DNA of 46,710 nucleotides from a virus. The notes beneath the pieces were generated by a model, which ran no database searches, was not told the DNA's origin, and was given only the letters and a program-made list of their open reading frames with translations. Shown one piece after another: positions 1-46,710 of the stretch. The translations under genes were made by a program, and so were the position numbers. The stretch spans positions 1 through 46,710 of the IMG/VR virus record IMGVR_UViG_3300035211_000110. One strand, 5' to 3'. Within the stretch, counting starts at the first letter, position 1, and every line of letters starts with the position of its first letter.

Positions 1-126
1 GAAGGGTTTGCGCTTGACGTCATCCGCAAAGCCACCGAATAACCAAGAGGGAGCAGGAGGGGGGACCGGGACCATCAACCGGACTGGGACCGATCCCCCT
101 CCACCACCTCTTTCGCTTTCACAATG
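1..126. repeat. Terminal direct repeat, left copy
   Basis: Bases 1-126 are identical to 46575-46700. Bases 127-137 match the last ten bases of the window except for one missing C. Bases 1-43 are therefore the last codons of the small gene at 46326-46616. The simplest reading is a circular or terminally redundant phage genome assembled with an overlap; a true short direct terminal repeat is also possible. Confidence 0.95.
56..102. terminator. Possible bidirectional terminator stem
   Basis: GGAGGGGGG at 56-64 can pair with TCCCCCTCC at 94-102, nine pairs with the innermost a wobble, around a loop of about 29 bases. It lies where the rightward gene ending at base 43 meets the leftward gene ending at 75. 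No T-tract follows, so a classical intrinsic terminator is not proven. Confidence 0.3.
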
Positions 127-554
127 CACATTACATTTTCATACTCCCGTCTCTCCGCCTCCGACATCGCCCCAGGTTTCCCCACCGGCCTCACTCTCCT
201 AAGTATGGGATCACTGACCGGGTCCAACACCCGCCGGCATCTATTATAAAGGACATTCCCCAATTCCACCACCGTATAATCGCTGAGAAGCCGCTGAGCG
301 CACTTTCTGGCCCGGTGCGGGTCACACAACCCCCTGGCCAGCATCCCCATCACCTCCCTGCCCGCTGGCGACTGCATGGCACTATTCACCACCCGTCTGC
401 GCTCCCGATAGTCCCTCCCCCGTTTCACCCTCTCCACCATCCCCGCCCGCCGTCTTGTTTTCCTGACCGGGATCGGTTTGCGCTTCACCGGGGACACTCG
501 TTCGGACACATACCGGGTCGGCCCATCACCAAACAGATTTCTATTCGTCCTCAT
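75..554 (-). CDS. Small basic protein of unknown function, transcribed against the early block
   Basis: 159 codons. I do not recognise the family. The N-terminal 40 residues are rich in Arg and Lys; the middle (about residues 60-115) looks helical and contains two Cys. The start at 554 was chosen over the in-frame ATG at 560 because GGGGAGG abuts the 560 ATG but sits six bases before the 554 ATG. It is the only leftward gene in the rightward early block. An AT-rich TATATATATA box (584-593) and eight GATACC repeats (627-715) lie just upstream, which suggests an autoregulated DNA-binding protein; this is inference. Confidence 0.6.
   Translation of the reverse strand: MRTNRNLFGDGPTRYVSERVSPVKRKPIPVRKTRRRAGMVERVKRGRDYRERRRVVNSAMQSPAGREVMGMLARGLCDPHRARKCAQRLLSDYTVVELGNVLYNRCRRVLDPVSDPILRRVRPVGKPGAMSEAERREYENVMCIVKAKEVVEGDRSQSG
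124..135. repeat. Dispersed motif ATGCACATTACA (family entry)
   Basis: First member of a dispersed motif, consensus TGTA(A/G)TGT(G/A)CAT on one strand. Same strand as here: 7749-7760, 8677-8688 and 20494-20505 (exact); 2770-2781 (GTAC variant); 11373-11381 (TACATTACA); 30768-30780 and 45426-45438 (CACTACAA variant). Opposite strand: 34411-34422 (exact); 13772-13782 and 24401-24411 (eleven-base core); 45810-45820 (GTAC variant). A looser copy is at 41167-41178, and a broken copy with one base lost ends the window. Copies fall in genes of both directions and in different codon frames, so selection appears to act on the DNA. Confidence 0.8.
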
Positions 555-583
555 GGTCATCCTCCCCTCTCCCCTCTCCCCCC

Positions 584-593
584 TATATATATA
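584..593 (-). promoter_or_regulatory. AT-rich -10-like box before the leftward basic-protein gene
   Basis: TATATATATA is 30-40 bases upstream of the leftward start at 554, in an otherwise GC-rich region and next to the GATACC array. No good -35 hexamer is visible at the expected distance, so an activator may be needed or the box may be only a DNA-unwinding element. Confidence 0.35.
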
Positions 594-626
594 CTAGTAC
601 TACCGAGTTACACCTCGACGTTTCGT

Positions 627-715
627 GATACCCGGATACCTGATACCGTGATACCAATTATTGATACCGGATACCAGGAGAACCGTTTACCATGCGACCG
701 TGATACCGTGATACC
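627..715. repeat. GATACC iteron-like array
   Basis: Eight copies of GATACC in one orientation at 627, 635, 642, 650, 663, 670, 702 and 710. They occur mostly as pairs 7-8 bases apart; the paired unit GATACCGTGATACC occurs twice. They sit in the spacer between the leftward gene (start 554) and the structured RNA and rightward genes. Tight tandem repeats of this kind are typical of replication-initiator or repressor binding sites. The rest of 561-902 shows no convincing gene. Confidence 0.75.
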
Positions 716-902
716 ATACATTGGGGTTGCCCTCCATGATCCATAGTATAGGGTGGGGGGTTGGAGGTGGTCAATAAAAAGCCAAATTCCCCCTTGACCC
801 ACGCAAACAGGCGGGGGTAGGGTTGGATCATCGAACAATGGGAAGGTTTAAGTCAAATAGTATTATCTTGTGGAGGATGGAGAGATGCCGTATCTTTAAA
901 AA

Positions 903-1108
903 TTCAATTGTGCATTCAAGGCGTGGGCTACCATGTGAGCCCTGTGCAGGTAGCATCTGTCCTGGAAAGGTGGGGATGTAAGCCCCACCACCCCTTCACG
1001 CCTGATGAGCATAAAGGCGAAACCGTCAACAGTTGGCGGTAGCGCGGAGTGGATACAGCCGGGGAATAACTGTCCACCAGGGGCTCACGCCTTGAATGCA
1101 CAATTGAA
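903..1108 (+). ncRNA. Structured RNA closed by a perfect 26-bp helix
   Basis: Bases 903-928 are the reverse complement of 1083-1108, 26 continuous pairs with one G-T wobble. Inside are a hairpin at 927-954 (GCTACC with GGTAGC; its first two bases overlap the closing stem, so one of them gives way), a helix CCTGG 961-965 with CCAGG 1077-1081, a hairpin 969-975 with 983-989, a hammerhead core (991-1052) and a hairpin 1051-1053 plus 1056-1058 with 1070-1075. No reading frame covers it. It lies 60 bases before the first rightward gene after the control region, so it may be that transcript's 5' leader. I do not recognise it as a named RNA class. An inverted-repeat mobile element is an alternative, but no flanking target-site duplication is evident. 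Confidence 0.75.
991..1052 (+). ncRNA. Hammerhead ribozyme, type I topology
   Basis: The invariant core is present in order. CTGATGA (1002-1008) is followed by a short stem II (G1009-C1018, C1010-G1017), then GAAA (1019-1022) and stem III pairing 1022-1029 with 1033-1040, including the required A15.1-U16.1 pair. A1041 is the cleavage-site H17. Stem I pairs 999-1001 with 1042-1044 and, after a mismatch, 994-997 with 1046-1049. Predicted self-cleavage is between 1041 and 1042. Stems II and III are closed hairpins and the motif opens through stem I. Stem II is only two pairs, so activity may rely on loop contacts with the stem I internal loop. Confidence 0.7.
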
Positions 1109-1168
1109 GATAATCACTGGCTGTACGGGGCGGGAGCACCTACCATCTTTCAATCTCAAGGGGGACAA

Positions 1169-1693
1169 ATGGGAAACGGGGAACGCAAGGGTAATGTTGT
1201 CTCTTTAGTGCCGGGCAGTGGTTCGGACCAACAATCATGGGATGAGTGGCACGTACCCGCCCGTGACGACAAAGGCCACCACGCACGGTTGCAAGTCAAA
1301 GTCCCACCGCAGTTGATTGCCCAAGCCCAGATGGTTGTTGAATCCAAACACTATCCATACCGGTCCATTGGCTACCTGTACCGCCACGCCCTCCTCCGCC
1401 ATTTCCACTGGCTGGCCGAAGGGGACCAGGACGGGACCGGGTCCACCATCCACACCATAAACGCCATGGTGGAGATCGTCCGGGAGGATGAGTACATGGA
1501 GGACTTCCGGAGTCTGTTTGACCGGCTGGACGACCGGGTCAGGGATCACCGGCAACGGGGGAATGACGACCGGGCCAGGCAATTGGTGTTGAAGGTGTGG
1601 GCACAGATGAAGCAGATGGGGGATGATTTCTGGAGGCGGGAGTTCGAGGAGGAATTGAAAAGACGATATGGGAATTTGCTGAAGGGGGATTGA
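1169..1693 (+). CDS. Putative ribbon-helix-helix DNA-binding protein
   Basis: 174 residues. Around residues 38-80 a beta-strand-like stretch (LQVKVPPQL) is followed by two helices, the second holding YRSIGYLYRHALLRHF, which resembles the MetJ/Arc/CopG fold in which a paired strand contacts DNA. The remainder is a charged helical C-terminal region. AAGGGGGAC stands two bases before the ATG, the leader form shared by early genes of this phage. It is the first gene after the structured RNA and the GATACC array, so it could be the array-binding protein; that link is inference. It matches no enzyme I know. Confidence 0.6.
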   Translation: MGNGERKGNVVSLVPGSGSDQQSWDEWHVPARDDKGHHARLQVKVPPQLIAQAQMVVESKHYPYRSIGYLYRHALLRHFHWLAEGDQDGTGSTIHTINAMVEIVREDEYMEDFRSLFDRLDDRVRDHRQRGNDDRARQLVLKVWAQMKQMGDDFWRREFEEELKRRYGNLLKGD

Positions 1694-1721
1694 CCAATAA
1701 AACAGAGTTGAGGGGGAAAGT

Positions 1722-1916
1722 GTGAAAAAGACTAAAGAGGAAGTCCCGTTCATCTATGACGATGAAGTTACCTTGTCCATGGTTCGCAATAAGAATCGTA
1801 TTATGGTTAATGACAAGGATATACAAATTGCACAGGACGAATTGTCCAAACGCTGGTCGGATATGATGGACACTGCAATATGTAAGTACCTTATGCGTGG
1901 CGCGGTGGCGGAATAG
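1722..1916 (+). CDS. Capsid-protein fragment homologous to the phage's own major capsid protein
   Basis: 64 codons from GTG, preceded by GAGGGGGAA. Residues 11-22 (YDDEVTLSMVRN) match the capsid protein's YDDDVTLTMVRN, and ELSKRW plus the following helix match ELLKRW further on; the whole stretch corresponds to roughly residues 88-142 of the capsid gene at 32286-33278. The DNA has diverged, so this is not a fresh duplication or an assembly error. The last eight codons lie in the tRNA-Leu-like gene, suggesting that this gene was cut off where tRNA sequence was joined. It could be a decayed remnant or a small expressed protein that interferes with capsid assembly; the intact start region keeps the second option open. 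Confidence 0.6.
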   Translation: MKKTKEEVPFIYDDEVTLSMVRNKNRIMVNDKDIQIAQDELSKRWSDMMDTAICKYLMRGAVAE

Positions 1917-2000
1917 GTAGACGCAAGTAACCGGATAGACTGGATGTATGGACCGAAGAAGCTCAGCATCTATGCAGGGTGCAAATCCCTGCCCGCGCCA
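1899..2000 (+). tRNA. tRNA-Leu-like gene with an aberrant centre
   Basis: GGCGCGG (1899-1905) pairs perfectly with CCGCGCC (1993-1999). The D-arm GCGGAATAGGTAGACGC is the leucine form, and the T-arm CAGGG-TGCAAAT-CCCTG has a normal seven-base loop with one extra pair below it. A2000 would be the discriminator; CCA is not encoded. The piece between D- and T-arms is about 50 bases against about 32 in ordinary leucine tRNAs. It contains a six-pair helix TGGATG (1941-1946) with CATCTA (1967-1972) that could be an enlarged variable arm, but I find no clean five-pair, seven-loop anticodon arm. It may be a decayed, recombined or intron-bearing tRNA, or a tRNA mimic. Confidence 0.55.
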
Positions 2001-2027
2001 ACAATAAACCAATAGGGAGGACGGGAG

Positions 2028-2468
2028 ATGAAAAAGATCAGTATCAGTATGATGATGGAAATGGTGGTGATGGTGGTGGTATTGACCTTGACCTTGACCT
2101 TGGCTGGTACACCGATGGCCCAGGATGACCAAGGTGTGGACGACTTGGACTGGAAAACCTCCGTAGATGGGTGTTACCGGTACACCATTCTTGATAACGA
2201 CATCATGGTTGTTCAGACCGAGGTCCAGTTGACGGTGGACAAGGAAACCATCGCCCGCAATGGCAAGGAGATTCAAAAGGAGGCCAATGAATTGGGGAAA
2301 TCCATCCATGGACGTCTGATGAAACACCCGTTCATCTCCTCCATCGGCATGTCCCCCCGCCAGATCACCATCCGCACCTACCCGTTCCCGGAGCACCCAT
2401 GGGAGTTCGGTGAGGCGCAGGTTGTCGGGGACTTGGATCAGGTGCTGTGCGGGGCCACCACCAAATAG
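2028..2468 (+). CDS. Secreted protein of unknown function
   Basis: 146 residues with an N-terminal Sec signal peptide: MKK, a Met/Val/Leu-rich hydrophobic core and a likely signal peptidase I site after PMA near residue 31. The mature part is small, with two Cys (in DGCYRY and VLCGAT) that could form a disulphide in the periplasm. The GGTGGTGATGG runs encoding the hydrophobic core make the DNA locally repetitive. AGGGAGG precedes the ATG. I recognise no family. Its place between the tRNA-like gene and the helicase suggests early expression of an exported host-modifying protein, which is speculative. Confidence 0.75.
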   Translation: MKKISISMMMEMVVMVVVLTLTLTLAGTPMAQDDQGVDDLDWKTSVDGCYRYTILDNDIMVVQTEVQLTVDKETIARNGKEIQKEANELGKSIHGRLMKHPFISSIGMSPRQITIRTYPFPEHPWEFGEAQVVGDLDQVLCGATTK

Positions 2469-2514
2469 AGCCACCCACCCACCAACCACTTTACACTTGA
2501 CACGGGAGCATCAA

Positions 2515-4185
2515 GTGGCCAAATATGTCAACAAAAGATTGTACCCGGAAGGGCGGCGCACTCACCCCATGTATGGCCGCCCACCCGTCCCCCAGGCGGG
2601 GGAATCGAGGATCGACTTGACCCCGGTCCTCCCCCCGCCGCCCTTTTTGGGCCTCCCCGATCAGTTCACCCAGTGGCGGCCCGGCCAAGACCATGCGGTA
2701 GAACACCTGTTGACGTCCGAGTACCGGTTCGACGCCATGGTCATGCCCACCGGGTCCGGCAAATCCTTAATGTACATTACACTCGCCCTCATGTCCGGGG
2801 AGCGGTGCCTGGTGCTCACCTCCACCAACCCCTTGACCGACCAGCTCATGGAGGACTTCGGTGATCTATGTGTTCACGTCCGTGGAAAGAGTCACTATCG
2901 GTGTCGTAAGATCGGCCATGGGGTCACGTGTGACCGGGGTCCGTGCAATTACGGTATTTCCTGCTCATACAAGGACACCGGGTGTGAGTATTTCGATCAG
3001 GTACGAAAAGCGGCGGCGGCCCAGATCGTGGTCACGAATTATGCTTTTTGGATTTACAATAACAAAGCCCGGTTGGATGCGGGGCAGGGGGACGGCGAAA
3101 CGATTGGTCGATTTGGGTTGCTGGTATGCGACGAGGCACATGATTGCCCGGATCGTGTCGCGGATGCGTTCACGGTGAGGTTGAGCCGGAGGAATGAGGT
3201 GGAGAAGTACCTCCTACAGAATTATCTGTGGACGGACGACCGGCGGGATACCTTAGGATGGGCCAGGGAGGCGCACGGAGAGGCCGACCGGATATATAAG
3301 GACGCCAAGTCCGCCAGCCGGATGGAGAGGACATTCCAGGCGGCACAGGCCAAGAGAAAGCTGAAGCAGATTATCCGGGCGTTGACCGGGGACGGGGAAA
3401 ATGTGGTGGTGGTGCCGGAGAAAAAGTGGGGGGTGATGCGGGTGGCCCTGGCATGGCCCTTCGACCGGGCCGAGGATGTAATGTTCACCGGGATACCCCA
3501 TATCGTGTTCACCAGCGCCACCGTCCGGGGCAAGACCATGCAGATGTTAGGGGTGGACCCGGACCAGTACCAGTTGAAGGAGTACCCGCACATTATCCCC
3601 CAGGACCGGCGCATGCTGTATCACATCCCCACCATACGGCTGAATTTTCGCACCAAGCCAGTGGAGTTCCGAACGTGGTTGACGAGGATTGATCAACTTA
3701 TCCGGGGCCGGGAGGGGAACGGAATCATCCACACCGTGTCCTATTATCGCCGGGATGAGATATTGAAACGGTCCAAGTACCGAGACCGGATGATGTCCCA
3801 TGACACCAAAACTGCGGCCCAAGTGATCGAGGCGTTCAAGGGGATGGCGGGGGAGGGGAAGATCCTGGTGTCCCCGTCCGTCACCACCGGGTATGACTTT
3901 CCTTATGACACGGCGAGGTGGCAGATCATCGGGAAGATCGCCTACCCCGACACGTCCGATCCCATTATCAAAGAAAGGTGTAATCGGGATGACACCTATG
4001 GGCCGTACAGTGCGATGCAGACCCTGGTGCAGACCGTGGGCAGGATTGTTCGGGCCGAGGACGACCGGGGGGATAGTTTTATTATTGACGACAACATCAA
4101 GTGGTTTATCAGGAAGTATGCGGATTTCGCCCCCCAGTGGTTCATGGGGTCATATCAGGCGTTGGGCGGTGTGCCGCAATCATAG
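2515..4185 (+). CDS. DinG/XPD-like superfamily 2 DNA helicase with a Cys-rich insert
   Basis: 556 residues if started at GTG 2515, which has GGGAG six bases upstream; the frame is open back to 2410, but that part overlaps the previous gene. Walker A MPTGSGKS is near residues 77-84 and the DEAH box (VCDEAHDC) near 205. The final helicase motif QTVGRIVRAEDDRG is near 505. Between Walker A and DEAH lies a Cys-rich stretch (about residues 132-158, CRKIGHGVTCDRGPC and two more Cys) where XPD and DinG carry a 4Fe-4S cluster. The family unwinds DNA 5' to 3' in repair and replication. It probably serves phage replication or recombination together with the downstream nucleases. Confidence 0.88.
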   Translation: MAKYVNKRLYPEGRRTHPMYGRPPVPQAGESRIDLTPVLPPPPFLGLPDQFTQWRPGQDHAVEHLLTSEYRFDAMVMPTGSGKSLMYITLALMSGERCLVLTSTNPLTDQLMEDFGDLCVHVRGKSHYRCRKIGHGVTCDRGPCNYGISCSYKDTGCEYFDQVRKAAAAQIVVTNYAFWIYNNKARLDAGQGDGETIGRFGLLVCDEAHDCPDRVADAFTVRLSRRNEVEKYLLQNYLWTDDRRDTLGWAREAHGEADRIYKDAKSASRMERTFQAAQAKRKLKQIIRALTGDGENVVVVPEKKWGVMRVALAWPFDRAEDVMFTGIPHIVFTSATVRGKTMQMLGVDPDQYQLKEYPHIIPQDRRMLYHIPTIRLNFRTKPVEFRTWLTRIDQLIRGREGNGIIHTVSYYRRDEILKRSKYRDRMMSHDTKTAAQVIEAFKGMAGEGKILVSPSVTTGYDFPYDTARWQIIGKIAYPDTSDPIIKERCNRDDTYGPYSAMQTLVQTVGRIVRAEDDRGDSFIIDDNIKWFIRKYADFAPQWFMGSYQALGGVPQS

Positions 4186-4219
4186 GCAGCGGGTCGGTAA
4201 ATCGGGGGATTTAATAGCC

Positions 4220-4486
4220 ATGGATCGAGTTGAAACAGCAATCGAGGCAATTATTGCATCTGTTCCTGCGGACAAAAAAGAAAATCGCGCTGAAGTCGCT
4301 CGTCAAGCAAGGATGCTGGCAAAAATAACATGCCGTGAATTGGGCGGCGCACTTGGATTAACTCTCTCTCAGGTTTCCGACATTGAACATGGTAGGCTTG
4401 CGGTTGATGACGATGTTATCACAGCAATTGTTATGGTTTGCGGGAGTAAAATAGTCGTTGATTATTTTTTCAACAAGCGTCCGTAA
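4220..4486 (+). CDS. XRE/Cro-type helix-turn-helix regulator
   Basis: 88 residues. The centre (residues 33-60) fits a lambda-repressor-like helix-turn-helix: CRELGGALGLTLSQVSDIEHG has the usual Q-V-S-x-I-E-x-G spacing. The region is visibly more AT-rich than the helicase gene before it, as is the next gene, hinting at separate acquisition. GGGGGA lies about ten bases before the ATG. With no repressor-integrase module present, it may tune early transcription or act on the host. Confidence 0.7.
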   Translation: MDRVETAIEAIIASVPADKKENRAEVARQARMLAKITCRELGGALGLTLSQVSDIEHGRLAVDDDVITAIVMVCGSKIVVDYFFNKRP

Positions 4487-4533
4487 CTCTGGCTAACATT
4501 AAAATCGTAGGGCTTAGAACTTTAGAGGAAGCT

Positions 4534-4899
4534 ATGAAGCCAAAAGCATTTATTGAGTGTGACGACTACAAGGTGGGTGAATTTACCCCTATTTCGTTTA
4601 CCCCTAAATTGAAATGGAAGATTATCAAATCAGAATTTATAAAATCATCAACCAAGTTACCAAAACATATTGTACTGAAAGCAAGACTTGCAAATTATCC
4701 CATAGTTTTAGCATCTTATCCACATAGTTTCGGATTGTTTGACGTACATACAAGCGGTCTGCGGTTCGGCCGGTCAACTAACCAGCTCGATACAAACGAT
4801 CCCGAGGAAGCCATTTACATAGTAGAACAAGAATTATTTAAGTGGGCTACAGCATGGTCCGCTTTTTATCAACAAATAGCAGACAGATTGGTTCGGTAG
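4534..4899 (+). CDS. Hypothetical protein, AT-rich gene
   Basis: 121 residues, soluble, no signal peptide or membrane segment. It is Lys-rich in the first half and ends in an aromatic helix (EQELFKWATAWSAFYQQI). AGAGGAAG precedes the ATG. Base composition resembles the neighbouring regulator gene and differs from the GC-rich core genes, so both may belong to one inserted cassette. Family not recognised. Confidence 0.65.
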   Translation: MKPKAFIECDDYKVGEFTPISFTPKLKWKIIKSEFIKSSTKLPKHIVLKARLANYPIVLASYPHSFGLFDVHTSGLRFGRSTNQLDTNDPEEAIYIVEQELFKWATAWSAFYQQIADRLVR

Positions 4900-4982
4900 C
4901 TACAGGGGTTAAAGATAGGGCGTAAACCATAAACCATAGATCACAAACCATCACCACCATACCAAAGCAAAGGAGAATGCAC

Positions 4983-5825
4983 ATGGCAACAGCAAAAGAG
5001 AAAAAGGCGTTGGAAGAACAAAGAGCAAAGGCCGTCAGCCTCAACCCGGAGGAGATGGCCGAGGGCGGGGGGCTTCTGGATAACATCCGGGCCACCATCA
5101 AGGAGGCCACGTTCGTAATGACCGACTATGGCGGAAAGTCCTCCATGGTCCGCCCGGCCGCCCACCTGGTGTTGGAGGAACCGGACGGGGAGATTCACGA
5201 CGACCAGTTCTGGTCCTGTGGAAAGGCGGAGGATTGGGTTCCCAGCGACGACGGGAAGTACCTGATCCCCACCGGGTTGAAGACCCAGATCCACAAGTCC
5301 TCCAACCTGGGCATGTTCCTCCAGTCCCTGATGGACTGTGGATTCCCGGCAGACAAGTTCGACGCCGACATAGGGTTTCTCGTTGGCCTGGAGGCCCACT
5401 TCCAACAGGTGGACACCGGCCGGGAGAAGAAGAAATCCAAGGACGGGACGCGGGAGTATGCCGATACCGCCCTGTGCGTGGCCGAGATCTTCAACTTCCC
5501 CTGGGAGAAAAAGGGGGGGAAATCCGGCGGCGGGAAGACGGCCAAGAAGACCGCCCCGAAGAAGGCACCCAAGGCCCAAGCCGACGATGAGGGCGGTAGG
5601 GACGGGGATCTGGAGTCCGAGGCCATGACCGTGATCATGGGTATCGTGGCCGAGTCCGGGGATGATGGGATCGTGAAAAAGGCCCTGGCCACCGCCATCA
5701 TGCAAGCCCGCGAGGGGGAAGACCAGAAGGTGACAAACAAGATCCTTAAGCTGGCCTTCTCCGATGCGTTTCTGGAGGGAGACGGTGTACCGTGGACGTA
5801 TGAGGACGGTGTGCTGACCATGTAG
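4983..5825 (+). CDS. Putative single-stranded DNA-binding-like replication protein
   Basis: 280 residues from ATG 4983, chosen because AGGAG is seven bases upstream; the ATG at 4977 is too close to it. Residues 1-165 resemble a conserved phage protein found next to recombination genes (LGMFLQSLMDCGFPADKF and a GLEAHFQQV strand), which I take to be OB-fold-like. A Lys/Ala/Gly-rich linker at about 175-205 is followed by an acidic helical tail, the general design of SSB proteins. It opens the recombination set that includes the PD-(D/E)XK nuclease and Sak4-like ATPase. The single-strand-binding role is inferred from layout, not from a diagnostic motif. Confidence 0.55.
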   Translation: MATAKEKKALEEQRAKAVSLNPEEMAEGGGLLDNIRATIKEATFVMTDYGGKSSMVRPAAHLVLEEPDGEIHDDQFWSCGKAEDWVPSDDGKYLIPTGLKTQIHKSSNLGMFLQSLMDCGFPADKFDADIGFLVGLEAHFQQVDTGREKKKSKDGTREYADTALCVAEIFNFPWEKKGGKSGGGKTAKKTAPKKAPKAQADDEGGRDGDLESEAMTVIMGIVAESGDDGIVKKALATAIMQAREGEDQKVTNKILKLAFSDAFLEGDGVPWTYEDGVLTM

Positions 5826-5851
5826 GAGTAAACCGGTTTCCACCCCACCCT

Positions 5852-5880
5852 TTGACCTGGGGGAATAATCCCGTGATAAA
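5852..5880 (+). promoter_or_regulatory. Putative sigma70-type promoter
   Basis: TTGACC (5852-5857) and GATAAA (5875-5880) are 17 bases apart. The spacer contains the small dyad GGGAATAATCCC. It lies in the 268-base gap before the small gene at 6094 and could drive the recombination genes. Confidence 0.45.
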
Positions 5881-5890
5881 CTTCCCGGCG

Positions 5891-5994
5891 CTTTACCAAG
5901 ACAGACCCGGATTCGTCTCCGGGCGGTTCGGTAAAGGTCAAAACAAAGCGTGGTATTGGTGGAGGGTTTCGGTATGATCCCGACCGCCGTACCG
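5891..5994 (+). promoter_or_regulatory. Structured leader: two hairpins in the 5826-6093 gap
   Basis: CTTTACC (5891-5897) pairs with GGTAAAG (5930-5936) around an inner CCCGG/CCGGG stem. A second hairpin pairs CGGTA (5970-5974) with TACCG (5990-5994). No T-tract follows either one, so an untranslated leader structure seems likelier than a terminator. No reading frame in this gap looks real. I could not match it to a tRNA or known riboswitch. Confidence 0.4.
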
Positions 5995-6093
5995 GTGTAT
6001 GCGTGAAGTCAAGTCCAGGATTCGAGATTACTAATCAGTCGGGGATGTTGCAGGTAATGGGTGGGGTGGAATTAACCTGAAGGGAGTGGTGGG

Positions 6094-6330
6094 ATGGGTT
6101 TCATGGCGGGGACACGAGATGATGAAATCCGAGTGGAGGCCACGGTCGTGGCGGAAACCGACAAGGCCCTGATGCTATCCCCGGATGGGTCGGCAGGGGA
6201 GGAGGAGTGGTTCCCCAAGTCACAAATCGACTGGGTGGAGCCGGATAATTGGAGTCCACTGACGGGTATGAAAGGGCACCATGTGGTATTCTTCATCCCC
6301 CGGTGGTTGATGCAGGAGAAAGGATGGTGA
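6094..6330 (+). CDS. Small conserved phage protein
   Basis: 78 residues. The pattern of an acidic stretch, then WFPKSQIDWVEP, and a C-terminal VVFFIPRWLMQEKG is one I associate with small phage proteins that occur near replication and recombination genes; its function is unknown to me. AAGGGAG is seven bases before the ATG. It is the first gene after the structured leader and is followed four bases later by the next gene, so the two are probably co-translated. Confidence 0.7.
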   Translation: MGFMAGTRDDEIRVEATVVAETDKALMLSPDGSAGEEEWFPKSQIDWVEPDNWSPLTGMKGHHVVFFIPRWLMQEKGW

Positions 6331-6334
6331 GGGA

Positions 6335-6676
6335 ATGATAGATAACCAGACATTACCTCTGATTTGGACAGAATTGACCCGGATCGCTACGGCCTTGGAG
6401 AAGCGGAATGAGTTGGTGGAGATGTACATGGGCAAGGGGCAGGAGACGGCCAATGATACCCCGACCACCTATGCCATCGGGGACATGATGACCCCCAAGA
6501 CCGGAGTGTGGTTTGACGGTCCCACCAGGGACATCCACGACCTGACCTGTGTGGACCCCAAGGTGAAGTATGGGCTGACGGACCGGTCCTATTATATTTT
6601 TGAACTCCACGATGGCAACACTCTCACCCTGTGCACGTGGGACGAGGGGGTTTGTCGGTGGAAAATGATCGGGTAG
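6335..6676 (+). CDS. Hypothetical protein
   Basis: 113 residues. A short N-terminal helix (about residues 8-30, IWTELTRIATALEKRNELVE) is followed by a beta-rich C-terminal half ending in a Trp-rich strand (WDEGVCRWKMIG). No signal peptide or membrane segment. It starts five bases after the preceding stop and sits directly before the nuclease gene. Family not recognised. Confidence 0.65.
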   Translation: MIDNQTLPLIWTELTRIATALEKRNELVEMYMGKGQETANDTPTTYAIGDMMTPKTGVWFDGPTRDIHDLTCVDPKVKYGLTDRSYYIFELHDGNTLTLCTWDEGVCRWKMIG

Positions 6677-6691
6677 GGAGGACCCCGAACC

Positions 6692-7300
6692 ATGGGCACC
6701 ATCACCGACATCACCACCCAATACACCCCATTCGGTTCCGGGCTGGATCGTGAACCCGGCACCCACCTCACCTCCATTATCCGGTCCCTCCAGCGAAAAC
6801 TGGGGCTGGCCAAGACCGCGCCGGGGTGGGATATGGGGGCGTGTGCCGACATCGGGTTTTTGTGGGAGGACGCCCTGTCCCGTGCTTACCGGGATAAACG
6901 GGTTTGTGGATGGGCGAGAGGAGATGGCGTGGTGGGGGACATCTACCGCCCTCCGGCAATGGAAGTGGACGGGATATGGATGTCACCGGATGGGATCGGG
7001 CCGGACCCGGAAGGGGAAGTGGCGTATGCGGACCACGAGTACAAATGCACCTGGAGGAGTTCCAAAAAGGAGTCCCCGGTGGATGATTTTTATTGGCGGA
7101 CGCAGTTCCAATCTTATGCGCGGGGGATGGAGACCACCGTCACCATCGTCCATGTGATGTACCTGGTGGGGGATTATCGGGGGAGCGGGCCGCAACATCG
7201 GGTGTACCGGATTGTGTGGGGGACCGAGGAGATGGAGACGACGTGGGGGATGGTGTTGAGGGAACGGGATGAAATCATCAAACAGGAAGGGGGAGTGTGA
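6692..7300 (+). CDS. PD-(D/E)XK-type exonuclease, RecB/Cas4-like
   Basis: 202 residues. Motifs in order: an acidic helix GFLWEDAL near residues 49-56, VDGIWMSPDG near 93 (catalytic Asp) and EYKCTWRS near 115 (the E-x-K pair). This is the layout of PD-(D/E)XK nucleases of phage recombination systems, which resect double-stranded ends for a partner annealase or recombinase. GGGAGG lies upstream. The next genes overlap it (TGATG at 7298-7302), and the Sak4-like ATPase follows, supporting a joint role in recombination. Confidence 0.75.
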   Translation: MGTITDITTQYTPFGSGLDREPGTHLTSIIRSLQRKLGLAKTAPGWDMGACADIGFLWEDALSRAYRDKRVCGWARGDGVVGDIYRPPAMEVDGIWMSPDGIGPDPEGEVAYADHEYKCTWRSSKKESPVDDFYWRTQFQSYARGMETTVTIVHVMYLVGDYRGSGPQHRVYRIVWGTEEMETTWGMVLRERDEIIKQEGGV

Positions 7301-7536
7301 TGTATAGGATAGAAAAGGGTAAGCCTATTGAGGGAAATTGGGGGAGAAGAACAAAGTACCCTCTGGCAGACATGGAGGTCGGGGACAGCTTTCTGGTCCC
7401 CGCCGAAGACAATCCCAGCAGGAACGGCCTATATGGGGCCATCCGTTGTTTTCGGAATAAGGAGGGCAACGGAGACAAGATGTTTTCCTGTAAATCCGTC
7501 AAGGATGGTGGAATAAGATGCTGGAGGGTAAAATGA
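7300..7536 (+). CDS. Hypothetical protein between exonuclease and Sak4-like ATPase
   Basis: 78 residues. The start at 7300 overlaps the stop of the nuclease gene (TGATG), and its stop overlaps the ATG of the next gene (ATGA), so all three are translationally coupled. It reads MYRIEKGKPIEG, then a beta-rich domain with GDSFLVP and a Lys-rich end. Small phage proteins of this kind, ending in residues that contact nucleic acid, are often unassigned. No function claimed. Confidence 0.68.
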   Translation: MYRIEKGKPIEGNWGRRTKYPLADMEVGDSFLVPAEDNPSRNGLYGAIRCFRNKEGNGDKMFSCKSVKDGGIRCWRVK

Positions 7537-8315
7537 CTAAGGCCACAGCAAACGACTTGCGCCAGATGTCCCGGTTAGGCGTGGACATCGAAAAGGGGAG
7601 AAAGGCCACCATCAACAAGCACCGCCGCCTGATCATGGCCATCTGTGCCATGGAGAAGTGCGGCAAGACCACCTTTGGCCTGTCCGCCCCCAAACCCCTC
7701 CTGTACCTGAACTTCGACCGCAAGATCGAGCAGGTGGTGCTGGATGAGATGCACATTACAGAGGAGGACATCTACATCCGGGAGGTGAGGGTGGACGGGG
7801 ACGCGGCCCAGGACCAACACAAGAAGCAGTGGGAGGAGGTCCGGGAGTTGTTCCGCTGGGGGCTGGAGGAGGCCGAGGGGATCAGGTCCATCGTGGTGGA
7901 CACCGAGTCGGAGATGTGGGAGTTGATTCGCATGGCCTACTTCGGGAAACTAACCCAGGTGATGCCCTACCAGTACACCGAGGTCAATGCCGTGTACAAA
8001 ACACTCCTGGACAAGGCCGACCGGTGCGACAAGAACCTGGTCCTCCTCCGCAAGATGAAAAAGCAGTACAAGAACGATAAATGGAATGGGCGATACGAGC
8101 CGGCAGGGTTTGGCAAGGCCAAGGACATCGTCCAGGTGAATGCGGAGATGTACATGATGGAGGGGGATGAGGAAGGTGAGGAGGAGTTCACGTTTGAGAT
8201 CCTGAACAATGGCCTCCAGGCATCCCTCAACCACATGACGTTCCAGGGGGAGATGTGTAATTTCCCCTTTGTGGCCGCCATGCTGACCAACACCACGCCG
8301 GATGAATGGGAATAG
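7533..8315 (+). CDS. Sak4-like RecA-fold ATPase (phage recombinase)
   Basis: 260 residues from ATG 7533, which has GGAGG six bases upstream and overlaps the previous stop. The P-loop AMEKCGKTTF near residue 40 has the KxGKTT form typical of phage Sak4/RecA-like ATPases; SIVVDTESEMW near 118 is the Walker B strand. The C-terminal half is rich in Glu. This family promotes single-strand annealing with a phage SSB and usually sits beside an exonuclease, as here. No long C-terminal RecA domain is present, so it fits Sak4 rather than full RecA. Confidence 0.8.
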   Translation: MTKATANDLRQMSRLGVDIEKGRKATINKHRRLIMAICAMEKCGKTTFGLSAPKPLLYLNFDRKIEQVVLDEMHITEEDIYIREVRVDGDAAQDQHKKQWEEVRELFRWGLEEAEGIRSIVVDTESEMWELIRMAYFGKLTQVMPYQYTEVNAVYKTLLDKADRCDKNLVLLRKMKKQYKNDKWNGRYEPAGFGKAKDIVQVNAEMYMMEGDEEGEEEFTFEILNNGLQASLNHMTFQGEMCNFPFVAAMLTNTTPDEWE

Positions 8316-8330
8316 GAAAGGGGGTATAGT

Positions 8331-8603
8331 ATGGGTAGAGATTCCGATACTGCCGAAACATACCGTGTCATGAGGGAGGCATCACAAGCCAAACGAGCCT
8401 CTAATCGTAATTTTTCCGCTGATCTATTGAGAAAGGCGGGAGTGGAGTTTGAGAGTAAAAACAGGGGGGCGCACTTGATTGTCCGACATAGAGACATGAT
8501 TGTGGATTTCTGGCCGGGGACTGGAAAGTGGATACCACGAGGTGGAGGAATACCAAAGAGGGGTGTCCATGGGTTGTTAAAATATTTGAAGGCGGGGGAA
8601 TGA
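8331..8603 (+). CDS. Small conserved phage protein
   Basis: 90 residues. After a charged N-terminal helix, residues 27-88 have the form FSADLLRKAGVEFESKN, an AHLIVRH strand, DFWPGTGKWI and a Gly-rich turn to RGVHGLLKYL. This resembles small phage proteins with a double-stranded-RNA-binding or HicA-like alpha-beta layout, but it lacks the clear HicA His motif, so no function is assigned. It overlaps the ERCC4 nuclease gene by four bases. Confidence 0.65.
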   Translation: MGRDSDTAETYRVMREASQAKRASNRNFSADLLRKAGVEFESKNRGAHLIVRHRDMIVDFWPGTGKWIPRGGGIPKRGVHGLLKYLKAGE

Positions 8604-9337
8604 TCTTCATCGACCACCGCATCGGCTCCAAAGAGTTAGCCCCCGCCCTCACCCGCCACCGCACTCCCAACGACATATGCACATTACAATTCGGGGACGC
8701 CTGTTGGATGGGAAACGGTCCCGATGGGGAGATGACGGCCTGGGTCGGGGTGGAGCGCAAACGCCTCCGGGACCTGATCAACAGCATGGAGTCCGGCCGG
8801 CTGACCACTCACCAACTCCCCGGTATGCTAACCCACTACCACTACACCTACGTGCTGGTGGAGGGGATCTGGCGGCCGGGCCGAGGCGGGTTAATCGAAA
8901 TACCAATAGGGAGGGGGCAATGGAAAGCACTCGAATTGGGAAGACAACGGTACACATCATCGACGGTGGACAATTTCCTGAACTCACTGTCGTGCATGTG
9001 GAATGTAACGGTCGTCTGCACACCTTCTCTCGACCGGACAGCATTATGGTTATCGAACGTGTACCGATGGTGGACGACGAAAAAATGGAATCAGCACCGT
9101 TCGTGCCGTGGAAAGGCCACCAATCCCCTGCCAGTGGCGGGTGTTGGGAAGGCCCCATTGGTGGCGAGGGTGGCCATGGAGTTGCCGGGCGTGGGGATGG
9201 AGAGGGCGATGGCGATCAGCCGTCATTTTCCCGATGTGAGTGCCCTGTGTGCCGCGACCACAGACGAACTTATGCAGGTGGAGGGGGTGGGGAAGACGAC
9301 GGCCCAGGGGATCGTGAAGGCGATCAGTGGCAAGTAG
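8600..9337 (+). CDS. ERCC4-type structure-specific nuclease with helix-hairpin-helix domain
   Basis: 245 residues; the ATG at 8600 overlaps the previous stop (ATGA). Residues 1-150 form an ERCC4 fold with the signature GVERKRLRDL near 50-60. The C-terminal 55 residues hold a tandem helix-hairpin-helix (LPGVGMERAM and VEGVGKTTAQGI). This is the XPF/MUS81 arrangement, which cuts branched DNA such as flaps, forks and Holliday junctions. It completes the recombination set with the exonuclease and Sak4-like ATPase and may resolve replication intermediates before packaging. A second reading frame is open under its C-terminal half (see 8920-9396). Confidence 0.85.
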   Translation: MIFIDHRIGSKELAPALTRHRTPNDICTLQFGDACWMGNGPDGEMTAWVGVERKRLRDLINSMESGRLTTHQLPGMLTHYHYTYVLVEGIWRPGRGGLIEIPIGRGQWKALELGRQRYTSSTVDNFLNSLSCMWNVTVVCTPSLDRTALWLSNVYRWWTTKKWNQHRSCRGKATNPLPVAGVGKAPLVARVAMELPGVGMERAMAISRHFPDVSALCAATTDELMQVEGVGKTTAQGIVKAISGK

Positions 9338-9396
9338 GGTTTGATGACGGGTTTCGGGCCGGGTATGATCAGGCGATGAAGGACAGAGGAAAATGA
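8920..9396 (+). CDS. Possible overlapping gene nested in the ERCC4 nuclease
   Basis: 158 codons in another frame. The start has a strong ribosome-binding site (GGGAGGGGG four bases before ATG 8920). The stop overlaps the next gene by four bases (ATGA at 9393-9396), the same coupling used by true gene pairs here. The first 60 residues look protein-like, with alternating hydrophobic strands (TTVHIIDGGQFPELTVVHVE); the middle is Gly/Glu-rich as expected for a shadow of the HhH coding sequence; the last 20 residues (GFRAGYDQAMKDRGK), mostly outside the nuclease gene, look like a typical small phage protein end. It may be a real overprinted gene or chance. Confidence 0.35.
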   Translation: MESTRIGKTTVHIIDGGQFPELTVVHVECNGRLHTFSRPDSIMVIERVPMVDDEKMESAPFVPWKGHQSPASGGCWEGPIGGEGGHGVAGRGDGEGDGDQPSFSRCECPVCRDHRRTYAGGGGGEDDGPGDREGDQWQVGFDDGFRAGYDQAMKDRGK

Positions 9397-9974
9397 GACC
9401 CCCTATCCACATTATATCCGGTAATACCAAAATAGGCAGGACACCGAATGTCTCTCTACCCCCTATAACGGGATGCGTAAACACAACGGGATGCAAATCT
9501 CAGTGTTATGCCTTAAAATTCTACCGAATGTGGCCGGAAGTCAGAAAAGCGTGGGATGATAATTTCCTTGCTGCTGTCGAACATCGAAAGTATTATTTTG
9601 ATTCTATTCGTAGGTACCTTCTTCGTCACCGTCCCAAGTACTTCCGTTGGCATGTATCGGGAGATATTCTTTCCCAAGATTATTTCGACCATATGTTGAA
9701 TATAGCCCAGGACTATTTCTTTGTACAATTTCTTGTCTTTACTAAAAACTACAACTTGAGTATCCCCAACACCCTCCCCTACAATTTGTCTTTGATATTT
9801 TCTGCGTGGCCGGGAGTTAAACTTCCCACTACATCACACCCTATTGCATTTATTGAACATCCAAAAGAAAAACGTACACATAATGTGGTCCGTTGTCCGG
9901 GGCATTGTGAAACGTGCCGGGCCTGTTGGTCAGCACGAGAAACAGGCCATAATATTTTATTACCCTTACATTAG
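9393..9974 (+). CDS. GP88-like phage protein, Cys-rich
   Basis: 193 residues resembling the phage gene product 88 family known from mycobacteriophages. Signs: an N-terminal GNTKIGRTPNVSLPP segment, then a Cys cluster (GCVNTTGCKSQCYA), a central KYFRWHVSGDI strand and a C-terminal Cys cluster (CPGHCETCRAC). The Cys pairs may bind zinc or an iron-sulphur cluster; the biochemical role is not known to me. The gene is more AT-rich than its neighbours, as is the next one, which suggests a shared cassette. The start overlaps the stop at 9396. Confidence 0.7.
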   Translation: MRPPIHIISGNTKIGRTPNVSLPPITGCVNTTGCKSQCYALKFYRMWPEVRKAWDDNFLAAVEHRKYYFDSIRRYLLRHRPKYFRWHVSGDILSQDYFDHMLNIAQDYFFVQFLVFTKNYNLSIPNTLPYNLSLIFSAWPGVKLPTTSHPIAFIEHPKEKRTHNVVRCPGHCETCRACWSARETGHNILLPLH

Positions 9975-9983
9975 GAGGTGGGT

Positions 9984-10229
9984 ATGGATACCGCCAATGG
10001 TAGGTATTTTATCTCTAACATTGATCACGTGTTGGACTTTCACCAAAAAATAAAAGGGAAAAAGGTTCAGGGTGTTGTTCAAGTCATCGTACAAGGAACA
10101 ATTCCTGTTCGAAAACTTACGTGGTTTTTGCTTAAGGAGAACATCTCCTTCCAAAAAACCTCCCAAGGAGCGGGTATTTATATTTTTTACATCGATACTA
10201 AAGTAAAGTTTTTCGTAGAGAAGAAATGA
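9984..10229 (+). CDS. Hypothetical protein
   Basis: 81 residues from ATG 9984, set by AGGAGG five bases upstream; the GTG at 9978 lies inside that site. It is basic, with aromatic beta-strands near the end (GIYIFYIDTKVKFFVEKK). AT-rich like the GP88-like gene before it. Its stop overlaps the glycosylase start (ATGA), so translation is coupled. Not recognised. Confidence 0.62.
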   Translation: MDTANGRYFISNIDHVLDFHQKIKGKKVQGVVQVIVQGTIPVRKLTWFLLKENISFQKTSQGAGIYIFYIDTKVKFFVEKK

Positions 10230-10819
10230 CCTCCATCACGCCATTCCCCCCTTCCCAATGCACCAGGTGCACCTCCCTGTGCCAGTCCCGTCGCCAGATC
10301 GTCCGAGGATCATGGTGCCAGGGTGACGGACCCGATTCTGGTGCCCCATGTGTCCTGTTCATCGGGGAGGCCCCCGGCAACGTGGAGGACATGCGCGGGG
10401 CACCATTTGTCGGCCCCACCGGGGACATCGTTAGAACGGAACTGTGGCGGGTGGGGTTGGCCCCCCACACCTGGCTGACCAACATCATCAAGTGCCATCC
10501 CAAGGACGACCGCGACCCCACCCCCGACGAGCTGGACCAGTGCGGGGAATGGTTGCGGAGGGAGGTGGAGGCCCTGGACCCCCTGTTTGTGGTTGCGGCC
10601 GGGCGATTTTCCACCCGCTGGGCGCTGGGACGTGACGATCTGCCCATGGAAGCCATCACGGGTATACCATACCATTCCCCCGTCATAGATCGCCCCGTCC
10701 TGCCCCTGATACACCCGGCCAGTGGGTTTCACAGCCAAAAGAACATGGCGTGGGTGATGGAGGGGTTCAAGGTGGCGGGGGAAATGTGGAAAGGAGGAGT
10801 AAGATGGACACAAAGATAG
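10226..10819 (+). CDS. Family 4-type uracil-DNA glycosylase
   Basis: 197 residues. N-terminal Cys at about 12, 15 and 19 (CTRCTSLC) fit the start of a 4Fe-4S cluster site. Motif A GEAPGNVEDMRGAPFVGP is near 47; the NIIKCHP motif near 90 supplies another Cys; the HPASG motif near 162 supplies the active-site His. This family removes uracil from DNA. In a phage it may deal with uracil arising in its own DNA or act on host DNA. It stands two genes before the polymerase, next to a nucleotide-metabolism-like gene. Confidence 0.85.
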   Translation: MTSITPFPPSQCTRCTSLCQSRRQIVRGSWCQGDGPDSGAPCVLFIGEAPGNVEDMRGAPFVGPTGDIVRTELWRVGLAPHTWLTNIIKCHPKDDRDPTPDELDQCGEWLRREVEALDPLFVVAAGRFSTRWALGRDDLPMEAITGIPYHSPVIDRPVLPLIHPASGFHSQKNMAWVMEGFKVAGEMWKGGVRWTQR

Positions 10820-11139
10820 TTTGTCTATGTGGATCAACAAAATTCTACGAGGCGTTTCAAAGAGCTTCATTGAGGGAGACACTTGCAGGTAACATCGTAC
10901 TATCTATTGGGTGCTCCATGAAATCTGACGCGGAACATTTTGCCCACCTCAATTTTGAGGAAGCATCAAAAACAAAACGTCAGTTGGATTGGCTTCATTT
11001 TGAAAAAATAAAAATGGCGGATGAGGTCCTAATATTGGATGTAGAGGGGTATATTGGATTGAGTACATGTGATGAGCTATGGTGTGCCCGTGCGTGGGAC
11101 AAAAAGGTGAGGTTTCTTAGTCAGGAGGAGGAGGTATGA
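10804..11139 (+). CDS. Nucleoside 2-deoxyribosyltransferase-like / DUF4406-like protein
   Basis: 111 residues from ATG 10804, set by AAGGAGG; it overlaps the glycosylase end. The start KIVCLCGSTKF is the strand and P-loop-like turn of the deoxyribosyltransferase fold. The centre has LDWLHFEKIKMADEVLIL and the end has GYIGLSTCDELWCARAW, the usual Gly-Tyr-x-Gly-x-Ser-Thr element with a following acidic residue. The family exchanges bases between deoxynucleosides or hydrolyses nucleoside derivatives; the exact substrate cannot be told. Placement between a uracil glycosylase and the polymerase suggests a role in nucleotide pools. AT-rich. Confidence 0.75.
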   Translation: MDTKIVCLCGSTKFYEAFQRASLRETLAGNIVLSIGCSMKSDAEHFAHLNFEEASKTKRQLDWLHFEKIKMADEVLILDVEGYIGLSTCDELWCARAWDKKVRFLSQEEEV

Positions 11140-13292
11140 TTGCCATACGCCCTCTCCCATTCCCCCCGGACCCGTCCCAATACCTCCTGGCCCCGGACCA
11201 AATCACGGTAGGGGACTATCTGGATGGCATATGCCAATCCCCATCCACCATTGCCATCGACACGGAAGACGGCCCCGGAGATACTTTATGGTCCATCCAG
11301 GTCAGCGGACTCCCCGGATCGGCCATCCTGATCCCCACCGAACGGGAGTTATCTGTCAAACGCCTTGTGGCATACATTACACTCCACAACCCCCTGGTCA
11401 TTCTCCACTCTGCCCTGCATGACCTGCCCAAACTCCAATCCCTGGGCATCCACCCCACCCGTCTCCATGACACCATGGTCATGGCCTACCTCCTCCAGGA
11501 CGAACCCCTGGGCCTGAAATCCCTGGCCCTGCGCCACGCCAATATCAAGATGCGGTCCTACATGGACGTGGTGGGGGATGAACGCAAACGAGTGGCCCTG
11601 GAGTACCTTTCCTTTGTGTCGGCCATGGCGTGGCCCAAGCCGGAACCGGTGCTGGAATACCGTAAGGGGGTCCCCCACCTGAAACAGCCTCAGGATGTGG
11701 GGAAGAAAGCCAGGGGGATCGTCCGGGACGTGGAGAAGGGTAAGGTGTTGAAGGACGGCCCAGTGGAGGCCAGGAAGCGGTGGGGGCAGATCAAGGAGGA
11801 GGAGGGGCGGGGAATGGTGGAGGACATCCTTGGCCCCATGCCCGACGCCTACCTCCAGGATGTGGACCCGGACGAAGCCAGGGAGTATGCGTGTGCAGAC
11901 GCGGACATGACCCTTCGGGTGTACCACACTCTCTTGGGTCGAATGCAGTCCCTCGACATGACCCCCCTTCTGGATGTGGAGTGGGGAGTGATCCAGTTCG
12001 TGTCATGGATGATCACGGGGGGGATGCCCGCCAGCCGGGAACGGTTCGCCCGGATGTCCGATGAACTGCGTCAGGGGATGGAGGAGATCGAACGGGAGAT
12101 CACGGTGATGACCGGGTTCGATGGCCAGCTCACCTCTCACGATCAAGTCTCCCACCTCCTCTACGACACCCTGGGCCTCCGTCAATACCTTCCCAAAAAG
12201 CGCACCAAGAAAATGGGCAAGACCATGACCGGGGATGATGTCCTGGCCCAGATCGAACACCGCCATCCCGTGATCCCCCTCATCCGCCGACACCGCAAGC
12301 TGGCCAAACTGGACTCCACCTATGCCTGTGGGGTGCCCCGGCACATCCGCTCCGATGGCCGCCTCCACCCGGACTTCCGAAACACCAACACGGACACGGG
12401 GAGGCTGTCGTGCGCCGACCCGAACCTGATGGCCCAGCCCAAACGGGATAAGAAATGGGCTAAGAAATTGCGGCAGGGGTTTGTGGTCCCGGACGGGTAT
12501 GCCATCGTCTCCATGGATTATTCCCAGATCGAGTTGCGAATGCTGGCCGAGGAGGCGGACGAACAGTCCATGATACGGGCATTCCGGGAGAATCTGGACA
12601 TCCACTCACTCACGGCACTGGAAACCACGCGAATGTTGCCTACATGGGAGATGGACACGGAGGAAGTGAGGGAGCTAATCGACACGGTGGACAAATTGAC
12701 GGAGCGCCTCCCGTCCAAGAACACAAATTTCGGGATTGTATACGGCATTACGCCGGAGGGGTTGTGCAGATTGATGGTGAAGGCCCTATCCCAAGTAGGA
12801 TCGGATAAGGTGGGAGAATGGACAGACGATTTTGCCACGGAATACATTAGGAAATATTTTGAGCGACGACCGGGGATCAAGACCTACGTGCAGGACACGG
12901 TGTCCATGGCCCGGCGGCATGGGTATGTGTGGGACTGGTCCGGGAGGATCAGGCGGATACCAGGGGCCAGGCTGAAAAACGAGTACAAGAGATCGGAGGC
13001 CGAGCGCCAGGCGTGTAATGCACGAATCCAGATGGGGGCGCAATCGGTAATCAAAAAGGCCATGGCGGACCTGGTGCCGGTGTATCAGGGGTGGAGGGAC
13101 CAAGGGTGGGACTTGTGGCCCGCCATTCAAATCCACGACGACATCGTATCGTTTGTCCCGTTGGATCTGGTGGATGTCCTTGTCCCGGTGCAGAAGGAAA
13201 TCATGGAGGGGGCCAAACAGTTGAAGTCCGGGGTGAGGGTGGATGTGGAATGGAGCCTGACATCGTGGGGGGAAATGGAGGATTGGGTATGA
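11136..13292 (+). CDS. polA-like: DNA polymerase, family A
   Basis: 718 residues. 3'-5' exonuclease motifs: AIDTEDG near 42, HSALHDL near 91-97 and YACADADMT near 250. Polymerase motif A SMDYSQIELR is near 458, motif B KNTNFGIVYG near 527, and motif C QIHDDIV near 664. All catalytic residues are present (D in A; H, D, D in C). A pool-rich insert at about 160-235 separates Exo II from Exo III and is Lys/Glu-rich. This is the main replicative polymerase of T7-like and related phages. ATGA overlaps link it to the genes on both sides. Confidence 0.95.
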   Translation: MIAIRPLPFPPDPSQYLLAPDQITVGDYLDGICQSPSTIAIDTEDGPGDTLWSIQVSGLPGSAILIPTERELSVKRLVAYITLHNPLVILHSALHDLPKLQSLGIHPTRLHDTMVMAYLLQDEPLGLKSLALRHANIKMRSYMDVVGDERKRVALEYLSFVSAMAWPKPEPVLEYRKGVPHLKQPQDVGKKARGIVRDVEKGKVLKDGPVEARKRWGQIKEEEGRGMVEDILGPMPDAYLQDVDPDEAREYACADADMTLRVYHTLLGRMQSLDMTPLLDVEWGVIQFVSWMITGGMPASRERFARMSDELRQGMEEIEREITVMTGFDGQLTSHDQVSHLLYDTLGLRQYLPKKRTKKMGKTMTGDDVLAQIEHRHPVIPLIRRHRKLAKLDSTYACGVPRHIRSDGRLHPDFRNTNTDTGRLSCADPNLMAQPKRDKKWAKKLRQGFVVPDGYAIVSMDYSQIELRMLAEEADEQSMIRAFRENLDIHSLTALETTRMLPTWEMDTEEVRELIDTVDKLTERLPSKNTNFGIVYGITPEGLCRLMVKALSQVGSDKVGEWTDDFATEYIRKYFERRPGIKTYVQDTVSMARRHGYVWDWSGRIRRIPGARLKNEYKRSEAERQACNARIQMGAQSVIKKAMADLVPVYQGWRDQGWDLWPAIQIHDDIVSFVPLDLVDVLVPVQKEIMEGAKQLKSGVRVDVEWSLTSWGEMEDWV

Positions 13293-13426
13293 CATGGGTG
13301 GAAGAACAAGCCGAAAAGAACAGAAAACAACGGGCCAGGGAGAGGACGATATTCCACATATTCATCCTGACCCTGGCCGCAACCCCGTACCTGATCCTCT
13401 ACCTAATCGGGATTGTTCTCCATTGA
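13289..13426 (+). CDS. Small single-span membrane protein
   Basis: 45 residues: a charged N-terminus (EEQAEKNRKQRARERT) and one hydrophobic helix (residues 22-44) ending at the C-terminus, so it is probably tail-anchored in the inner membrane. The ATG overlaps the polymerase stop (ATGA) and has GGAGG upstream. It is the last gene of the rightward block; its 3' end overlaps the leftward lipoprotein gene by 24 bases. No function assigned. Confidence 0.6.
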   Translation: MTWVEEQAEKNRKQRARERTIFHIFILTLAATPYLILYLIGIVLH

Positions 13427-13891
13427 CGCCACCAGCACCGGCCGGACCTTCTCCTCCAACCAGCCTCGGATGATCCCCTTGGACTCCCGGTCCATAAACC
13501 GGGTCGAGGAAAATTCCATCACATACACCCGGCCCACATCCACCAGACCGGGAAATTTGGTCAGTCTCCCCATCACGTGATCCCTGAACGCCATCTCCGT
13601 CACGTTGGTTTCCAGAAGCAGGATGGTGTCGTCCACCACCTTCAAGGCATCTTCCACGGTGTAGGCGTCCATCCCCACGGCCAGGGCGTTGGCCACGATC
13701 ATGGCATTCCCCACGTCCCGGAGACACATCTCGTAGGTGTTGGCCACCTGGACGATCTTGGCGTCCTGGGGGTAATGTGCATTACATTCCGGGTACTGGG
13801 GAAGGCCCGCACACCCGGCCAGGAGAACCAGGGCCGCCACGACCATCCCCGTCCCGATCTCCACCACCATCTCCATCACCCGTGTCTTCAT
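13403..13891 (-). CDS. Lipoprotein, last gene of the late operon; possible outer-membrane spanin
   Basis: 162 residues from ATG 13891 (the frame is open further upstream but overlaps the preceding gene). The N-terminal signal ends in the lipobox LLAGC (Cys near 29), so the mature protein is lipid-anchored. The body is mostly helical. It follows two membrane-protein genes with four-base overlaps, the layout of a lysis cassette in which a lipoprotein acts as outer-membrane spanin. It is longer than most o-spanins, so the spanin role is tentative. One copy of the dispersed motif (13772-13782) is inside. Confidence 0.6.
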   Translation of the reverse strand: MKTRVMEMVVEIGTGMVVAALVLLAGCAGLPQYPECNAHYPQDAKIVQVANTYEMCLRDVGNAMIVANALAVGMDAYTVEDALKVVDDTILLLETNVTEMAFRDHVMGRLTKFPGLVDVGRVYVMEFSSTRFMDRESKGIIRGWLEEKVRPVLVASMENNPD

Positions 13892-14112
13892 TTCTCTCCC
13901 TCCTTCTTGGATGTGGGTGCAGGTGTCCGCTCCGGGTCGGCCGTGTTGGATCTGATCTGTGTCAGGGCCACACCGGCAAGGATTCCACACCATTTCAGCG
14001 CCTCCGCCTTTTCTCCGGCGGAAGCCATCACGATAATAATCGACACCAATACGATCAGCCAAAAAAACCGTCTGATATTCTGACTGAAAAACGCTACCAA
14101 AACCTCTCTCAT
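13888..14112 (-). CDS. Two-span membrane protein, holin candidate
   Basis: 74 residues with two hydrophobic helices (about 13-31 FFWLIVLVSIIIVMAS and 38-53 LKWCGILAGVALTQI) and a charged C-terminal tail rich in Lys, Glu and Pro. The size and helix pattern fit a class II holin. Four-base overlaps with the gene before and after mark a tight cassette. Sequence alone cannot separate a holin from other small membrane proteins. Confidence 0.55.
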   Translation of the reverse strand: MREVLVAFFSQNIRRFFWLIVLVSIIIVMASAGEKAEALKWCGILAGVALTQIRSNTADPERTPAPTSKKEGEK

Positions 14113-14378
14113 CTCCCATCACCCCCTTTCCTTTCCATCCTATCCCTTGACCTCTCAATCAAAATCCTGATCCGTTTCACTTCCTGGCTCATATCTTCCA
14201 GTGACTTGGCCACATGAGGAAAGTTTGTTTCCAGAATAACCACACGAGAATCCAGCCTATGCAGGGCCTCCGAATTTTCCTTGACGGAATTGAGACAGTC
14301 TTTGGCAAAAAACGCGAGCAAACCAATAATTACCATAACTGCTACATTTGACCAGTGGCGTTCTACTTGCTTTAGCAT
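14109..14378 (-). CDS. Membrane-anchored coiled-coil protein, inner-membrane spanin candidate
   Basis: 89 residues. One N-terminal membrane helix (about 11-27, NVAVMVIIGLLAFFAKD) is followed by a long heptad-like coiled coil to residue 80 and a basic tail. This matches XhlA/hemolysin-like or i-spanin proteins of phage lysis cassettes. Overlaps the holin candidate by four bases. The 83-base gap upstream (14379-14461) shows no gene. Confidence 0.55.
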   Translation of the reverse strand: MLKQVERHWSNVAVMVIIGLLAFFAKDCLNSVKENSEALHRLDSRVVILETNFPHVAKSLEDMSQEVKRIRILIERSRDRMERKGGDGR

Positions 14379-14461
14379 TTCGTTTCCTTATCAATTGTGT
14401 CGTCTGTCCGTCAGGTGGCCAATCAGAATTTCTATAAAGCACCCTCCACCACCAGAAACAC

Positions 14462-14830
14462 TTAGTCTGCTTGGCCCGTCACCGTCAGGATCGTCGGGAC
14501 GGACATGGACAAAGGGTAGCTGACTTCACCATTCGAAAAAATGATGCCTCCCTCTGCGCTTCGTGCGCTTTCATACATGCCGTAATCCGCAGTAATGACG
14601 AACCAGTACGCACCATCAGGCAAATTGGTTATATCCCCAGAAAACTCGTCAGGCAGGGCAACAGCTTCGGGAGAACTACCGAACTCGGACCCCTCAAGTC
14701 GCATATAGATATTGTACCCGTCGATGTTGTCGATTTGGTCTTCTGGAAAGGACCAGTCGAGGTGTACTGAATTCGCCATCACTGGAACTGCCATTGCCAA
14801 GATTGTCAAAATAATAAAAAGTTTTTTCAT
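14462..14830 (-). CDS. Secreted fibronectin type III-like protein
   Basis: 122 residues. Sec signal peptide MKKLFIILTILAMAVPVMA, likely cut after residue 19. The remainder fits one fibronectin type III-like beta-sandwich: an LDWSFPED strand, GYNIYMR, then AYWFVITADYG. It lies downstream of the fibre genes in the same operon, and its region is AT-rich. It may be a small surface adhesin or virion decoration. Confidence 0.75.
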   Translation of the reverse strand: MKKLFIILTILAMAVPVMANSVHLDWSFPEDQIDNIDGYNIYMRLEGSEFGSSPEAVALPDEFSGDITNLPDGAYWFVITADYGMYESARSAEGGIIFSNGEVSYPLSMSVPTILTVTGQAD

Positions 14831-14841
14831 ACCGTCCCTCG

Positions 14842-16254
14842 TTAATAGGTAAAAGAACCGTGAACACCTGTGAGTCTTGGTGCTACGGTGACTGTAATCG
14901 CATCGTTTAAACTGTCACTTACGTTCCCCGCCTCATCTTTGGCCCATCCGTATAAAGTTTTTTCTCCTTGACTCGAAAAGGTATATGATGTCTGAGCGGA
15001 CCCTTCCCACCCCGAACCGGAGCATGATTCCGAAGTAGGAGGCGTGGCTGATTCATTGACGCAGTATCCCGTTACCGCCGTGTCGTCAGTGGCAGTAAAC
15101 GTGGTTATACTGATCGTTGTGCTATCGGATGTCTCAGGGATAGTAAAAGCAGTTACGGTTGGGGCAGTTGTGTCGGCAGACCCAGACGAACCAATCTCAA
15201 TTTCATACCCGGCTGACGGATCGCCGGAATCATCAACGAAATAAAGATAAGCCGTTTCTTCACTATCAAATGCCCCCTGGTTGAACGTAATTTCTGTGGT
15301 TGTTCCAAATGAGCTAATGGGCTGGATCTCGCATTGACCCTTGTTTGCCCATGTCGATCCTTCGCACAACTCGACTCGCGCCCAAGTGTCGTCTGCATAA
15401 AGGTCGTCAATATGGATGATGCCATCCCCGTTGCCGCTTGACATATACCATCCGACAACAAACGGGTATCGAGAGTAGTTTCCAGTTGTTAAATCCGAGT
15501 GATCAAAAATGAGTGTGCCATCGAACCACCATTTGCATTGACCCGTAGAACCAGACCCTTCTGCGTACTGGAACTGCATCTGGTGCCATTCGCCATCTTT
15601 CACGTCAGACGAATAGTTTGCCCAACCGACCGATCCAGCATAAACAGTACCCGCACAACCATGTCCTAAAATCTGATCAACGGTGTTCCCAACCCCCGAA
15701 ACAACAGGAACCCAACCACCCTCGGTGCAGCTTGCATACCCCTCTCCACCATGTCCCTGATCTGTACCCTCAACGGTTAAGTCGGTTCGTTGGAATGGTG
15801 CCTGTATCCGAAAACTTCCATGAGAGTTGTTGTGCAGTCGAATTATTTTGATGTTCCCGGACTCAAAATCAAACCCGCTGTCTATATATACCCAATACTG
15901 GACAAACCATTGATACGCAGATGTCCCCTCACCACTCGCCGAGCAATAATCGTCGCCGTCCATATCGCAGCGCATACTATATGTGGATCTACTATGACGG
16001 GCATTGTTGCTTGAGGCTGAAGCAGACGTGCTATATCCAATCTCGTGCCATGTCCCGATAGTCGCCGAGGTGTTGATAGAGCCATCCTCGAAATTATCCC
16101 AAAATTTAGGCGCAGCGGTAGACTTGGACCCCGGAGATGTAACACTGAGGCTGACTGTTTCTCCGTTTGTAAGCGTCCCGCTGGTGCCGGTGATCGTTGG
16201 GGCGGACCAAGCGGGGGATGAAAAAAGGAGGAAAAACAGAATTAATTTTTTCAT
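14842..16254 (-). CDS. Secreted multi-domain surface protein (Ig-like and ConA-like domains)
   Basis: 470 residues with a Sec signal peptide (MKKLILFFLLFSSPAWS, cut near 17). Domains in order: an Ig/IPT-like strand set (about 18-45); a central concanavalin-like or polysaccharide-lyase-like sandwich (about 50-300), with Trp-rich strands such as WFVQYWVYIDSG and WHQMQFQYAEG that are typical of sugar-binding folds; then a C-terminal Ig-like repeat with TTAPTVTAF. It likely binds or degrades surface polysaccharide. Cys residues are frequent, in keeping with export. The ATGA overlap at 16251-16254 couples it to the gene before. Confidence 0.7.
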   Translation of the reverse strand: MKKLILFFLLFSSPAWSAPTITGTSGTLTNGETVSLSVTSPGSKSTAAPKFWDNFEDGSINTSATIGTWHEIGYSTSASASSNNARHSRSTYSMRCDMDGDDYCSASGEGTSAYQWFVQYWVYIDSGFDFESGNIKIIRLHNNSHGSFRIQAPFQRTDLTVEGTDQGHGGEGYASCTEGGWVPVVSGVGNTVDQILGHGCAGTVYAGSVGWANYSSDVKDGEWHQMQFQYAEGSGSTGQCKWWFDGTLIFDHSDLTTGNYSRYPFVVGWYMSSGNGDGIIHIDDLYADDTWARVELCEGSTWANKGQCEIQPISSFGTTTEITFNQGAFDSEETAYLYFVDDSGDPSAGYEIEIGSSGSADTTAPTVTAFTIPETSDSTTISITTFTATDDTAVTGYCVNESATPPTSESCSGSGWEGSAQTSYTFSSQGEKTLYGWAKDEAGNVSDSLNDAITVTVAPRLTGVHGSFTY

Positions 16255-16880
16255 CTCGTTACATACCTCATTATTACGCCAAGGCCATTATAAGATCCAC
16301 TTGGCCCAGACACCGAGATTGTGGTTGGTGGGGTGGCCGTAATAGAGGTTGTAGAATCATAGTAAATAGACGATGACCTTGTGCTATCAACGCCCAACAG
16401 CTGGCCTCCACCGCTGGATGAAAACTCGTAAGACACACCAGAACGTATAACGTCATTAGTTGAAAAATCGAGACTTTGGCCATCAGCCACATTCAATGTT
16501 TGATAGCCGGTCCAATCGCCTTCTGAATATGTTTCTCCAATTGCAAGATAAGCGACCAGAGTTGTTCCATTCCAAACACAGTACCACGAATATTCTCCGG
16601 GCGCAGATGTTGGAGAAGCGAATCGAACATTCAAGGCCTGAATCGTGCCGTCTTCCGTTGCAGTCCATTCGCGGAAATACGACCTGTCATCATCTGAACC
16701 ATAGCCTCCCCATGATGCTGATCCATCGTCTGGAGTGCCGCTTGAATTCGGATAGCCTACCCATTTCTGGGTTCCGCCGCCTCCGGTTGCGACTGCCTGT
16801 ACCAACATCCCCGCATCAGCTACGGCAACGGAAGTAAAACAGAACAACGTGATTGCGAGTAAAACGAAAAGTTTTTTCAT
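16251..16880 (-). CDS. Secreted beta-sandwich protein, fibre-associated
   Basis: 209 residues from ATG 16880, which overlaps the fibre gene's stop (TGATG). Sec signal peptide MKKLFVLLAITLFCFTSVAVA. The mature part looks beta-rich, with many Ser/Gly/Thr turns and Trp/Tyr strands (YSWYCVWNGTTLVAYLAIGE) and a C-terminal NGLGVIMRYVTR. The order fibre, this gene, then the sugar-binding protein suggests a receptor-recognition cluster. I know no close family. Confidence 0.7.
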   Translation of the reverse strand: MKKLFVLLAITLFCFTSVAVADAGMLVQAVATGGGGTQKWVGYPNSSGTPDDGSASWGGYGSDDDRSYFREWTATEDGTIQALNVRFASPTSAPGEYSWYCVWNGTTLVAYLAIGETYSEGDWTGYQTLNVADGQSLDFSTNDVIRSGVSYEFSSSGGGQLLGVDSTRSSSIYYDSTTSITATPPTTISVSGPSGSYNGLGVIMRYVTR

Positions 16881-19800
16881 CAGTCTACCTCTCCTACTGT
16901 GTACCAAATGGTGAAGTGGACATAATCAGGAACGTCTGTGTCGTCGCTATCGAAGACTAAGACATGCCCATTTTCTACAGTTGCGTTTGTAATCGTTCCT
17001 TGGGCATCGTTGGTGTACGGACCAGACCCAGTATCGCAGGTTTCGGCTTTCACCAACGCTTCGTTGCTCGACCCATCCGCGTCATACTCTTCGATGCGGA
17101 AATCACAGTCATCTACATCAGCCATCGCATATATTTTGGTAATCGTGATAGACGCTCCAGTGTTATTCGTAAAGAAAGGCATGAAGTCCCGTTGAGCGTC
17201 ATCAAGTTCATTTGGCTTATAAACAGAAAATGTGATCGGGAACTCGGTGGGTATGCTTCTAACTGCCGACCCATAAATTTCCAAGAAATTGTCGTCGGAA
17301 TCAATTGCAATCTGACCGGCTATATCGGTTGTCGGGTTGGTTCCATTTGGGATTTCAAGATCATCTGCTCCACCAAAGTCGTGAGTACCGGTAAAAACAT
17401 CCCCAGCAACATCCGCCTTCGTTGCTGGATCGTACCCATCCACCAGATCACCGTTCCCATCCCAAACAGCGGTATAGGTATTGGTTCCCGCTGTTCCAGT
17501 GAGCAGCGTCCCGTCAGCACCGGATTTCAAGGCTGCGGCGATTTCAGTAATTGTATCTATGGAGTCGGCGGGAAGGGTCGGTGCTACGCCAAAAACGACA
17601 GACTGAGTATTGAAAGTCCATGTTCCAGTAAACGTAAAATTGCCGTCATCATCAAGATCAGCGTCAATAATAGAATTGTCTGTCAACGCCCCTGCGGAAA
17701 TTGCAGCGGCAATATTATCCGCGACATCGGCGGCAGAGTGCCACTCAAAATCCCCTGTAGTAGATTCGTAAGTGAGGAAATCTTCGTCAGAGGCTGCATC
17801 AACAGCCTTTAACATCGATTCCTCAACAGCATTGGCTTGGATAGTGGTCGCTCCATCGGACCCAAGCGAAATGTCTCCAGAGATGGCCTTGGGGTCGTAG
17901 GAGTCGGACCCATCTCCGATAAGAATATAGCCGCTTGTGTAAACATCATCCCCGCCGACGTCAGAAAGAGAGACAAGAGTTCCAGCGGACACACCCTCCG
18001 CCCATGAGTTGATGGCATTGAAAAGCTCGTCTACCGTATCGTGATCGGCGTTGTTCGAAATGGTCGTGTAGTTTGAACCATCGGTCACAGTGCCGTGGCC
18101 AATGTTTTGAAGGGTAGCAGAATCAAGATTTAGTGTTCCGGTAGGGGTCCAGTTGCCCCCGGCTCCAAGATTTCCGATATTGATCTGCGTTCCACTGATC
18201 TGGTAGGTGTGACCGGTAGAGATATTCATGTTCCCGGCAACATAAGCCCCATTGGCATCCCAATAGGCGTCTACGTTTGTGTTTGCTGTCGCACTTCTTC
18301 TCAGCTCAACTCGATCGGTGGTGGTATCGTAGATGCCAAGCCAGTAGTCTGTCCCATCGTTCTCATCCAGCTTTAGTGACGGATTGTTTGTTGCAAGACC
18401 GTGCGTGATCCCGTTAGAGTCCACCCACCAAACAGCCGTTCCGTCTGAGTCCTCAACTTCAAAGACGTTTGATCCGGCGTTGTCACCAAGTTGAACAACC
18501 ACATCGCTGGTGGACTGGATTTCATAAGCGTTCAGGGCAAGATTGCCGCCCATGGTCAATCCATCCAGCGTAGGATTGTCATTGAACACCGCCAGGGCTC
18601 CCGCGCCGGAACCTGTTTCGTCAGACAAGGCCCCATAAAGGCCTGCTGAGTTGACCAGTTGTGGCTCGTAGGTTCCAGAGAGGTCGGGGATGTCTCCCGC
18701 CACAAGACCTAATGCTGTGACAAGATCATCAGAATCGGTACATGCAAGAATATCAGAAGCATAGGCACCAAGCGAAAGACTGCTCTCAAGGTTGGCTGCA
18801 TTATCAATCCCCAAGTCCTGCCTCACTTCCGCATACGATCGACCCTCAAGCCCATTCGCGGTAAACTTGGCGTAATCGTTATCAGCCGCATCGGCATCAT
18901 CCATCTCGACCAGGTTGTCATTGGCAATGCCGATTGTCTGCTCAGCAAGCACGTCTGTCCCGATCACCAAACCCAGCGTGGCCTGCTGTGCCGCTGCATC
19001 TGCATCATCCCACAACGCAATCCCCGCCGTGGTGGCTCCACCAAGTCCTGCCCACTGAGCCGCACTGATCGTCGTAGCCCCGACGGTTTCCAACTCGGCC
19101 AATTCCGTCTGGGTGACGGAGACGTCGGAAATATCCGCTGTGGTGGGATTGCTGCCTGATTGCGTTGTCTCGGTCCATACCGCTGAACCATCCGTGTCAT
19201 CCAGACAAACGTAGGCCTTATCGTTGGTGGTATCCAGCCAAATGGACCCGACACAATAGCCAAGGGTGGTGTCGTCGGTGGCCGCCTGGGGTGCTGCCGT
19301 ACCATCAAACTTGTCCAGGCAGGAGGTGTATGCACCAGCACCGGTACGGCGCATGAACCCGTTGGCGGTGAAGTCCCCATCCATAATCGCCCCGGCCGTG
19401 GCCACGTTGGTTTCGTCGGTGACATCAGCTCCGTCCTCGACATTGAGACTCGTCCTTGCCGCCGCCGCATCCGACCAACCAAGCACAGTGGGAGCATACG
19501 CCCCATCCCCGGACAGTGCCGTCATCAGGTTGGCCACCGAACCGGTGATCCCCGTCGCTATTGGAATCCCGCTGAAATTGGCCCCGTCAAGCGTCGGACT
19601 CGACCCACTGGTCACGGCCTGATCAATATAATTGGGGAGGAGGGCGGCAAGGCCAGCCTCACTTTCGACGGCGAGAATATCGGACGCATAGGCACCCGCA
19701 CCGGTCAGGAAGGATTCAAATGCGGCCACGTTGGCAAACGCCCCATACAGTTCATCAAAATTATCATCAATGGCCTGCATCATCTTCTGCGGCGTGTCAT

Positions 19801-19897
19801 ACGTCCCCACCGTATCAATGACCAACTGTGCCCCATGCGACATGGGGGCAAAACAGATCAGGACAAGGGGTGCGATAATATAAAGTAGTTTTCTCAT
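16880..19897 (-). CDS. Long tail fibre-like protein with Sec signal peptide
   Basis: 1005 residues. The start MRKLLYIIAPLVLICFAPMSHG is a clear signal peptide, unusual for a tail fibre. The body is Ala/Asp/Thr/Gly-rich with repeated turns; GAYASDILA occurs twice and LTALGL-like repeats recur, as in trimeric fibre shafts. A GSIWLDTTNDKAYVC segment near 220 is typical of phage fibres. The last 120 residues form a Cys-containing beta-rich tip (ITITKIYAMADVDDCDF), probably the receptor-binding head. It heads a group of exported proteins downstream. Confidence 0.75.
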   Translation of the reverse strand: MRKLLYIIAPLVLICFAPMSHGAQLVIDTVGTYDTPQKMMQAIDDNFDELYGAFANVAAFESFLTGAGAYASDILAVESEAGLAALLPNYIDQAVTSGSSPTLDGANFSGIPIATGITGSVANLMTALSGDGAYAPTVLGWSDAAAARTSLNVEDGADVTDETNVATAGAIMDGDFTANGFMRRTGAGAYTSCLDKFDGTAAPQAATDDTTLGYCVGSIWLDTTNDKAYVCLDDTDGSAVWTETTQSGSNPTTADISDVSVTQTELAELETVGATTISAAQWAGLGGATTAGIALWDDADAAAQQATLGLVIGTDVLAEQTIGIANDNLVEMDDADAADNDYAKFTANGLEGRSYAEVRQDLGIDNAANLESSLSLGAYASDILACTDSDDLVTALGLVAGDIPDLSGTYEPQLVNSAGLYGALSDETGSGAGALAVFNDNPTLDGLTMGGNLALNAYEIQSTSDVVVQLGDNAGSNVFEVEDSDGTAVWWVDSNGITHGLATNNPSLKLDENDGTDYWLGIYDTTTDRVELRRSATANTNVDAYWDANGAYVAGNMNISTGHTYQISGTQINIGNLGAGGNWTPTGTLNLDSATLQNIGHGTVTDGSNYTTISNNADHDTVDELFNAINSWAEGVSAGTLVSLSDVGGDDVYTSGYILIGDGSDSYDPKAISGDISLGSDGATTIQANAVEESMLKAVDAASDEDFLTYESTTGDFEWHSAADVADNIAAAISAGALTDNSIIDADLDDDGNFTFTGTWTFNTQSVVFGVAPTLPADSIDTITEIAAALKSGADGTLLTGTAGTNTYTAVWDGNGDLVDGYDPATKADVAGDVFTGTHDFGGADDLEIPNGTNPTTDIAGQIAIDSDDNFLEIYGSAVRSIPTEFPITFSVYKPNELDDAQRDFMPFFTNNTGASITITKIYAMADVDDCDFRIEEYDADGSSNEALVKAETCDTGSGPYTNDAQGTITNATVENGHVLVFDSDDTDVPDYVHFTIWYTVGEVD

Positions 19898-19900
19898 TTT

Positions 19901-20137
19901 CTACTCCCAAGCAGTTGTGTACGAGGACCACGTGCTGGTGTAGACCGCCCATGTCCCATCGTAATCTATACCAAGCGGAGCCTCCGGGAAGGTCCCACCA
20001 GCCCCGGACCCCAGTCCAATATCCTGCACCTGCAACCCCATTTTAGCCTCACCCACCCCAGCCATCCACACAAACAGCCCGGCCAGGATAAGGGTGGTGA
20101 TGAGACTGGCCACGATCCTGCTCCTCACTGGTGTCAT
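19901..20137 (-). CDS. Small exported protein
   Basis: 78 residues. A hydrophobic helix (about 9-30, VASLITTLILAGLFVWMAGV) ends in GEA, a plausible signal peptidase site, with a 45-residue Gly/Ser/Tyr/Trp-rich mature part (DYDGTWAVYTSTW). It may also stay membrane-anchored. The stop is three bases before the fibre gene's start, so the two are probably expressed together. Confidence 0.6.
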   Translation of the reverse strand: MTPVRSRIVASLITTLILAGLFVWMAGVGEAKMGLQVQDIGLGSGAGGTFPEAPLGIDYDGTWAVYTSTWSSYTTAWE

Positions 20138-20147
20138 CCTCCCCCTC

Positions 20148-20540
20148 CTATCTCGCGGGCCGGTACAGCACAGTGTAATTCTCCGTCCCGTCCCCTGCCA
20201 CCGTGATGTAGATCCCGTTGAAGACCTTAATGGGGCGCACCGGGTTCAAAAATGCCGTCCCTCCGTCCCCGGCAATGACAATCGACGGGAGGAACTGAGT
20301 CCCGGACCCGGCGGTGTTGTCATAGAATGTGACCGTGATGGCATTGGTCCCATCCGGTTTCACCACGATCCCGTCGAAAAACCCCTCTCCGGTGAGGATC
20401 TTGGCCGAGGCAGTTTTGACGCCACTGGAGTACACCCATTCCGGCGGCCCCGCCCACGCCCATCCGAATGCGATGCACACGACGAAGATGGTGATGCACA
20501 TTACAATCAAGGTTCTGGTTTTGTTCATGTGGGTAAACAT
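20148..20540 (-). CDS. Secreted virion-like decoration protein
   Basis: 130 residues from ATG 20540, chosen because AGGAGG lies seven bases upstream; the ATG at 20564 has no such site. Signal peptide with core TLIVMCITIFVVCIAFGWAWA. The mature domain (FFDGIVVKPDGTNAITVTFY, later IVIAGDGGTAFLNP and FNGIYITVAG) resembles small beta-barrel structural proteins seen in many phages, apart from the signal peptide. It contains an exact copy of the dispersed motif, here inside the signal peptide codons. Confidence 0.65.
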   Translation of the reverse strand: MFTHMNKTRTLIVMCITIFVVCIAFGWAWAGPPEWVYSSGVKTASAKILTGEGFFDGIVVKPDGTNAITVTFYDNTAGSGTQFLPSIVIAGDGGTAFLNPVRPIKVFNGIYITVAGDGTENYTVLYRPAR

Positions 20541-20560
20541 CGTTTTGCCTCCTGTCCCTT

Positions 20561-22816
20561 TCATTTCTCTGCCTCTTTTTTTATCTTGGCCCCGTAGGTC
20601 ATCTGCAACCCCAGATAACCCAGCACACGGGCGGTTTTTTCCACACCGGGGGGCATTTGCCTTAATGCCAGCATATTCCGGACACCCTCCCCTGTCGAGA
20701 GTTCTTTTGCAATTCTGGGAGCAGCCTTGCGGATACGGTTCTCAATAATTATTTTCGACCATATATAGGGGGAGATAGTAAGTTTACGAACACCTTTCGG
20801 TATCATCCCGCCCACTTCCTGCTCCAACAGCCCCCATCCGCCTCCCATGCTACGTGTTGCACCCCGCTTGGGGCCATACCCGATGTCGCGGAGGGCGTCC
20901 CGGAAGGACAACACTGCCTTGTACTGGGCATCGGGGACGATCTCGTGCAAATTCATCAGGGTGCGCTCCGGGATGTCCAGGTTCTTTTCCATCCCCTCTA
21001 CCACATGCGTCATCGCCCCCCTGGAGATGGTGTCCCACTTCCGCTGGCCGTTCTTGGTCTGGCGGATAATGGCATCCTTCACGTTGCGGATGGTCTGGGG
21101 GGACACGTTGTCACCGAACAGCATCTCCGGGGCCTTGTGGACCTCGTCCTTGCCCATGCCAGACAATCTCTCCAGCAGGGACATCTTCAGCTTCCCCTCC
21201 TCCCGACGGATGATCTCCGACCACTCGGCATACTTTTTGGTGGCCTTCCCGTATGTGGGGGACGCGGTGCCGATGTCATCCATCAACGATTTATGCACAT
21301 CCCCCAGCTCATCCACCACCGTCCCGTACTTTTCCCTGTCCTGCACATTGGACATCCGGCGGCGAAGGGATTTCTGCAACCGGTCCAGATCCTCAATGTC
21401 GGACTTCAACACCTTACCGCCGGGTTGAACCGGTTTCCCGTCCGGCCCCAGTACCTTCCCCGCCTTCGTCTTTTTATAAAACGATGCCTGGACACTTTTC
21501 CAGAAACTGGTTTCCTTAGGATCGGCGGCCTTCTCTATCCTGTCCTTCACCAATTCCATGGTGTATTCCACGTCAATGGGCTTGCCCTTGGCCTCTTTGA
21601 ATGAGGCGGCATACAAGGGTTGGGTGGCGGCCTTGCGTCGCTTATACAGCGTCTCCTTGGCTTCCTGGGTGGCCTGTCGGATGGCCCCGCCGATGTGGGC
21701 GGATGATTCCGGCCCTACTGTTTTCGGCAATCCCCCCTTGCCCTCCTTCATGGCACTCCTGATGTCCGCCTTGACTCCGGCGTCCATCCCCTCCACGGTT
21801 GTCTTGGCCTCCACACCTGCACGACCGCTGCGGATATACGCCTCCGTGGCGGCAAGCCGGGGGGATTTGGTGACGGGAACAGCGCCGACGTTATCCTGCA
21901 AATCAAACCGTTCAAACCGGGCAACCCGTTTCTTGATTCCGGCCCTATCCACCTTCTCAGCATTTTTCACAATCCGGCCGACCTCACCGGTCCTCCCCAC
22001 ACCCCTGGCCAGTTTATTCCCCCCCCTCACGGCGGCCTTGGAACCCATTGTGGACAGCGCCCCTGCCCCCATCGCCACGGCGGCCCGAACAGAAGGCCCC
22101 ACGATGTAGGCGTCCGATGCCGACCCCTTTTCGCCTAACCCCTCTGGCATAATCTTTCCCACGACGGGGATCTTCTTCAAATCCCCCCGCGCCCTTGCCC
22201 GCTTGACCACCTCCCCGCCGTATTCGATGGCCCCGGCCACGGGGATGCCCACCACGGGTAGTGACATGGCGGCCCCGGAGGCGATGGTGGTGGCCGCGTC
22301 AATGGGGTTGGTCATCTCCCCGACAAACCCTCTCAAACCGCCGCCGGGGGTCTTGGGGATTTCCCGATACCACACGCCGTCGTCGGCCTTCCGCACCACG
22401 CCGCCATCGGGGAGAATCCCATACCTCTCCCCCACCTGGTCCCCTTCCCCTCGGCCTTCGGCAAACAGCCTCATCTTCACCTGGGGGTCGTTGGTGCGGG
22501 ACACGGAGCGGATGGTGGACACGGAGGCCATGGGGGGCCGGTTGGTGGCTTCCTTGAACGACTCCCCGTACACGGGCTTGCCGTTGATGTAGGCGGAGAC
22601 GACTTTGGCACGGGTATTGTAGACCGGGATGGTCTGGCCACCACCGATGTCCACCTGTTGGATATGGGGGTCCGGGGGGTCCTGGGGGTTGGCGTCGGGC
22701 TGGGACGGGGAGATGGGACCGAGGAGGCGCTCCGCCCAACTGCCACCTTGATCGGCCTCCTCACGCTTCCCGGATTCTCCCTGCTTCCCTAATATTCTAT
22801 CCGCCCACATACCCAT
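20561..22816 (-). CDS. Internal virion (DNA ejection) protein
   Basis: 751 residues. N-terminal 80 residues are Pro/Gly-rich; a hydrophobic Ala/Gly stretch at about 175-205 (ATTIASGAAMSLPVVG) could insert in a membrane. The long C-terminal part is helical and Lys/Arg-rich. Position after two other large helical proteins and before the fibres, and lack of enzyme motifs, fit an ejection protein stored inside the capsid. I see no lysozyme or transglycosylase signature. AGGTGA precedes the ATG. Confidence 0.6.
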   Translation of the reverse strand: MGMWADRILGKQGESGKREEADQGGSWAERLLGPISPSQPDANPQDPPDPHIQQVDIGGGQTIPVYNTRAKVVSAYINGKPVYGESFKEATNRPPMASVSTIRSVSRTNDPQVKMRLFAEGRGEGDQVGERYGILPDGGVVRKADDGVWYREIPKTPGGGLRGFVGEMTNPIDAATTIASGAAMSLPVVGIPVAGAIEYGGEVVKRARARGDLKKIPVVGKIMPEGLGEKGSASDAYIVGPSVRAAVAMGAGALSTMGSKAAVRGGNKLARGVGRTGEVGRIVKNAEKVDRAGIKKRVARFERFDLQDNVGAVPVTKSPRLAATEAYIRSGRAGVEAKTTVEGMDAGVKADIRSAMKEGKGGLPKTVGPESSAHIGGAIRQATQEAKETLYKRRKAATQPLYAASFKEAKGKPIDVEYTMELVKDRIEKAADPKETSFWKSVQASFYKKTKAGKVLGPDGKPVQPGGKVLKSDIEDLDRLQKSLRRRMSNVQDREKYGTVVDELGDVHKSLMDDIGTASPTYGKATKKYAEWSEIIRREEGKLKMSLLERLSGMGKDEVHKAPEMLFGDNVSPQTIRNVKDAIIRQTKNGQRKWDTISRGAMTHVVEGMEKNLDIPERTLMNLHEIVPDAQYKAVLSFRDALRDIGYGPKRGATRSMGGGWGLLEQEVGGMIPKGVRKLTISPYIWSKIIIENRIRKAAPRIAKELSTGEGVRNMLALRQMPPGVEKTARVLGYLGLQMTYGAKIKKEAEK

Positions 22817-22824
22817 GGCATCAC

Positions 22825-24156
22825 CTACTTGATGTTGAATTTCTGGCGAATCCTGGCCTCGATCTGGGCATCATCATACCCCATGGCCTTCAGGGCCTCG
22901 GCATGAGCGTCAATCGCCTCCCGGACCCCCTTGGATTGGTAGTTCAGCGTGTTGGGGTCTATCGGGGGGAAATTGTACCCGGCGGCGGTGAATTTGTCCT
23001 GATTGGCTACCATCATGGCTTTCATGTAATCCATGAGGTTCTGGATACGGTCCAGGTTGACTTTCTCGTCCACGTCCATCTGGGGGAGCATGGCCTGGCC
23101 TTTTCGCAACTCCTGCACCGCCAACTGCCGCCCCATCACGTCATACATGAATTTGAGGGCCATGGCGGTGCGCTGGCGGAACTCAGACCGATTGAGGTCC
23201 TGCTTGTCCATGATGTCCCAGTCGTCGATGAACTTGTTGGCAAACTCCCAGAATCCACTGACATCCGCATCCGGGTTATTCTTGAGGATGTCCTCCATCT
23301 TCTCCAAATTATCAATGGAGGCCACCAGGGATGCCTGTTTTTCCACTGTGGAGGCAGGGGTGCGGCTTCCTTCCCAGTATTCCACGGTGCCGTCGGGGTT
23401 TACCTTGAACCCTTTGTTGCCCGCCCGGGTGGGGCGTTGGGATACCTTCTCCACATCCCCCGTCACCTTGTTCCGCTTCAGGGTGGCCCCGCTGTTGGGA
23501 TCGGTATACGTCTCCATCTCCCCCACACCCATTTGGCGTTGCTGTTGGGCGGAGGCGGAGCGTCGGAGGCTGGGCGGTTTCTGCATGACCGTGTCCAGAA
23601 GATCCTCGTACCCGTCCTTGCCTGTTGCCGTGTAGAGGGCATTGTACTTCTCATACCCGGCCATATCCCCTTTGGCTTGGGCCGCCGCAGCCTTTTCCCT
23701 CAATGTCCCCCGGAGTTCCTGAAACTTAGGACTGGCGGGCAGGGTCAGAAGACGATCCCGGAGCTGGCGGCGGGTGGTGATGGTTTCGTTATCCAATTCA
23801 GAAAGGATCGGACCCAGGATGGCTTGTGTCTCCGGCACCTGTTTGACCATATTCGTCAGGGTGGCCGGGGCATTGACCGGTTTCAGCGCCATGCTCTTGT
23901 TGTACGCGATCTGGACCTGGTTGAGGTCCTGCTCCATGGTGAGGCGGTCGGCGGCGGTCCCGACCTGGTCCTCTGATACCTTGACACGACGCTCGGCCAA
24001 CCCTCCCGGACCATATTCCGCATCCGCCTGTTGCTTCTGGATGGCCAATTCCTGGCCCTTGAGCGCCATCTGTTTCTCACGCTGAAACGTACCGATGAGA
24101 GACGACACGGCCGTCAGCCCCTGGGCGATCCCTGTTCCAAACCCTCCGTTAGCCAT
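22825..24156 (-). CDS. Internal virion protein
   Basis: 443 residues, almost wholly helical with Gln/Lys/Glu-rich coiled coils near the N-terminus (FQREKQMALKGQELAIQKQQ) and in the middle. A small strand-rich patch occurs near 245-265 (GFKVNPDGTVEYWEGS). Its first bases overlap the preceding gene by eight. The arrangement of three helical genes in a row is that of podovirus internal core proteins. Confidence 0.6.
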   Translation of the reverse strand: MANGGFGTGIAQGLTAVSSLIGTFQREKQMALKGQELAIQKQQADAEYGPGGLAERRVKVSEDQVGTAADRLTMEQDLNQVQIAYNKSMALKPVNAPATLTNMVKQVPETQAILGPILSELDNETITTRRQLRDRLLTLPASPKFQELRGTLREKAAAAQAKGDMAGYEKYNALYTATGKDGYEDLLDTVMQKPPSLRRSASAQQQRQMGVGEMETYTDPNSGATLKRNKVTGDVEKVSQRPTRAGNKGFKVNPDGTVEYWEGSRTPASTVEKQASLVASIDNLEKMEDILKNNPDADVSGFWEFANKFIDDWDIMDKQDLNRSEFRQRTAMALKFMYDVMGRQLAVQELRKGQAMLPQMDVDEKVNLDRIQNLMDYMKAMMVANQDKFTAAGYNFPPIDPNTLNYQSKGVREAIDAHAEALKAMGYDDAQIEARIRQKFNIK

Positions 24157-24982
24157 GGGCCACCTCCTCGAATCCGGTCAGCCTGGGGTCGTCCACCGCC
24201 CACCGGATATGAAACTCGTCATCCAGCACGGCCTGTTCCGCCCCCTCCGCGTGTTTCGGGGCATAGGTGGGGAACAGGACATCACGGCAATGGTAGATGT
24301 AGGCCCGGTAGGGGGCGGTGTCCTGGGCGTTGGCCATCAGCATGGGGCGGATGATGTCCCGGTGAAACTGACCCCACCACTCCTCGTACCTCTCCGTGCC
24401 GTAATGTGCATTACGAATGCCATTGATGATCTCCGGCCCCCACTTCAGGTAATACTGGAACGCATTGGGATAGTATTCGCGGGCGAAAAAACGGAGGGCG
24501 CGGAATGCCGCCTGGTGGGCATCATCAAGTTCATTGGCCACACGGGTGTATTCGGTACACAGGTGGGAGTCCCCACTGACCACCGCTGCTACAACACCAA
24601 CTGCCGCACCGATAACAGCGCCGACTGGACCACCTACACTGGTTCCGGCGGCCACGTAACCGCCAATGGCTGCACCGGCGGCCGCCCCCGTGCCTATGGC
24701 CTGCTGTTTTTGTGCTTTCTCCGCCGACCTCTGTTCCGCCTGTCTCTGCGCCAACTCCTTGGCAAACTGCTCATTCTGCTGGGCCAGGCGCTTTTCCTCC
24801 AGCATCTTGGTCTGGTCCAACCCCTCCTCCTGAAGCGAAAGAGATTTGGACCGGGCCGCCCGCTCACTGGCCACCTCCGCATACCCCGCCGTGATCCCCT
24901 GGGCCTCCTGCTGGGACAGCGGCCTTCCCGACAGCGCCGCCTTTCTCCGGGCTTGGCTCAATGCCTGCACAAATGTCGCCAT
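24149..24982 (-). CDS. Internal virion protein with glycine-zipper membrane segment
   Basis: 277 residues. Residues 30-95 form a Gln/Glu/Ala-rich coiled coil. Residues 96-137 are a Gly/Ala-rich hydrophobic stretch with GxxxG spacing (GAAAGAAIGGYVAAGTSVGG), the glycine-zipper type that forms membrane pores. The rest is helical and aromatic. Such segments occur in phage ejection proteins that make a channel through the host envelope. GGGAGG precedes the start. One dispersed-motif copy lies at 24401-24411. Confidence 0.62.
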   Translation of the reverse strand: MATFVQALSQARRKAALSGRPLSQQEAQGITAGYAEVASERAARSKSLSLQEEGLDQTKMLEEKRLAQQNEQFAKELAQRQAEQRSAEKAQKQQAIGTGAAAGAAIGGYVAAGTSVGGPVGAVIGAAVGVVAAVVSGDSHLCTEYTRVANELDDAHQAAFRALRFFAREYYPNAFQYYLKWGPEIINGIRNAHYGTERYEEWWGQFHRDIIRPMLMANAQDTAPYRAYIYHCRDVLFPTYAPKHAEGAEQAVLDDEFHIRWAVDDPRLTGFEEVAHG

Positions 24983-24996
24983 ATATTCCTCCCTCC

Positions 24997-27900
24997 CTAC
25001 TCCTCCAGGGATTGGTTCACATCAAATACCAGCCCCAGTCCCTGCAATTCCATCCCATCGCTGGCACTGGTGTCCGCCGTGATAATGAAACTGTGGTAAT
25101 GACAGGGGCCGAGCCAACAGTCTGTAGTGTACACCGGACCAGCGCCAAGGGCAACCGCACCCGGGACCGCCTCTCCATCCGAGGTACCATCCCCGGCCAC
25201 CCCGTCACAATAATGGGTAAAGGAGATGGTGTCGGTTTCCGTTCCCCGATCCGCGAACAGCAGCCGGACATAGTCGATGACGGTGTCGTAAAAGAACGGG
25301 TATTCTCCAGGGCCGGTGGCCAGGAACATATCCTTGGTGTGGACATACTGGTTGATGTCCGCCACCCCGTTCCAGTCCCCGCCATATTCCAGCCGGTACA
25401 TCAGGCCATCATCCGCCGCCCCATATGTGTACACCCCGCCGTCCGTGTCCACCACAGGGAATCCGACACGCAATGGGTTGGCCCCGGACCCGTTCTCACG
25501 GTACAGCTTCGTCCATCCACCATAACGAAGGGAATATTCCAGTTCCAGATCCCCCATCACCAACTTATACACATCCAGTGTCGGGTCATACCAACCTACA
25601 GCCTCCTCACGTACAGAAGGGGAGATGTAGTTGGCATGGTTGGGGTCCCAATAGGACCGGATGTCGTGGCTGGCCAGATCCACCTTGGCCCCATCGCATA
25701 GGTACACCCCGGAGGAGCCGACGAACATCACCACCTGGCGTTTGGCACTGGACCCGTCAACGTCCGTTGGCCCGCACACGACCATGGACAGGGGTGCGGT
25801 ACACCCCACCACCCCGGACACTGTCTGAATTGCCCAGTCTGACGGCCCGGTTCCCTCCAGTCGATATGTGGCCCTAGCCGTGGTGACGATGAGCTGTTCC
25901 ACCCCCGTGGACAGATAGATGTTGTACAGAGGGGCGGCGGCGGTAGTGGGGAGTCCGTCCCCAAAGTACAATTCTCCACTGTCGGTCCCATTGAACACCC
26001 ACGGCGCTCCATAAGCAGAGTATATGGCTTTGTTTTCACTACCATTACGTTCCGACATCAAAAATAATCTTCCCCCAAATACTACCGGGAAAGTGTATCC
26101 TCCAATGTCATCTGCTACAGGAACACCACGGACGTTGTTGATTTCCACCTCAGAATCCATGTTGGCGTCCCACACAAGACGATACCAATAAAGTGGAGGT
26201 GTGCCATTGAACGAGTAGGGAAACTCCTCACCATCCAAATCATCCAGCCACTTCACCACACCAGACTGCCTTAATGATATATTGCTATTGGATGTCCCGT
26301 CATATACTTCCACCATATTCACCCACGCCCCCCCGGAGCGATATTTTATGTCAAGGCCCGTATTGGCAGTGGAATTTGACTTACCAGAAACCATATTAAT
26401 AACAAGGGCTTGCTGCGGACTGCTAAATCCAACCTGCAAAAACTGTGTTGTGGCGGTAAGGCTGTCCAGCACAACCGGATACCCAACTTCGTCTGTTTGA
26501 GCTTCAGGCGTGTAATCATCATATGCACCATTATATACATAACATAACCCTACATCTTGCTCCTCTCCACTATAAATATTAGTCAGATCCTCCATATCCG
26601 ATTGGGCGGTGACAGAATAAATTTCAGCTGCGCCATCATCAATGGAAAACTGATACCAATAAAGGGAAAACTCCTGGAGAAGGGCAAGACGGGCAAGGCC
26701 AGTGCGGGACCACGATACCAAGCCATCCTGCCCCAGAGACGGGCCATTGTCAGTGCTATCCGAAATACTAAGTGTCTCCCATCCTGTTATCTGATATTCC
26801 TTGACATCCATAGTACTGGCAACAGTATTAGCGGTGCCAAGGGCGTAAGTAACACCGGTAAGGGGAATAGGAGAACCTACAAGCCACACTAAGGCATCGT
26901 CTACATATGATGTGGATGGAGGTGTAAAATCGTCTTCCCATCTTGCCTCTCCAGATGTCAAACGTACCTCGTCCATCCATAGACTGGCGTATCCCCCCGC
27001 AAACGAAGTACCACCAATATACAACCCACCAGAGTAATTACCAACGGCAGTTGAACTTGTGAGAGTACTTCCTAATTGTACTCCATTTACCGTGACGGCC
27101 CAATCATTGGCCGCACCCCCCCAACCACGTATGAGGGCTATATGATACCACGTATCAGCGGTGGGAGTCCAAGACCCGAATGTGTTATCCACACTGAGAA
27201 CACCACCATTTGCAATACGGAGTACAATACTTCCTTCCGATTGATCCCATAAGAATTGGGTATAATTATTCCCATCCGTAGCTTGGGAATAAAAACCCTC
27301 ATCGGTCGATGGCACCTCGTCCCACCGTACCCAAAAATCCAAGGTGAACTTGTTTGTGGTAAGCCAAAAATCATTACTGTCGGGAACAGACAGGTAATCA
27401 CCATCACCATCGAGATACATAGAAGACCCACCGAATACGCTTTGATCCGTGGTTAGGTGAGCATCATCTTGCAATGTCAACGAATGGGCACTATCAGAAT
27501 AGTCTGCTACAGAAGTAGACCCTTCCACCCCGTCAAAATGCACCAACAGGATAGTATTCTCGTCGTTTCCTCCGCCAATATATGCTGTCGTGTCAGAATC
27601 TTTATTAAATACCTCCGTGCTGAAGTCCCGTGCCTTTGTTATAGTGTCGTTCACGACAGCCGTGGACGTGATGAACTGTAGAGGGTAGAACTCGTCCCCG
27701 CCCCACAGCTTGGCATCCTGCCCGTCCGCGTAGGCCAGAAACCCGTTGGGGGCCATGGAGAACCGGCCGGTTTCGGCATCGGACGGGGCGGTGTACAGGA
27801 TGGACGCGGAGAACTCGCCCTGGTTGGGGATGGTGGTGGTGTTCTGGTAAACCCTCAGGTTTTCATCCGCACTGTCGGTGGCGCACACCAGCACGTGGGA

Positions 27901-28233
27901 CTCAGTCGCGGGATAGGTTTTATAATAGTGGAACCCGTTGGTGGGGTAGATGTAGGTATCGAGGTCCCCGTCCCAGGTGGAGGTGGAGTTGACAACGATG
28001 TGTCCCCGGACCCCCTTCAGCCGATCCCCATCCCGTCTCAGGTTCTGGATGTCTTGGTAATCATAGTCGTCGAGGGTAATGGACGGGTCGGTATTGTTCC
28101 ACTTGCCGATGAACGGGTAGGCGAACATTCCGGCATAGACCAGGGTGGGGAGGAGGAGGAGGAGAACTCCCCATATCCAGGATCGACCCGGTCTATGCCA
28201 GGAAATGGGAGACAGCTTGGGCATTTTCAACAT
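24997..28233 (-). CDS. Large tail protein with signal-like N-terminus and inserted LamG domain
   Basis: 1078 residues from ATG 28233 (GGTGG upstream; an in-frame ATG at 28251 lies deeper in the previous gene). The N-terminus has a hydrophobic core (WIWGVLLLLLPTLVYA) ending in a plausible signal peptidase site. The outer parts resemble beta-propeller-like phage tail proteins (repeats such as GGDEFYPLQF and VVFGGRLFLMSERNG). Residues about 235-420 are a LamG/concanavalin-like sugar-binding domain (FDGVEGS, FTLDFWVRWDEVP, WYHIALIRGW). DNA from about 26.04 to 27.65 kb is clearly more AT-rich than both ends, as if the middle had been inserted. Confidence 0.7.
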   Translation of the reverse strand: MLKMPKLSPISWHRPGRSWIWGVLLLLLPTLVYAGMFAYPFIGKWNNTDPSITLDDYDYQDIQNLRRDGDRLKGVRGHIVVNSTSTWDGDLDTYIYPTNGFHYYKTYPATESHVLVCATDSADENLRVYQNTTTIPNQGEFSASILYTAPSDAETGRFSMAPNGFLAYADGQDAKLWGGDEFYPLQFITSTAVVNDTITKARDFSTEVFNKDSDTTAYIGGGNDENTILLVHFDGVEGSTSVADYSDSAHSLTLQDDAHLTTDQSVFGGSSMYLDGDGDYLSVPDSNDFWLTTNKFTLDFWVRWDEVPSTDEGFYSQATDGNNYTQFLWDQSEGSIVLRIANGGVLSVDNTFGSWTPTADTWYHIALIRGWGGAANDWAVTVNGVQLGSTLTSSTAVGNYSGGLYIGGTSFAGGYASLWMDEVRLTSGEARWEDDFTPPSTSYVDDALVWLVGSPIPLTGVTYALGTANTVASTMDVKEYQITGWETLSISDSTDNGPSLGQDGLVSWSRTGLARLALLQEFSLYWYQFSIDDGAAEIYSVTAQSDMEDLTNIYSGEEQDVGLCYVYNGAYDDYTPEAQTDEVGYPVVLDSLTATTQFLQVGFSSPQQALVINMVSGKSNSTANTGLDIKYRSGGAWVNMVEVYDGTSNSNISLRQSGVVKWLDDLDGEEFPYSFNGTPPLYWYRLVWDANMDSEVEINNVRGVPVADDIGGYTFPVVFGGRLFLMSERNGSENKAIYSAYGAPWVFNGTDSGELYFGDGLPTTAAAPLYNIYLSTGVEQLIVTTARATYRLEGTGPSDWAIQTVSGVVGCTAPLSMVVCGPTDVDGSSAKRQVVMFVGSSGVYLCDGAKVDLASHDIRSYWDPNHANYISPSVREEAVGWYDPTLDVYKLVMGDLELEYSLRYGGWTKLYRENGSGANPLRVGFPVVDTDGGVYTYGAADDGLMYRLEYGGDWNGVADINQYVHTKDMFLATGPGEYPFFYDTVIDYVRLLFADRGTETDTISFTHYCDGVAGDGTSDGEAVPGAVALGAGPVYTTDCWLGPCHYHSFIITADTSASDGMELQGLGLVFDVNQSLEE

Positions 28234-29110
28234 TATTCCACCAATCCTCATTAAGTTTCTGCAATCCGGCCAATGACGCCTGGTACAGGGTCGGCCATAT
28301 CGTGGCGTTTTCCGCCTTCACCTGCTGGTTCCCCCCTTCCACCATTCGTGCCAGTACCCCGGACACGATCACGTCATGGGTGCGGGGCGGGAGAAGGGGG
28401 ACATCGGTGGTGTTGGAGAGGCGTGAGGCCACGATCTGGTACCACAGGCGGAGGGAGTAGACGGCGTCCGGGGCCGGGGTCCACAGGATGGAGTCGGTGC
28501 GGACACCAGTGGAGGTGAATGCCTGTTGGTGGAGGTAATGGGTGGGGCACCCGGTGTTGTCCAGGTTGTGATGGGCGGTGCCGCGATCCCCATCCCCCTC
28601 CATCTGCTTATGTGTCATAGGCTCCATCGGGCCGGACTGCCCATTCCACGACGCGGACCACAGGCGCTCGGCGGCGGAGGTCAGTTGTTTACCCCGATGG
28701 TAGACCTTGCCCCCGGAGGACCAGGCGGTGAACCCGGAGGTGTCGATCCCGATGTTGAAACTGGAACCGGAGGAACCGGCCACCACCCCCTGCCGGCCAT
28801 TCAGCTCAGTCATCCCGGATATGCCATACAGAGACACGATGTTGCCATTGGCGGGCGCATCCCCATCCACCGTGATCGCACCGGGGTTGGCGGCGGAAAT
28901 CCCCGTGATGGTGAGCGGGGCGAAGGTGCGGATGGACAGGTCCTGGGACAGAAGCCAGTGGAAGGGGTGCATGGCGGCGGACGACAATACCTCGGACAAA
29001 TACACCATGTTGATCATGTATTCGATGATCGTGTCCTTCTTGCCGGTGGTCTGTTTCAATTCGGCTTGGATGGCCGACTTCATATCCGCATATGTCATGT
29101 GGTCCGTCAT
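28193..29110 (-). CDS. Tail tubular / adaptor-like protein
   Basis: 305 residues. The N-terminal helix (MTYADMKSAIQAELKQT) and the segment ITGISAANPGAITVDGDAPA with GMTELNGRQGVV (about 73-125) form the small FCCH-like beta domain common in podovirus head-to-tail or tail tube proteins. The C-terminal half is helical (ILWTPAPDAVYSLRLWYQ) and ends in LNEDWWNNVENA. It overlaps the next gene by about 40 bases and the previous one by four. Confidence 0.65.
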   Translation of the reverse strand: MTDHMTYADMKSAIQAELKQTTGKKDTIIEYMINMVYLSEVLSSAAMHPFHWLLSQDLSIRTFAPLTITGISAANPGAITVDGDAPANGNIVSLYGISGMTELNGRQGVVAGSSGSSFNIGIDTSGFTAWSSGGKVYHRGKQLTSAAERLWSASWNGQSGPMEPMTHKQMEGDGDRGTAHHNLDNTGCPTHYLHQQAFTSTGVRTDSILWTPAPDAVYSLRLWYQIVASRLSNTTDVPLLPPRTHDVIVSGVLARMVEGGNQQVKAENATIWPTLYQASLAGLQKLNEDWWNNVENAQAVSHFLA

Positions 29111-30180
29111 ACCATATCCCTTTCCCTATAGATTAAACCAATGACGATGATAAACAACACCCCCACCATGGGCATCTGCATAGGGCGGGAGGGGAGGGAA
29201 AAGAGGCAGAAGGCAACCAGGGAGGCCCGGTGGTGGATGTGGGGGGACATACGCCACAGGACGGACAAGGCCCAAACCGCCAACCCCAACCCCACCAGCC
29301 CGAACTGATACCACAGGGTCAGGTAGTCGTTGTGCAAAGGGGGGGTGTAGGGGGTATAGGTGCAGGGACCATGGCCGAAGATAAGCACCCAGGGGGAGGA
29401 CGTGATCCCCTCCCAGGCAGTGGTCCACCACTCCAACCGTTCATTCCCCACCAGCCCCGTGATCCCTTCCCCGTCCAGGACGAACCCCACCATGAGGCCA
29501 GCCACCCCGACACTCCCCACCACCCACCACGGGAGGCTCCATTTCCACCGGATCAGCACCACACCCGCCCCGGCCAGGGCAATGAACGCGCCCAGGGTGC
29601 CGGAGAACAGGAACACGATGCCAATCGGGATCAAGGCCCACCTCCACAACCGGTGGAAGATGAAGAAGGGAAATGTGAATGCCACCGCCCCGGCGTAGAA
29701 ATTGGGATTTCCAAACCCCCCGGAACACCATGATCCAGTGAAGGTCCGTGTGACAGCGGGAACGACCTGGGAGGCTATGGTGAGTACCGGGTCCTGCCAC
29801 AACAGGGTTATCAGGGCAAAGGTGGTGCTGATCAGGATAACGATGCGAATCGTGTCAATGAAGTAAGAAATGGGGGTGGGGGTGGACGTTACGGAGATCA
29901 AAATCGCCGCCCCGGCAATCACAAATAAAATGCACCGCAGGGGACTTGTGAACGGCAATTCCCCTGGGGTTATGAAACGCAAATACAGTGCTACCAACAC
30001 CCACCCGCATATGTACCAGGATAGAAACCGCAAAGGACGGCAGGGGATGAAGGACGACAGCAAAACCCCCCCCAACACCATCACCGACAGTCTATGACTT
30101 AGCCAGATGGGGCCGGGGGACAGGAAAAGGAGGGGGATGGCAATAATCCCCCACCTCAATATGTTGGCATTTGCCCACAC
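29107..30180 (-). CDS. O-antigen ligase/polymerase-like integral membrane protein
   Basis: 357 residues with about ten hydrophobic spans. A large loop at about 150-300 carries the family's features: GNPNFYAGAVAF, then NERLEWWTTAWEGITSSPW and FGHGP, then PLHNDYLTLWYQFGLVGL, with the conserved Arg and His of WaaL/Wzy proteins (PF04932-type). Such enzymes join or polymerise O-antigen sugars on lipid carriers in the periplasm. It overlaps the tail-adaptor gene by four bases and lies in the structural operon, so it is expressed late. Likely roles are altering host lipopolysaccharide to block superinfection or rebinding of progeny; a structural role is unlikely. Confidence 0.75.
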   Translation of the reverse strand: MWANANILRWGIIAIPLLFLSPGPIWLSHRLSVMVLGGVLLSSFIPCRPLRFLSWYICGWVLVALYLRFITPGELPFTSPLRCILFVIAGAAILISVTSTPTPISYFIDTIRIVILISTTFALITLLWQDPVLTIASQVVPAVTRTFTGSWCSGGFGNPNFYAGAVAFTFPFFIFHRLWRWALIPIGIVFLFSGTLGAFIALAGAGVVLIRWKWSLPWWVVGSVGVAGLMVGFVLDGEGITGLVGNERLEWWTTAWEGITSSPWVLIFGHGPCTYTPYTPPLHNDYLTLWYQFGLVGLGLAVWALSVLWRMSPHIHHRASLVAFCLFSLPSRPMQMPMVGVLFIIVIGLIYRERDMV

Positions 30181-30186
30181 TGGAGA

Positions 30187-30732
30187 TTAATACTCCGTGT
30201 CGGGGGTCTTCAGCATCACGGCAATAACTTCCACCTTGGCCCCGTCAATGTCCACGTCCGCTGTATCGGTGGTGGCCACAAGGTCGATGGTGTCGGCGGA
30301 CGAGAAGTAAATGGGAACCCAATCGTGGGTTGCGCCCAGGATCAGACCGGCGGTGGAGTCAACGGCAAGGGCATTGCCCCAGGCATTCACCGAACCTCCA
30401 TAACCGAGGTCAACAGTACCATTTGTGGTTTCCGCCGTGATCACCCGGAGCCAGGCCGACAGGACGGTGGTGCCAGCCGGGACGGGAATGACCTGGGCCA
30501 CGTCCGCGTCACCGGCATCCAGAGTACGATCGGAAAAGTCAACGATGATCCGACGAATCGTCATCAGGTTGTTCGTTGTTTCCATCTGGGGGACCACAGG
30601 GGTGCCGGAGATGGAGCCATCGTACCAGACAACGGTATCGGCGGCGAATGCGACGGGAGAGATAAACCCCACCAAGCACACGGCCACCAGCATAATCAGG
30701 ATCTTGGTTTTAAATCGGTTAAACATATTCAT
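30187..30732 (-). CDS. Structural (decoration-like) protein with signal peptide
   Basis: 181 residues. A Sec signal peptide (KILIMLVAVCLVGFISPVAFA) follows a basic N-terminus. The mature part (VIPVPAGTTVLSAWLRVITA, then VDLGYGGSVNAWGNAL) matches small beta-barrel proteins seen between capsid and tail genes in podoviruses. AAGGAG precedes the ATG. The 75-base gap upstream (30733-30807) holds a variant of the dispersed motif, 36 bases before this start. Confidence 0.65.
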   Translation of the reverse strand: MNMFNRFKTKILIMLVAVCLVGFISPVAFAADTVVWYDGSISGTPVVPQMETTNNLMTIRRIIVDFSDRTLDAGDADVAQVIPVPAGTTVLSAWLRVITAETTNGTVDLGYGGSVNAWGNALAVDSTAGLILGATHDWVPIYFSSADTIDLVATTDTADVDIDGAKVEVIAVMLKTPDTEY

Positions 30733-30807
30733 GATCTGTCTCCTTTGTCCATATTGGTGATTATGTAATGCACACTACAAACTATGAAATTTATTTCCTA
30801 TCCTACC

Positions 30808-31461
30808 CTACCCGTTGCCGAGGCTGTTCCCGGCACTGTTCTCCACGTTCACCAGGCAATACGCCTCGTAGGTCAGCTCCTCGTAATCGGTGTCCGTCAC
30901 CCCCCCGTCCCCATCCAACTGCTCGGCCAGGGTTTCCAAGGCGTTGTAGGCATTGTAGAACCAATCCAGGAGCCATTTCACCGGGTGGTGTCCGGCGGTG
31001 AAGTAAAAATTGGTTTCATTCCCCAGATCCGTAACACCCTTGGGGTCCTTGATCGTGTGCAGGAACATAGCGGTCCAGCAGTTGGCCTCGTAGGTAGTCA
31101 GGGTCACGGTGGCATCCCCGTCAATCTGCTCACACAGGGTTTCCCACGCATTGGCGAAGTTGTACATGATCCATTGACGGGCTTCCGGGGTGATGGGGGC
31201 CATGGGGGAGATGGAGGCGAAGCCCTCCGCATTGGACAGGGCGTTGGCCACCCGGTTCCCCTGGCTGTTGGTTATGGAGCAGTTGATGATCGCCGTCCAA
31301 CAGTTGGCCTCATACGTTCCGGACCCGTTCCCCACACCGGCATCATCGTCGAGCTTGGCACACAGGACCTGGAGGGATTTGTGGAGGGCATACCAGATGT
31401 CCACCTCCTGTCCAGGGGTGAAACCGGCAGCCTTGGCTAAAGTTGTCAGAAGGTTGGTCAT
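30808..31461 (-). CDS. Triple-repeat structural protein
   Basis: 217 residues built of three copies of a roughly 60-residue unit: LQVLCAKLDDDAGV with YEANCWTAI; WETLCEQIDGDATV with YEANCWTAM; and LETLAEQLDGDGGV with YEAYCLV. Each unit has an acidic DGD turn and, in two of three, a Cys before it plus a Cys in the NCW element. The last unit has lost the first Cys. It sits between the capsid-side protein and the decoration-like protein, so it is probably a virion component. No named family recognised. Confidence 0.65.
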   Translation of the reverse strand: MTNLLTTLAKAAGFTPGQEVDIWYALHKSLQVLCAKLDDDAGVGNGSGTYEANCWTAIINCSITNSQGNRVANALSNAEGFASISPMAPITPEARQWIMYNFANAWETLCEQIDGDATVTLTTYEANCWTAMFLHTIKDPKGVTDLGNETNFYFTAGHHPVKWLLDWFYNAYNALETLAEQLDGDGGVTDTDYEELTYEAYCLVNVENSAGNSLGNG

Positions 31462-31479
31462 ATCCTGGGTCCTCCTTGG

Positions 31480-32181
31480 TTAATTGAACGCTACCGCCTT
31501 CGCGTCGTCAAACTCCTTGGCGTTTCGCTCGGCGGACGTGCGCTGGTAATGAATGGCGGAAAAGAGTCGGAACAGGGCTTGGGCCTGACGGGTGTCGGCC
31601 AGCAGATACCGTTTGTCCGGCATCACCCTTTCCTTCCGTGGGTCGAAGGTGAAGCAGATCTGGGCGCGGCAGGAGTGGGACGGCACGACGGCGCACTTGT
31701 ACCACTGATCCCCCACCAGCACCTCCCGGTCAAACACGAACTGGTAATTCTGGGTGTTCTGGCGGTTGGGCACGGTGCGGGTGTGGTAGGTCCCCAGCGT
31801 CACCTTCTTTTCGTAGGTGTCCGGGCCGGGGGCACCACCGATGGCACCACTTCCCTTCTTGGCCGTATTGATGGTTACGTCGGCATTGGAAATATCGGGA
31901 ACGGGCTCCTCGGACGGTTTCAGCAATACGAGAAACGTAGCGGAGATCCGGGTTTCCCCGGTACCGATGTCCACGTTGCGGGCCAGTCGGTAGCCGTCGA
32001 AAGGATGGGGGGCGGCGGCGGCACGAGGCCGGATAGCCCCTACGTCGTTGGGGTCCAGCCCCACACCACTGTCCACACCCGGATCTTTCTTCGGGTCGAA
32101 AGCCGATTCGGCATCCTGGCTTTCCACACCCAACCCTTGCTCATCAACCGGATCTGTTACCTTTCCTTTTTTCACTGTCAT
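31480..32181 (-). CDS. Capsid-adjacent protein of unknown function
   Basis: 233 residues. The first 60 are acidic, Gly/Pro-rich and probably disordered. The middle (PHPFDGYRLARNVDIGTGET and VTLGTYHTRTVPNRQNTQNY) looks beta-rich, and the end is a helix (RLFSAIHYQRTSAERNAKEF). Two Cys occur near 170-180 (PSHSCRAQICFTF). Directly downstream of the capsid gene after a strong hairpin, so it is likely a minor capsid or head-completion protein. Confidence 0.55.
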   Translation of the reverse strand: MTVKKGKVTDPVDEQGLGVESQDAESAFDPKKDPGVDSGVGLDPNDVGAIRPRAAAAPHPFDGYRLARNVDIGTGETRISATFLVLLKPSEEPVPDISNADVTINTAKKGSGAIGGAPGPDTYEKKVTLGTYHTRTVPNRQNTQNYQFVFDREVLVGDQWYKCAVVPSHSCRAQICFTFDPRKERVMPDKRYLLADTRQAQALFRLFSAIHYQRTSAERNAKEFDDAKAVAFN

Positions 32182-32204
32182 GAGTCAATCTCCCTGATAA
32201 AGCA

Positions 32205-32271
32205 CCGTGGGGGACCCGTGCCGTCCATGGTCTCAGGGGCGGGAGCATCCCCCGGCACGAGCCATCCCCAC
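32205..32271 (-). terminator. Strong hairpin after the capsid gene
   Basis: Read on the coding strand, CGTGCCG pairs with CGGCACG (32253-32259 with 32217-32223), flanked by GTGGGGA with TCCCCCAC (32265-32271 with 32207-32214) and an inner GGGGATGC/CCC-rich stem. It follows the capsid stop by about 15 bases. No long T-tract follows, so it may be an attenuator or processing site that makes capsid message more abundant than downstream message. Confidence 0.45.
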
Positions 32272-32285
32272 AGTACACTTATAGG

Positions 32286-33278
32286 TTAGTTATTGGTACG
32301 GTATGTTCTCAGCTCCCCAATCGCATTGTCCGCACTGTTGAATACCGATTTGGAGACACCATACAGCATCCCCACGCAGAATCCGACCTTGTTGTCATAG
32401 TCGAATGTCTTTTCATTCCATACCCACTTTTTGCCATACGCCATGACGCCCGCACCGACGCCAAGGAAGAACGCCGTGGCACCGTTCAGGTTGGACCCGG
32501 ACCCCCACGTGGTGGACAGGGGGCAGCGGGAGTGGCGATGGATGGGGCACAGGTCGTGCATCCCCAGGGCATCGGTGAACACCGGATTTTTCTTGCCCCG
32601 CATCTCGGCCAGCATACGGGTCGAGGACCATGCAGCATCCCGGTTGGTCAGGTCGAACGCCTGATCCGGGGACATCACGACGATCCCGTTGGTTTTCATG
32701 CCACCGTAGGACGGACCCTTGATGAGGGGCGAGGCTTTGCGGGCGTAAGCGGACATCCGACCGATGAGGTACAGGGTCATGTAGTCCCCGGCCTCGATGG
32801 AGTCCGTGCCCGTGGCGTCCCCACCGTAAAGGGCCTTGGTGGAGGAGGTTCCCAGAGCGGTGAAAATCGCCTGGTCGAGAGTGGCGGCGTGCCACCGTTT
32901 CAGCAACTCCACGGCCCACATGCGATACCGTTTGTCCGAGGGGCGCTGCATGTTCAGCCGGCCACCGGTTCTCACGGCATTGCGGACCATGGTCAGGGTA
33001 ACGTCGTCGTCGTAGGTGGACGGGGTTTCCTCGTTGCCCTCCATGGTGCTGTCGCCGGTCACACCAGACCCGGACAGCTCACGGATCTGGCCATAGTTGA
33101 TGACATCACCTTGTTCTTTTTCCAGATCGGGGAGTTCCACGATGACACTGTTTTCCTCGCTCCGACCCACCAGGCCGGTCCCGTAGAAATAGGACTCGTC
33201 CTTGGCTTCCACCCACCACTTGGCATGCCACGCCTTGCGGGTGAGTGGATTTCCAGTTGTAAATTGCCAATCAGACAT
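32286..33278 (-). CDS. Major capsid protein, N4-gp56 family
   Basis: 330 residues, the usual size of the N4-gp56 coat proteins. Signs: an N-terminal arm (LTRKAWHAKWWVEAKDE), GLVGRSEENSVIVELPDLEK, YDDDVTLTMVRN, then LLKRWHAATLDQAIFTALG and a late VMSPDQAFDLTNRDAAW strand. It follows the scaffold gene on the same strand, as expected. A diverged fragment of this protein (about residues 88-142) is also encoded at 1722-1916. Confidence 0.9.
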   Translation of the reverse strand: MSDWQFTTGNPLTRKAWHAKWWVEAKDESYFYGTGLVGRSEENSVIVELPDLEKEQGDVINYGQIRELSGSGVTGDSTMEGNEETPSTYDDDVTLTMVRNAVRTGGRLNMQRPSDKRYRMWAVELLKRWHAATLDQAIFTALGTSSTKALYGGDATGTDSIEAGDYMTLYLIGRMSAYARKASPLIKGPSYGGMKTNGIVVMSPDQAFDLTNRDAAWSSTRMLAEMRGKKNPVFTDALGMHDLCPIHRHSRCPLSTTWGSGSNLNGATAFFLGVGAGVMAYGKKWVWNEKTFDYDNKVGFCVGMLYGVSKSVFNSADNAIGELRTYRTNN

Positions 33279-33317
33279 GATGTGTCTCCTTTTTCATGTC
33301 GTGACCAGGACCACGGG

Positions 33318-34439
33318 TCAAGCCCATGGCATATCCGGGAACGCCTTTTGCACCGACTTCGGGGCGGAGGACAGGAATTTCATCAATTTCTCTTCCTCCA
33401 ACCCCTCGATGTATTCCAGCATTTTCTCCTCCGACCACTTGGACATATCCGCACCGTCCGCATCCACCGAGGTGTCCCGGCTGGAGGAGATGGTGTGGAC
33501 ACGCCCACGGGAGGCGTCGTCAACCACTTTTCTGGCTGCATCCGCCGCCGCCTTCCCCCGGTTCATCAGGAAATGGGCCTCCGTGATGGTGATGCCGAAT
33601 TTCTTGTTGTCCATCATCCACTTCATCACCGCGTCCGACTCCTTGGTCACTTCGGCTTTCTGGACATCGGTGAGGGTGTTGTACGGGGTGCTAAATTTGG
33701 ACTGGGAAAACTCGGCATGAAAGTCGGCCAGCTCCTGTTGGGTCTGCCGGTCGATTTCCGCCTGCCTCTCCTGCTCCTGACGTTCGGCCTCCCTTTCCTC
33801 CATCATCTTTCCCTGCTGGAGGATGTTGGTGTGGTACGGGGATATGGCCCACGCCTCCTGTGGGTTGAGATCGAAAATCTCCCCAAGGGTTTTGTTGTGG
33901 AACGGGTGGGATTTGTCCTCGTACTCCACCTTTTGGGATCGGGCTTCGGCGTAAGGGGTGGAGGGGGTGGAGGGGGGTTGGTCCTGGCTGGGGGTCCCGG
34001 ACCCCTGGTCATCTGTTTCTGTTTTTGTCGTGGCGGGTGGGGTGGTGCCTTTCTTTAATTCGTCTATCTCCCGCCGCAACTCCAATACCGTCTGCTGAAG
34101 GGTGGCCGGGTCGTCATCCTTGTCCTGGGTGTCGTCATCCTCCCCAGTCCCCTGGTCCCCTTCTCCATCATGTCCGGCCCCTGGGTCATCGCCCGCACCG
34201 GTGTGGCCATCGTCGTCCGCACTCCCATCCCCGTCACCCGCACCGGGACCGGGATCGTCATCATCCGGGACCGCCTTCACGGTGACATTCCCATCCTCGT
34301 CGATGTCCATGTCGTCCGGGAGGTCATCCCGATTGATGTCCAACCCCGCTTCCCCGCGCTGGTTGAGCAGAAGTGGCGGCAAGCAGCCCGACAGGCGAGT
34401 CGCCCATCGGTGTAATGTGCATTTGAATAGTGTCTTCAT
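33318..34439 (-). CDS. Scaffolding protein
   Basis: 373 residues. After a short N-terminal segment, residues 45-120 are a very acidic, Gly/Pro-rich low-complexity region of Asp, Gly and Glu. Then come a coiled coil (LQQTVLELRREIDELKKG), Pro-rich linkers and long helices ending near DMPWA. This layout, and the place between portal and capsid genes, is typical of internal scaffolds of tailed phages. An exact dispersed-motif copy is in its first codons (34411-34422). GAGGGAAG precedes the ATG. Confidence 0.75.
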   Translation of the reverse strand: MKTLFKCTLHRWATRLSGCLPPLLLNQRGEAGLDINRDDLPDDMDIDEDGNVTVKAVPDDDDPGPGAGDGDGSADDDGHTGAGDDPGAGHDGEGDQGTGEDDDTQDKDDDPATLQQTVLELRREIDELKKGTTPPATTKTETDDQGSGTPSQDQPPSTPSTPYAEARSQKVEYEDKSHPFHNKTLGEIFDLNPQEAWAISPYHTNILQQGKMMEEREAERQEQERQAEIDRQTQQELADFHAEFSQSKFSTPYNTLTDVQKAEVTKESDAVMKWMMDNKKFGITITEAHFLMNRGKAAADAARKVVDDASRGRVHTISSSRDTSVDADGADMSKWSEEKMLEYIEGLEEEKLMKFLSSAPKSVQKAFPDMPWA

Positions 34440-34485
34440 CTTCCCTCATGCTCCCTTTGGTTTTGGTGCGCTCCCACACACGATG

Positions 34486-34797
34486 TTATTCGGTCTTGTG
34501 AATAGAGTCAATGGCCACCGCAACGGACATCTTGGCCTGGATCTGGAGGTTGGCCCGATTGCGGTTGAACTCGTCGATATCCATACCGGGGAACTCGATC
34601 ACCATCCGCTCCAGATTGAGGGCCATCTTCCCGCCCCCCGAATTGACCACCTCAAACCGGGCGCGGTTCCCCGGCCCCATGGCCATAAATTGCAGATCCG
34701 ATTCGACGGATTCACGGACCAGAATCTCCTTTTTAATCTTGGGGGTCTTGGGTTTCGGTGCGGGTTTGGTCTTCGGTGCTTTCTTCTTTCCTACCAT
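34486..34797 (-). CDS. Small Lys/Pro-rich protein upstream of scaffold
   Basis: 103 residues. The first 25 are a Lys/Pro-rich basic tail (KKKAPKTKPAPKPKTPK); the remainder (about 28-100) is mixed helix and strand (MALNLERMVIEFPGMDIDEF). No known family recognised. It lies between portal and scaffold and may be a head-assembly helper or DNA-contacting virion protein. Confidence 0.6.
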   Translation of the reverse strand: MVGKKKAPKTKPAPKPKTPKIKKEILVRESVESDLQFMAMGPGNRARFEVVNSGGGKMALNLERMVIEFPGMDIDEFNRNRANLQIQAKMSVAVAIDSIHKTE

Positions 34798-34809
34798 CTT
34801 TTATCCTCC

Positions 34810-36828
34810 CTATCCTTTTTTAGGTTTGACACCGGCCTGGGCCAGTTGCATCTCCCGCTTGTCCATCCGGGCCGCAATTTCCTTGGCGTGTGGTTCACCG
34901 CTGTATTCCAGGGCCGCCTGACGGTCGAACAGCCCAATCTTGTACTTCTCGATGGCGGTTTCCTCTTTCAACAGGCGGTTGGTGGGGAGAGACGATCCGG
35001 CGGTGATGGCCACATTGAAGTCCACCACGGACATCCCCTGGGCGGCCACCTTGTCAATGGCATTGGACCACTTCTTCTGCCTCTCCGCCTTTTCCTGCAT
35101 CTTCAACTCCTCCCCCTTGTTTTCGTCTGGTTCGGCATTCATCGGGTCCTGGTGGGGGCGGAACTCGTTGATTCGATCCTCCGTCACCAACGATTCCCAC
35201 TTGAACCGGGGCCAGGACAGGAGGATCAGGGCCAGAAGGGTTTTCCCCAGGGCCTCCAGGCAGGACTCCAGACCACGGATGGCCGGGTTCTGCATGATGG
35301 TCCCGGTATCCTGGAGGGCCAGTCCCAACCGGCCGGACATGCGCTCCAACCCTTGGGGGACCTTTCCTTTGAGGACTTCGGGGAGGCCATATGCCTCGTC
35401 GATATTGGTTTTGTCCTCCATGATCCGGGCGGTCAGGGCGGTCAGATCCACCTGGCCCACGTCCAGCCGCTGGGGGAACCGGGAGGTTTTGGAAATCAGG
35501 AGTTCGTTGCCGGGGCGGTCGGGCCGTTTCGGGTCCAACCAGCGGGTCCCCTGCTCCTCCCTCACCACCGGGGCGGTCTGGGATTTGGACACGGCGAAGG
35601 TGTATTGGACCTCACGTTTGCACAGGGACTTGTTGGGGTCGAACGCATAATAGGTCGGGGACCGGTAATACGCCTTCTTCCCCGTGCGCTGGGCATAGTA
35701 GAACACCACGGGCAGGACCGGGTCGCCATCGGAGTCCAGACCAAGGGGGTTGCGGGTTTCATCCACCTTCTCGTCGGACTGGGGGTCGGGCTGGGGGATG
35801 ACCTTGTCACCCACGATCCGTACCTTATAGCGGTTGTGCAGGGTACGGGGCCAGTAGGTGATGTCCTCCACCGGGACCAAAGGGGTGTCCGGTTGGAGCT
35901 GGATGCCCAATTCCCGGATTTCCTCCATCAGGACCTCGGCATCGGACTTGGACTTGGCGTCCCCGAACCGCACCACCTGGGGCGTCCCGTCGATGATGAC
36001 CGTGGCCCAGTGCTCGTGCTCCACCCGGATCAGCCACGCATCCACCTCCCACACCATCCGCTTCCCTTCTTCCGGGTTGGGTTCGTGTCCGGTGGCCCCG
36101 CGTTTGTAATTATCGGTGCCGTCCGTGGAGGTGTCGGTGGGGGATTGGGGAGAGGACTCGAATTTGTCGTTGACCGAGACGATGTCCTCCTGTTTCAGTT
36201 CCGGGTAGTGGTCGATGATATACTTGACCGACCGCAACTGGGCCTTGATCAGGTGGGTGTCGGAACGGTCGCGCTTTTTGGACTCCTCATCCCAGTACCA
36301 CAGATCCGGGTCCCCCTCCTGGAATACCACGGCCCCGTATGGCCCCTTGTTCTCGTCAATGTCGGCCTCGATGCAGCCAATCCCGGCCACATTCCTCTCC
36401 TCCACACAATCGTATACCACGTCGGAGCCATAATTCTTCAACCATACGTGTTCCAGGGCATTTTTGATCAGTTCGGCCAAGTAGGGGTCGGACTCGCGGA
36501 GGGGGAATACCTTGATGTCGGGGCGGTTGGCGGTGGCGATGGCCGATGCCCCCTGGATACCGGACACCAGCTTGTTAACCACGTGGGGTTCCTGGCCGGC
36601 CGTCCGCATCTCCTTCTTTTCGTCGTCGGTGAAAAACTCGTTTTCAAAGGCGGCCTTGCGGCAGATCTGGGCTTGGGTCATCCACTGTTGACGGGCCGGG
36701 GAGGCGGCAAACCGTCTCAGGGCCGGGTACACGGTGCGGACCAGTTTGTGGACGGATTTGTGATGTGATACGTGCTGCATGAAGGATTCGGGCAGGACAG
36801 TGTTGATCAGGGTGTCGGCTATTTTCAC
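34810..36828 (-). CDS. Portal protein, P22-like
   Basis: 672 residues, fitting the large podovirus portals. It starts with GTG at 36828 within GTGA, coupled to the previous stop. The N-terminal part (QAQICRKAAFENEFFTDDEK, HVVNKLVSGIQGASAIATAN, then CVEERNVAGIGCIEADI) matches the P22-type portal core. The C-terminal third is long, helical and charged. The portal forms the ring through which DNA is packaged and ejected, and it docks the terminase encoded upstream. Confidence 0.85.
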   Translation of the reverse strand: MKIADTLINTVLPESFMQHVSHHKSVHKLVRTVYPALRRFAASPARQQWMTQAQICRKAAFENEFFTDDEKKEMRTAGQEPHVVNKLVSGIQGASAIATANRPDIKVFPLRESDPYLAELIKNALEHVWLKNYGSDVVYDCVEERNVAGIGCIEADIDENKGPYGAVVFQEGDPDLWYWDEESKKRDRSDTHLIKAQLRSVKYIIDHYPELKQEDIVSVNDKFESSPQSPTDTSTDGTDNYKRGATGHEPNPEEGKRMVWEVDAWLIRVEHEHWATVIIDGTPQVVRFGDAKSKSDAEVLMEEIRELGIQLQPDTPLVPVEDITYWPRTLHNRYKVRIVGDKVIPQPDPQSDEKVDETRNPLGLDSDGDPVLPVVFYYAQRTGKKAYYRSPTYYAFDPNKSLCKREVQYTFAVSKSQTAPVVREEQGTRWLDPKRPDRPGNELLISKTSRFPQRLDVGQVDLTALTARIMEDKTNIDEAYGLPEVLKGKVPQGLERMSGRLGLALQDTGTIMQNPAIRGLESCLEALGKTLLALILLSWPRFKWESLVTEDRINEFRPHQDPMNAEPDENKGEELKMQEKAERQKKWSNAIDKVAAQGMSVVDFNVAITAGSSLPTNRLLKEETAIEKYKIGLFDRQAALEYSGEPHAKEIAARMDKREMQLAQAGVKPKKG

Positions 36829-37340
36829 GCTTCATCCTCCCCCTCCCCCTTATGAAACGGGTCGAAGGCTTGATTAAGGAGTTCTTTGGAAGGCACCACG
36901 AGATTGGGATTCCCCTCTTTCCAAAACATCACGGCGAAATTCTGGTGGATGGCGAAGGTGGAGGGGGAGATGATCTCCAGCCTCACCCCGGACCCCTCAT
37001 CTAAACCCCCCTTGACCAGGGCCATGATGATCTGCTCCTGTTCCCTCTTGTTGAGTTCATCGAACCGCCCACCGTGGAGCATGGCGAAGATAGTACGGGC
37101 GAAAAACCCATCCACATCACTGACGGGTTTGACCGAGTACCCCAGTTCCCACTCACCGACGCGGGTGGTCTGGACAGCGGTCAGGTCCCGTTGCTGGTAA
37201 GTGTTGAGGTGGGTCAGGGCAATCTTGGGAGTGCCTTGGTTTTCAACGATATGGCGCAGGGTGGATATGGCATCCACGATGTCACCGCGAATGGCTTCTT
37301 CTTTGTGGTGATACCACTTGTCTTGGATAGGGGAGGACAT
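36825..37340 (-). CDS. Hypothetical protein before portal
   Basis: 171 residues. N-terminal helices carry charged residues (YHHKEEAIRGDIVDAISTLR); the middle has FFARTIFAMLHGGRFDEL and the end VVPSKELLNQAFDPF. AGGAG lies before the ATG and a strong promoter sits just upstream, so it is the first gene of the head operon after the terminase. Overlaps the portal start by four bases. Family not recognised; probably a packaging or head-assembly partner. Confidence 0.65.
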   Translation of the reverse strand: MSSPIQDKWYHHKEEAIRGDIVDAISTLRHIVENQGTPKIALTHLNTYQQRDLTAVQTTRVGEWELGYSVKPVSDVDGFFARTIFAMLHGGRFDELNKREQEQIIMALVKGGLDEGSGVRLEIISPSTFAIHQNFAVMFWKEGNPNLVVPSKELLNQAFDPFHKGEGEDEA

Positions 37341-37364
37341 GATGTCTCCTACATTGGGTTAGAG

Positions 37365-37392
37365 GTTATATGGGGGTGGGGGAAGATGTCAA
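37365..37392 (-). promoter_or_regulatory. Strong sigma70-type promoter for the head operon
   Basis: On the leftward strand TTGACA (37387-37392), a 16-base spacer and TATAAC (37365-37370) give a near-consensus promoter; the start of transcription would be near 37358. It lies between the terminase gene and the first head gene, so capsid genes can be read apart from terminase. Confidence 0.75.
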
Positions 37393-37407
37393 GCACAAAA
37401 TATAGGG

Positions 37408-39180
37408 TCAGAGTCCCCAATTCGATCTGACCGGTCCCCCGCCGCCCGCGTCATCCAGGGGTTTGACGATGAAAGGTGGACCACCGAGTTGGATGGACGC
37501 TTGGATGGTACACCCGGCGGCCACCACCGAATCCCACTCCCTTCCCGCTTCCGGGCCAATATTCCCCAACCCCCCTTCATGTTCGATGGTGGTGGACGCC
37601 TCATCCACCAGCACTTGATCATAAACATGGCCCCGGCACGTTTTGAACCACTGTTTGAGGTCCCCGCACAGGATGTGTTTGGCCTGGCGGTCCTCGTGCC
37701 AGCCGATGTTGTCCGTATTCCCATCCCCGCGTTTGTCAAATATCTGCCGGATGTACTGGTTGGCCCCCATCTTGGCCAGCTCCTTGACCGTGGTGATCCC
37801 CGCCCCGGTCTTTTCCACGCACACCGAGGCCCGGTCCCTGGCGATCATCTTCCCCCCGCCCCCGAGATAATAGTTGGCATAATACATCGACACCAGATTG
37901 AGGTAGGTGGCCCAGTCCACGGCGTCGATGCGGTTTCCCCGAATACGACACACGAACTCGTCCAGTTGGCGGTCCATGACGTAGGCGACGGAGTAGGTCC
38001 GGCCCTGGCCCTCGCTGACATCCGACCCCATGCAGTAGCGATCGGCCCAGTAGAGTCCGTTCCACGATTCGTTCATCCAGTAGGGGTAGCGCCATATCAT
38101 GATGACATTGGCCCCGGCTGGGGATTGAAACCCCTTCTCCCGTGGGCGGAAGTACAACTCCCGGTCCCCTTCCCGATCCCGGAAAAGGGTGCCGGTGACG
38201 CCGGGCGTCAGGTAGGGGACGTGGCGGGTAAGGGTGTCCCCGAAGTAGGACCCCTGGATGGTGGCCAGGGCCTCCTCCGCCGTATCCGGGTAATTCTCGC
38301 TGACATCCAGGGGGTCCACACCGTCACGGAGCTGTCGGGTTTTGAACTCCGAGGGGATGAAGTCGGGGTTGGCCTCCAGTTGGCGGACTTCCTCCGGGGT
38401 GAGGCGTTCGGGGCAGTCCCACCAGGGCATGAACAGAAAATGGAATGTATTCTCCCCCCGCATGGCCCCGGAGCAGATATCGCGGGTCCAGGCCCATCCG
38501 GGTCCGCGCTTGTGGGCGTTGGAGATAACGATGATCTGACCCCCAGCCTTGTCGATGCCCGGTTTCGACGCCCCGAATATCTCCTTCACGTACCGGTTCC
38601 GGGCGGTTTCGTCCAGCACCAGAAGGTCGGGGGTTTTGGATTGGGCACCTTCCTGGGTGGTGGTCAGGGACTTGATGTCCGAATACACGAATGCCTTCTT
38701 CTCGCCGGGGTCCCACTCGAACACCATCCTCATCTGTTGCGATCCGTCCTTGGCCAAATCCTTCTTGAGCCATTCGGGCAAGCGGTTGTACATGAAGCGG
38801 ACACGATCCAGGAACTCCACGGCCCAATCCTCCTTGGCGGAGATGACCACGGAGAGAAATCCGGGTTGGAGAAGATTTCGCCAGAGGACGTAGGCGGCGG
38901 TCAACCAGGTGAGTCCCAGTTGGCGGGCCTTGAGAATGGCCAGGAGGCGGTGGCGGAGGAACAGGGAGCATACCGGGCGCTGGGCGGGCCACAGGTTGAA
39001 CTTGGTCTCCCCAATCCTCTCCCCCGACTCGGTCTTGTTCTCAATCCAGCACATGTTGACGACGAAAAAGAGAAAAGACCGGGTGATGCGGGTGATCAGG
39101 TAAACCAGGCGGTCGGGGTGGATGGACGGGGAGAGGTCGGCATCGGTGACAGGTCCGTCATACCCTTCAGTGGGGGACAT
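37408..39180 (-). CDS. Terminase, large subunit
   Basis: 590 residues. Walker A-like KARQLGLTW is near 84-92 (the KxRQxGxS/T type), and Walker B LLVLDE is near 186-191, in the ATPase half that drives packaging. The C-terminal half holds the RNase H-like nuclease: GSDVSEGQG near 384 (catalytic Asp) and a second acidic site CVEKTGAG near 455. It overlaps the small gene before it (TGATG). The enzyme cuts concatemers and pumps DNA into the capsid through the portal. Confidence 0.88.
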   Translation of the reverse strand: MSPTEGYDGPVTDADLSPSIHPDRLVYLITRITRSFLFFVVNMCWIENKTESGERIGETKFNLWPAQRPVCSLFLRHRLLAILKARQLGLTWLTAAYVLWRNLLQPGFLSVVISAKEDWAVEFLDRVRFMYNRLPEWLKKDLAKDGSQQMRMVFEWDPGEKKAFVYSDIKSLTTTQEGAQSKTPDLLVLDETARNRYVKEIFGASKPGIDKAGGQIIVISNAHKRGPGWAWTRDICSGAMRGENTFHFLFMPWWDCPERLTPEEVRQLEANPDFIPSEFKTRQLRDGVDPLDVSENYPDTAEEALATIQGSYFGDTLTRHVPYLTPGVTGTLFRDREGDRELYFRPREKGFQSPAGANVIMIWRYPYWMNESWNGLYWADRYCMGSDVSEGQGRTYSVAYVMDRQLDEFVCRIRGNRIDAVDWATYLNLVSMYYANYYLGGGGKMIARDRASVCVEKTGAGITTVKELAKMGANQYIRQIFDKRGDGNTDNIGWHEDRQAKHILCGDLKQWFKTCRGHVYDQVLVDEASTTIEHEGGLGNIGPEAGREWDSVVAAGCTIQASIQLGGPPFIVKPLDDAGGGGPVRSNWGL

Positions 39181-39416
39181 CAGGAGAACTTTCTGAATAG
39201 TATTTCGCGTTTATGTAACATAATCAATACCATAGAGGCATAGGAATAATAAAACATATCTGCGTAGAACCTCTCTGAATATTCCCCTATGTCGGATAAA
39301 AGCGTGACGACACGTTTCAACCCGTAATCCTCATAGTGGGTTTTCCAACTATGATACCTTGTACCCAGAAGAAGCCTGTCTATCCCACTATTTGGGGATG
39401 GGTACCATTGGCTCAT
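39180..39416 (-). CDS. Hypothetical protein between terminase subunits
   Basis: 78 residues, AT-rich compared with both neighbours. It is Tyr-rich and helical (YADMFYYSYASMVLIMLHKREI). The start overlaps the upstream stop by four bases and its own stop overlaps the large subunit's ATG, so it is read in step with both. Its different base composition suggests a late insertion. No family recognised. Confidence 0.6.
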   Translation of the reverse strand: MSQWYPSPNSGIDRLLLGTRYHSWKTHYEDYGLKRVVTLLSDIGEYSERFYADMFYYSYASMVLIMLHKREILFRKFS

Positions 39417-40003
39417 AAATCCTCCTCCATATCCATCGGGTTCAATGATGCAGGCTGGGGCCGGGGGGTATCCGGGGGGGTGGACATCGCCGGCCTTCCC
39501 CCCTTCACCATCTCCCCCATCAGGGCCATCTCCCCCCTCGACGGCCCGTCCACTTCCCGCTCCACATCCTCCACCCCCACCACCCCCATCTGGGTGATGC
39601 GGGAAATCAGGGCGTTGGCCAGGTTCTTGGTCTGGCGCTTGTCCTCGATGTCCACCCGTTTGGAGGGCATGACATCGTGGAAATCCATCAGTAATTTGAG
39701 GGTGTTATACCGGGTGGTGTTGTCGGCCAGGGGTTTGGAGTAGCGAAATCCGGGTGGGGTGCCGGGGTCCACCATCCGTCCCTGGTCGTCGGTCTGGCCT
39801 GGTTCCCCCTTGTCCCAATGCACCTTGACCTTTTCCGCCTGGAGGAGTTCCGCACCCACTGCCGCCATCAGTTCCCGGGTGACCCCCTGTTCCTCGAATG
39901 CCGTCAGGAGGCGGTCGCGGGCGGTTTCTCGGGCTAGATCACCGATCTCGTGAAAGGGGATGGGGGTCAGGGCGGTGGAATGGGGGTCATTCTTGTTCGG
40001 CAC
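39413..40003 (-). CDS. Terminase-associated protein, possible small-subunit component
   Basis: 196 residues. N-terminal helical part (about 20-60, RLLTAFEEQGVTRELMAAVG) then a charged middle (DKRQTKNLANALISRITQMG) and a Gly/Pro-rich tail. No HTH motif is obvious. Placed directly before the large subunit, with overlaps on both sides, it is a candidate for the small subunit or a packaging partner. The next upstream gene has a better DNA-binding domain. Confidence 0.5.
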   Translation of the reverse strand: MPNKNDPHSTALTPIPFHEIGDLARETARDRLLTAFEEQGVTRELMAAVGAELLQAEKVKVHWDKGEPGQTDDQGRMVDPGTPPGFRYSKPLADNTTRYNTLKLLMDFHDVMPSKRVDIEDKRQTKNLANALISRITQMGVVGVEDVEREVDGPSRGEMALMGEMVKGGRPAMSTPPDTPRPQPASLNPMDMEEDL

Positions 40004-40418
40004 GGGCGGTCCTCCAGTCTTTCCTGGTGGCGGGCGTGTGTCCCTGTTCCGGCTTGTCCGAGTTGCGGAGGATGTCGGTGAAGGCGATCAGCCACTGGTC
40101 CAATTCATAGGGGATGGCGCGGGGGCGGCCATCGGGAAGGCGGCGGACGGGCATCCCCCACTCCCGCTCCATCTTCAACCCGACGCGGGAGGCGGATGTT
40201 CCTTTGGGGCCACCAAACCCGCAGTACACCCCGATCTCCTTCCACCCGGCCAACCACCCCCGGCCCAGGGTGCAGACCACACGGGTCCGGGAGTCGTGGT
40301 GCTTGAGGACTTCACGGGCATGGTCCGCCCGCTCCGACCGGTTGATGATGAAGTCGGTCGATGGCGGTCCTGGGTCCGAGTCGGGGGGCTGGGGGGGTGG
40401 TTTGCGGTGGATCATCAC
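39987..40418 (-). CDS. Putative small terminase subunit with helix-turn-helix
   Basis: 143 residues. Residues about 58-110 fit a winged or Myb-type helix-turn-helix: GWKEIGVYCGFGGPKGTSAS, a second helix, then PVRRLPDGRPRAIPYELDQW. The N-terminus is Pro-rich. Phage small terminases recognise packaging sites in this way, and the gene lies two before the large subunit. It overlaps both neighbours (ATGA at 40415-40418). It could instead be a late transcription regulator. Confidence 0.5.
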   Translation of the reverse strand: MMIHRKPPPQPPDSDPGPPSTDFIINRSERADHAREVLKHHDSRTRVVCTLGRGWLAGWKEIGVYCGFGGPKGTSASRVGLKMEREWGMPVRRLPDGRPRAIPYELDQWLIAFTDILRNSDKPEQGHTPATRKDWRTARAEQE

Positions 40419-40711
40419 GGGACTTCACCCGTGGTCATGGCGTGGGCGATCCGGGCCATGTCCTGCCTCACCCTCTGGAGCCTTCGCGCCATGTCCGGGA
40501 TGTGCAAAGCCATAACAGAAAAATGGCTGATAGGGGCCGACGCTTCAGTCTTTTCCACCCCTATCGGTTCCGGCGGCACACCCAAGGTGTCCACCAACTG
40601 CATGGCCCACATCTCTACCTGATCCAGCTCCGACAGAAGGTCATTCATCACCTCATTCAACCGGGGCTCTCTCTCGGCACTGCGATTTCCCTGCCCGCTC
40701 AAGTCTTCCAT
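40415..40711 (-). CDS. Hypothetical protein, first gene of the leftward block
   Basis: 98 residues, helical throughout with likely coiled coils (LNEVMNDLLSELDQVEMWAM and DMARRLQRVRQDMARIAHAM). AGAAGGAGGAGATC stands before the ATG. As the first late gene it may be a packaging or regulatory partner of the HTH protein that overlaps its end. Family not recognised. Confidence 0.6.
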   Translation of the reverse strand: MEDLSGQGNRSAEREPRLNEVMNDLLSELDQVEMWAMQLVDTLGVPPEPIGVEKTEASAPISHFSVMALHIPDMARRLQRVRQDMARIAHAMTTGEVP

Positions 40712-41111
40712 GATCTCCTCCTTCTCCTATAGATAATCCCAATACCATCGGGGGCCGGGCCATATCCCGACCTCCCGTGTACCCAATATGTACCCCCTCC
40801 CCCTTGCGCTGGTCAACCCCCCATGGCACAAAATACAGCGTGTGTGGGCATATGCTCACAAATGCGCCCGTTCGGCCCCCTAACAGGGGGGTGTGGGGAT
40901 TGGGTTTTTATCCTAAAATTGGTCATGGGACTATTTGCCGGCAGCCCCCATCGCTTCCACCGCCTCCCCCCCCCAAGGCCCCCTTCGGTTTGTGTGATGG
41001 AACGCTGTTCACACGCCAGGACCACGATCATATGGCCAGTGACGTGGGGCGGATGTGCAATGTGCACAACAGGTTAGGCAGGGACAGGGGGGCAGTATCA
41101 ACATGATGGGT

Positions 41112-41127
41112 GAGTGAGCGCTCACTC
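41112..41127. promoter_or_regulatory. Perfect 16-bp palindrome GAGTGAGCGCTCACTC
   Basis: The two eight-base halves are exact reverse complements with no spacer, the form of an operator for a dimeric repressor. It lies in the divergent control region. The protein that binds is unknown. Confidence 0.6.
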
Positions 41128-41293
41128 GGGAGGGGGGCAGGGGGGACGCCATCAAGGGGCGTTGTCATGTGCACTACACTACACACCCATAGAGAATATC
41201 AATGACAGGTATAGACACAGTCCATCCAACATGGGTGGGGATATATGAACCCGACATCACATTCAGTATCAATTCCCTATAACACTGAAGCGG

Positions 41294-41310
41294 TGTTGAC
41301 AGTGTCAACA
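41294..41310. promoter_or_regulatory. Dyad TGTTGACA-G-TGTCAACA over a -35 box
   Basis: Eight-base arms around a single central G, containing TTGACA (41296-41301). A protein bound here would cover a consensus -35 hexamer, so it is a good candidate for repression. No clear -10 box at 16-18 bases, so promoter activity is uncertain. Confidence 0.5.
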
Positions 41311-41486
41311 TAGGGACCATGGCGCAGGAATAGGGCTGGTGGATGGTGGATTGTGTTGCATTCTTGTTGCATAATAGGTGTTTTCACCTACCATATGCAT
41401 TTTTTATTTGGTGGATGGGGTTGACAGGGCTATGTATGGGGTACGGGTACAACATACATACATTCAACACACATAAGGGGGACAAG

Positions 41487-41864
41487 ATGAATACTTTCTA
41501 TTGCTCAGCTTGTAAACAACACAAGCCTATTCAACACAATGGGGGCACTGGGTATGGTGTTAAAGGTAACGGCCACAAGGTGTGTTATGCCTGCTGTGCT
41601 ATTGAGGACCAAAAGCAGATGATAAGAGGTGGCAAATGGGTCGGCTATTTGTCAAAGGATAATGACGGTAAGTGGTATGTCACAAATTGGCCAGGGACAT
41701 TGAAATTCGGGCCATTGAATCCAACGTCCGGCAGGCATAATATCGCCGGGACGCGGTCGGACGTATGGTTCTTTGGCCCGGATGGCAAACCATGGCATGG
41801 TGTGCAATATGGTGAATGGGCACAGATATGCCATTGCAAGAGAGTCAAAAGAATGCCTATTTGA
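41487..41864 (+). CDS. Conserved phage Cys-rich zinc-finger-like protein
   Basis: 125 residues from ATG 41487, with AAGGGGGAC upstream. The N-terminal YCSACKQHKPIQ, then GGTGYGVKGNGHKVCYACC, carry two Cys pairs that likely bind zinc. The rest contains NWPGTLKFGP, GRHNIAGTRSDVWFFGPDG, WHGVQYGEWAQICHC. This exact layout recurs in many phages of diverse hosts; its function is unknown. It is the first gene of the rightward block. Confidence 0.8.
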   Translation: MNTFYCSACKQHKPIQHNGGTGYGVKGNGHKVCYACCAIEDQKQMIRGGKWVGYLSKDNDGKWYVTNWPGTLKFGPLNPTSGRHNIAGTRSDVWFFGPDGKPWHGVQYGEWAQICHCKRVKRMPI

Positions 41865-41898
41865 ATAATCATCCATCACAAGGATAGGGGGGGACGTT

Positions 41899-43125
41899 AT
41901 GACGGACAGACTGACAATGAAACAGGGTAAGCGTATCTATTGTTTTGTACGGGACCATGCGCCCGACCATTTAGAAGAGTGGAGAGAGTTGGAGAGGGGG
42001 GATAGTCGGCCAACCAAAGAACAGGCCAGCACAGTGATTAGTGCCATTCACCAGTATGAGGCGGGAGAGGTGCCCACGGGGTATGTTGAGAATGAGTTTA
42101 TCGGTGTCGGTATGCCGGACGGGTTCACTATAACAGGTGGCCAGGACAAGCCCGAGCAGCCCGAACAGGATGCCAAACAGGCCGGTAGCGAGGGACTGGG
42201 GCAGGTGTTGGACGCATTGGGTATGGTCCTGAATCGGGATACCTTAGACAAGCTGAGAGACGCCCTGGCCAGGGAAGTTGGCAAGTACAAGGATCAAGTC
42301 GAACAGCTTGAGGCCGACTTGTTGGAAGCACTGGGCACACCCAAAGAAGCAGTATTGCCTACGTTGGAACCATTGGGGGACCAATACATTAAACACCCGC
42401 TGTTTGATCGGGTATCGTGCTATGTCCGGTCCGGGTTGAATGTATTGTTGACGGGTCCGGCGGGGACGGGCAAGAGCATGATGGGTAGAGAAATCGCAAA
42501 GGCATTGGGGCATTCGTTCTTTGAAATGTCTTTAGGTGGCCGGATGCAATACGCGCAAGTGATCGGGTCCACACGCCTTAAGGATGGGGAGTCATTTTTC
42601 GAGCCGAGTCCACTGGTTAAGGCGCTTCAAGATGAGAACAGGGTCGTTGTGTTGAATGAGATCTTTGGCTTAGATCCAGAGGTATTGTTGGCGTTCAACG
42701 ATGCACTTGAGGCAGGGACGCGGCATATCAGGACGCCCGCAGGGAAAGTCAAGGTTAAGGCAAGGGTCATCGCCACGGCCAACACAACGGGCCGGAGTGT
42801 ATCCCGTCAGTATACGGGGGCACAACGGGCCGATGATAGTCTATTGTCACGATTCGGGGCAAAGATCCATATCGGGGTTGACGAACGGGTCGAATCAAAG
42901 TTGCTGGAACAAATTACAGACGAAAAGGCGCGGGCCGACATTCAGGAACGGGTGCGGGGGTTGAGGGATGGGTTGAAGGAGTCCAATATCCCTTTTGATG
43001 CCGGTACACGTGAACTGTGTAATTGCATCGCCAACTATGCCGCGACGGGTAATGTTAAGATTGCATTTGAGGATTCTTTTTTGGGCGGTCTGTCAAAGGC
43101 AGAGCGGGCTAAGTTGAACGTATAG
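41899..43125 (+). CDS. MoxR/CbbQ-type AAA+ ATPase
   Basis: 408 residues. Residues 1-150 are charged and helical; the AAA+ domain follows. Walker A GPAGTGKSM is near 186-194. The Walker B strand VVVLNEIF carries Asn where family members usually have Asp. Sensor-1-like ATANTTG and the SRFGAKIHI element follow. MoxR/CbbQ proteins are ring-forming remodellers that act with a von Willebrand A-type partner; the next gene may be that partner. Preceded by GGGGGGAC. Confidence 0.82.
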   Translation: MTDRLTMKQGKRIYCFVRDHAPDHLEEWRELERGDSRPTKEQASTVISAIHQYEAGEVPTGYVENEFIGVGMPDGFTITGGQDKPEQPEQDAKQAGSEGLGQVLDALGMVLNRDTLDKLRDALAREVGKYKDQVEQLEADLLEALGTPKEAVLPTLEPLGDQYIKHPLFDRVSCYVRSGLNVLLTGPAGTGKSMMGREIAKALGHSFFEMSLGGRMQYAQVIGSTRLKDGESFFEPSPLVKALQDENRVVVLNEIFGLDPEVLLAFNDALEAGTRHIRTPAGKVKVKARVIATANTTGRSVSRQYTGAQRADDSLLSRFGAKIHIGVDERVESKLLEQITDEKARADIQERVRGLRDGLKESNIPFDAGTRELCNCIANYAATGNVKIAFEDSFLGGLSKAERAKLNV

Positions 43126-43137
43126 GGGGGATGGGCA

Positions 43138-43914
43138 ATGATGACCATAAAGGAGTATAAGTCAAAGTATGGGGACGGCGAGCACAACGCCCTTGAAATG
43201 ATTTCAGTTGAAGCCATGGATATCATGGAAACGATATTGAAAGGGGACGGGGGGACGGCCATATTTCAACCCACGTATGACGGGACGTCATTGCAAAGAT
43301 ACCTGTCTGAATTGAGAGATTCCATTGACAGGGCAAAGGATGATCACGAAGCGTGTGACAGTGCTTTTGATAATGCCTACATTCCAAGCCGACGGTACAA
43401 GCCTGAATTTTCGGAGAACGACGGGGACCTATCCATTGATCAATACATTAATGGGAGTCGGAAACCGTTTGAACACATTGTGGAAGTGATCGAGGATAGT
43501 AAAAAGGCCATATCCATTTACATTGGGTTGAATGTTCCTTGGGGTGATAGGGAACGGTCTTATATCAAACGGGCCTATGAGAAGGTGTATCAGGTGGCCG
43601 CGACGTGTGAGGCCGAAAATAGACCGTGCCGGGTGGTAGGGGTTATCAACTATAGGGGTATTGATGAAAGGCAAGGGAATAAACCATTGCCATTGTTCAT
43701 TACATTCAAGAACTATAATGATCCTATCTTCCCTGCCATATGGGCGGGTATCAGTGACAATAGGGTATGCAATTCGCTTATTTGTCTAATTGCGTGGTTG
43801 GTCTTTGGAACAATGACACCCACGGCAGGGGGTCCGGCCTACACGAGCGTTTCGAATTACATTGGCGATGATGACGACGTGATCATCTATGCTGAACGAT
43901 GGCTAACAGAATAA
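43138..43914 (+). CDS. Putative partner of the MoxR-like ATPase
   Basis: 258 residues. A helical N-terminal half is followed by KKAISIYIGLNVPWGDRERSY, then a helix and VGVINYRGIDERQ, which resembles the strand-helix-strand start of a von Willebrand A-like domain but lacks a clear metal-site DxSxS. The end has VCNSLICLIAWLVF, a hydrophobic segment. It lies 12 bases after the ATPase gene. The pairing argument is positional; family membership is uncertain. Confidence 0.6.
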   Translation: MMTIKEYKSKYGDGEHNALEMISVEAMDIMETILKGDGGTAIFQPTYDGTSLQRYLSELRDSIDRAKDDHEACDSAFDNAYIPSRRYKPEFSENDGDLSIDQYINGSRKPFEHIVEVIEDSKKAISIYIGLNVPWGDRERSYIKRAYEKVYQVAATCEAENRPCRVVGVINYRGIDERQGNKPLPLFITFKNYNDPIFPAIWAGISDNRVCNSLICLIAWLVFGTMTPTAGGPAYTSVSNYIGDDDDVIIYAERWLTE

Positions 43915-43924
43915 AGGGGGGACC

Positions 43925-44581
43925 ATGGGAGAGAAAAAACATAATGGCGCTACGGTGCCGCAGGCCGAGACGTTCCAAGGGTTGTTCGATTATCTCAACG
44001 ATAACCTGTTTGACGGGCAATTAAGGGATTGCATGCTGATGTTCTCGCGTAATGCCAACGTCATTGGGGGGTATTTTTCGCCGGATAAATGGTACAATGA
44101 GGAAACAGGACAATCCATCCATGAAATCGGGTTGAACGCCAATATCTTAACCGAACAGGGATTCATAGACATTGTGGATACCATCACCCATGAGATGATC
44201 CACTTGGAACAATGGTTAAACGGGACGCCCGGCCGGATGGGATACCACAACAAGGAATTTATGGCCCGGTGTGACCAATTGGGGTTGGATACCGCGGGCA
44301 AGGGGCAGACGGTCAGCACACGGGTGAGGTCGGGGGGGGACGTCGAACGTGTGGCGCTGGAGATGCCGGACAGTTTGTTATTTGACTGGATGGCCAACCC
44401 ACTTGACATTCCGGGCGCACAAGGTCAGGCACCGGAACCGGGTACACCACCACCAAAGCCTAAGAAGTCCGGTAAGCGGTCTGTATACCAATGCCCGCAA
44501 TGTGGCATGAAACTTTGGGGTAAGGGGGGGTTGACGGTGTTGTGTGGCGAGTGTGACCGCCGATTGGTCGAAGGGGTATGA
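43925..44581 (+). CDS. SprT-like zinc metalloprotease
   Basis: 218 residues. The catalytic HEMIH motif is near 89-93, with a preceding helix and a further His/Glu downstream (GYHNKEFMARCDQLG) as in SprT/Spartan. A Pro/Lys linker (EPGTPPPKPKKSGK) leads to a C-terminal zinc ribbon (CPQCGMKLWGKG and LCGEC). Spartan-type proteases cut proteins crosslinked to DNA. In the phage it could clear the DNA ahead of replication or degrade host proteins. The AAA+ gene pair sits just before it. Confidence 0.82.
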   Translation: MGEKKHNGATVPQAETFQGLFDYLNDNLFDGQLRDCMLMFSRNANVIGGYFSPDKWYNEETGQSIHEIGLNANILTEQGFIDIVDTITHEMIHLEQWLNGTPGRMGYHNKEFMARCDQLGLDTAGKGQTVSTRVRSGGDVERVALEMPDSLLFDWMANPLDIPGAQGQAPEPGTPPPKPKKSGKRSVYQCPQCGMKLWGKGGLTVLCGECDRRLVEGV

Positions 44582-44814
44582 CGGCGGGGGGACGGTCGGG
44601 GGGGGGTGATGGTATGTGGACCGGATGGAAACCAGAAGATGGAATGTACACGACAATTTTATACCGCCGGTCGGTCTGGTGGCGGATGTTGGGGCGGTTG
44701 ATGATGGTGAAAGCCAGGTCCAGATCCATGGAAGTGGGATTGATGGACGTGGCCCTGATGGAGGGGGTCAGGGACCGGAAACAACGGATTGAATTCTTTA
44801 ACCGGGAAGTGTGA
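44578..44814 (+). CDS. Hypothetical small basic protein
   Basis: 78 residues, Arg/Met-rich (RSVWWRMLGRLMMVKARSRS). The ATG overlaps the protease stop (ATGA), which supports translation. The DNA is Gly-rich at the start. No family recognised; confidence rests on coupling more than on content. Confidence 0.5.
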   Translation: MTAGGRSGGGDGMWTGWKPEDGMYTTILYRRSVWWRMLGRLMMVKARSRSMEVGLMDVALMEGVRDRKQRIEFFNREV

Positions 44815-44832
44815 CCGACATACCGGGAAACC

Positions 44833-44852
44833 GGGAAAGGGGGACCAAATGG
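44833..44852 (+). repeat. Duplicated translation leader, copy 1
   Basis: The 20-base leader GGGAAAGGGGGACCAAATGG is identical at 44833-44852 and 45046-45065 and includes each gene's ATG. Similar leaders with GGGGGAC precede the starts at 1169, 41487, 41899 and 43925. Confidence 0.85.
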
Positions 44853-45046
44853 TAAAGCGCTATCACATGAGGACAAGGGATGGAAGACGGTTCATGGAAG
44901 AAACATATGACCGGGAAGGGTTGGAGAATTTAAAATACAACCGCCGACATCGCCCGGAGATGTTTAAAGGAATGCATATTAAGGAGGTTATCCAAGCATA
45001 TCCTGGCAAGGTGGCGACGGGCGTCATTTACGAATACACCTATTAG
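44849..45046 (+). CDS. Hypothetical small protein
   Basis: 65 residues from ATG 44849, placed by the duplicated leader. Basic and Arg/Tyr-rich, with RDGRRFMEETYDREGLENL. No signal or membrane segment. It ends inside the second copy of the leader, so the next gene is likely read in sequence. Not recognised. Confidence 0.6.
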   Translation: MVKRYHMRTRDGRRFMEETYDREGLENLKYNRRHRPEMFKGMHIKEVIQAYPGKVATGVIYEYTY

Positions 45047-45065
45047 GGAAAGGGGGACCAAATGG
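45046..45065 (+). repeat. Duplicated translation leader, copy 2
   Basis: Identical to 44833-44852. It begins on the last base of the preceding stop codon and carries the ATG of the next gene at 45062. Confidence 0.85.
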
Positions 45066-45358
45066 GATGGAAATGGAAGATGATGGGGAGGAGAATCCAG
45101 GGGACGGATTACACCCTAACCGATATGGCCCGTGATATGGTGGTGTACTTCGCCGCCCTGATGGCCATCATTGGTTGGATCTTGGCGGCCGTCCTGTGGA
45201 TGGAATTGACCGGGGCGGGGGCAGGGATGACCGGGGTGAGGGGGACAGGGTTCAAGTGTGCCCCGTACGTGTCATGTTCCGAATGTTGGGACCGGTGCGA
45301 TGGGTGGGCCGAGGGACCGTTTGAACCGGGGACCAACCCGTTGACCATCAACAAATGA
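45062..45358 (+). CDS. Small membrane protein with Cys-rich end
   Basis: 98 residues. One hydrophobic helix (about 28-49, VVYFAALMAIIGWILAAVLW) and a C-terminal region with four Cys (FKCAPYVSCSECWDRCDGW) that may bind metal or form disulphides. Preceded by the second copy of the duplicated leader. It overlaps the next gene by four bases. Probably an inner-membrane protein made early; no function known. Confidence 0.62.
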   Translation: MGWKWKMMGRRIQGTDYTLTDMARDMVVYFAALMAIIGWILAAVLWMELTGAGAGMTGVRGTGFKCAPYVSCSECWDRCDGWAEGPFEPGTNPLTINK

Positions 45359-45861
45359 AAGGGGGGGTCGTGAATTTACCAGTACCGTCGGCAATCGAAT
45401 GGGCGGAGGTGGGGAGGTGGGACGCATGCACACTACAACCACCGACACCGCCCCCCGCCCTTCGCCCTTCACCCCCGATCCCCTGCATCGACTGCCGGCC
45501 CATGCGGGCCAGGTTGACCGAGCGGGCCTGCTCTATCAACCGGGAAGTGGCCTGTCGCGTCAAGACGGGTCTGGACCGGGGACAGGTGGAGTGGGCCGGG
45601 TGGCAACTGGCCCGGTTCGTGGCCTGTGCCCGGTGCCCCAGATGCCAGGGCATGGGGCCGGAGGACATTGACCGGATGAAAAACCGGGTAAGGCGAGTGT
45701 GGAATGGGTTTAACTCCGTGGCATTGGAGTCAACCGACCCGGAGGTCAAGCGATGGGTCAGAAAGGAGAGATGGAAAAGGAGGAAGGCCAGGGAGGCCGA
45801 TCGTAAACGTAATGTACATGACACAACCACGAACCCAGAGGAGGGACCAACCAATGACTAA
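45355..45861 (+). CDS. Cys-rich hypothetical protein
   Basis: 168 residues from the ATG at 45355 that overlaps the previous stop; a GTG at 45370 with AAAGGGGGGG close before it is an alternative start. Cys pairs (PCIDCRP, ACSINREVAC, CARCPRC) suggest zinc binding. The C-terminal third is very basic (RKERWKRRKAREADRKRN). Dispersed-motif variants lie at 45426 and 45810. Possibly nucleic-acid binding; family not recognised. Confidence 0.6.
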   Translation: MKGGVVNLPVPSAIEWAEVGRWDACTLQPPTPPPALRPSPPIPCIDCRPMRARLTERACSINREVACRVKTGLDRGQVEWAGWQLARFVACARCPRCQGMGPEDIDRMKNRVRRVWNGFNSVALESTDPEVKRWVRKERWKRRKAREADRKRNVHDTTTNPEEGPTND

Positions 45862-46261
45862 ACAAACCCAAAATCAAATCAACATCCATGTATCCAAATA
45901 CCTGGAAGGCATGGAGGGGCAGGAGATCATCACCATCAACCGGGCCAAGTTCAACCTGGACCGGGCCTTTGATCAACTCCGCAAGGAACAAATCCTCAAG
46001 CTGGACGCGGGATTGGCGAGGGAGGAGGCCATCGACATCATCACCCCGTTTCATTTCACCACCGGAGCCAAGCAGTTCAGCGTACCGGGCATGGGCCACA
46101 TCACCGCCTACACCGGACAGTCCAAACGGTTTGATAAGACCAGGATGGCGACGTACCTCGTTGAACACGGGGTGAGTGCGGGACTGGTGGAGGAGGCGAT
46201 GGAACACGCCAACCGGGTGGTGGTGAATAGCAAACTGACCGTGAAGTATAAGGACGAGTAG
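45854..46261 (+). CDS. Hypothetical protein
   Basis: 135 residues from ATG 45854; GAGGGACC lies just upstream and the start overlaps the previous gene's end by eight bases. It is mixed alpha-beta with Lys/Arg spread evenly (FNLDRAFDQLRKEQILKLDA, then FHFTTGAKQFSVPGMGHI). No signal peptide. Not recognised. Confidence 0.65.
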   Translation: MTKQTQNQINIHVSKYLEGMEGQEIITINRAKFNLDRAFDQLRKEQILKLDAGLAREEAIDIITPFHFTTGAKQFSVPGMGHITAYTGQSKRFDKTRMATYLVEHGVSAGLVEEAMEHANRVVVNSKLTVKYKDE

Positions 46262-46325
46262 ACCGGGGACCATAAACCTGATGGGTGGGCCGCGCATACC
46301 GGATCACGCGGGAAAGGTGGGAAGT

Positions 46326-46616
46326 ATGGAAGGGAAATACACACCGGGACCATGGGCAACAACGACATTAAAAATAAGCAGAAACAAGTTCCAAACGTCG
46401 GTTATGGCTGGAGACGACCATATCTGCAAAATTGGGCAAGAAAACACAGATGCCAATGCCAAGCTAATCGCCGCAGCACCGGATCTGCTGGAAGCCTTGC
46501 GAGATTGTCAACAGGTGTTGTTTGAGTATATTTTCGGAGACGAGACACCGGAAATGTGCTGTTTTGCCGAGGCAGAAGGGTTTGCGCTTGACGTCATCCG
46601 CAAAGCCACCGAATAA
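46326..46616 (+). CDS. Small conserved phage protein (YTPGPW type)
   Basis: 96 residues from ATG 46326. The opening YTPGPW followed by a strand region and a NAKLIAAAPDLLEALRDC helix is a layout common in small phage proteins of unknown role. Its last 14 codons are also present at the left end of the window because the contig ends overlap. Confidence 0.75.
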   Translation: MEGKYTPGPWATTTLKISRNKFQTSVMAGDDHICKIGQENTDANAKLIAAAPDLLEALRDCQQVLFEYIFGDETPEMCCFAEAEGFALDVIRKATE

Positions 46617-46700
46617 CCAAGAGGGAGCAGGAGGGGGGACCGGGACCATCAACCGGACTGGGACCGATCCCCCTCCACCACCTCTTTCGCTTTCACAATG
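46575..46700. repeat. Terminal direct repeat, right copy
   Basis: Identical to bases 1-126. After it the window reads ACATTACATT where the left copy reads CACATTACATT, a single-base difference inside the dispersed motif. Confidence 0.95.
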
Positions 46701-46710
46701 ACATTACATT

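Follow-up and report, generated by a model that had tools for sequence, protein, structure and literature searches.

Thousands of hammerhead ribozymes have been found in phages, and the question of their purpose there dates from then. It is raised again by a noncoding gap near one end of IMG/VR record IMGVR_UViG_3300035211_000110, where an initial annotation had placed a hammerhead inside a long closed RNA (positions 903-1108) at the start of the early genes: is the ribozyme real, to what kind of RNA does it belong, and does this RNA serve the genes beside it? The window, by which we mean the whole stretch of DNA analysed, comprises the 46,710 bases of the record. The RNA is flanked by ORF 75-560 on the minus strand and by an ORF on the plus strand whose start is at 1169; downstream on the plus strand there is a helicase gene, followed at a greater distance by genes for a uracil-DNA glycosylase-like protein and a family A DNA polymerase. 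An identical direct repeat of 126 nt at the record ends (window 1-126 and 46575-46700) suggests a complete phage genome assembled with an overlap. The gap that holds the RNA also contains iteron-like GATACC / GTGATACC repeat units at about 620-715, possibly a replication origin or operator. A Pfam scan of 20 window proteins showed no reverse transcriptase gene, the partner of a retron msr-msd.

In the letters of the window the hammerhead occupies 999-1044 on the plus strand, and the core elements reported in the initial annotation stand in the order and at the coordinates required, CUGAUGA at 1002-1008, GAAA at 1019-1022, and U1040-A1041 before a cut site at 1041^1042. The features of the whole RNA, including those recognised by comparison with its relatives, are as follows.

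903-920, plus strand: 5' strand of P1, the outer closing helix; 18 bp with 1091-1108
921-926, plus strand: conserved X1-C-G-U-K-G, where X1 is G921 and K is G925; K925 pairs with M (C1070)
927-954, plus strand: hairpin a, GCUACC (927-932) with GGUAGC (949-954), covarying; its loop holds the 5' strand of b
934-943, plus strand: 5' strand of pseudoknot b, UGUGAGCCCU; pairs with 1080-1089, 10 bp in the window
955-960, plus strand: AUCUGU (AUCUGG in most copies), recognised by conservation
961-965, plus strand: 5' strand of helix A, CCUGG; pairs with CCGGG 1059-1063, covarying
969-989, plus strand: peripheral hairpin GGUGGGG/CCCCACC between helix A and the hammerhead
994-1001, plus strand: 5' strand of hammerhead stem I; 999-1001 pair with 1042-1044 (3 bp)
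1002-1008, plus strand: hammerhead core CUGAUGA, from the sequence and from comparison of homologues
1009-1018, plus strand: hammerhead stem-loop II, 2 bp (G1009-C1018, C1010-G1017), loop II AUAAAG
1019-1022, plus strand: hammerhead core GAAA, present in 33/33 copies
1022-1040, plus strand: hammerhead stem-loop III, 8 bp with one G-U pair (1022-1029 with 1033-1040)
1041-1042, plus strand: cleavage site A1041^G1042 (H17 / X2) after U1040-A1041, predicted by sequence comparison
1042-1050, plus strand: conserved X2-C-G-Y-G-G-A-G-U, predicted 5' end of the 3' cleavage product and also 3' strand of stem I
1049-1053, plus strand: 5' strand of helix B, GUGGA; pairs with 1073-1077 and crosses helix A (pseudoknot), covarying
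1059-1063, plus strand: 3' strand of helix A, CCGGG, covarying
1064-1070, plus strand: conserved GAAUAA plus M (C1070), the partner of K925, from conservation and covariation
1073-1077, plus strand: 3' strand of helix B, UCCAC; pairs with 1049-1053
1080-1089, plus strand: 3' strand of pseudoknot b, GGGGCUCACG; overlaps the inner part of the 26-bp helix
1091-1108, plus strand: 3' strand of P1; pairs with 903-920

Taken alone, the motif is suggestive and not decisive, since chance alone should give about 0.006-0.036 descriptor matches of comparable quality per window; the homologues decide. Stem I could be extended beyond a mismatch by 4 bp, 994-997 with 1046-1049, in competition with helix B at 1049. 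The thermodynamic ensemble gives a competing hairpin, CGCCU/AGGCG, a probability of about 0.65, and stem II one of 0.016, and the fold constrained to the hammerhead lies only 1.9 kcal/mol above the minimum; the same hairpin is possible in the closest relative, L071. A stem II of 2 bp is common among natural hammerheads, and both this and a mismatch at 10.1-11.1 have precedents in type I (PMC3088659). The check with Rfam hammerhead models that had been proposed gave no detection: at gathering and permissive thresholds the region had no hammerhead or other credible match, a match to ops/JUMPstart at 1007-1046 (E 7.2) being taken as chance, and the RF00163 model run on the whole record gave none. 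A second CTGATGA at window 33569 on the minus strand, with GAAA within 40 nt, lies inside an ORF and failed the stem tests; it is probably a chance match.

Relatives were sought through the sequence, through the neighbouring genes and through motifs. The exact window sequence had no match in viral contigs, the next gene led to no relatives directly, and the DNA polymerase led to two distant contigs, the RNA being absent from both. Alignment of the helicase gave 20 loci with no hammerhead by descriptor. One of these, L023, carries on the other strand a hammerhead-free form of the conserved RNA that surrounds the hammerhead, hereafter the scaffold; L023/L171 is a relative of the window phage, with the gene at 1169, the helicase and more in common, and its scaffold lies on the opposite strand between the homologue of gene 1169 and the helicase. 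An inverted repeat in L013 (1552-1792) was rejected, as it forms a long helix but has no motif in common with the window RNA. Three motif scans of viral contigs were more productive. Scan 1, with the pattern CTGATGAGC-N5-8-GCGAAAC, gave 80 loci, many of them typical hammerheads; L071 matched the window across the whole RNA, and L042, L054, L063 and L072 had flanking motifs in common with it outside the hammerhead. Scan 2 used the flanking motif CWGNYNGKGAATAAMTGKNNACC only, with no hammerhead letters, and returned 76 stretches; CTGANGA stood no more than 110 nt upstream at 58 of 79 places, and most of the remaining places retained the flanking RNA and had the hammerhead missing. Scan 3, written for the hammerhead-free form, gave 11 stretches. 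Altogether 48 standard-order copies were parsed, 46 of them distinct. Because hammerhead letters fetched some of the loci and CUGANGA was used to class the copies, conservation of CUGANGA is not independent evidence; GAAA, U16.1-H17 and the stems played no part in the scaffold-based selection.

An intact hammerhead was found in 33 of the 46 distinct copies, the window among them. In these, CUGANGA, GAAA and U16.1-H17 follow in order; GAAA is invariant (33/33), as are U16.1 and H17 (33/33; H17 is C in 24 and A in 9), and the cleavage site always lies directly before X2. The pair N1.1-N2.1 follows X2 (G-C in 15 copies, C-G in 13, A-U in 5), stem III covaries with several pair types, and stem II ranges from 2 to 6 bp. 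Stems II and III are closed and stem I opens into the larger fold, as had been read from the window, with covariation behind the stems. Changes in the core bases of homologues had been named as a sign against a ribozyme; these bases are fixed while the stems covary. By this comparative evidence the hammerhead at 999-1044 is confirmed, and its domain is by sequence an ordinary member of type I. The other 13 copies retain the scaffold and have no intact hammerhead. In L161 one base is inserted inside CUGANGA, in L170 an unrelated hairpin occupies the place of the hammerhead, and in Mycobacterium phage Gaia (L223, 2480-2640, beside tRNA-Ser) an intact scaffold surrounds a decayed core, GUUGAUAA, which makes this phage a natural inactive control. 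The hammerhead-free copies show that the scaffold can do its job, whatever this may be, with no cutting.

The elements of the scaffold follow in the order X1-CGUKG, a5, loop with b5, a3, AUCUGG, A5, hammerhead or 2-4 nt, X2-CGYGGA, B5, A3, GAAUAA, M, B3, ACC, b3. Near-exceptionless covariation over the 46 distinct copies marks the helices a, A and B, each of 6 bp, the pseudoknot b between loop and tail, and a single Watson-Crick pair, K-M. Five positions of helix a and five of helix A are paired in 46/46 copies, as are all six of helix B; variable positions of the three helices show 2-5 pair types, helix a having up to five. The K-M pair is likewise present in 46/46 (G-C in 34, U-A in 12). Helix b has a mean of 8.0 bp, and when the tails were swapped among copies the mean fell to 4.8 with a maximum of 5.2 (60 exchanges). 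Covariation is thus shown to support the predicted scaffold helices as well as the hammerhead. Since A crosses B and a crosses b, the RNA contains two pseudoknots, which would interlock: hairpin a with the loop-tail helix b, and A crossed by B, the two being tied together by K-M and by the identity of X1 and X2. The scaffold may be regarded as two halves, S1 from X1 to helix A and S2 from X2 to b'. X1 equals X2 in 44/46 copies, against a mean of 17.7 and a maximum of 28 in 2,000 shuffles that ignore kinship among the copies. Two tandem copies in L202 (minus strand, 2598 and 2770, 172 nt apart) have different X (C/C in one, T/T in the other), each self-consistent, and a parse that mixes them breaks the identity, as expected. 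An origin of the identity in a hammerhead-to-X1 strand swap was ruled out, as hammerhead-free copies retain it, and it stands as a clean structural puzzle.

This architecture modifies the outer part of the fold as first proposed. The 226-nt region is far more stable than dinucleotide shuffles (MFE -100.7 kcal/mol, z -6.6). The arms 903-928 and 1083-1108, described in the initial annotation as a perfect 26-bp sealing helix, do pair over 26 bp with one G-U; their inner 8-9 bp, on the other hand, compete with conserved pseudoknot b (934-943/1080-1089) for 1080-1090. Because of this conflict P1 is taken as 18 bp (903-920/1091-1108), and the 26-bp helix is partly an alternative fold. The nested conserved helices of the window amount to -70.5 kcal/mol and the duplexes b and B add about -17.8 and -5.4, an energy sum for the conserved fold near the pseudoknot-free minimum of about -100 kcal/mol. 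Two wobble pairs were checked, one in stem III and one in the arms, and both are G-U on the plus strand. P1 itself is peripheral, as in other copies it varies in length or is absent.

In several distinct copies the two halves occur in the permuted order S2-connector-S1, with the P1 side closed by a loop. Such copies are found in lambdoid prophages of E. coli, where 15 of 5,426 complete genomes have one, in Enterobacter phage SDFMU_EhYP and in contigs including L174, L176, L185 and L210, the connector of L210 having only a few bases past b. They retain helices a, A, B and b, K-M and X1=X2, with one mismatch in A in a few rows, and their ends fall in the linker corresponding to 969-989. It follows from the permuted copies that the two halves start at equivalent X-C-G motifs and can be joined in either order. 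One permuted copy, at 3001-3211 of L229 (prophage of E. coli EC6622), lies unannotated between the antiterminator Q and holin genes.

The named phages with the scaffold infect Mycobacterium, Arthrobacter, Microcystis, Enterobacter, Pectobacterium and E. coli. Comparison of the copies shows that the hammerhead is optional, that the RNA occurs in circularly permuted form and that it recurs in unrelated phages. No consistent neighbouring gene was found across them. The neighbours include tRNAs, integrase, terminase, portal and lysis genes, helicase and methyltransferase, and lambdoid copies sit between antiterminator Q and holin; a strict scan found downstream terminators in 1/63, and strand bias relative to neighbouring ORFs is weak (naive ORF table). 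The absence of a constant neighbour speaks against an element that regulates the early block in cis, and the suggested role in maturing or regulating specifically the early transcript is not supported.

We consider it likely that the window RNA is a hammerhead-nicked, two-piece member of an apparently undescribed phage RNA family, whose product acts in trans. A type I hammerhead would lie between S1 and S2 with its cleavage site exactly at the first base of S2 and would cut at 1041^1042 during transcription, so that S1 would end in a 2',3'-cyclic phosphate and S2 would begin with a 5'-hydroxyl at X2. The halves would then be held as a two-piece RNA by A, b and P1; the earlier idea that the cut pieces stay together fits these helices, which would bridge the cut. 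The product would be a stable RNA acting in trans, as the variable gene context suggests, and not a regulator of the adjacent early genes.

Alternatively, the RNA could serve transcript processing, as a cutter and end-protector between genes (phage tRNAs or operons) whose structured ends resist nucleases. Several copies are wedged closely between tRNA genes or follow one directly on its 3' side (L160 with tRNA-Gly, L204 with tRNA-Leu, and the Mycobacterium phages Gaia and phiGD24-3 with tRNA-Ser), the copies of Gaia and Microcystis phage Mwe-JY26 adjoin annotated tRNAs, X1 follows directly after tRNA N73-C in L204, L223 and L228, and theta ribozymes of phages offer a tRNA-associated precedent (PMC10879173). 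However, a predicted tRNA lies within some 300 nt of only about 13/64 copies, roughly a fifth; the tightly tRNA-flanked L160, L173, L204 and L227 have no hammerhead; and in the standard order the cut falls inside the scaffold, not between genes, so that the transcript pieces stay bridged. We regard this role as unlikely. It is also only tentatively, as an unlikely reading, that the scaffold may be seen as a new phage RNA class with an activity of its own, ligand binding or catalysis at the two identical X-C-G sites, to which the hammerhead was added as a regulated internal cutter, making a natural allosteric ribozyme; if so, X1 and X2 would meet in a conserved contact between like bases, across the pseudo-two-fold axis of an RNA that can be circularly permuted.

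Unlikely, too, is a switch in which scaffold and hammerhead compete for X2-C-G-Y-G-G, so that cutting reports scaffold folding as in a natural allosteric hammerhead, the formed scaffold core (perhaps bound to a ligand, protein or RNA) disturbing stem I, or the reverse. X2CG is part of stem I and yet tied to X1 by identity, also in all 13 hammerhead-negative copies, the extension of stem I (994-997/1046-1049) overlaps helix B at 1049 in the window, and the junction nucleotides are strongly conserved, like those of ligand-binding RNAs; but both contacts could coexist if X1-X2 uses no Watson-Crick edges, and no downstream gene is conserved that would hint at a ligand. It is very improbable that the RNA is nothing more than a structured leader, its hammerhead match being due to chance or decay: the descriptor rate, the thermodynamically favoured hairpin and the missing Rfam match would allow it, but 33 distinct copies have an invariant core with covarying stems around it, and their cleavage site keeps a fixed place within the scaffold. 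Finally, the inverted repeat hardly acts as DNA, for instance as an origin cruciform or transposon end, for although it adjoins the GATACC repeats in the 560-1169 gap beside replication genes, it has conserved loops, pseudoknots and a ribozyme core, its outer helix is the least conserved part (missing or loop-closed elsewhere), and its G-U pairs favour plus-strand RNA.

Whatever its mode of action, the family ties a phage hammerhead to a defined, strongly conserved RNA partner across many phages, some of them with laboratory hosts, and comes with natural controls, namely hammerhead-free, decayed-core (Gaia), swapped-halves and tandem copies, so that the purpose of phage hammerheads becomes directly testable. 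It also lengthens the short list of natural circularly permuted RNAs. The initial annotation knew of no named class with this architecture, and this was upheld, as homologues have the hammerhead inside a larger closed RNA and no Rfam 15 family matched the scaffold at gathering score or E up to 1. Only tRNAs, a weak HH9 match, which fell on one hammerhead, and a weak miRNA match, taken as chance, were returned. No published description of the scaffold was found in the open-access literature, subscription papers and supplements being outside the scope of the search, so an earlier description is possible. Apparently the novelty lies in the scaffold that hosts the hammerhead, and no described RNA family was matched; the two interlocked pseudoknots, the optional hammerhead and the permuted form go beyond the first reading.

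The helix order of the HDV ribozyme is P1-P2-P3-P1'-P4-P2'. An HDV-like or theta fold was rejected, as the scaffold order a-b-a'-A-B-A'-B'-b' differs from it and the cutter is a hammerhead, and cmscan of five scaffold loci listed nothing of HDV type up to an E of 1. Theta ribozymes, which are HDV-like, resemble the present RNA in being phage-encoded, often beside tRNA genes, and knotted and self-cleaving (PMC10879173). With Hammerhead_1 (RF00163) type I ribozymes (PMC3088659) the window RNA shares CUGANGA/GAAA/UH, the type I stem order, closed stems II and III and open stem I; unlike them, its stem I continues into a conserved RNA with two pseudoknots, its hammerhead is an optional module of that RNA, and it falls below Rfam thresholds. 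Type-SGC hammerheads and HRIMA-1 (PMC10085705) likewise combine a hammerhead core with pseudoknots in metagenomic sequences and share the theme of permutation, but their core is rearranged non-circularly, whereas the core of the window has the ordinary type I order, the scaffold pseudoknots lie outside the core and exist without it, and it is the scaffold that is permuted. Permuted two-piece tmRNA, cited in PMC10085705, is also a structured RNA with permuted gene order whose two pieces are held by pairing; it differs from the scaffold, in which no tRNA-like domain or tag frame was recognised and which would be cut by an internal ribozyme. The stable RNAs C and D of phage T4 (rnaC, rnaD) are similar in being structured phage RNAs of unassigned role that lie next to a tRNA cluster. 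Homology to them was rejected, as AUCUGG, GGAGU...GAAUAA and GAAUAAMUG are never combined in the T4 tRNA region, where single short matches lie outside rnaC/rnaD. Apart from this family, hammerheads in L097 (minus strand, near 11843) and L107 (near 5834) have a different common flank, GCTCC-CAGT-CCGGTAGAGTT-GGAGCCCA ... CTTAGGCCC, possibly that of a second hammerhead-bearing structured RNA.
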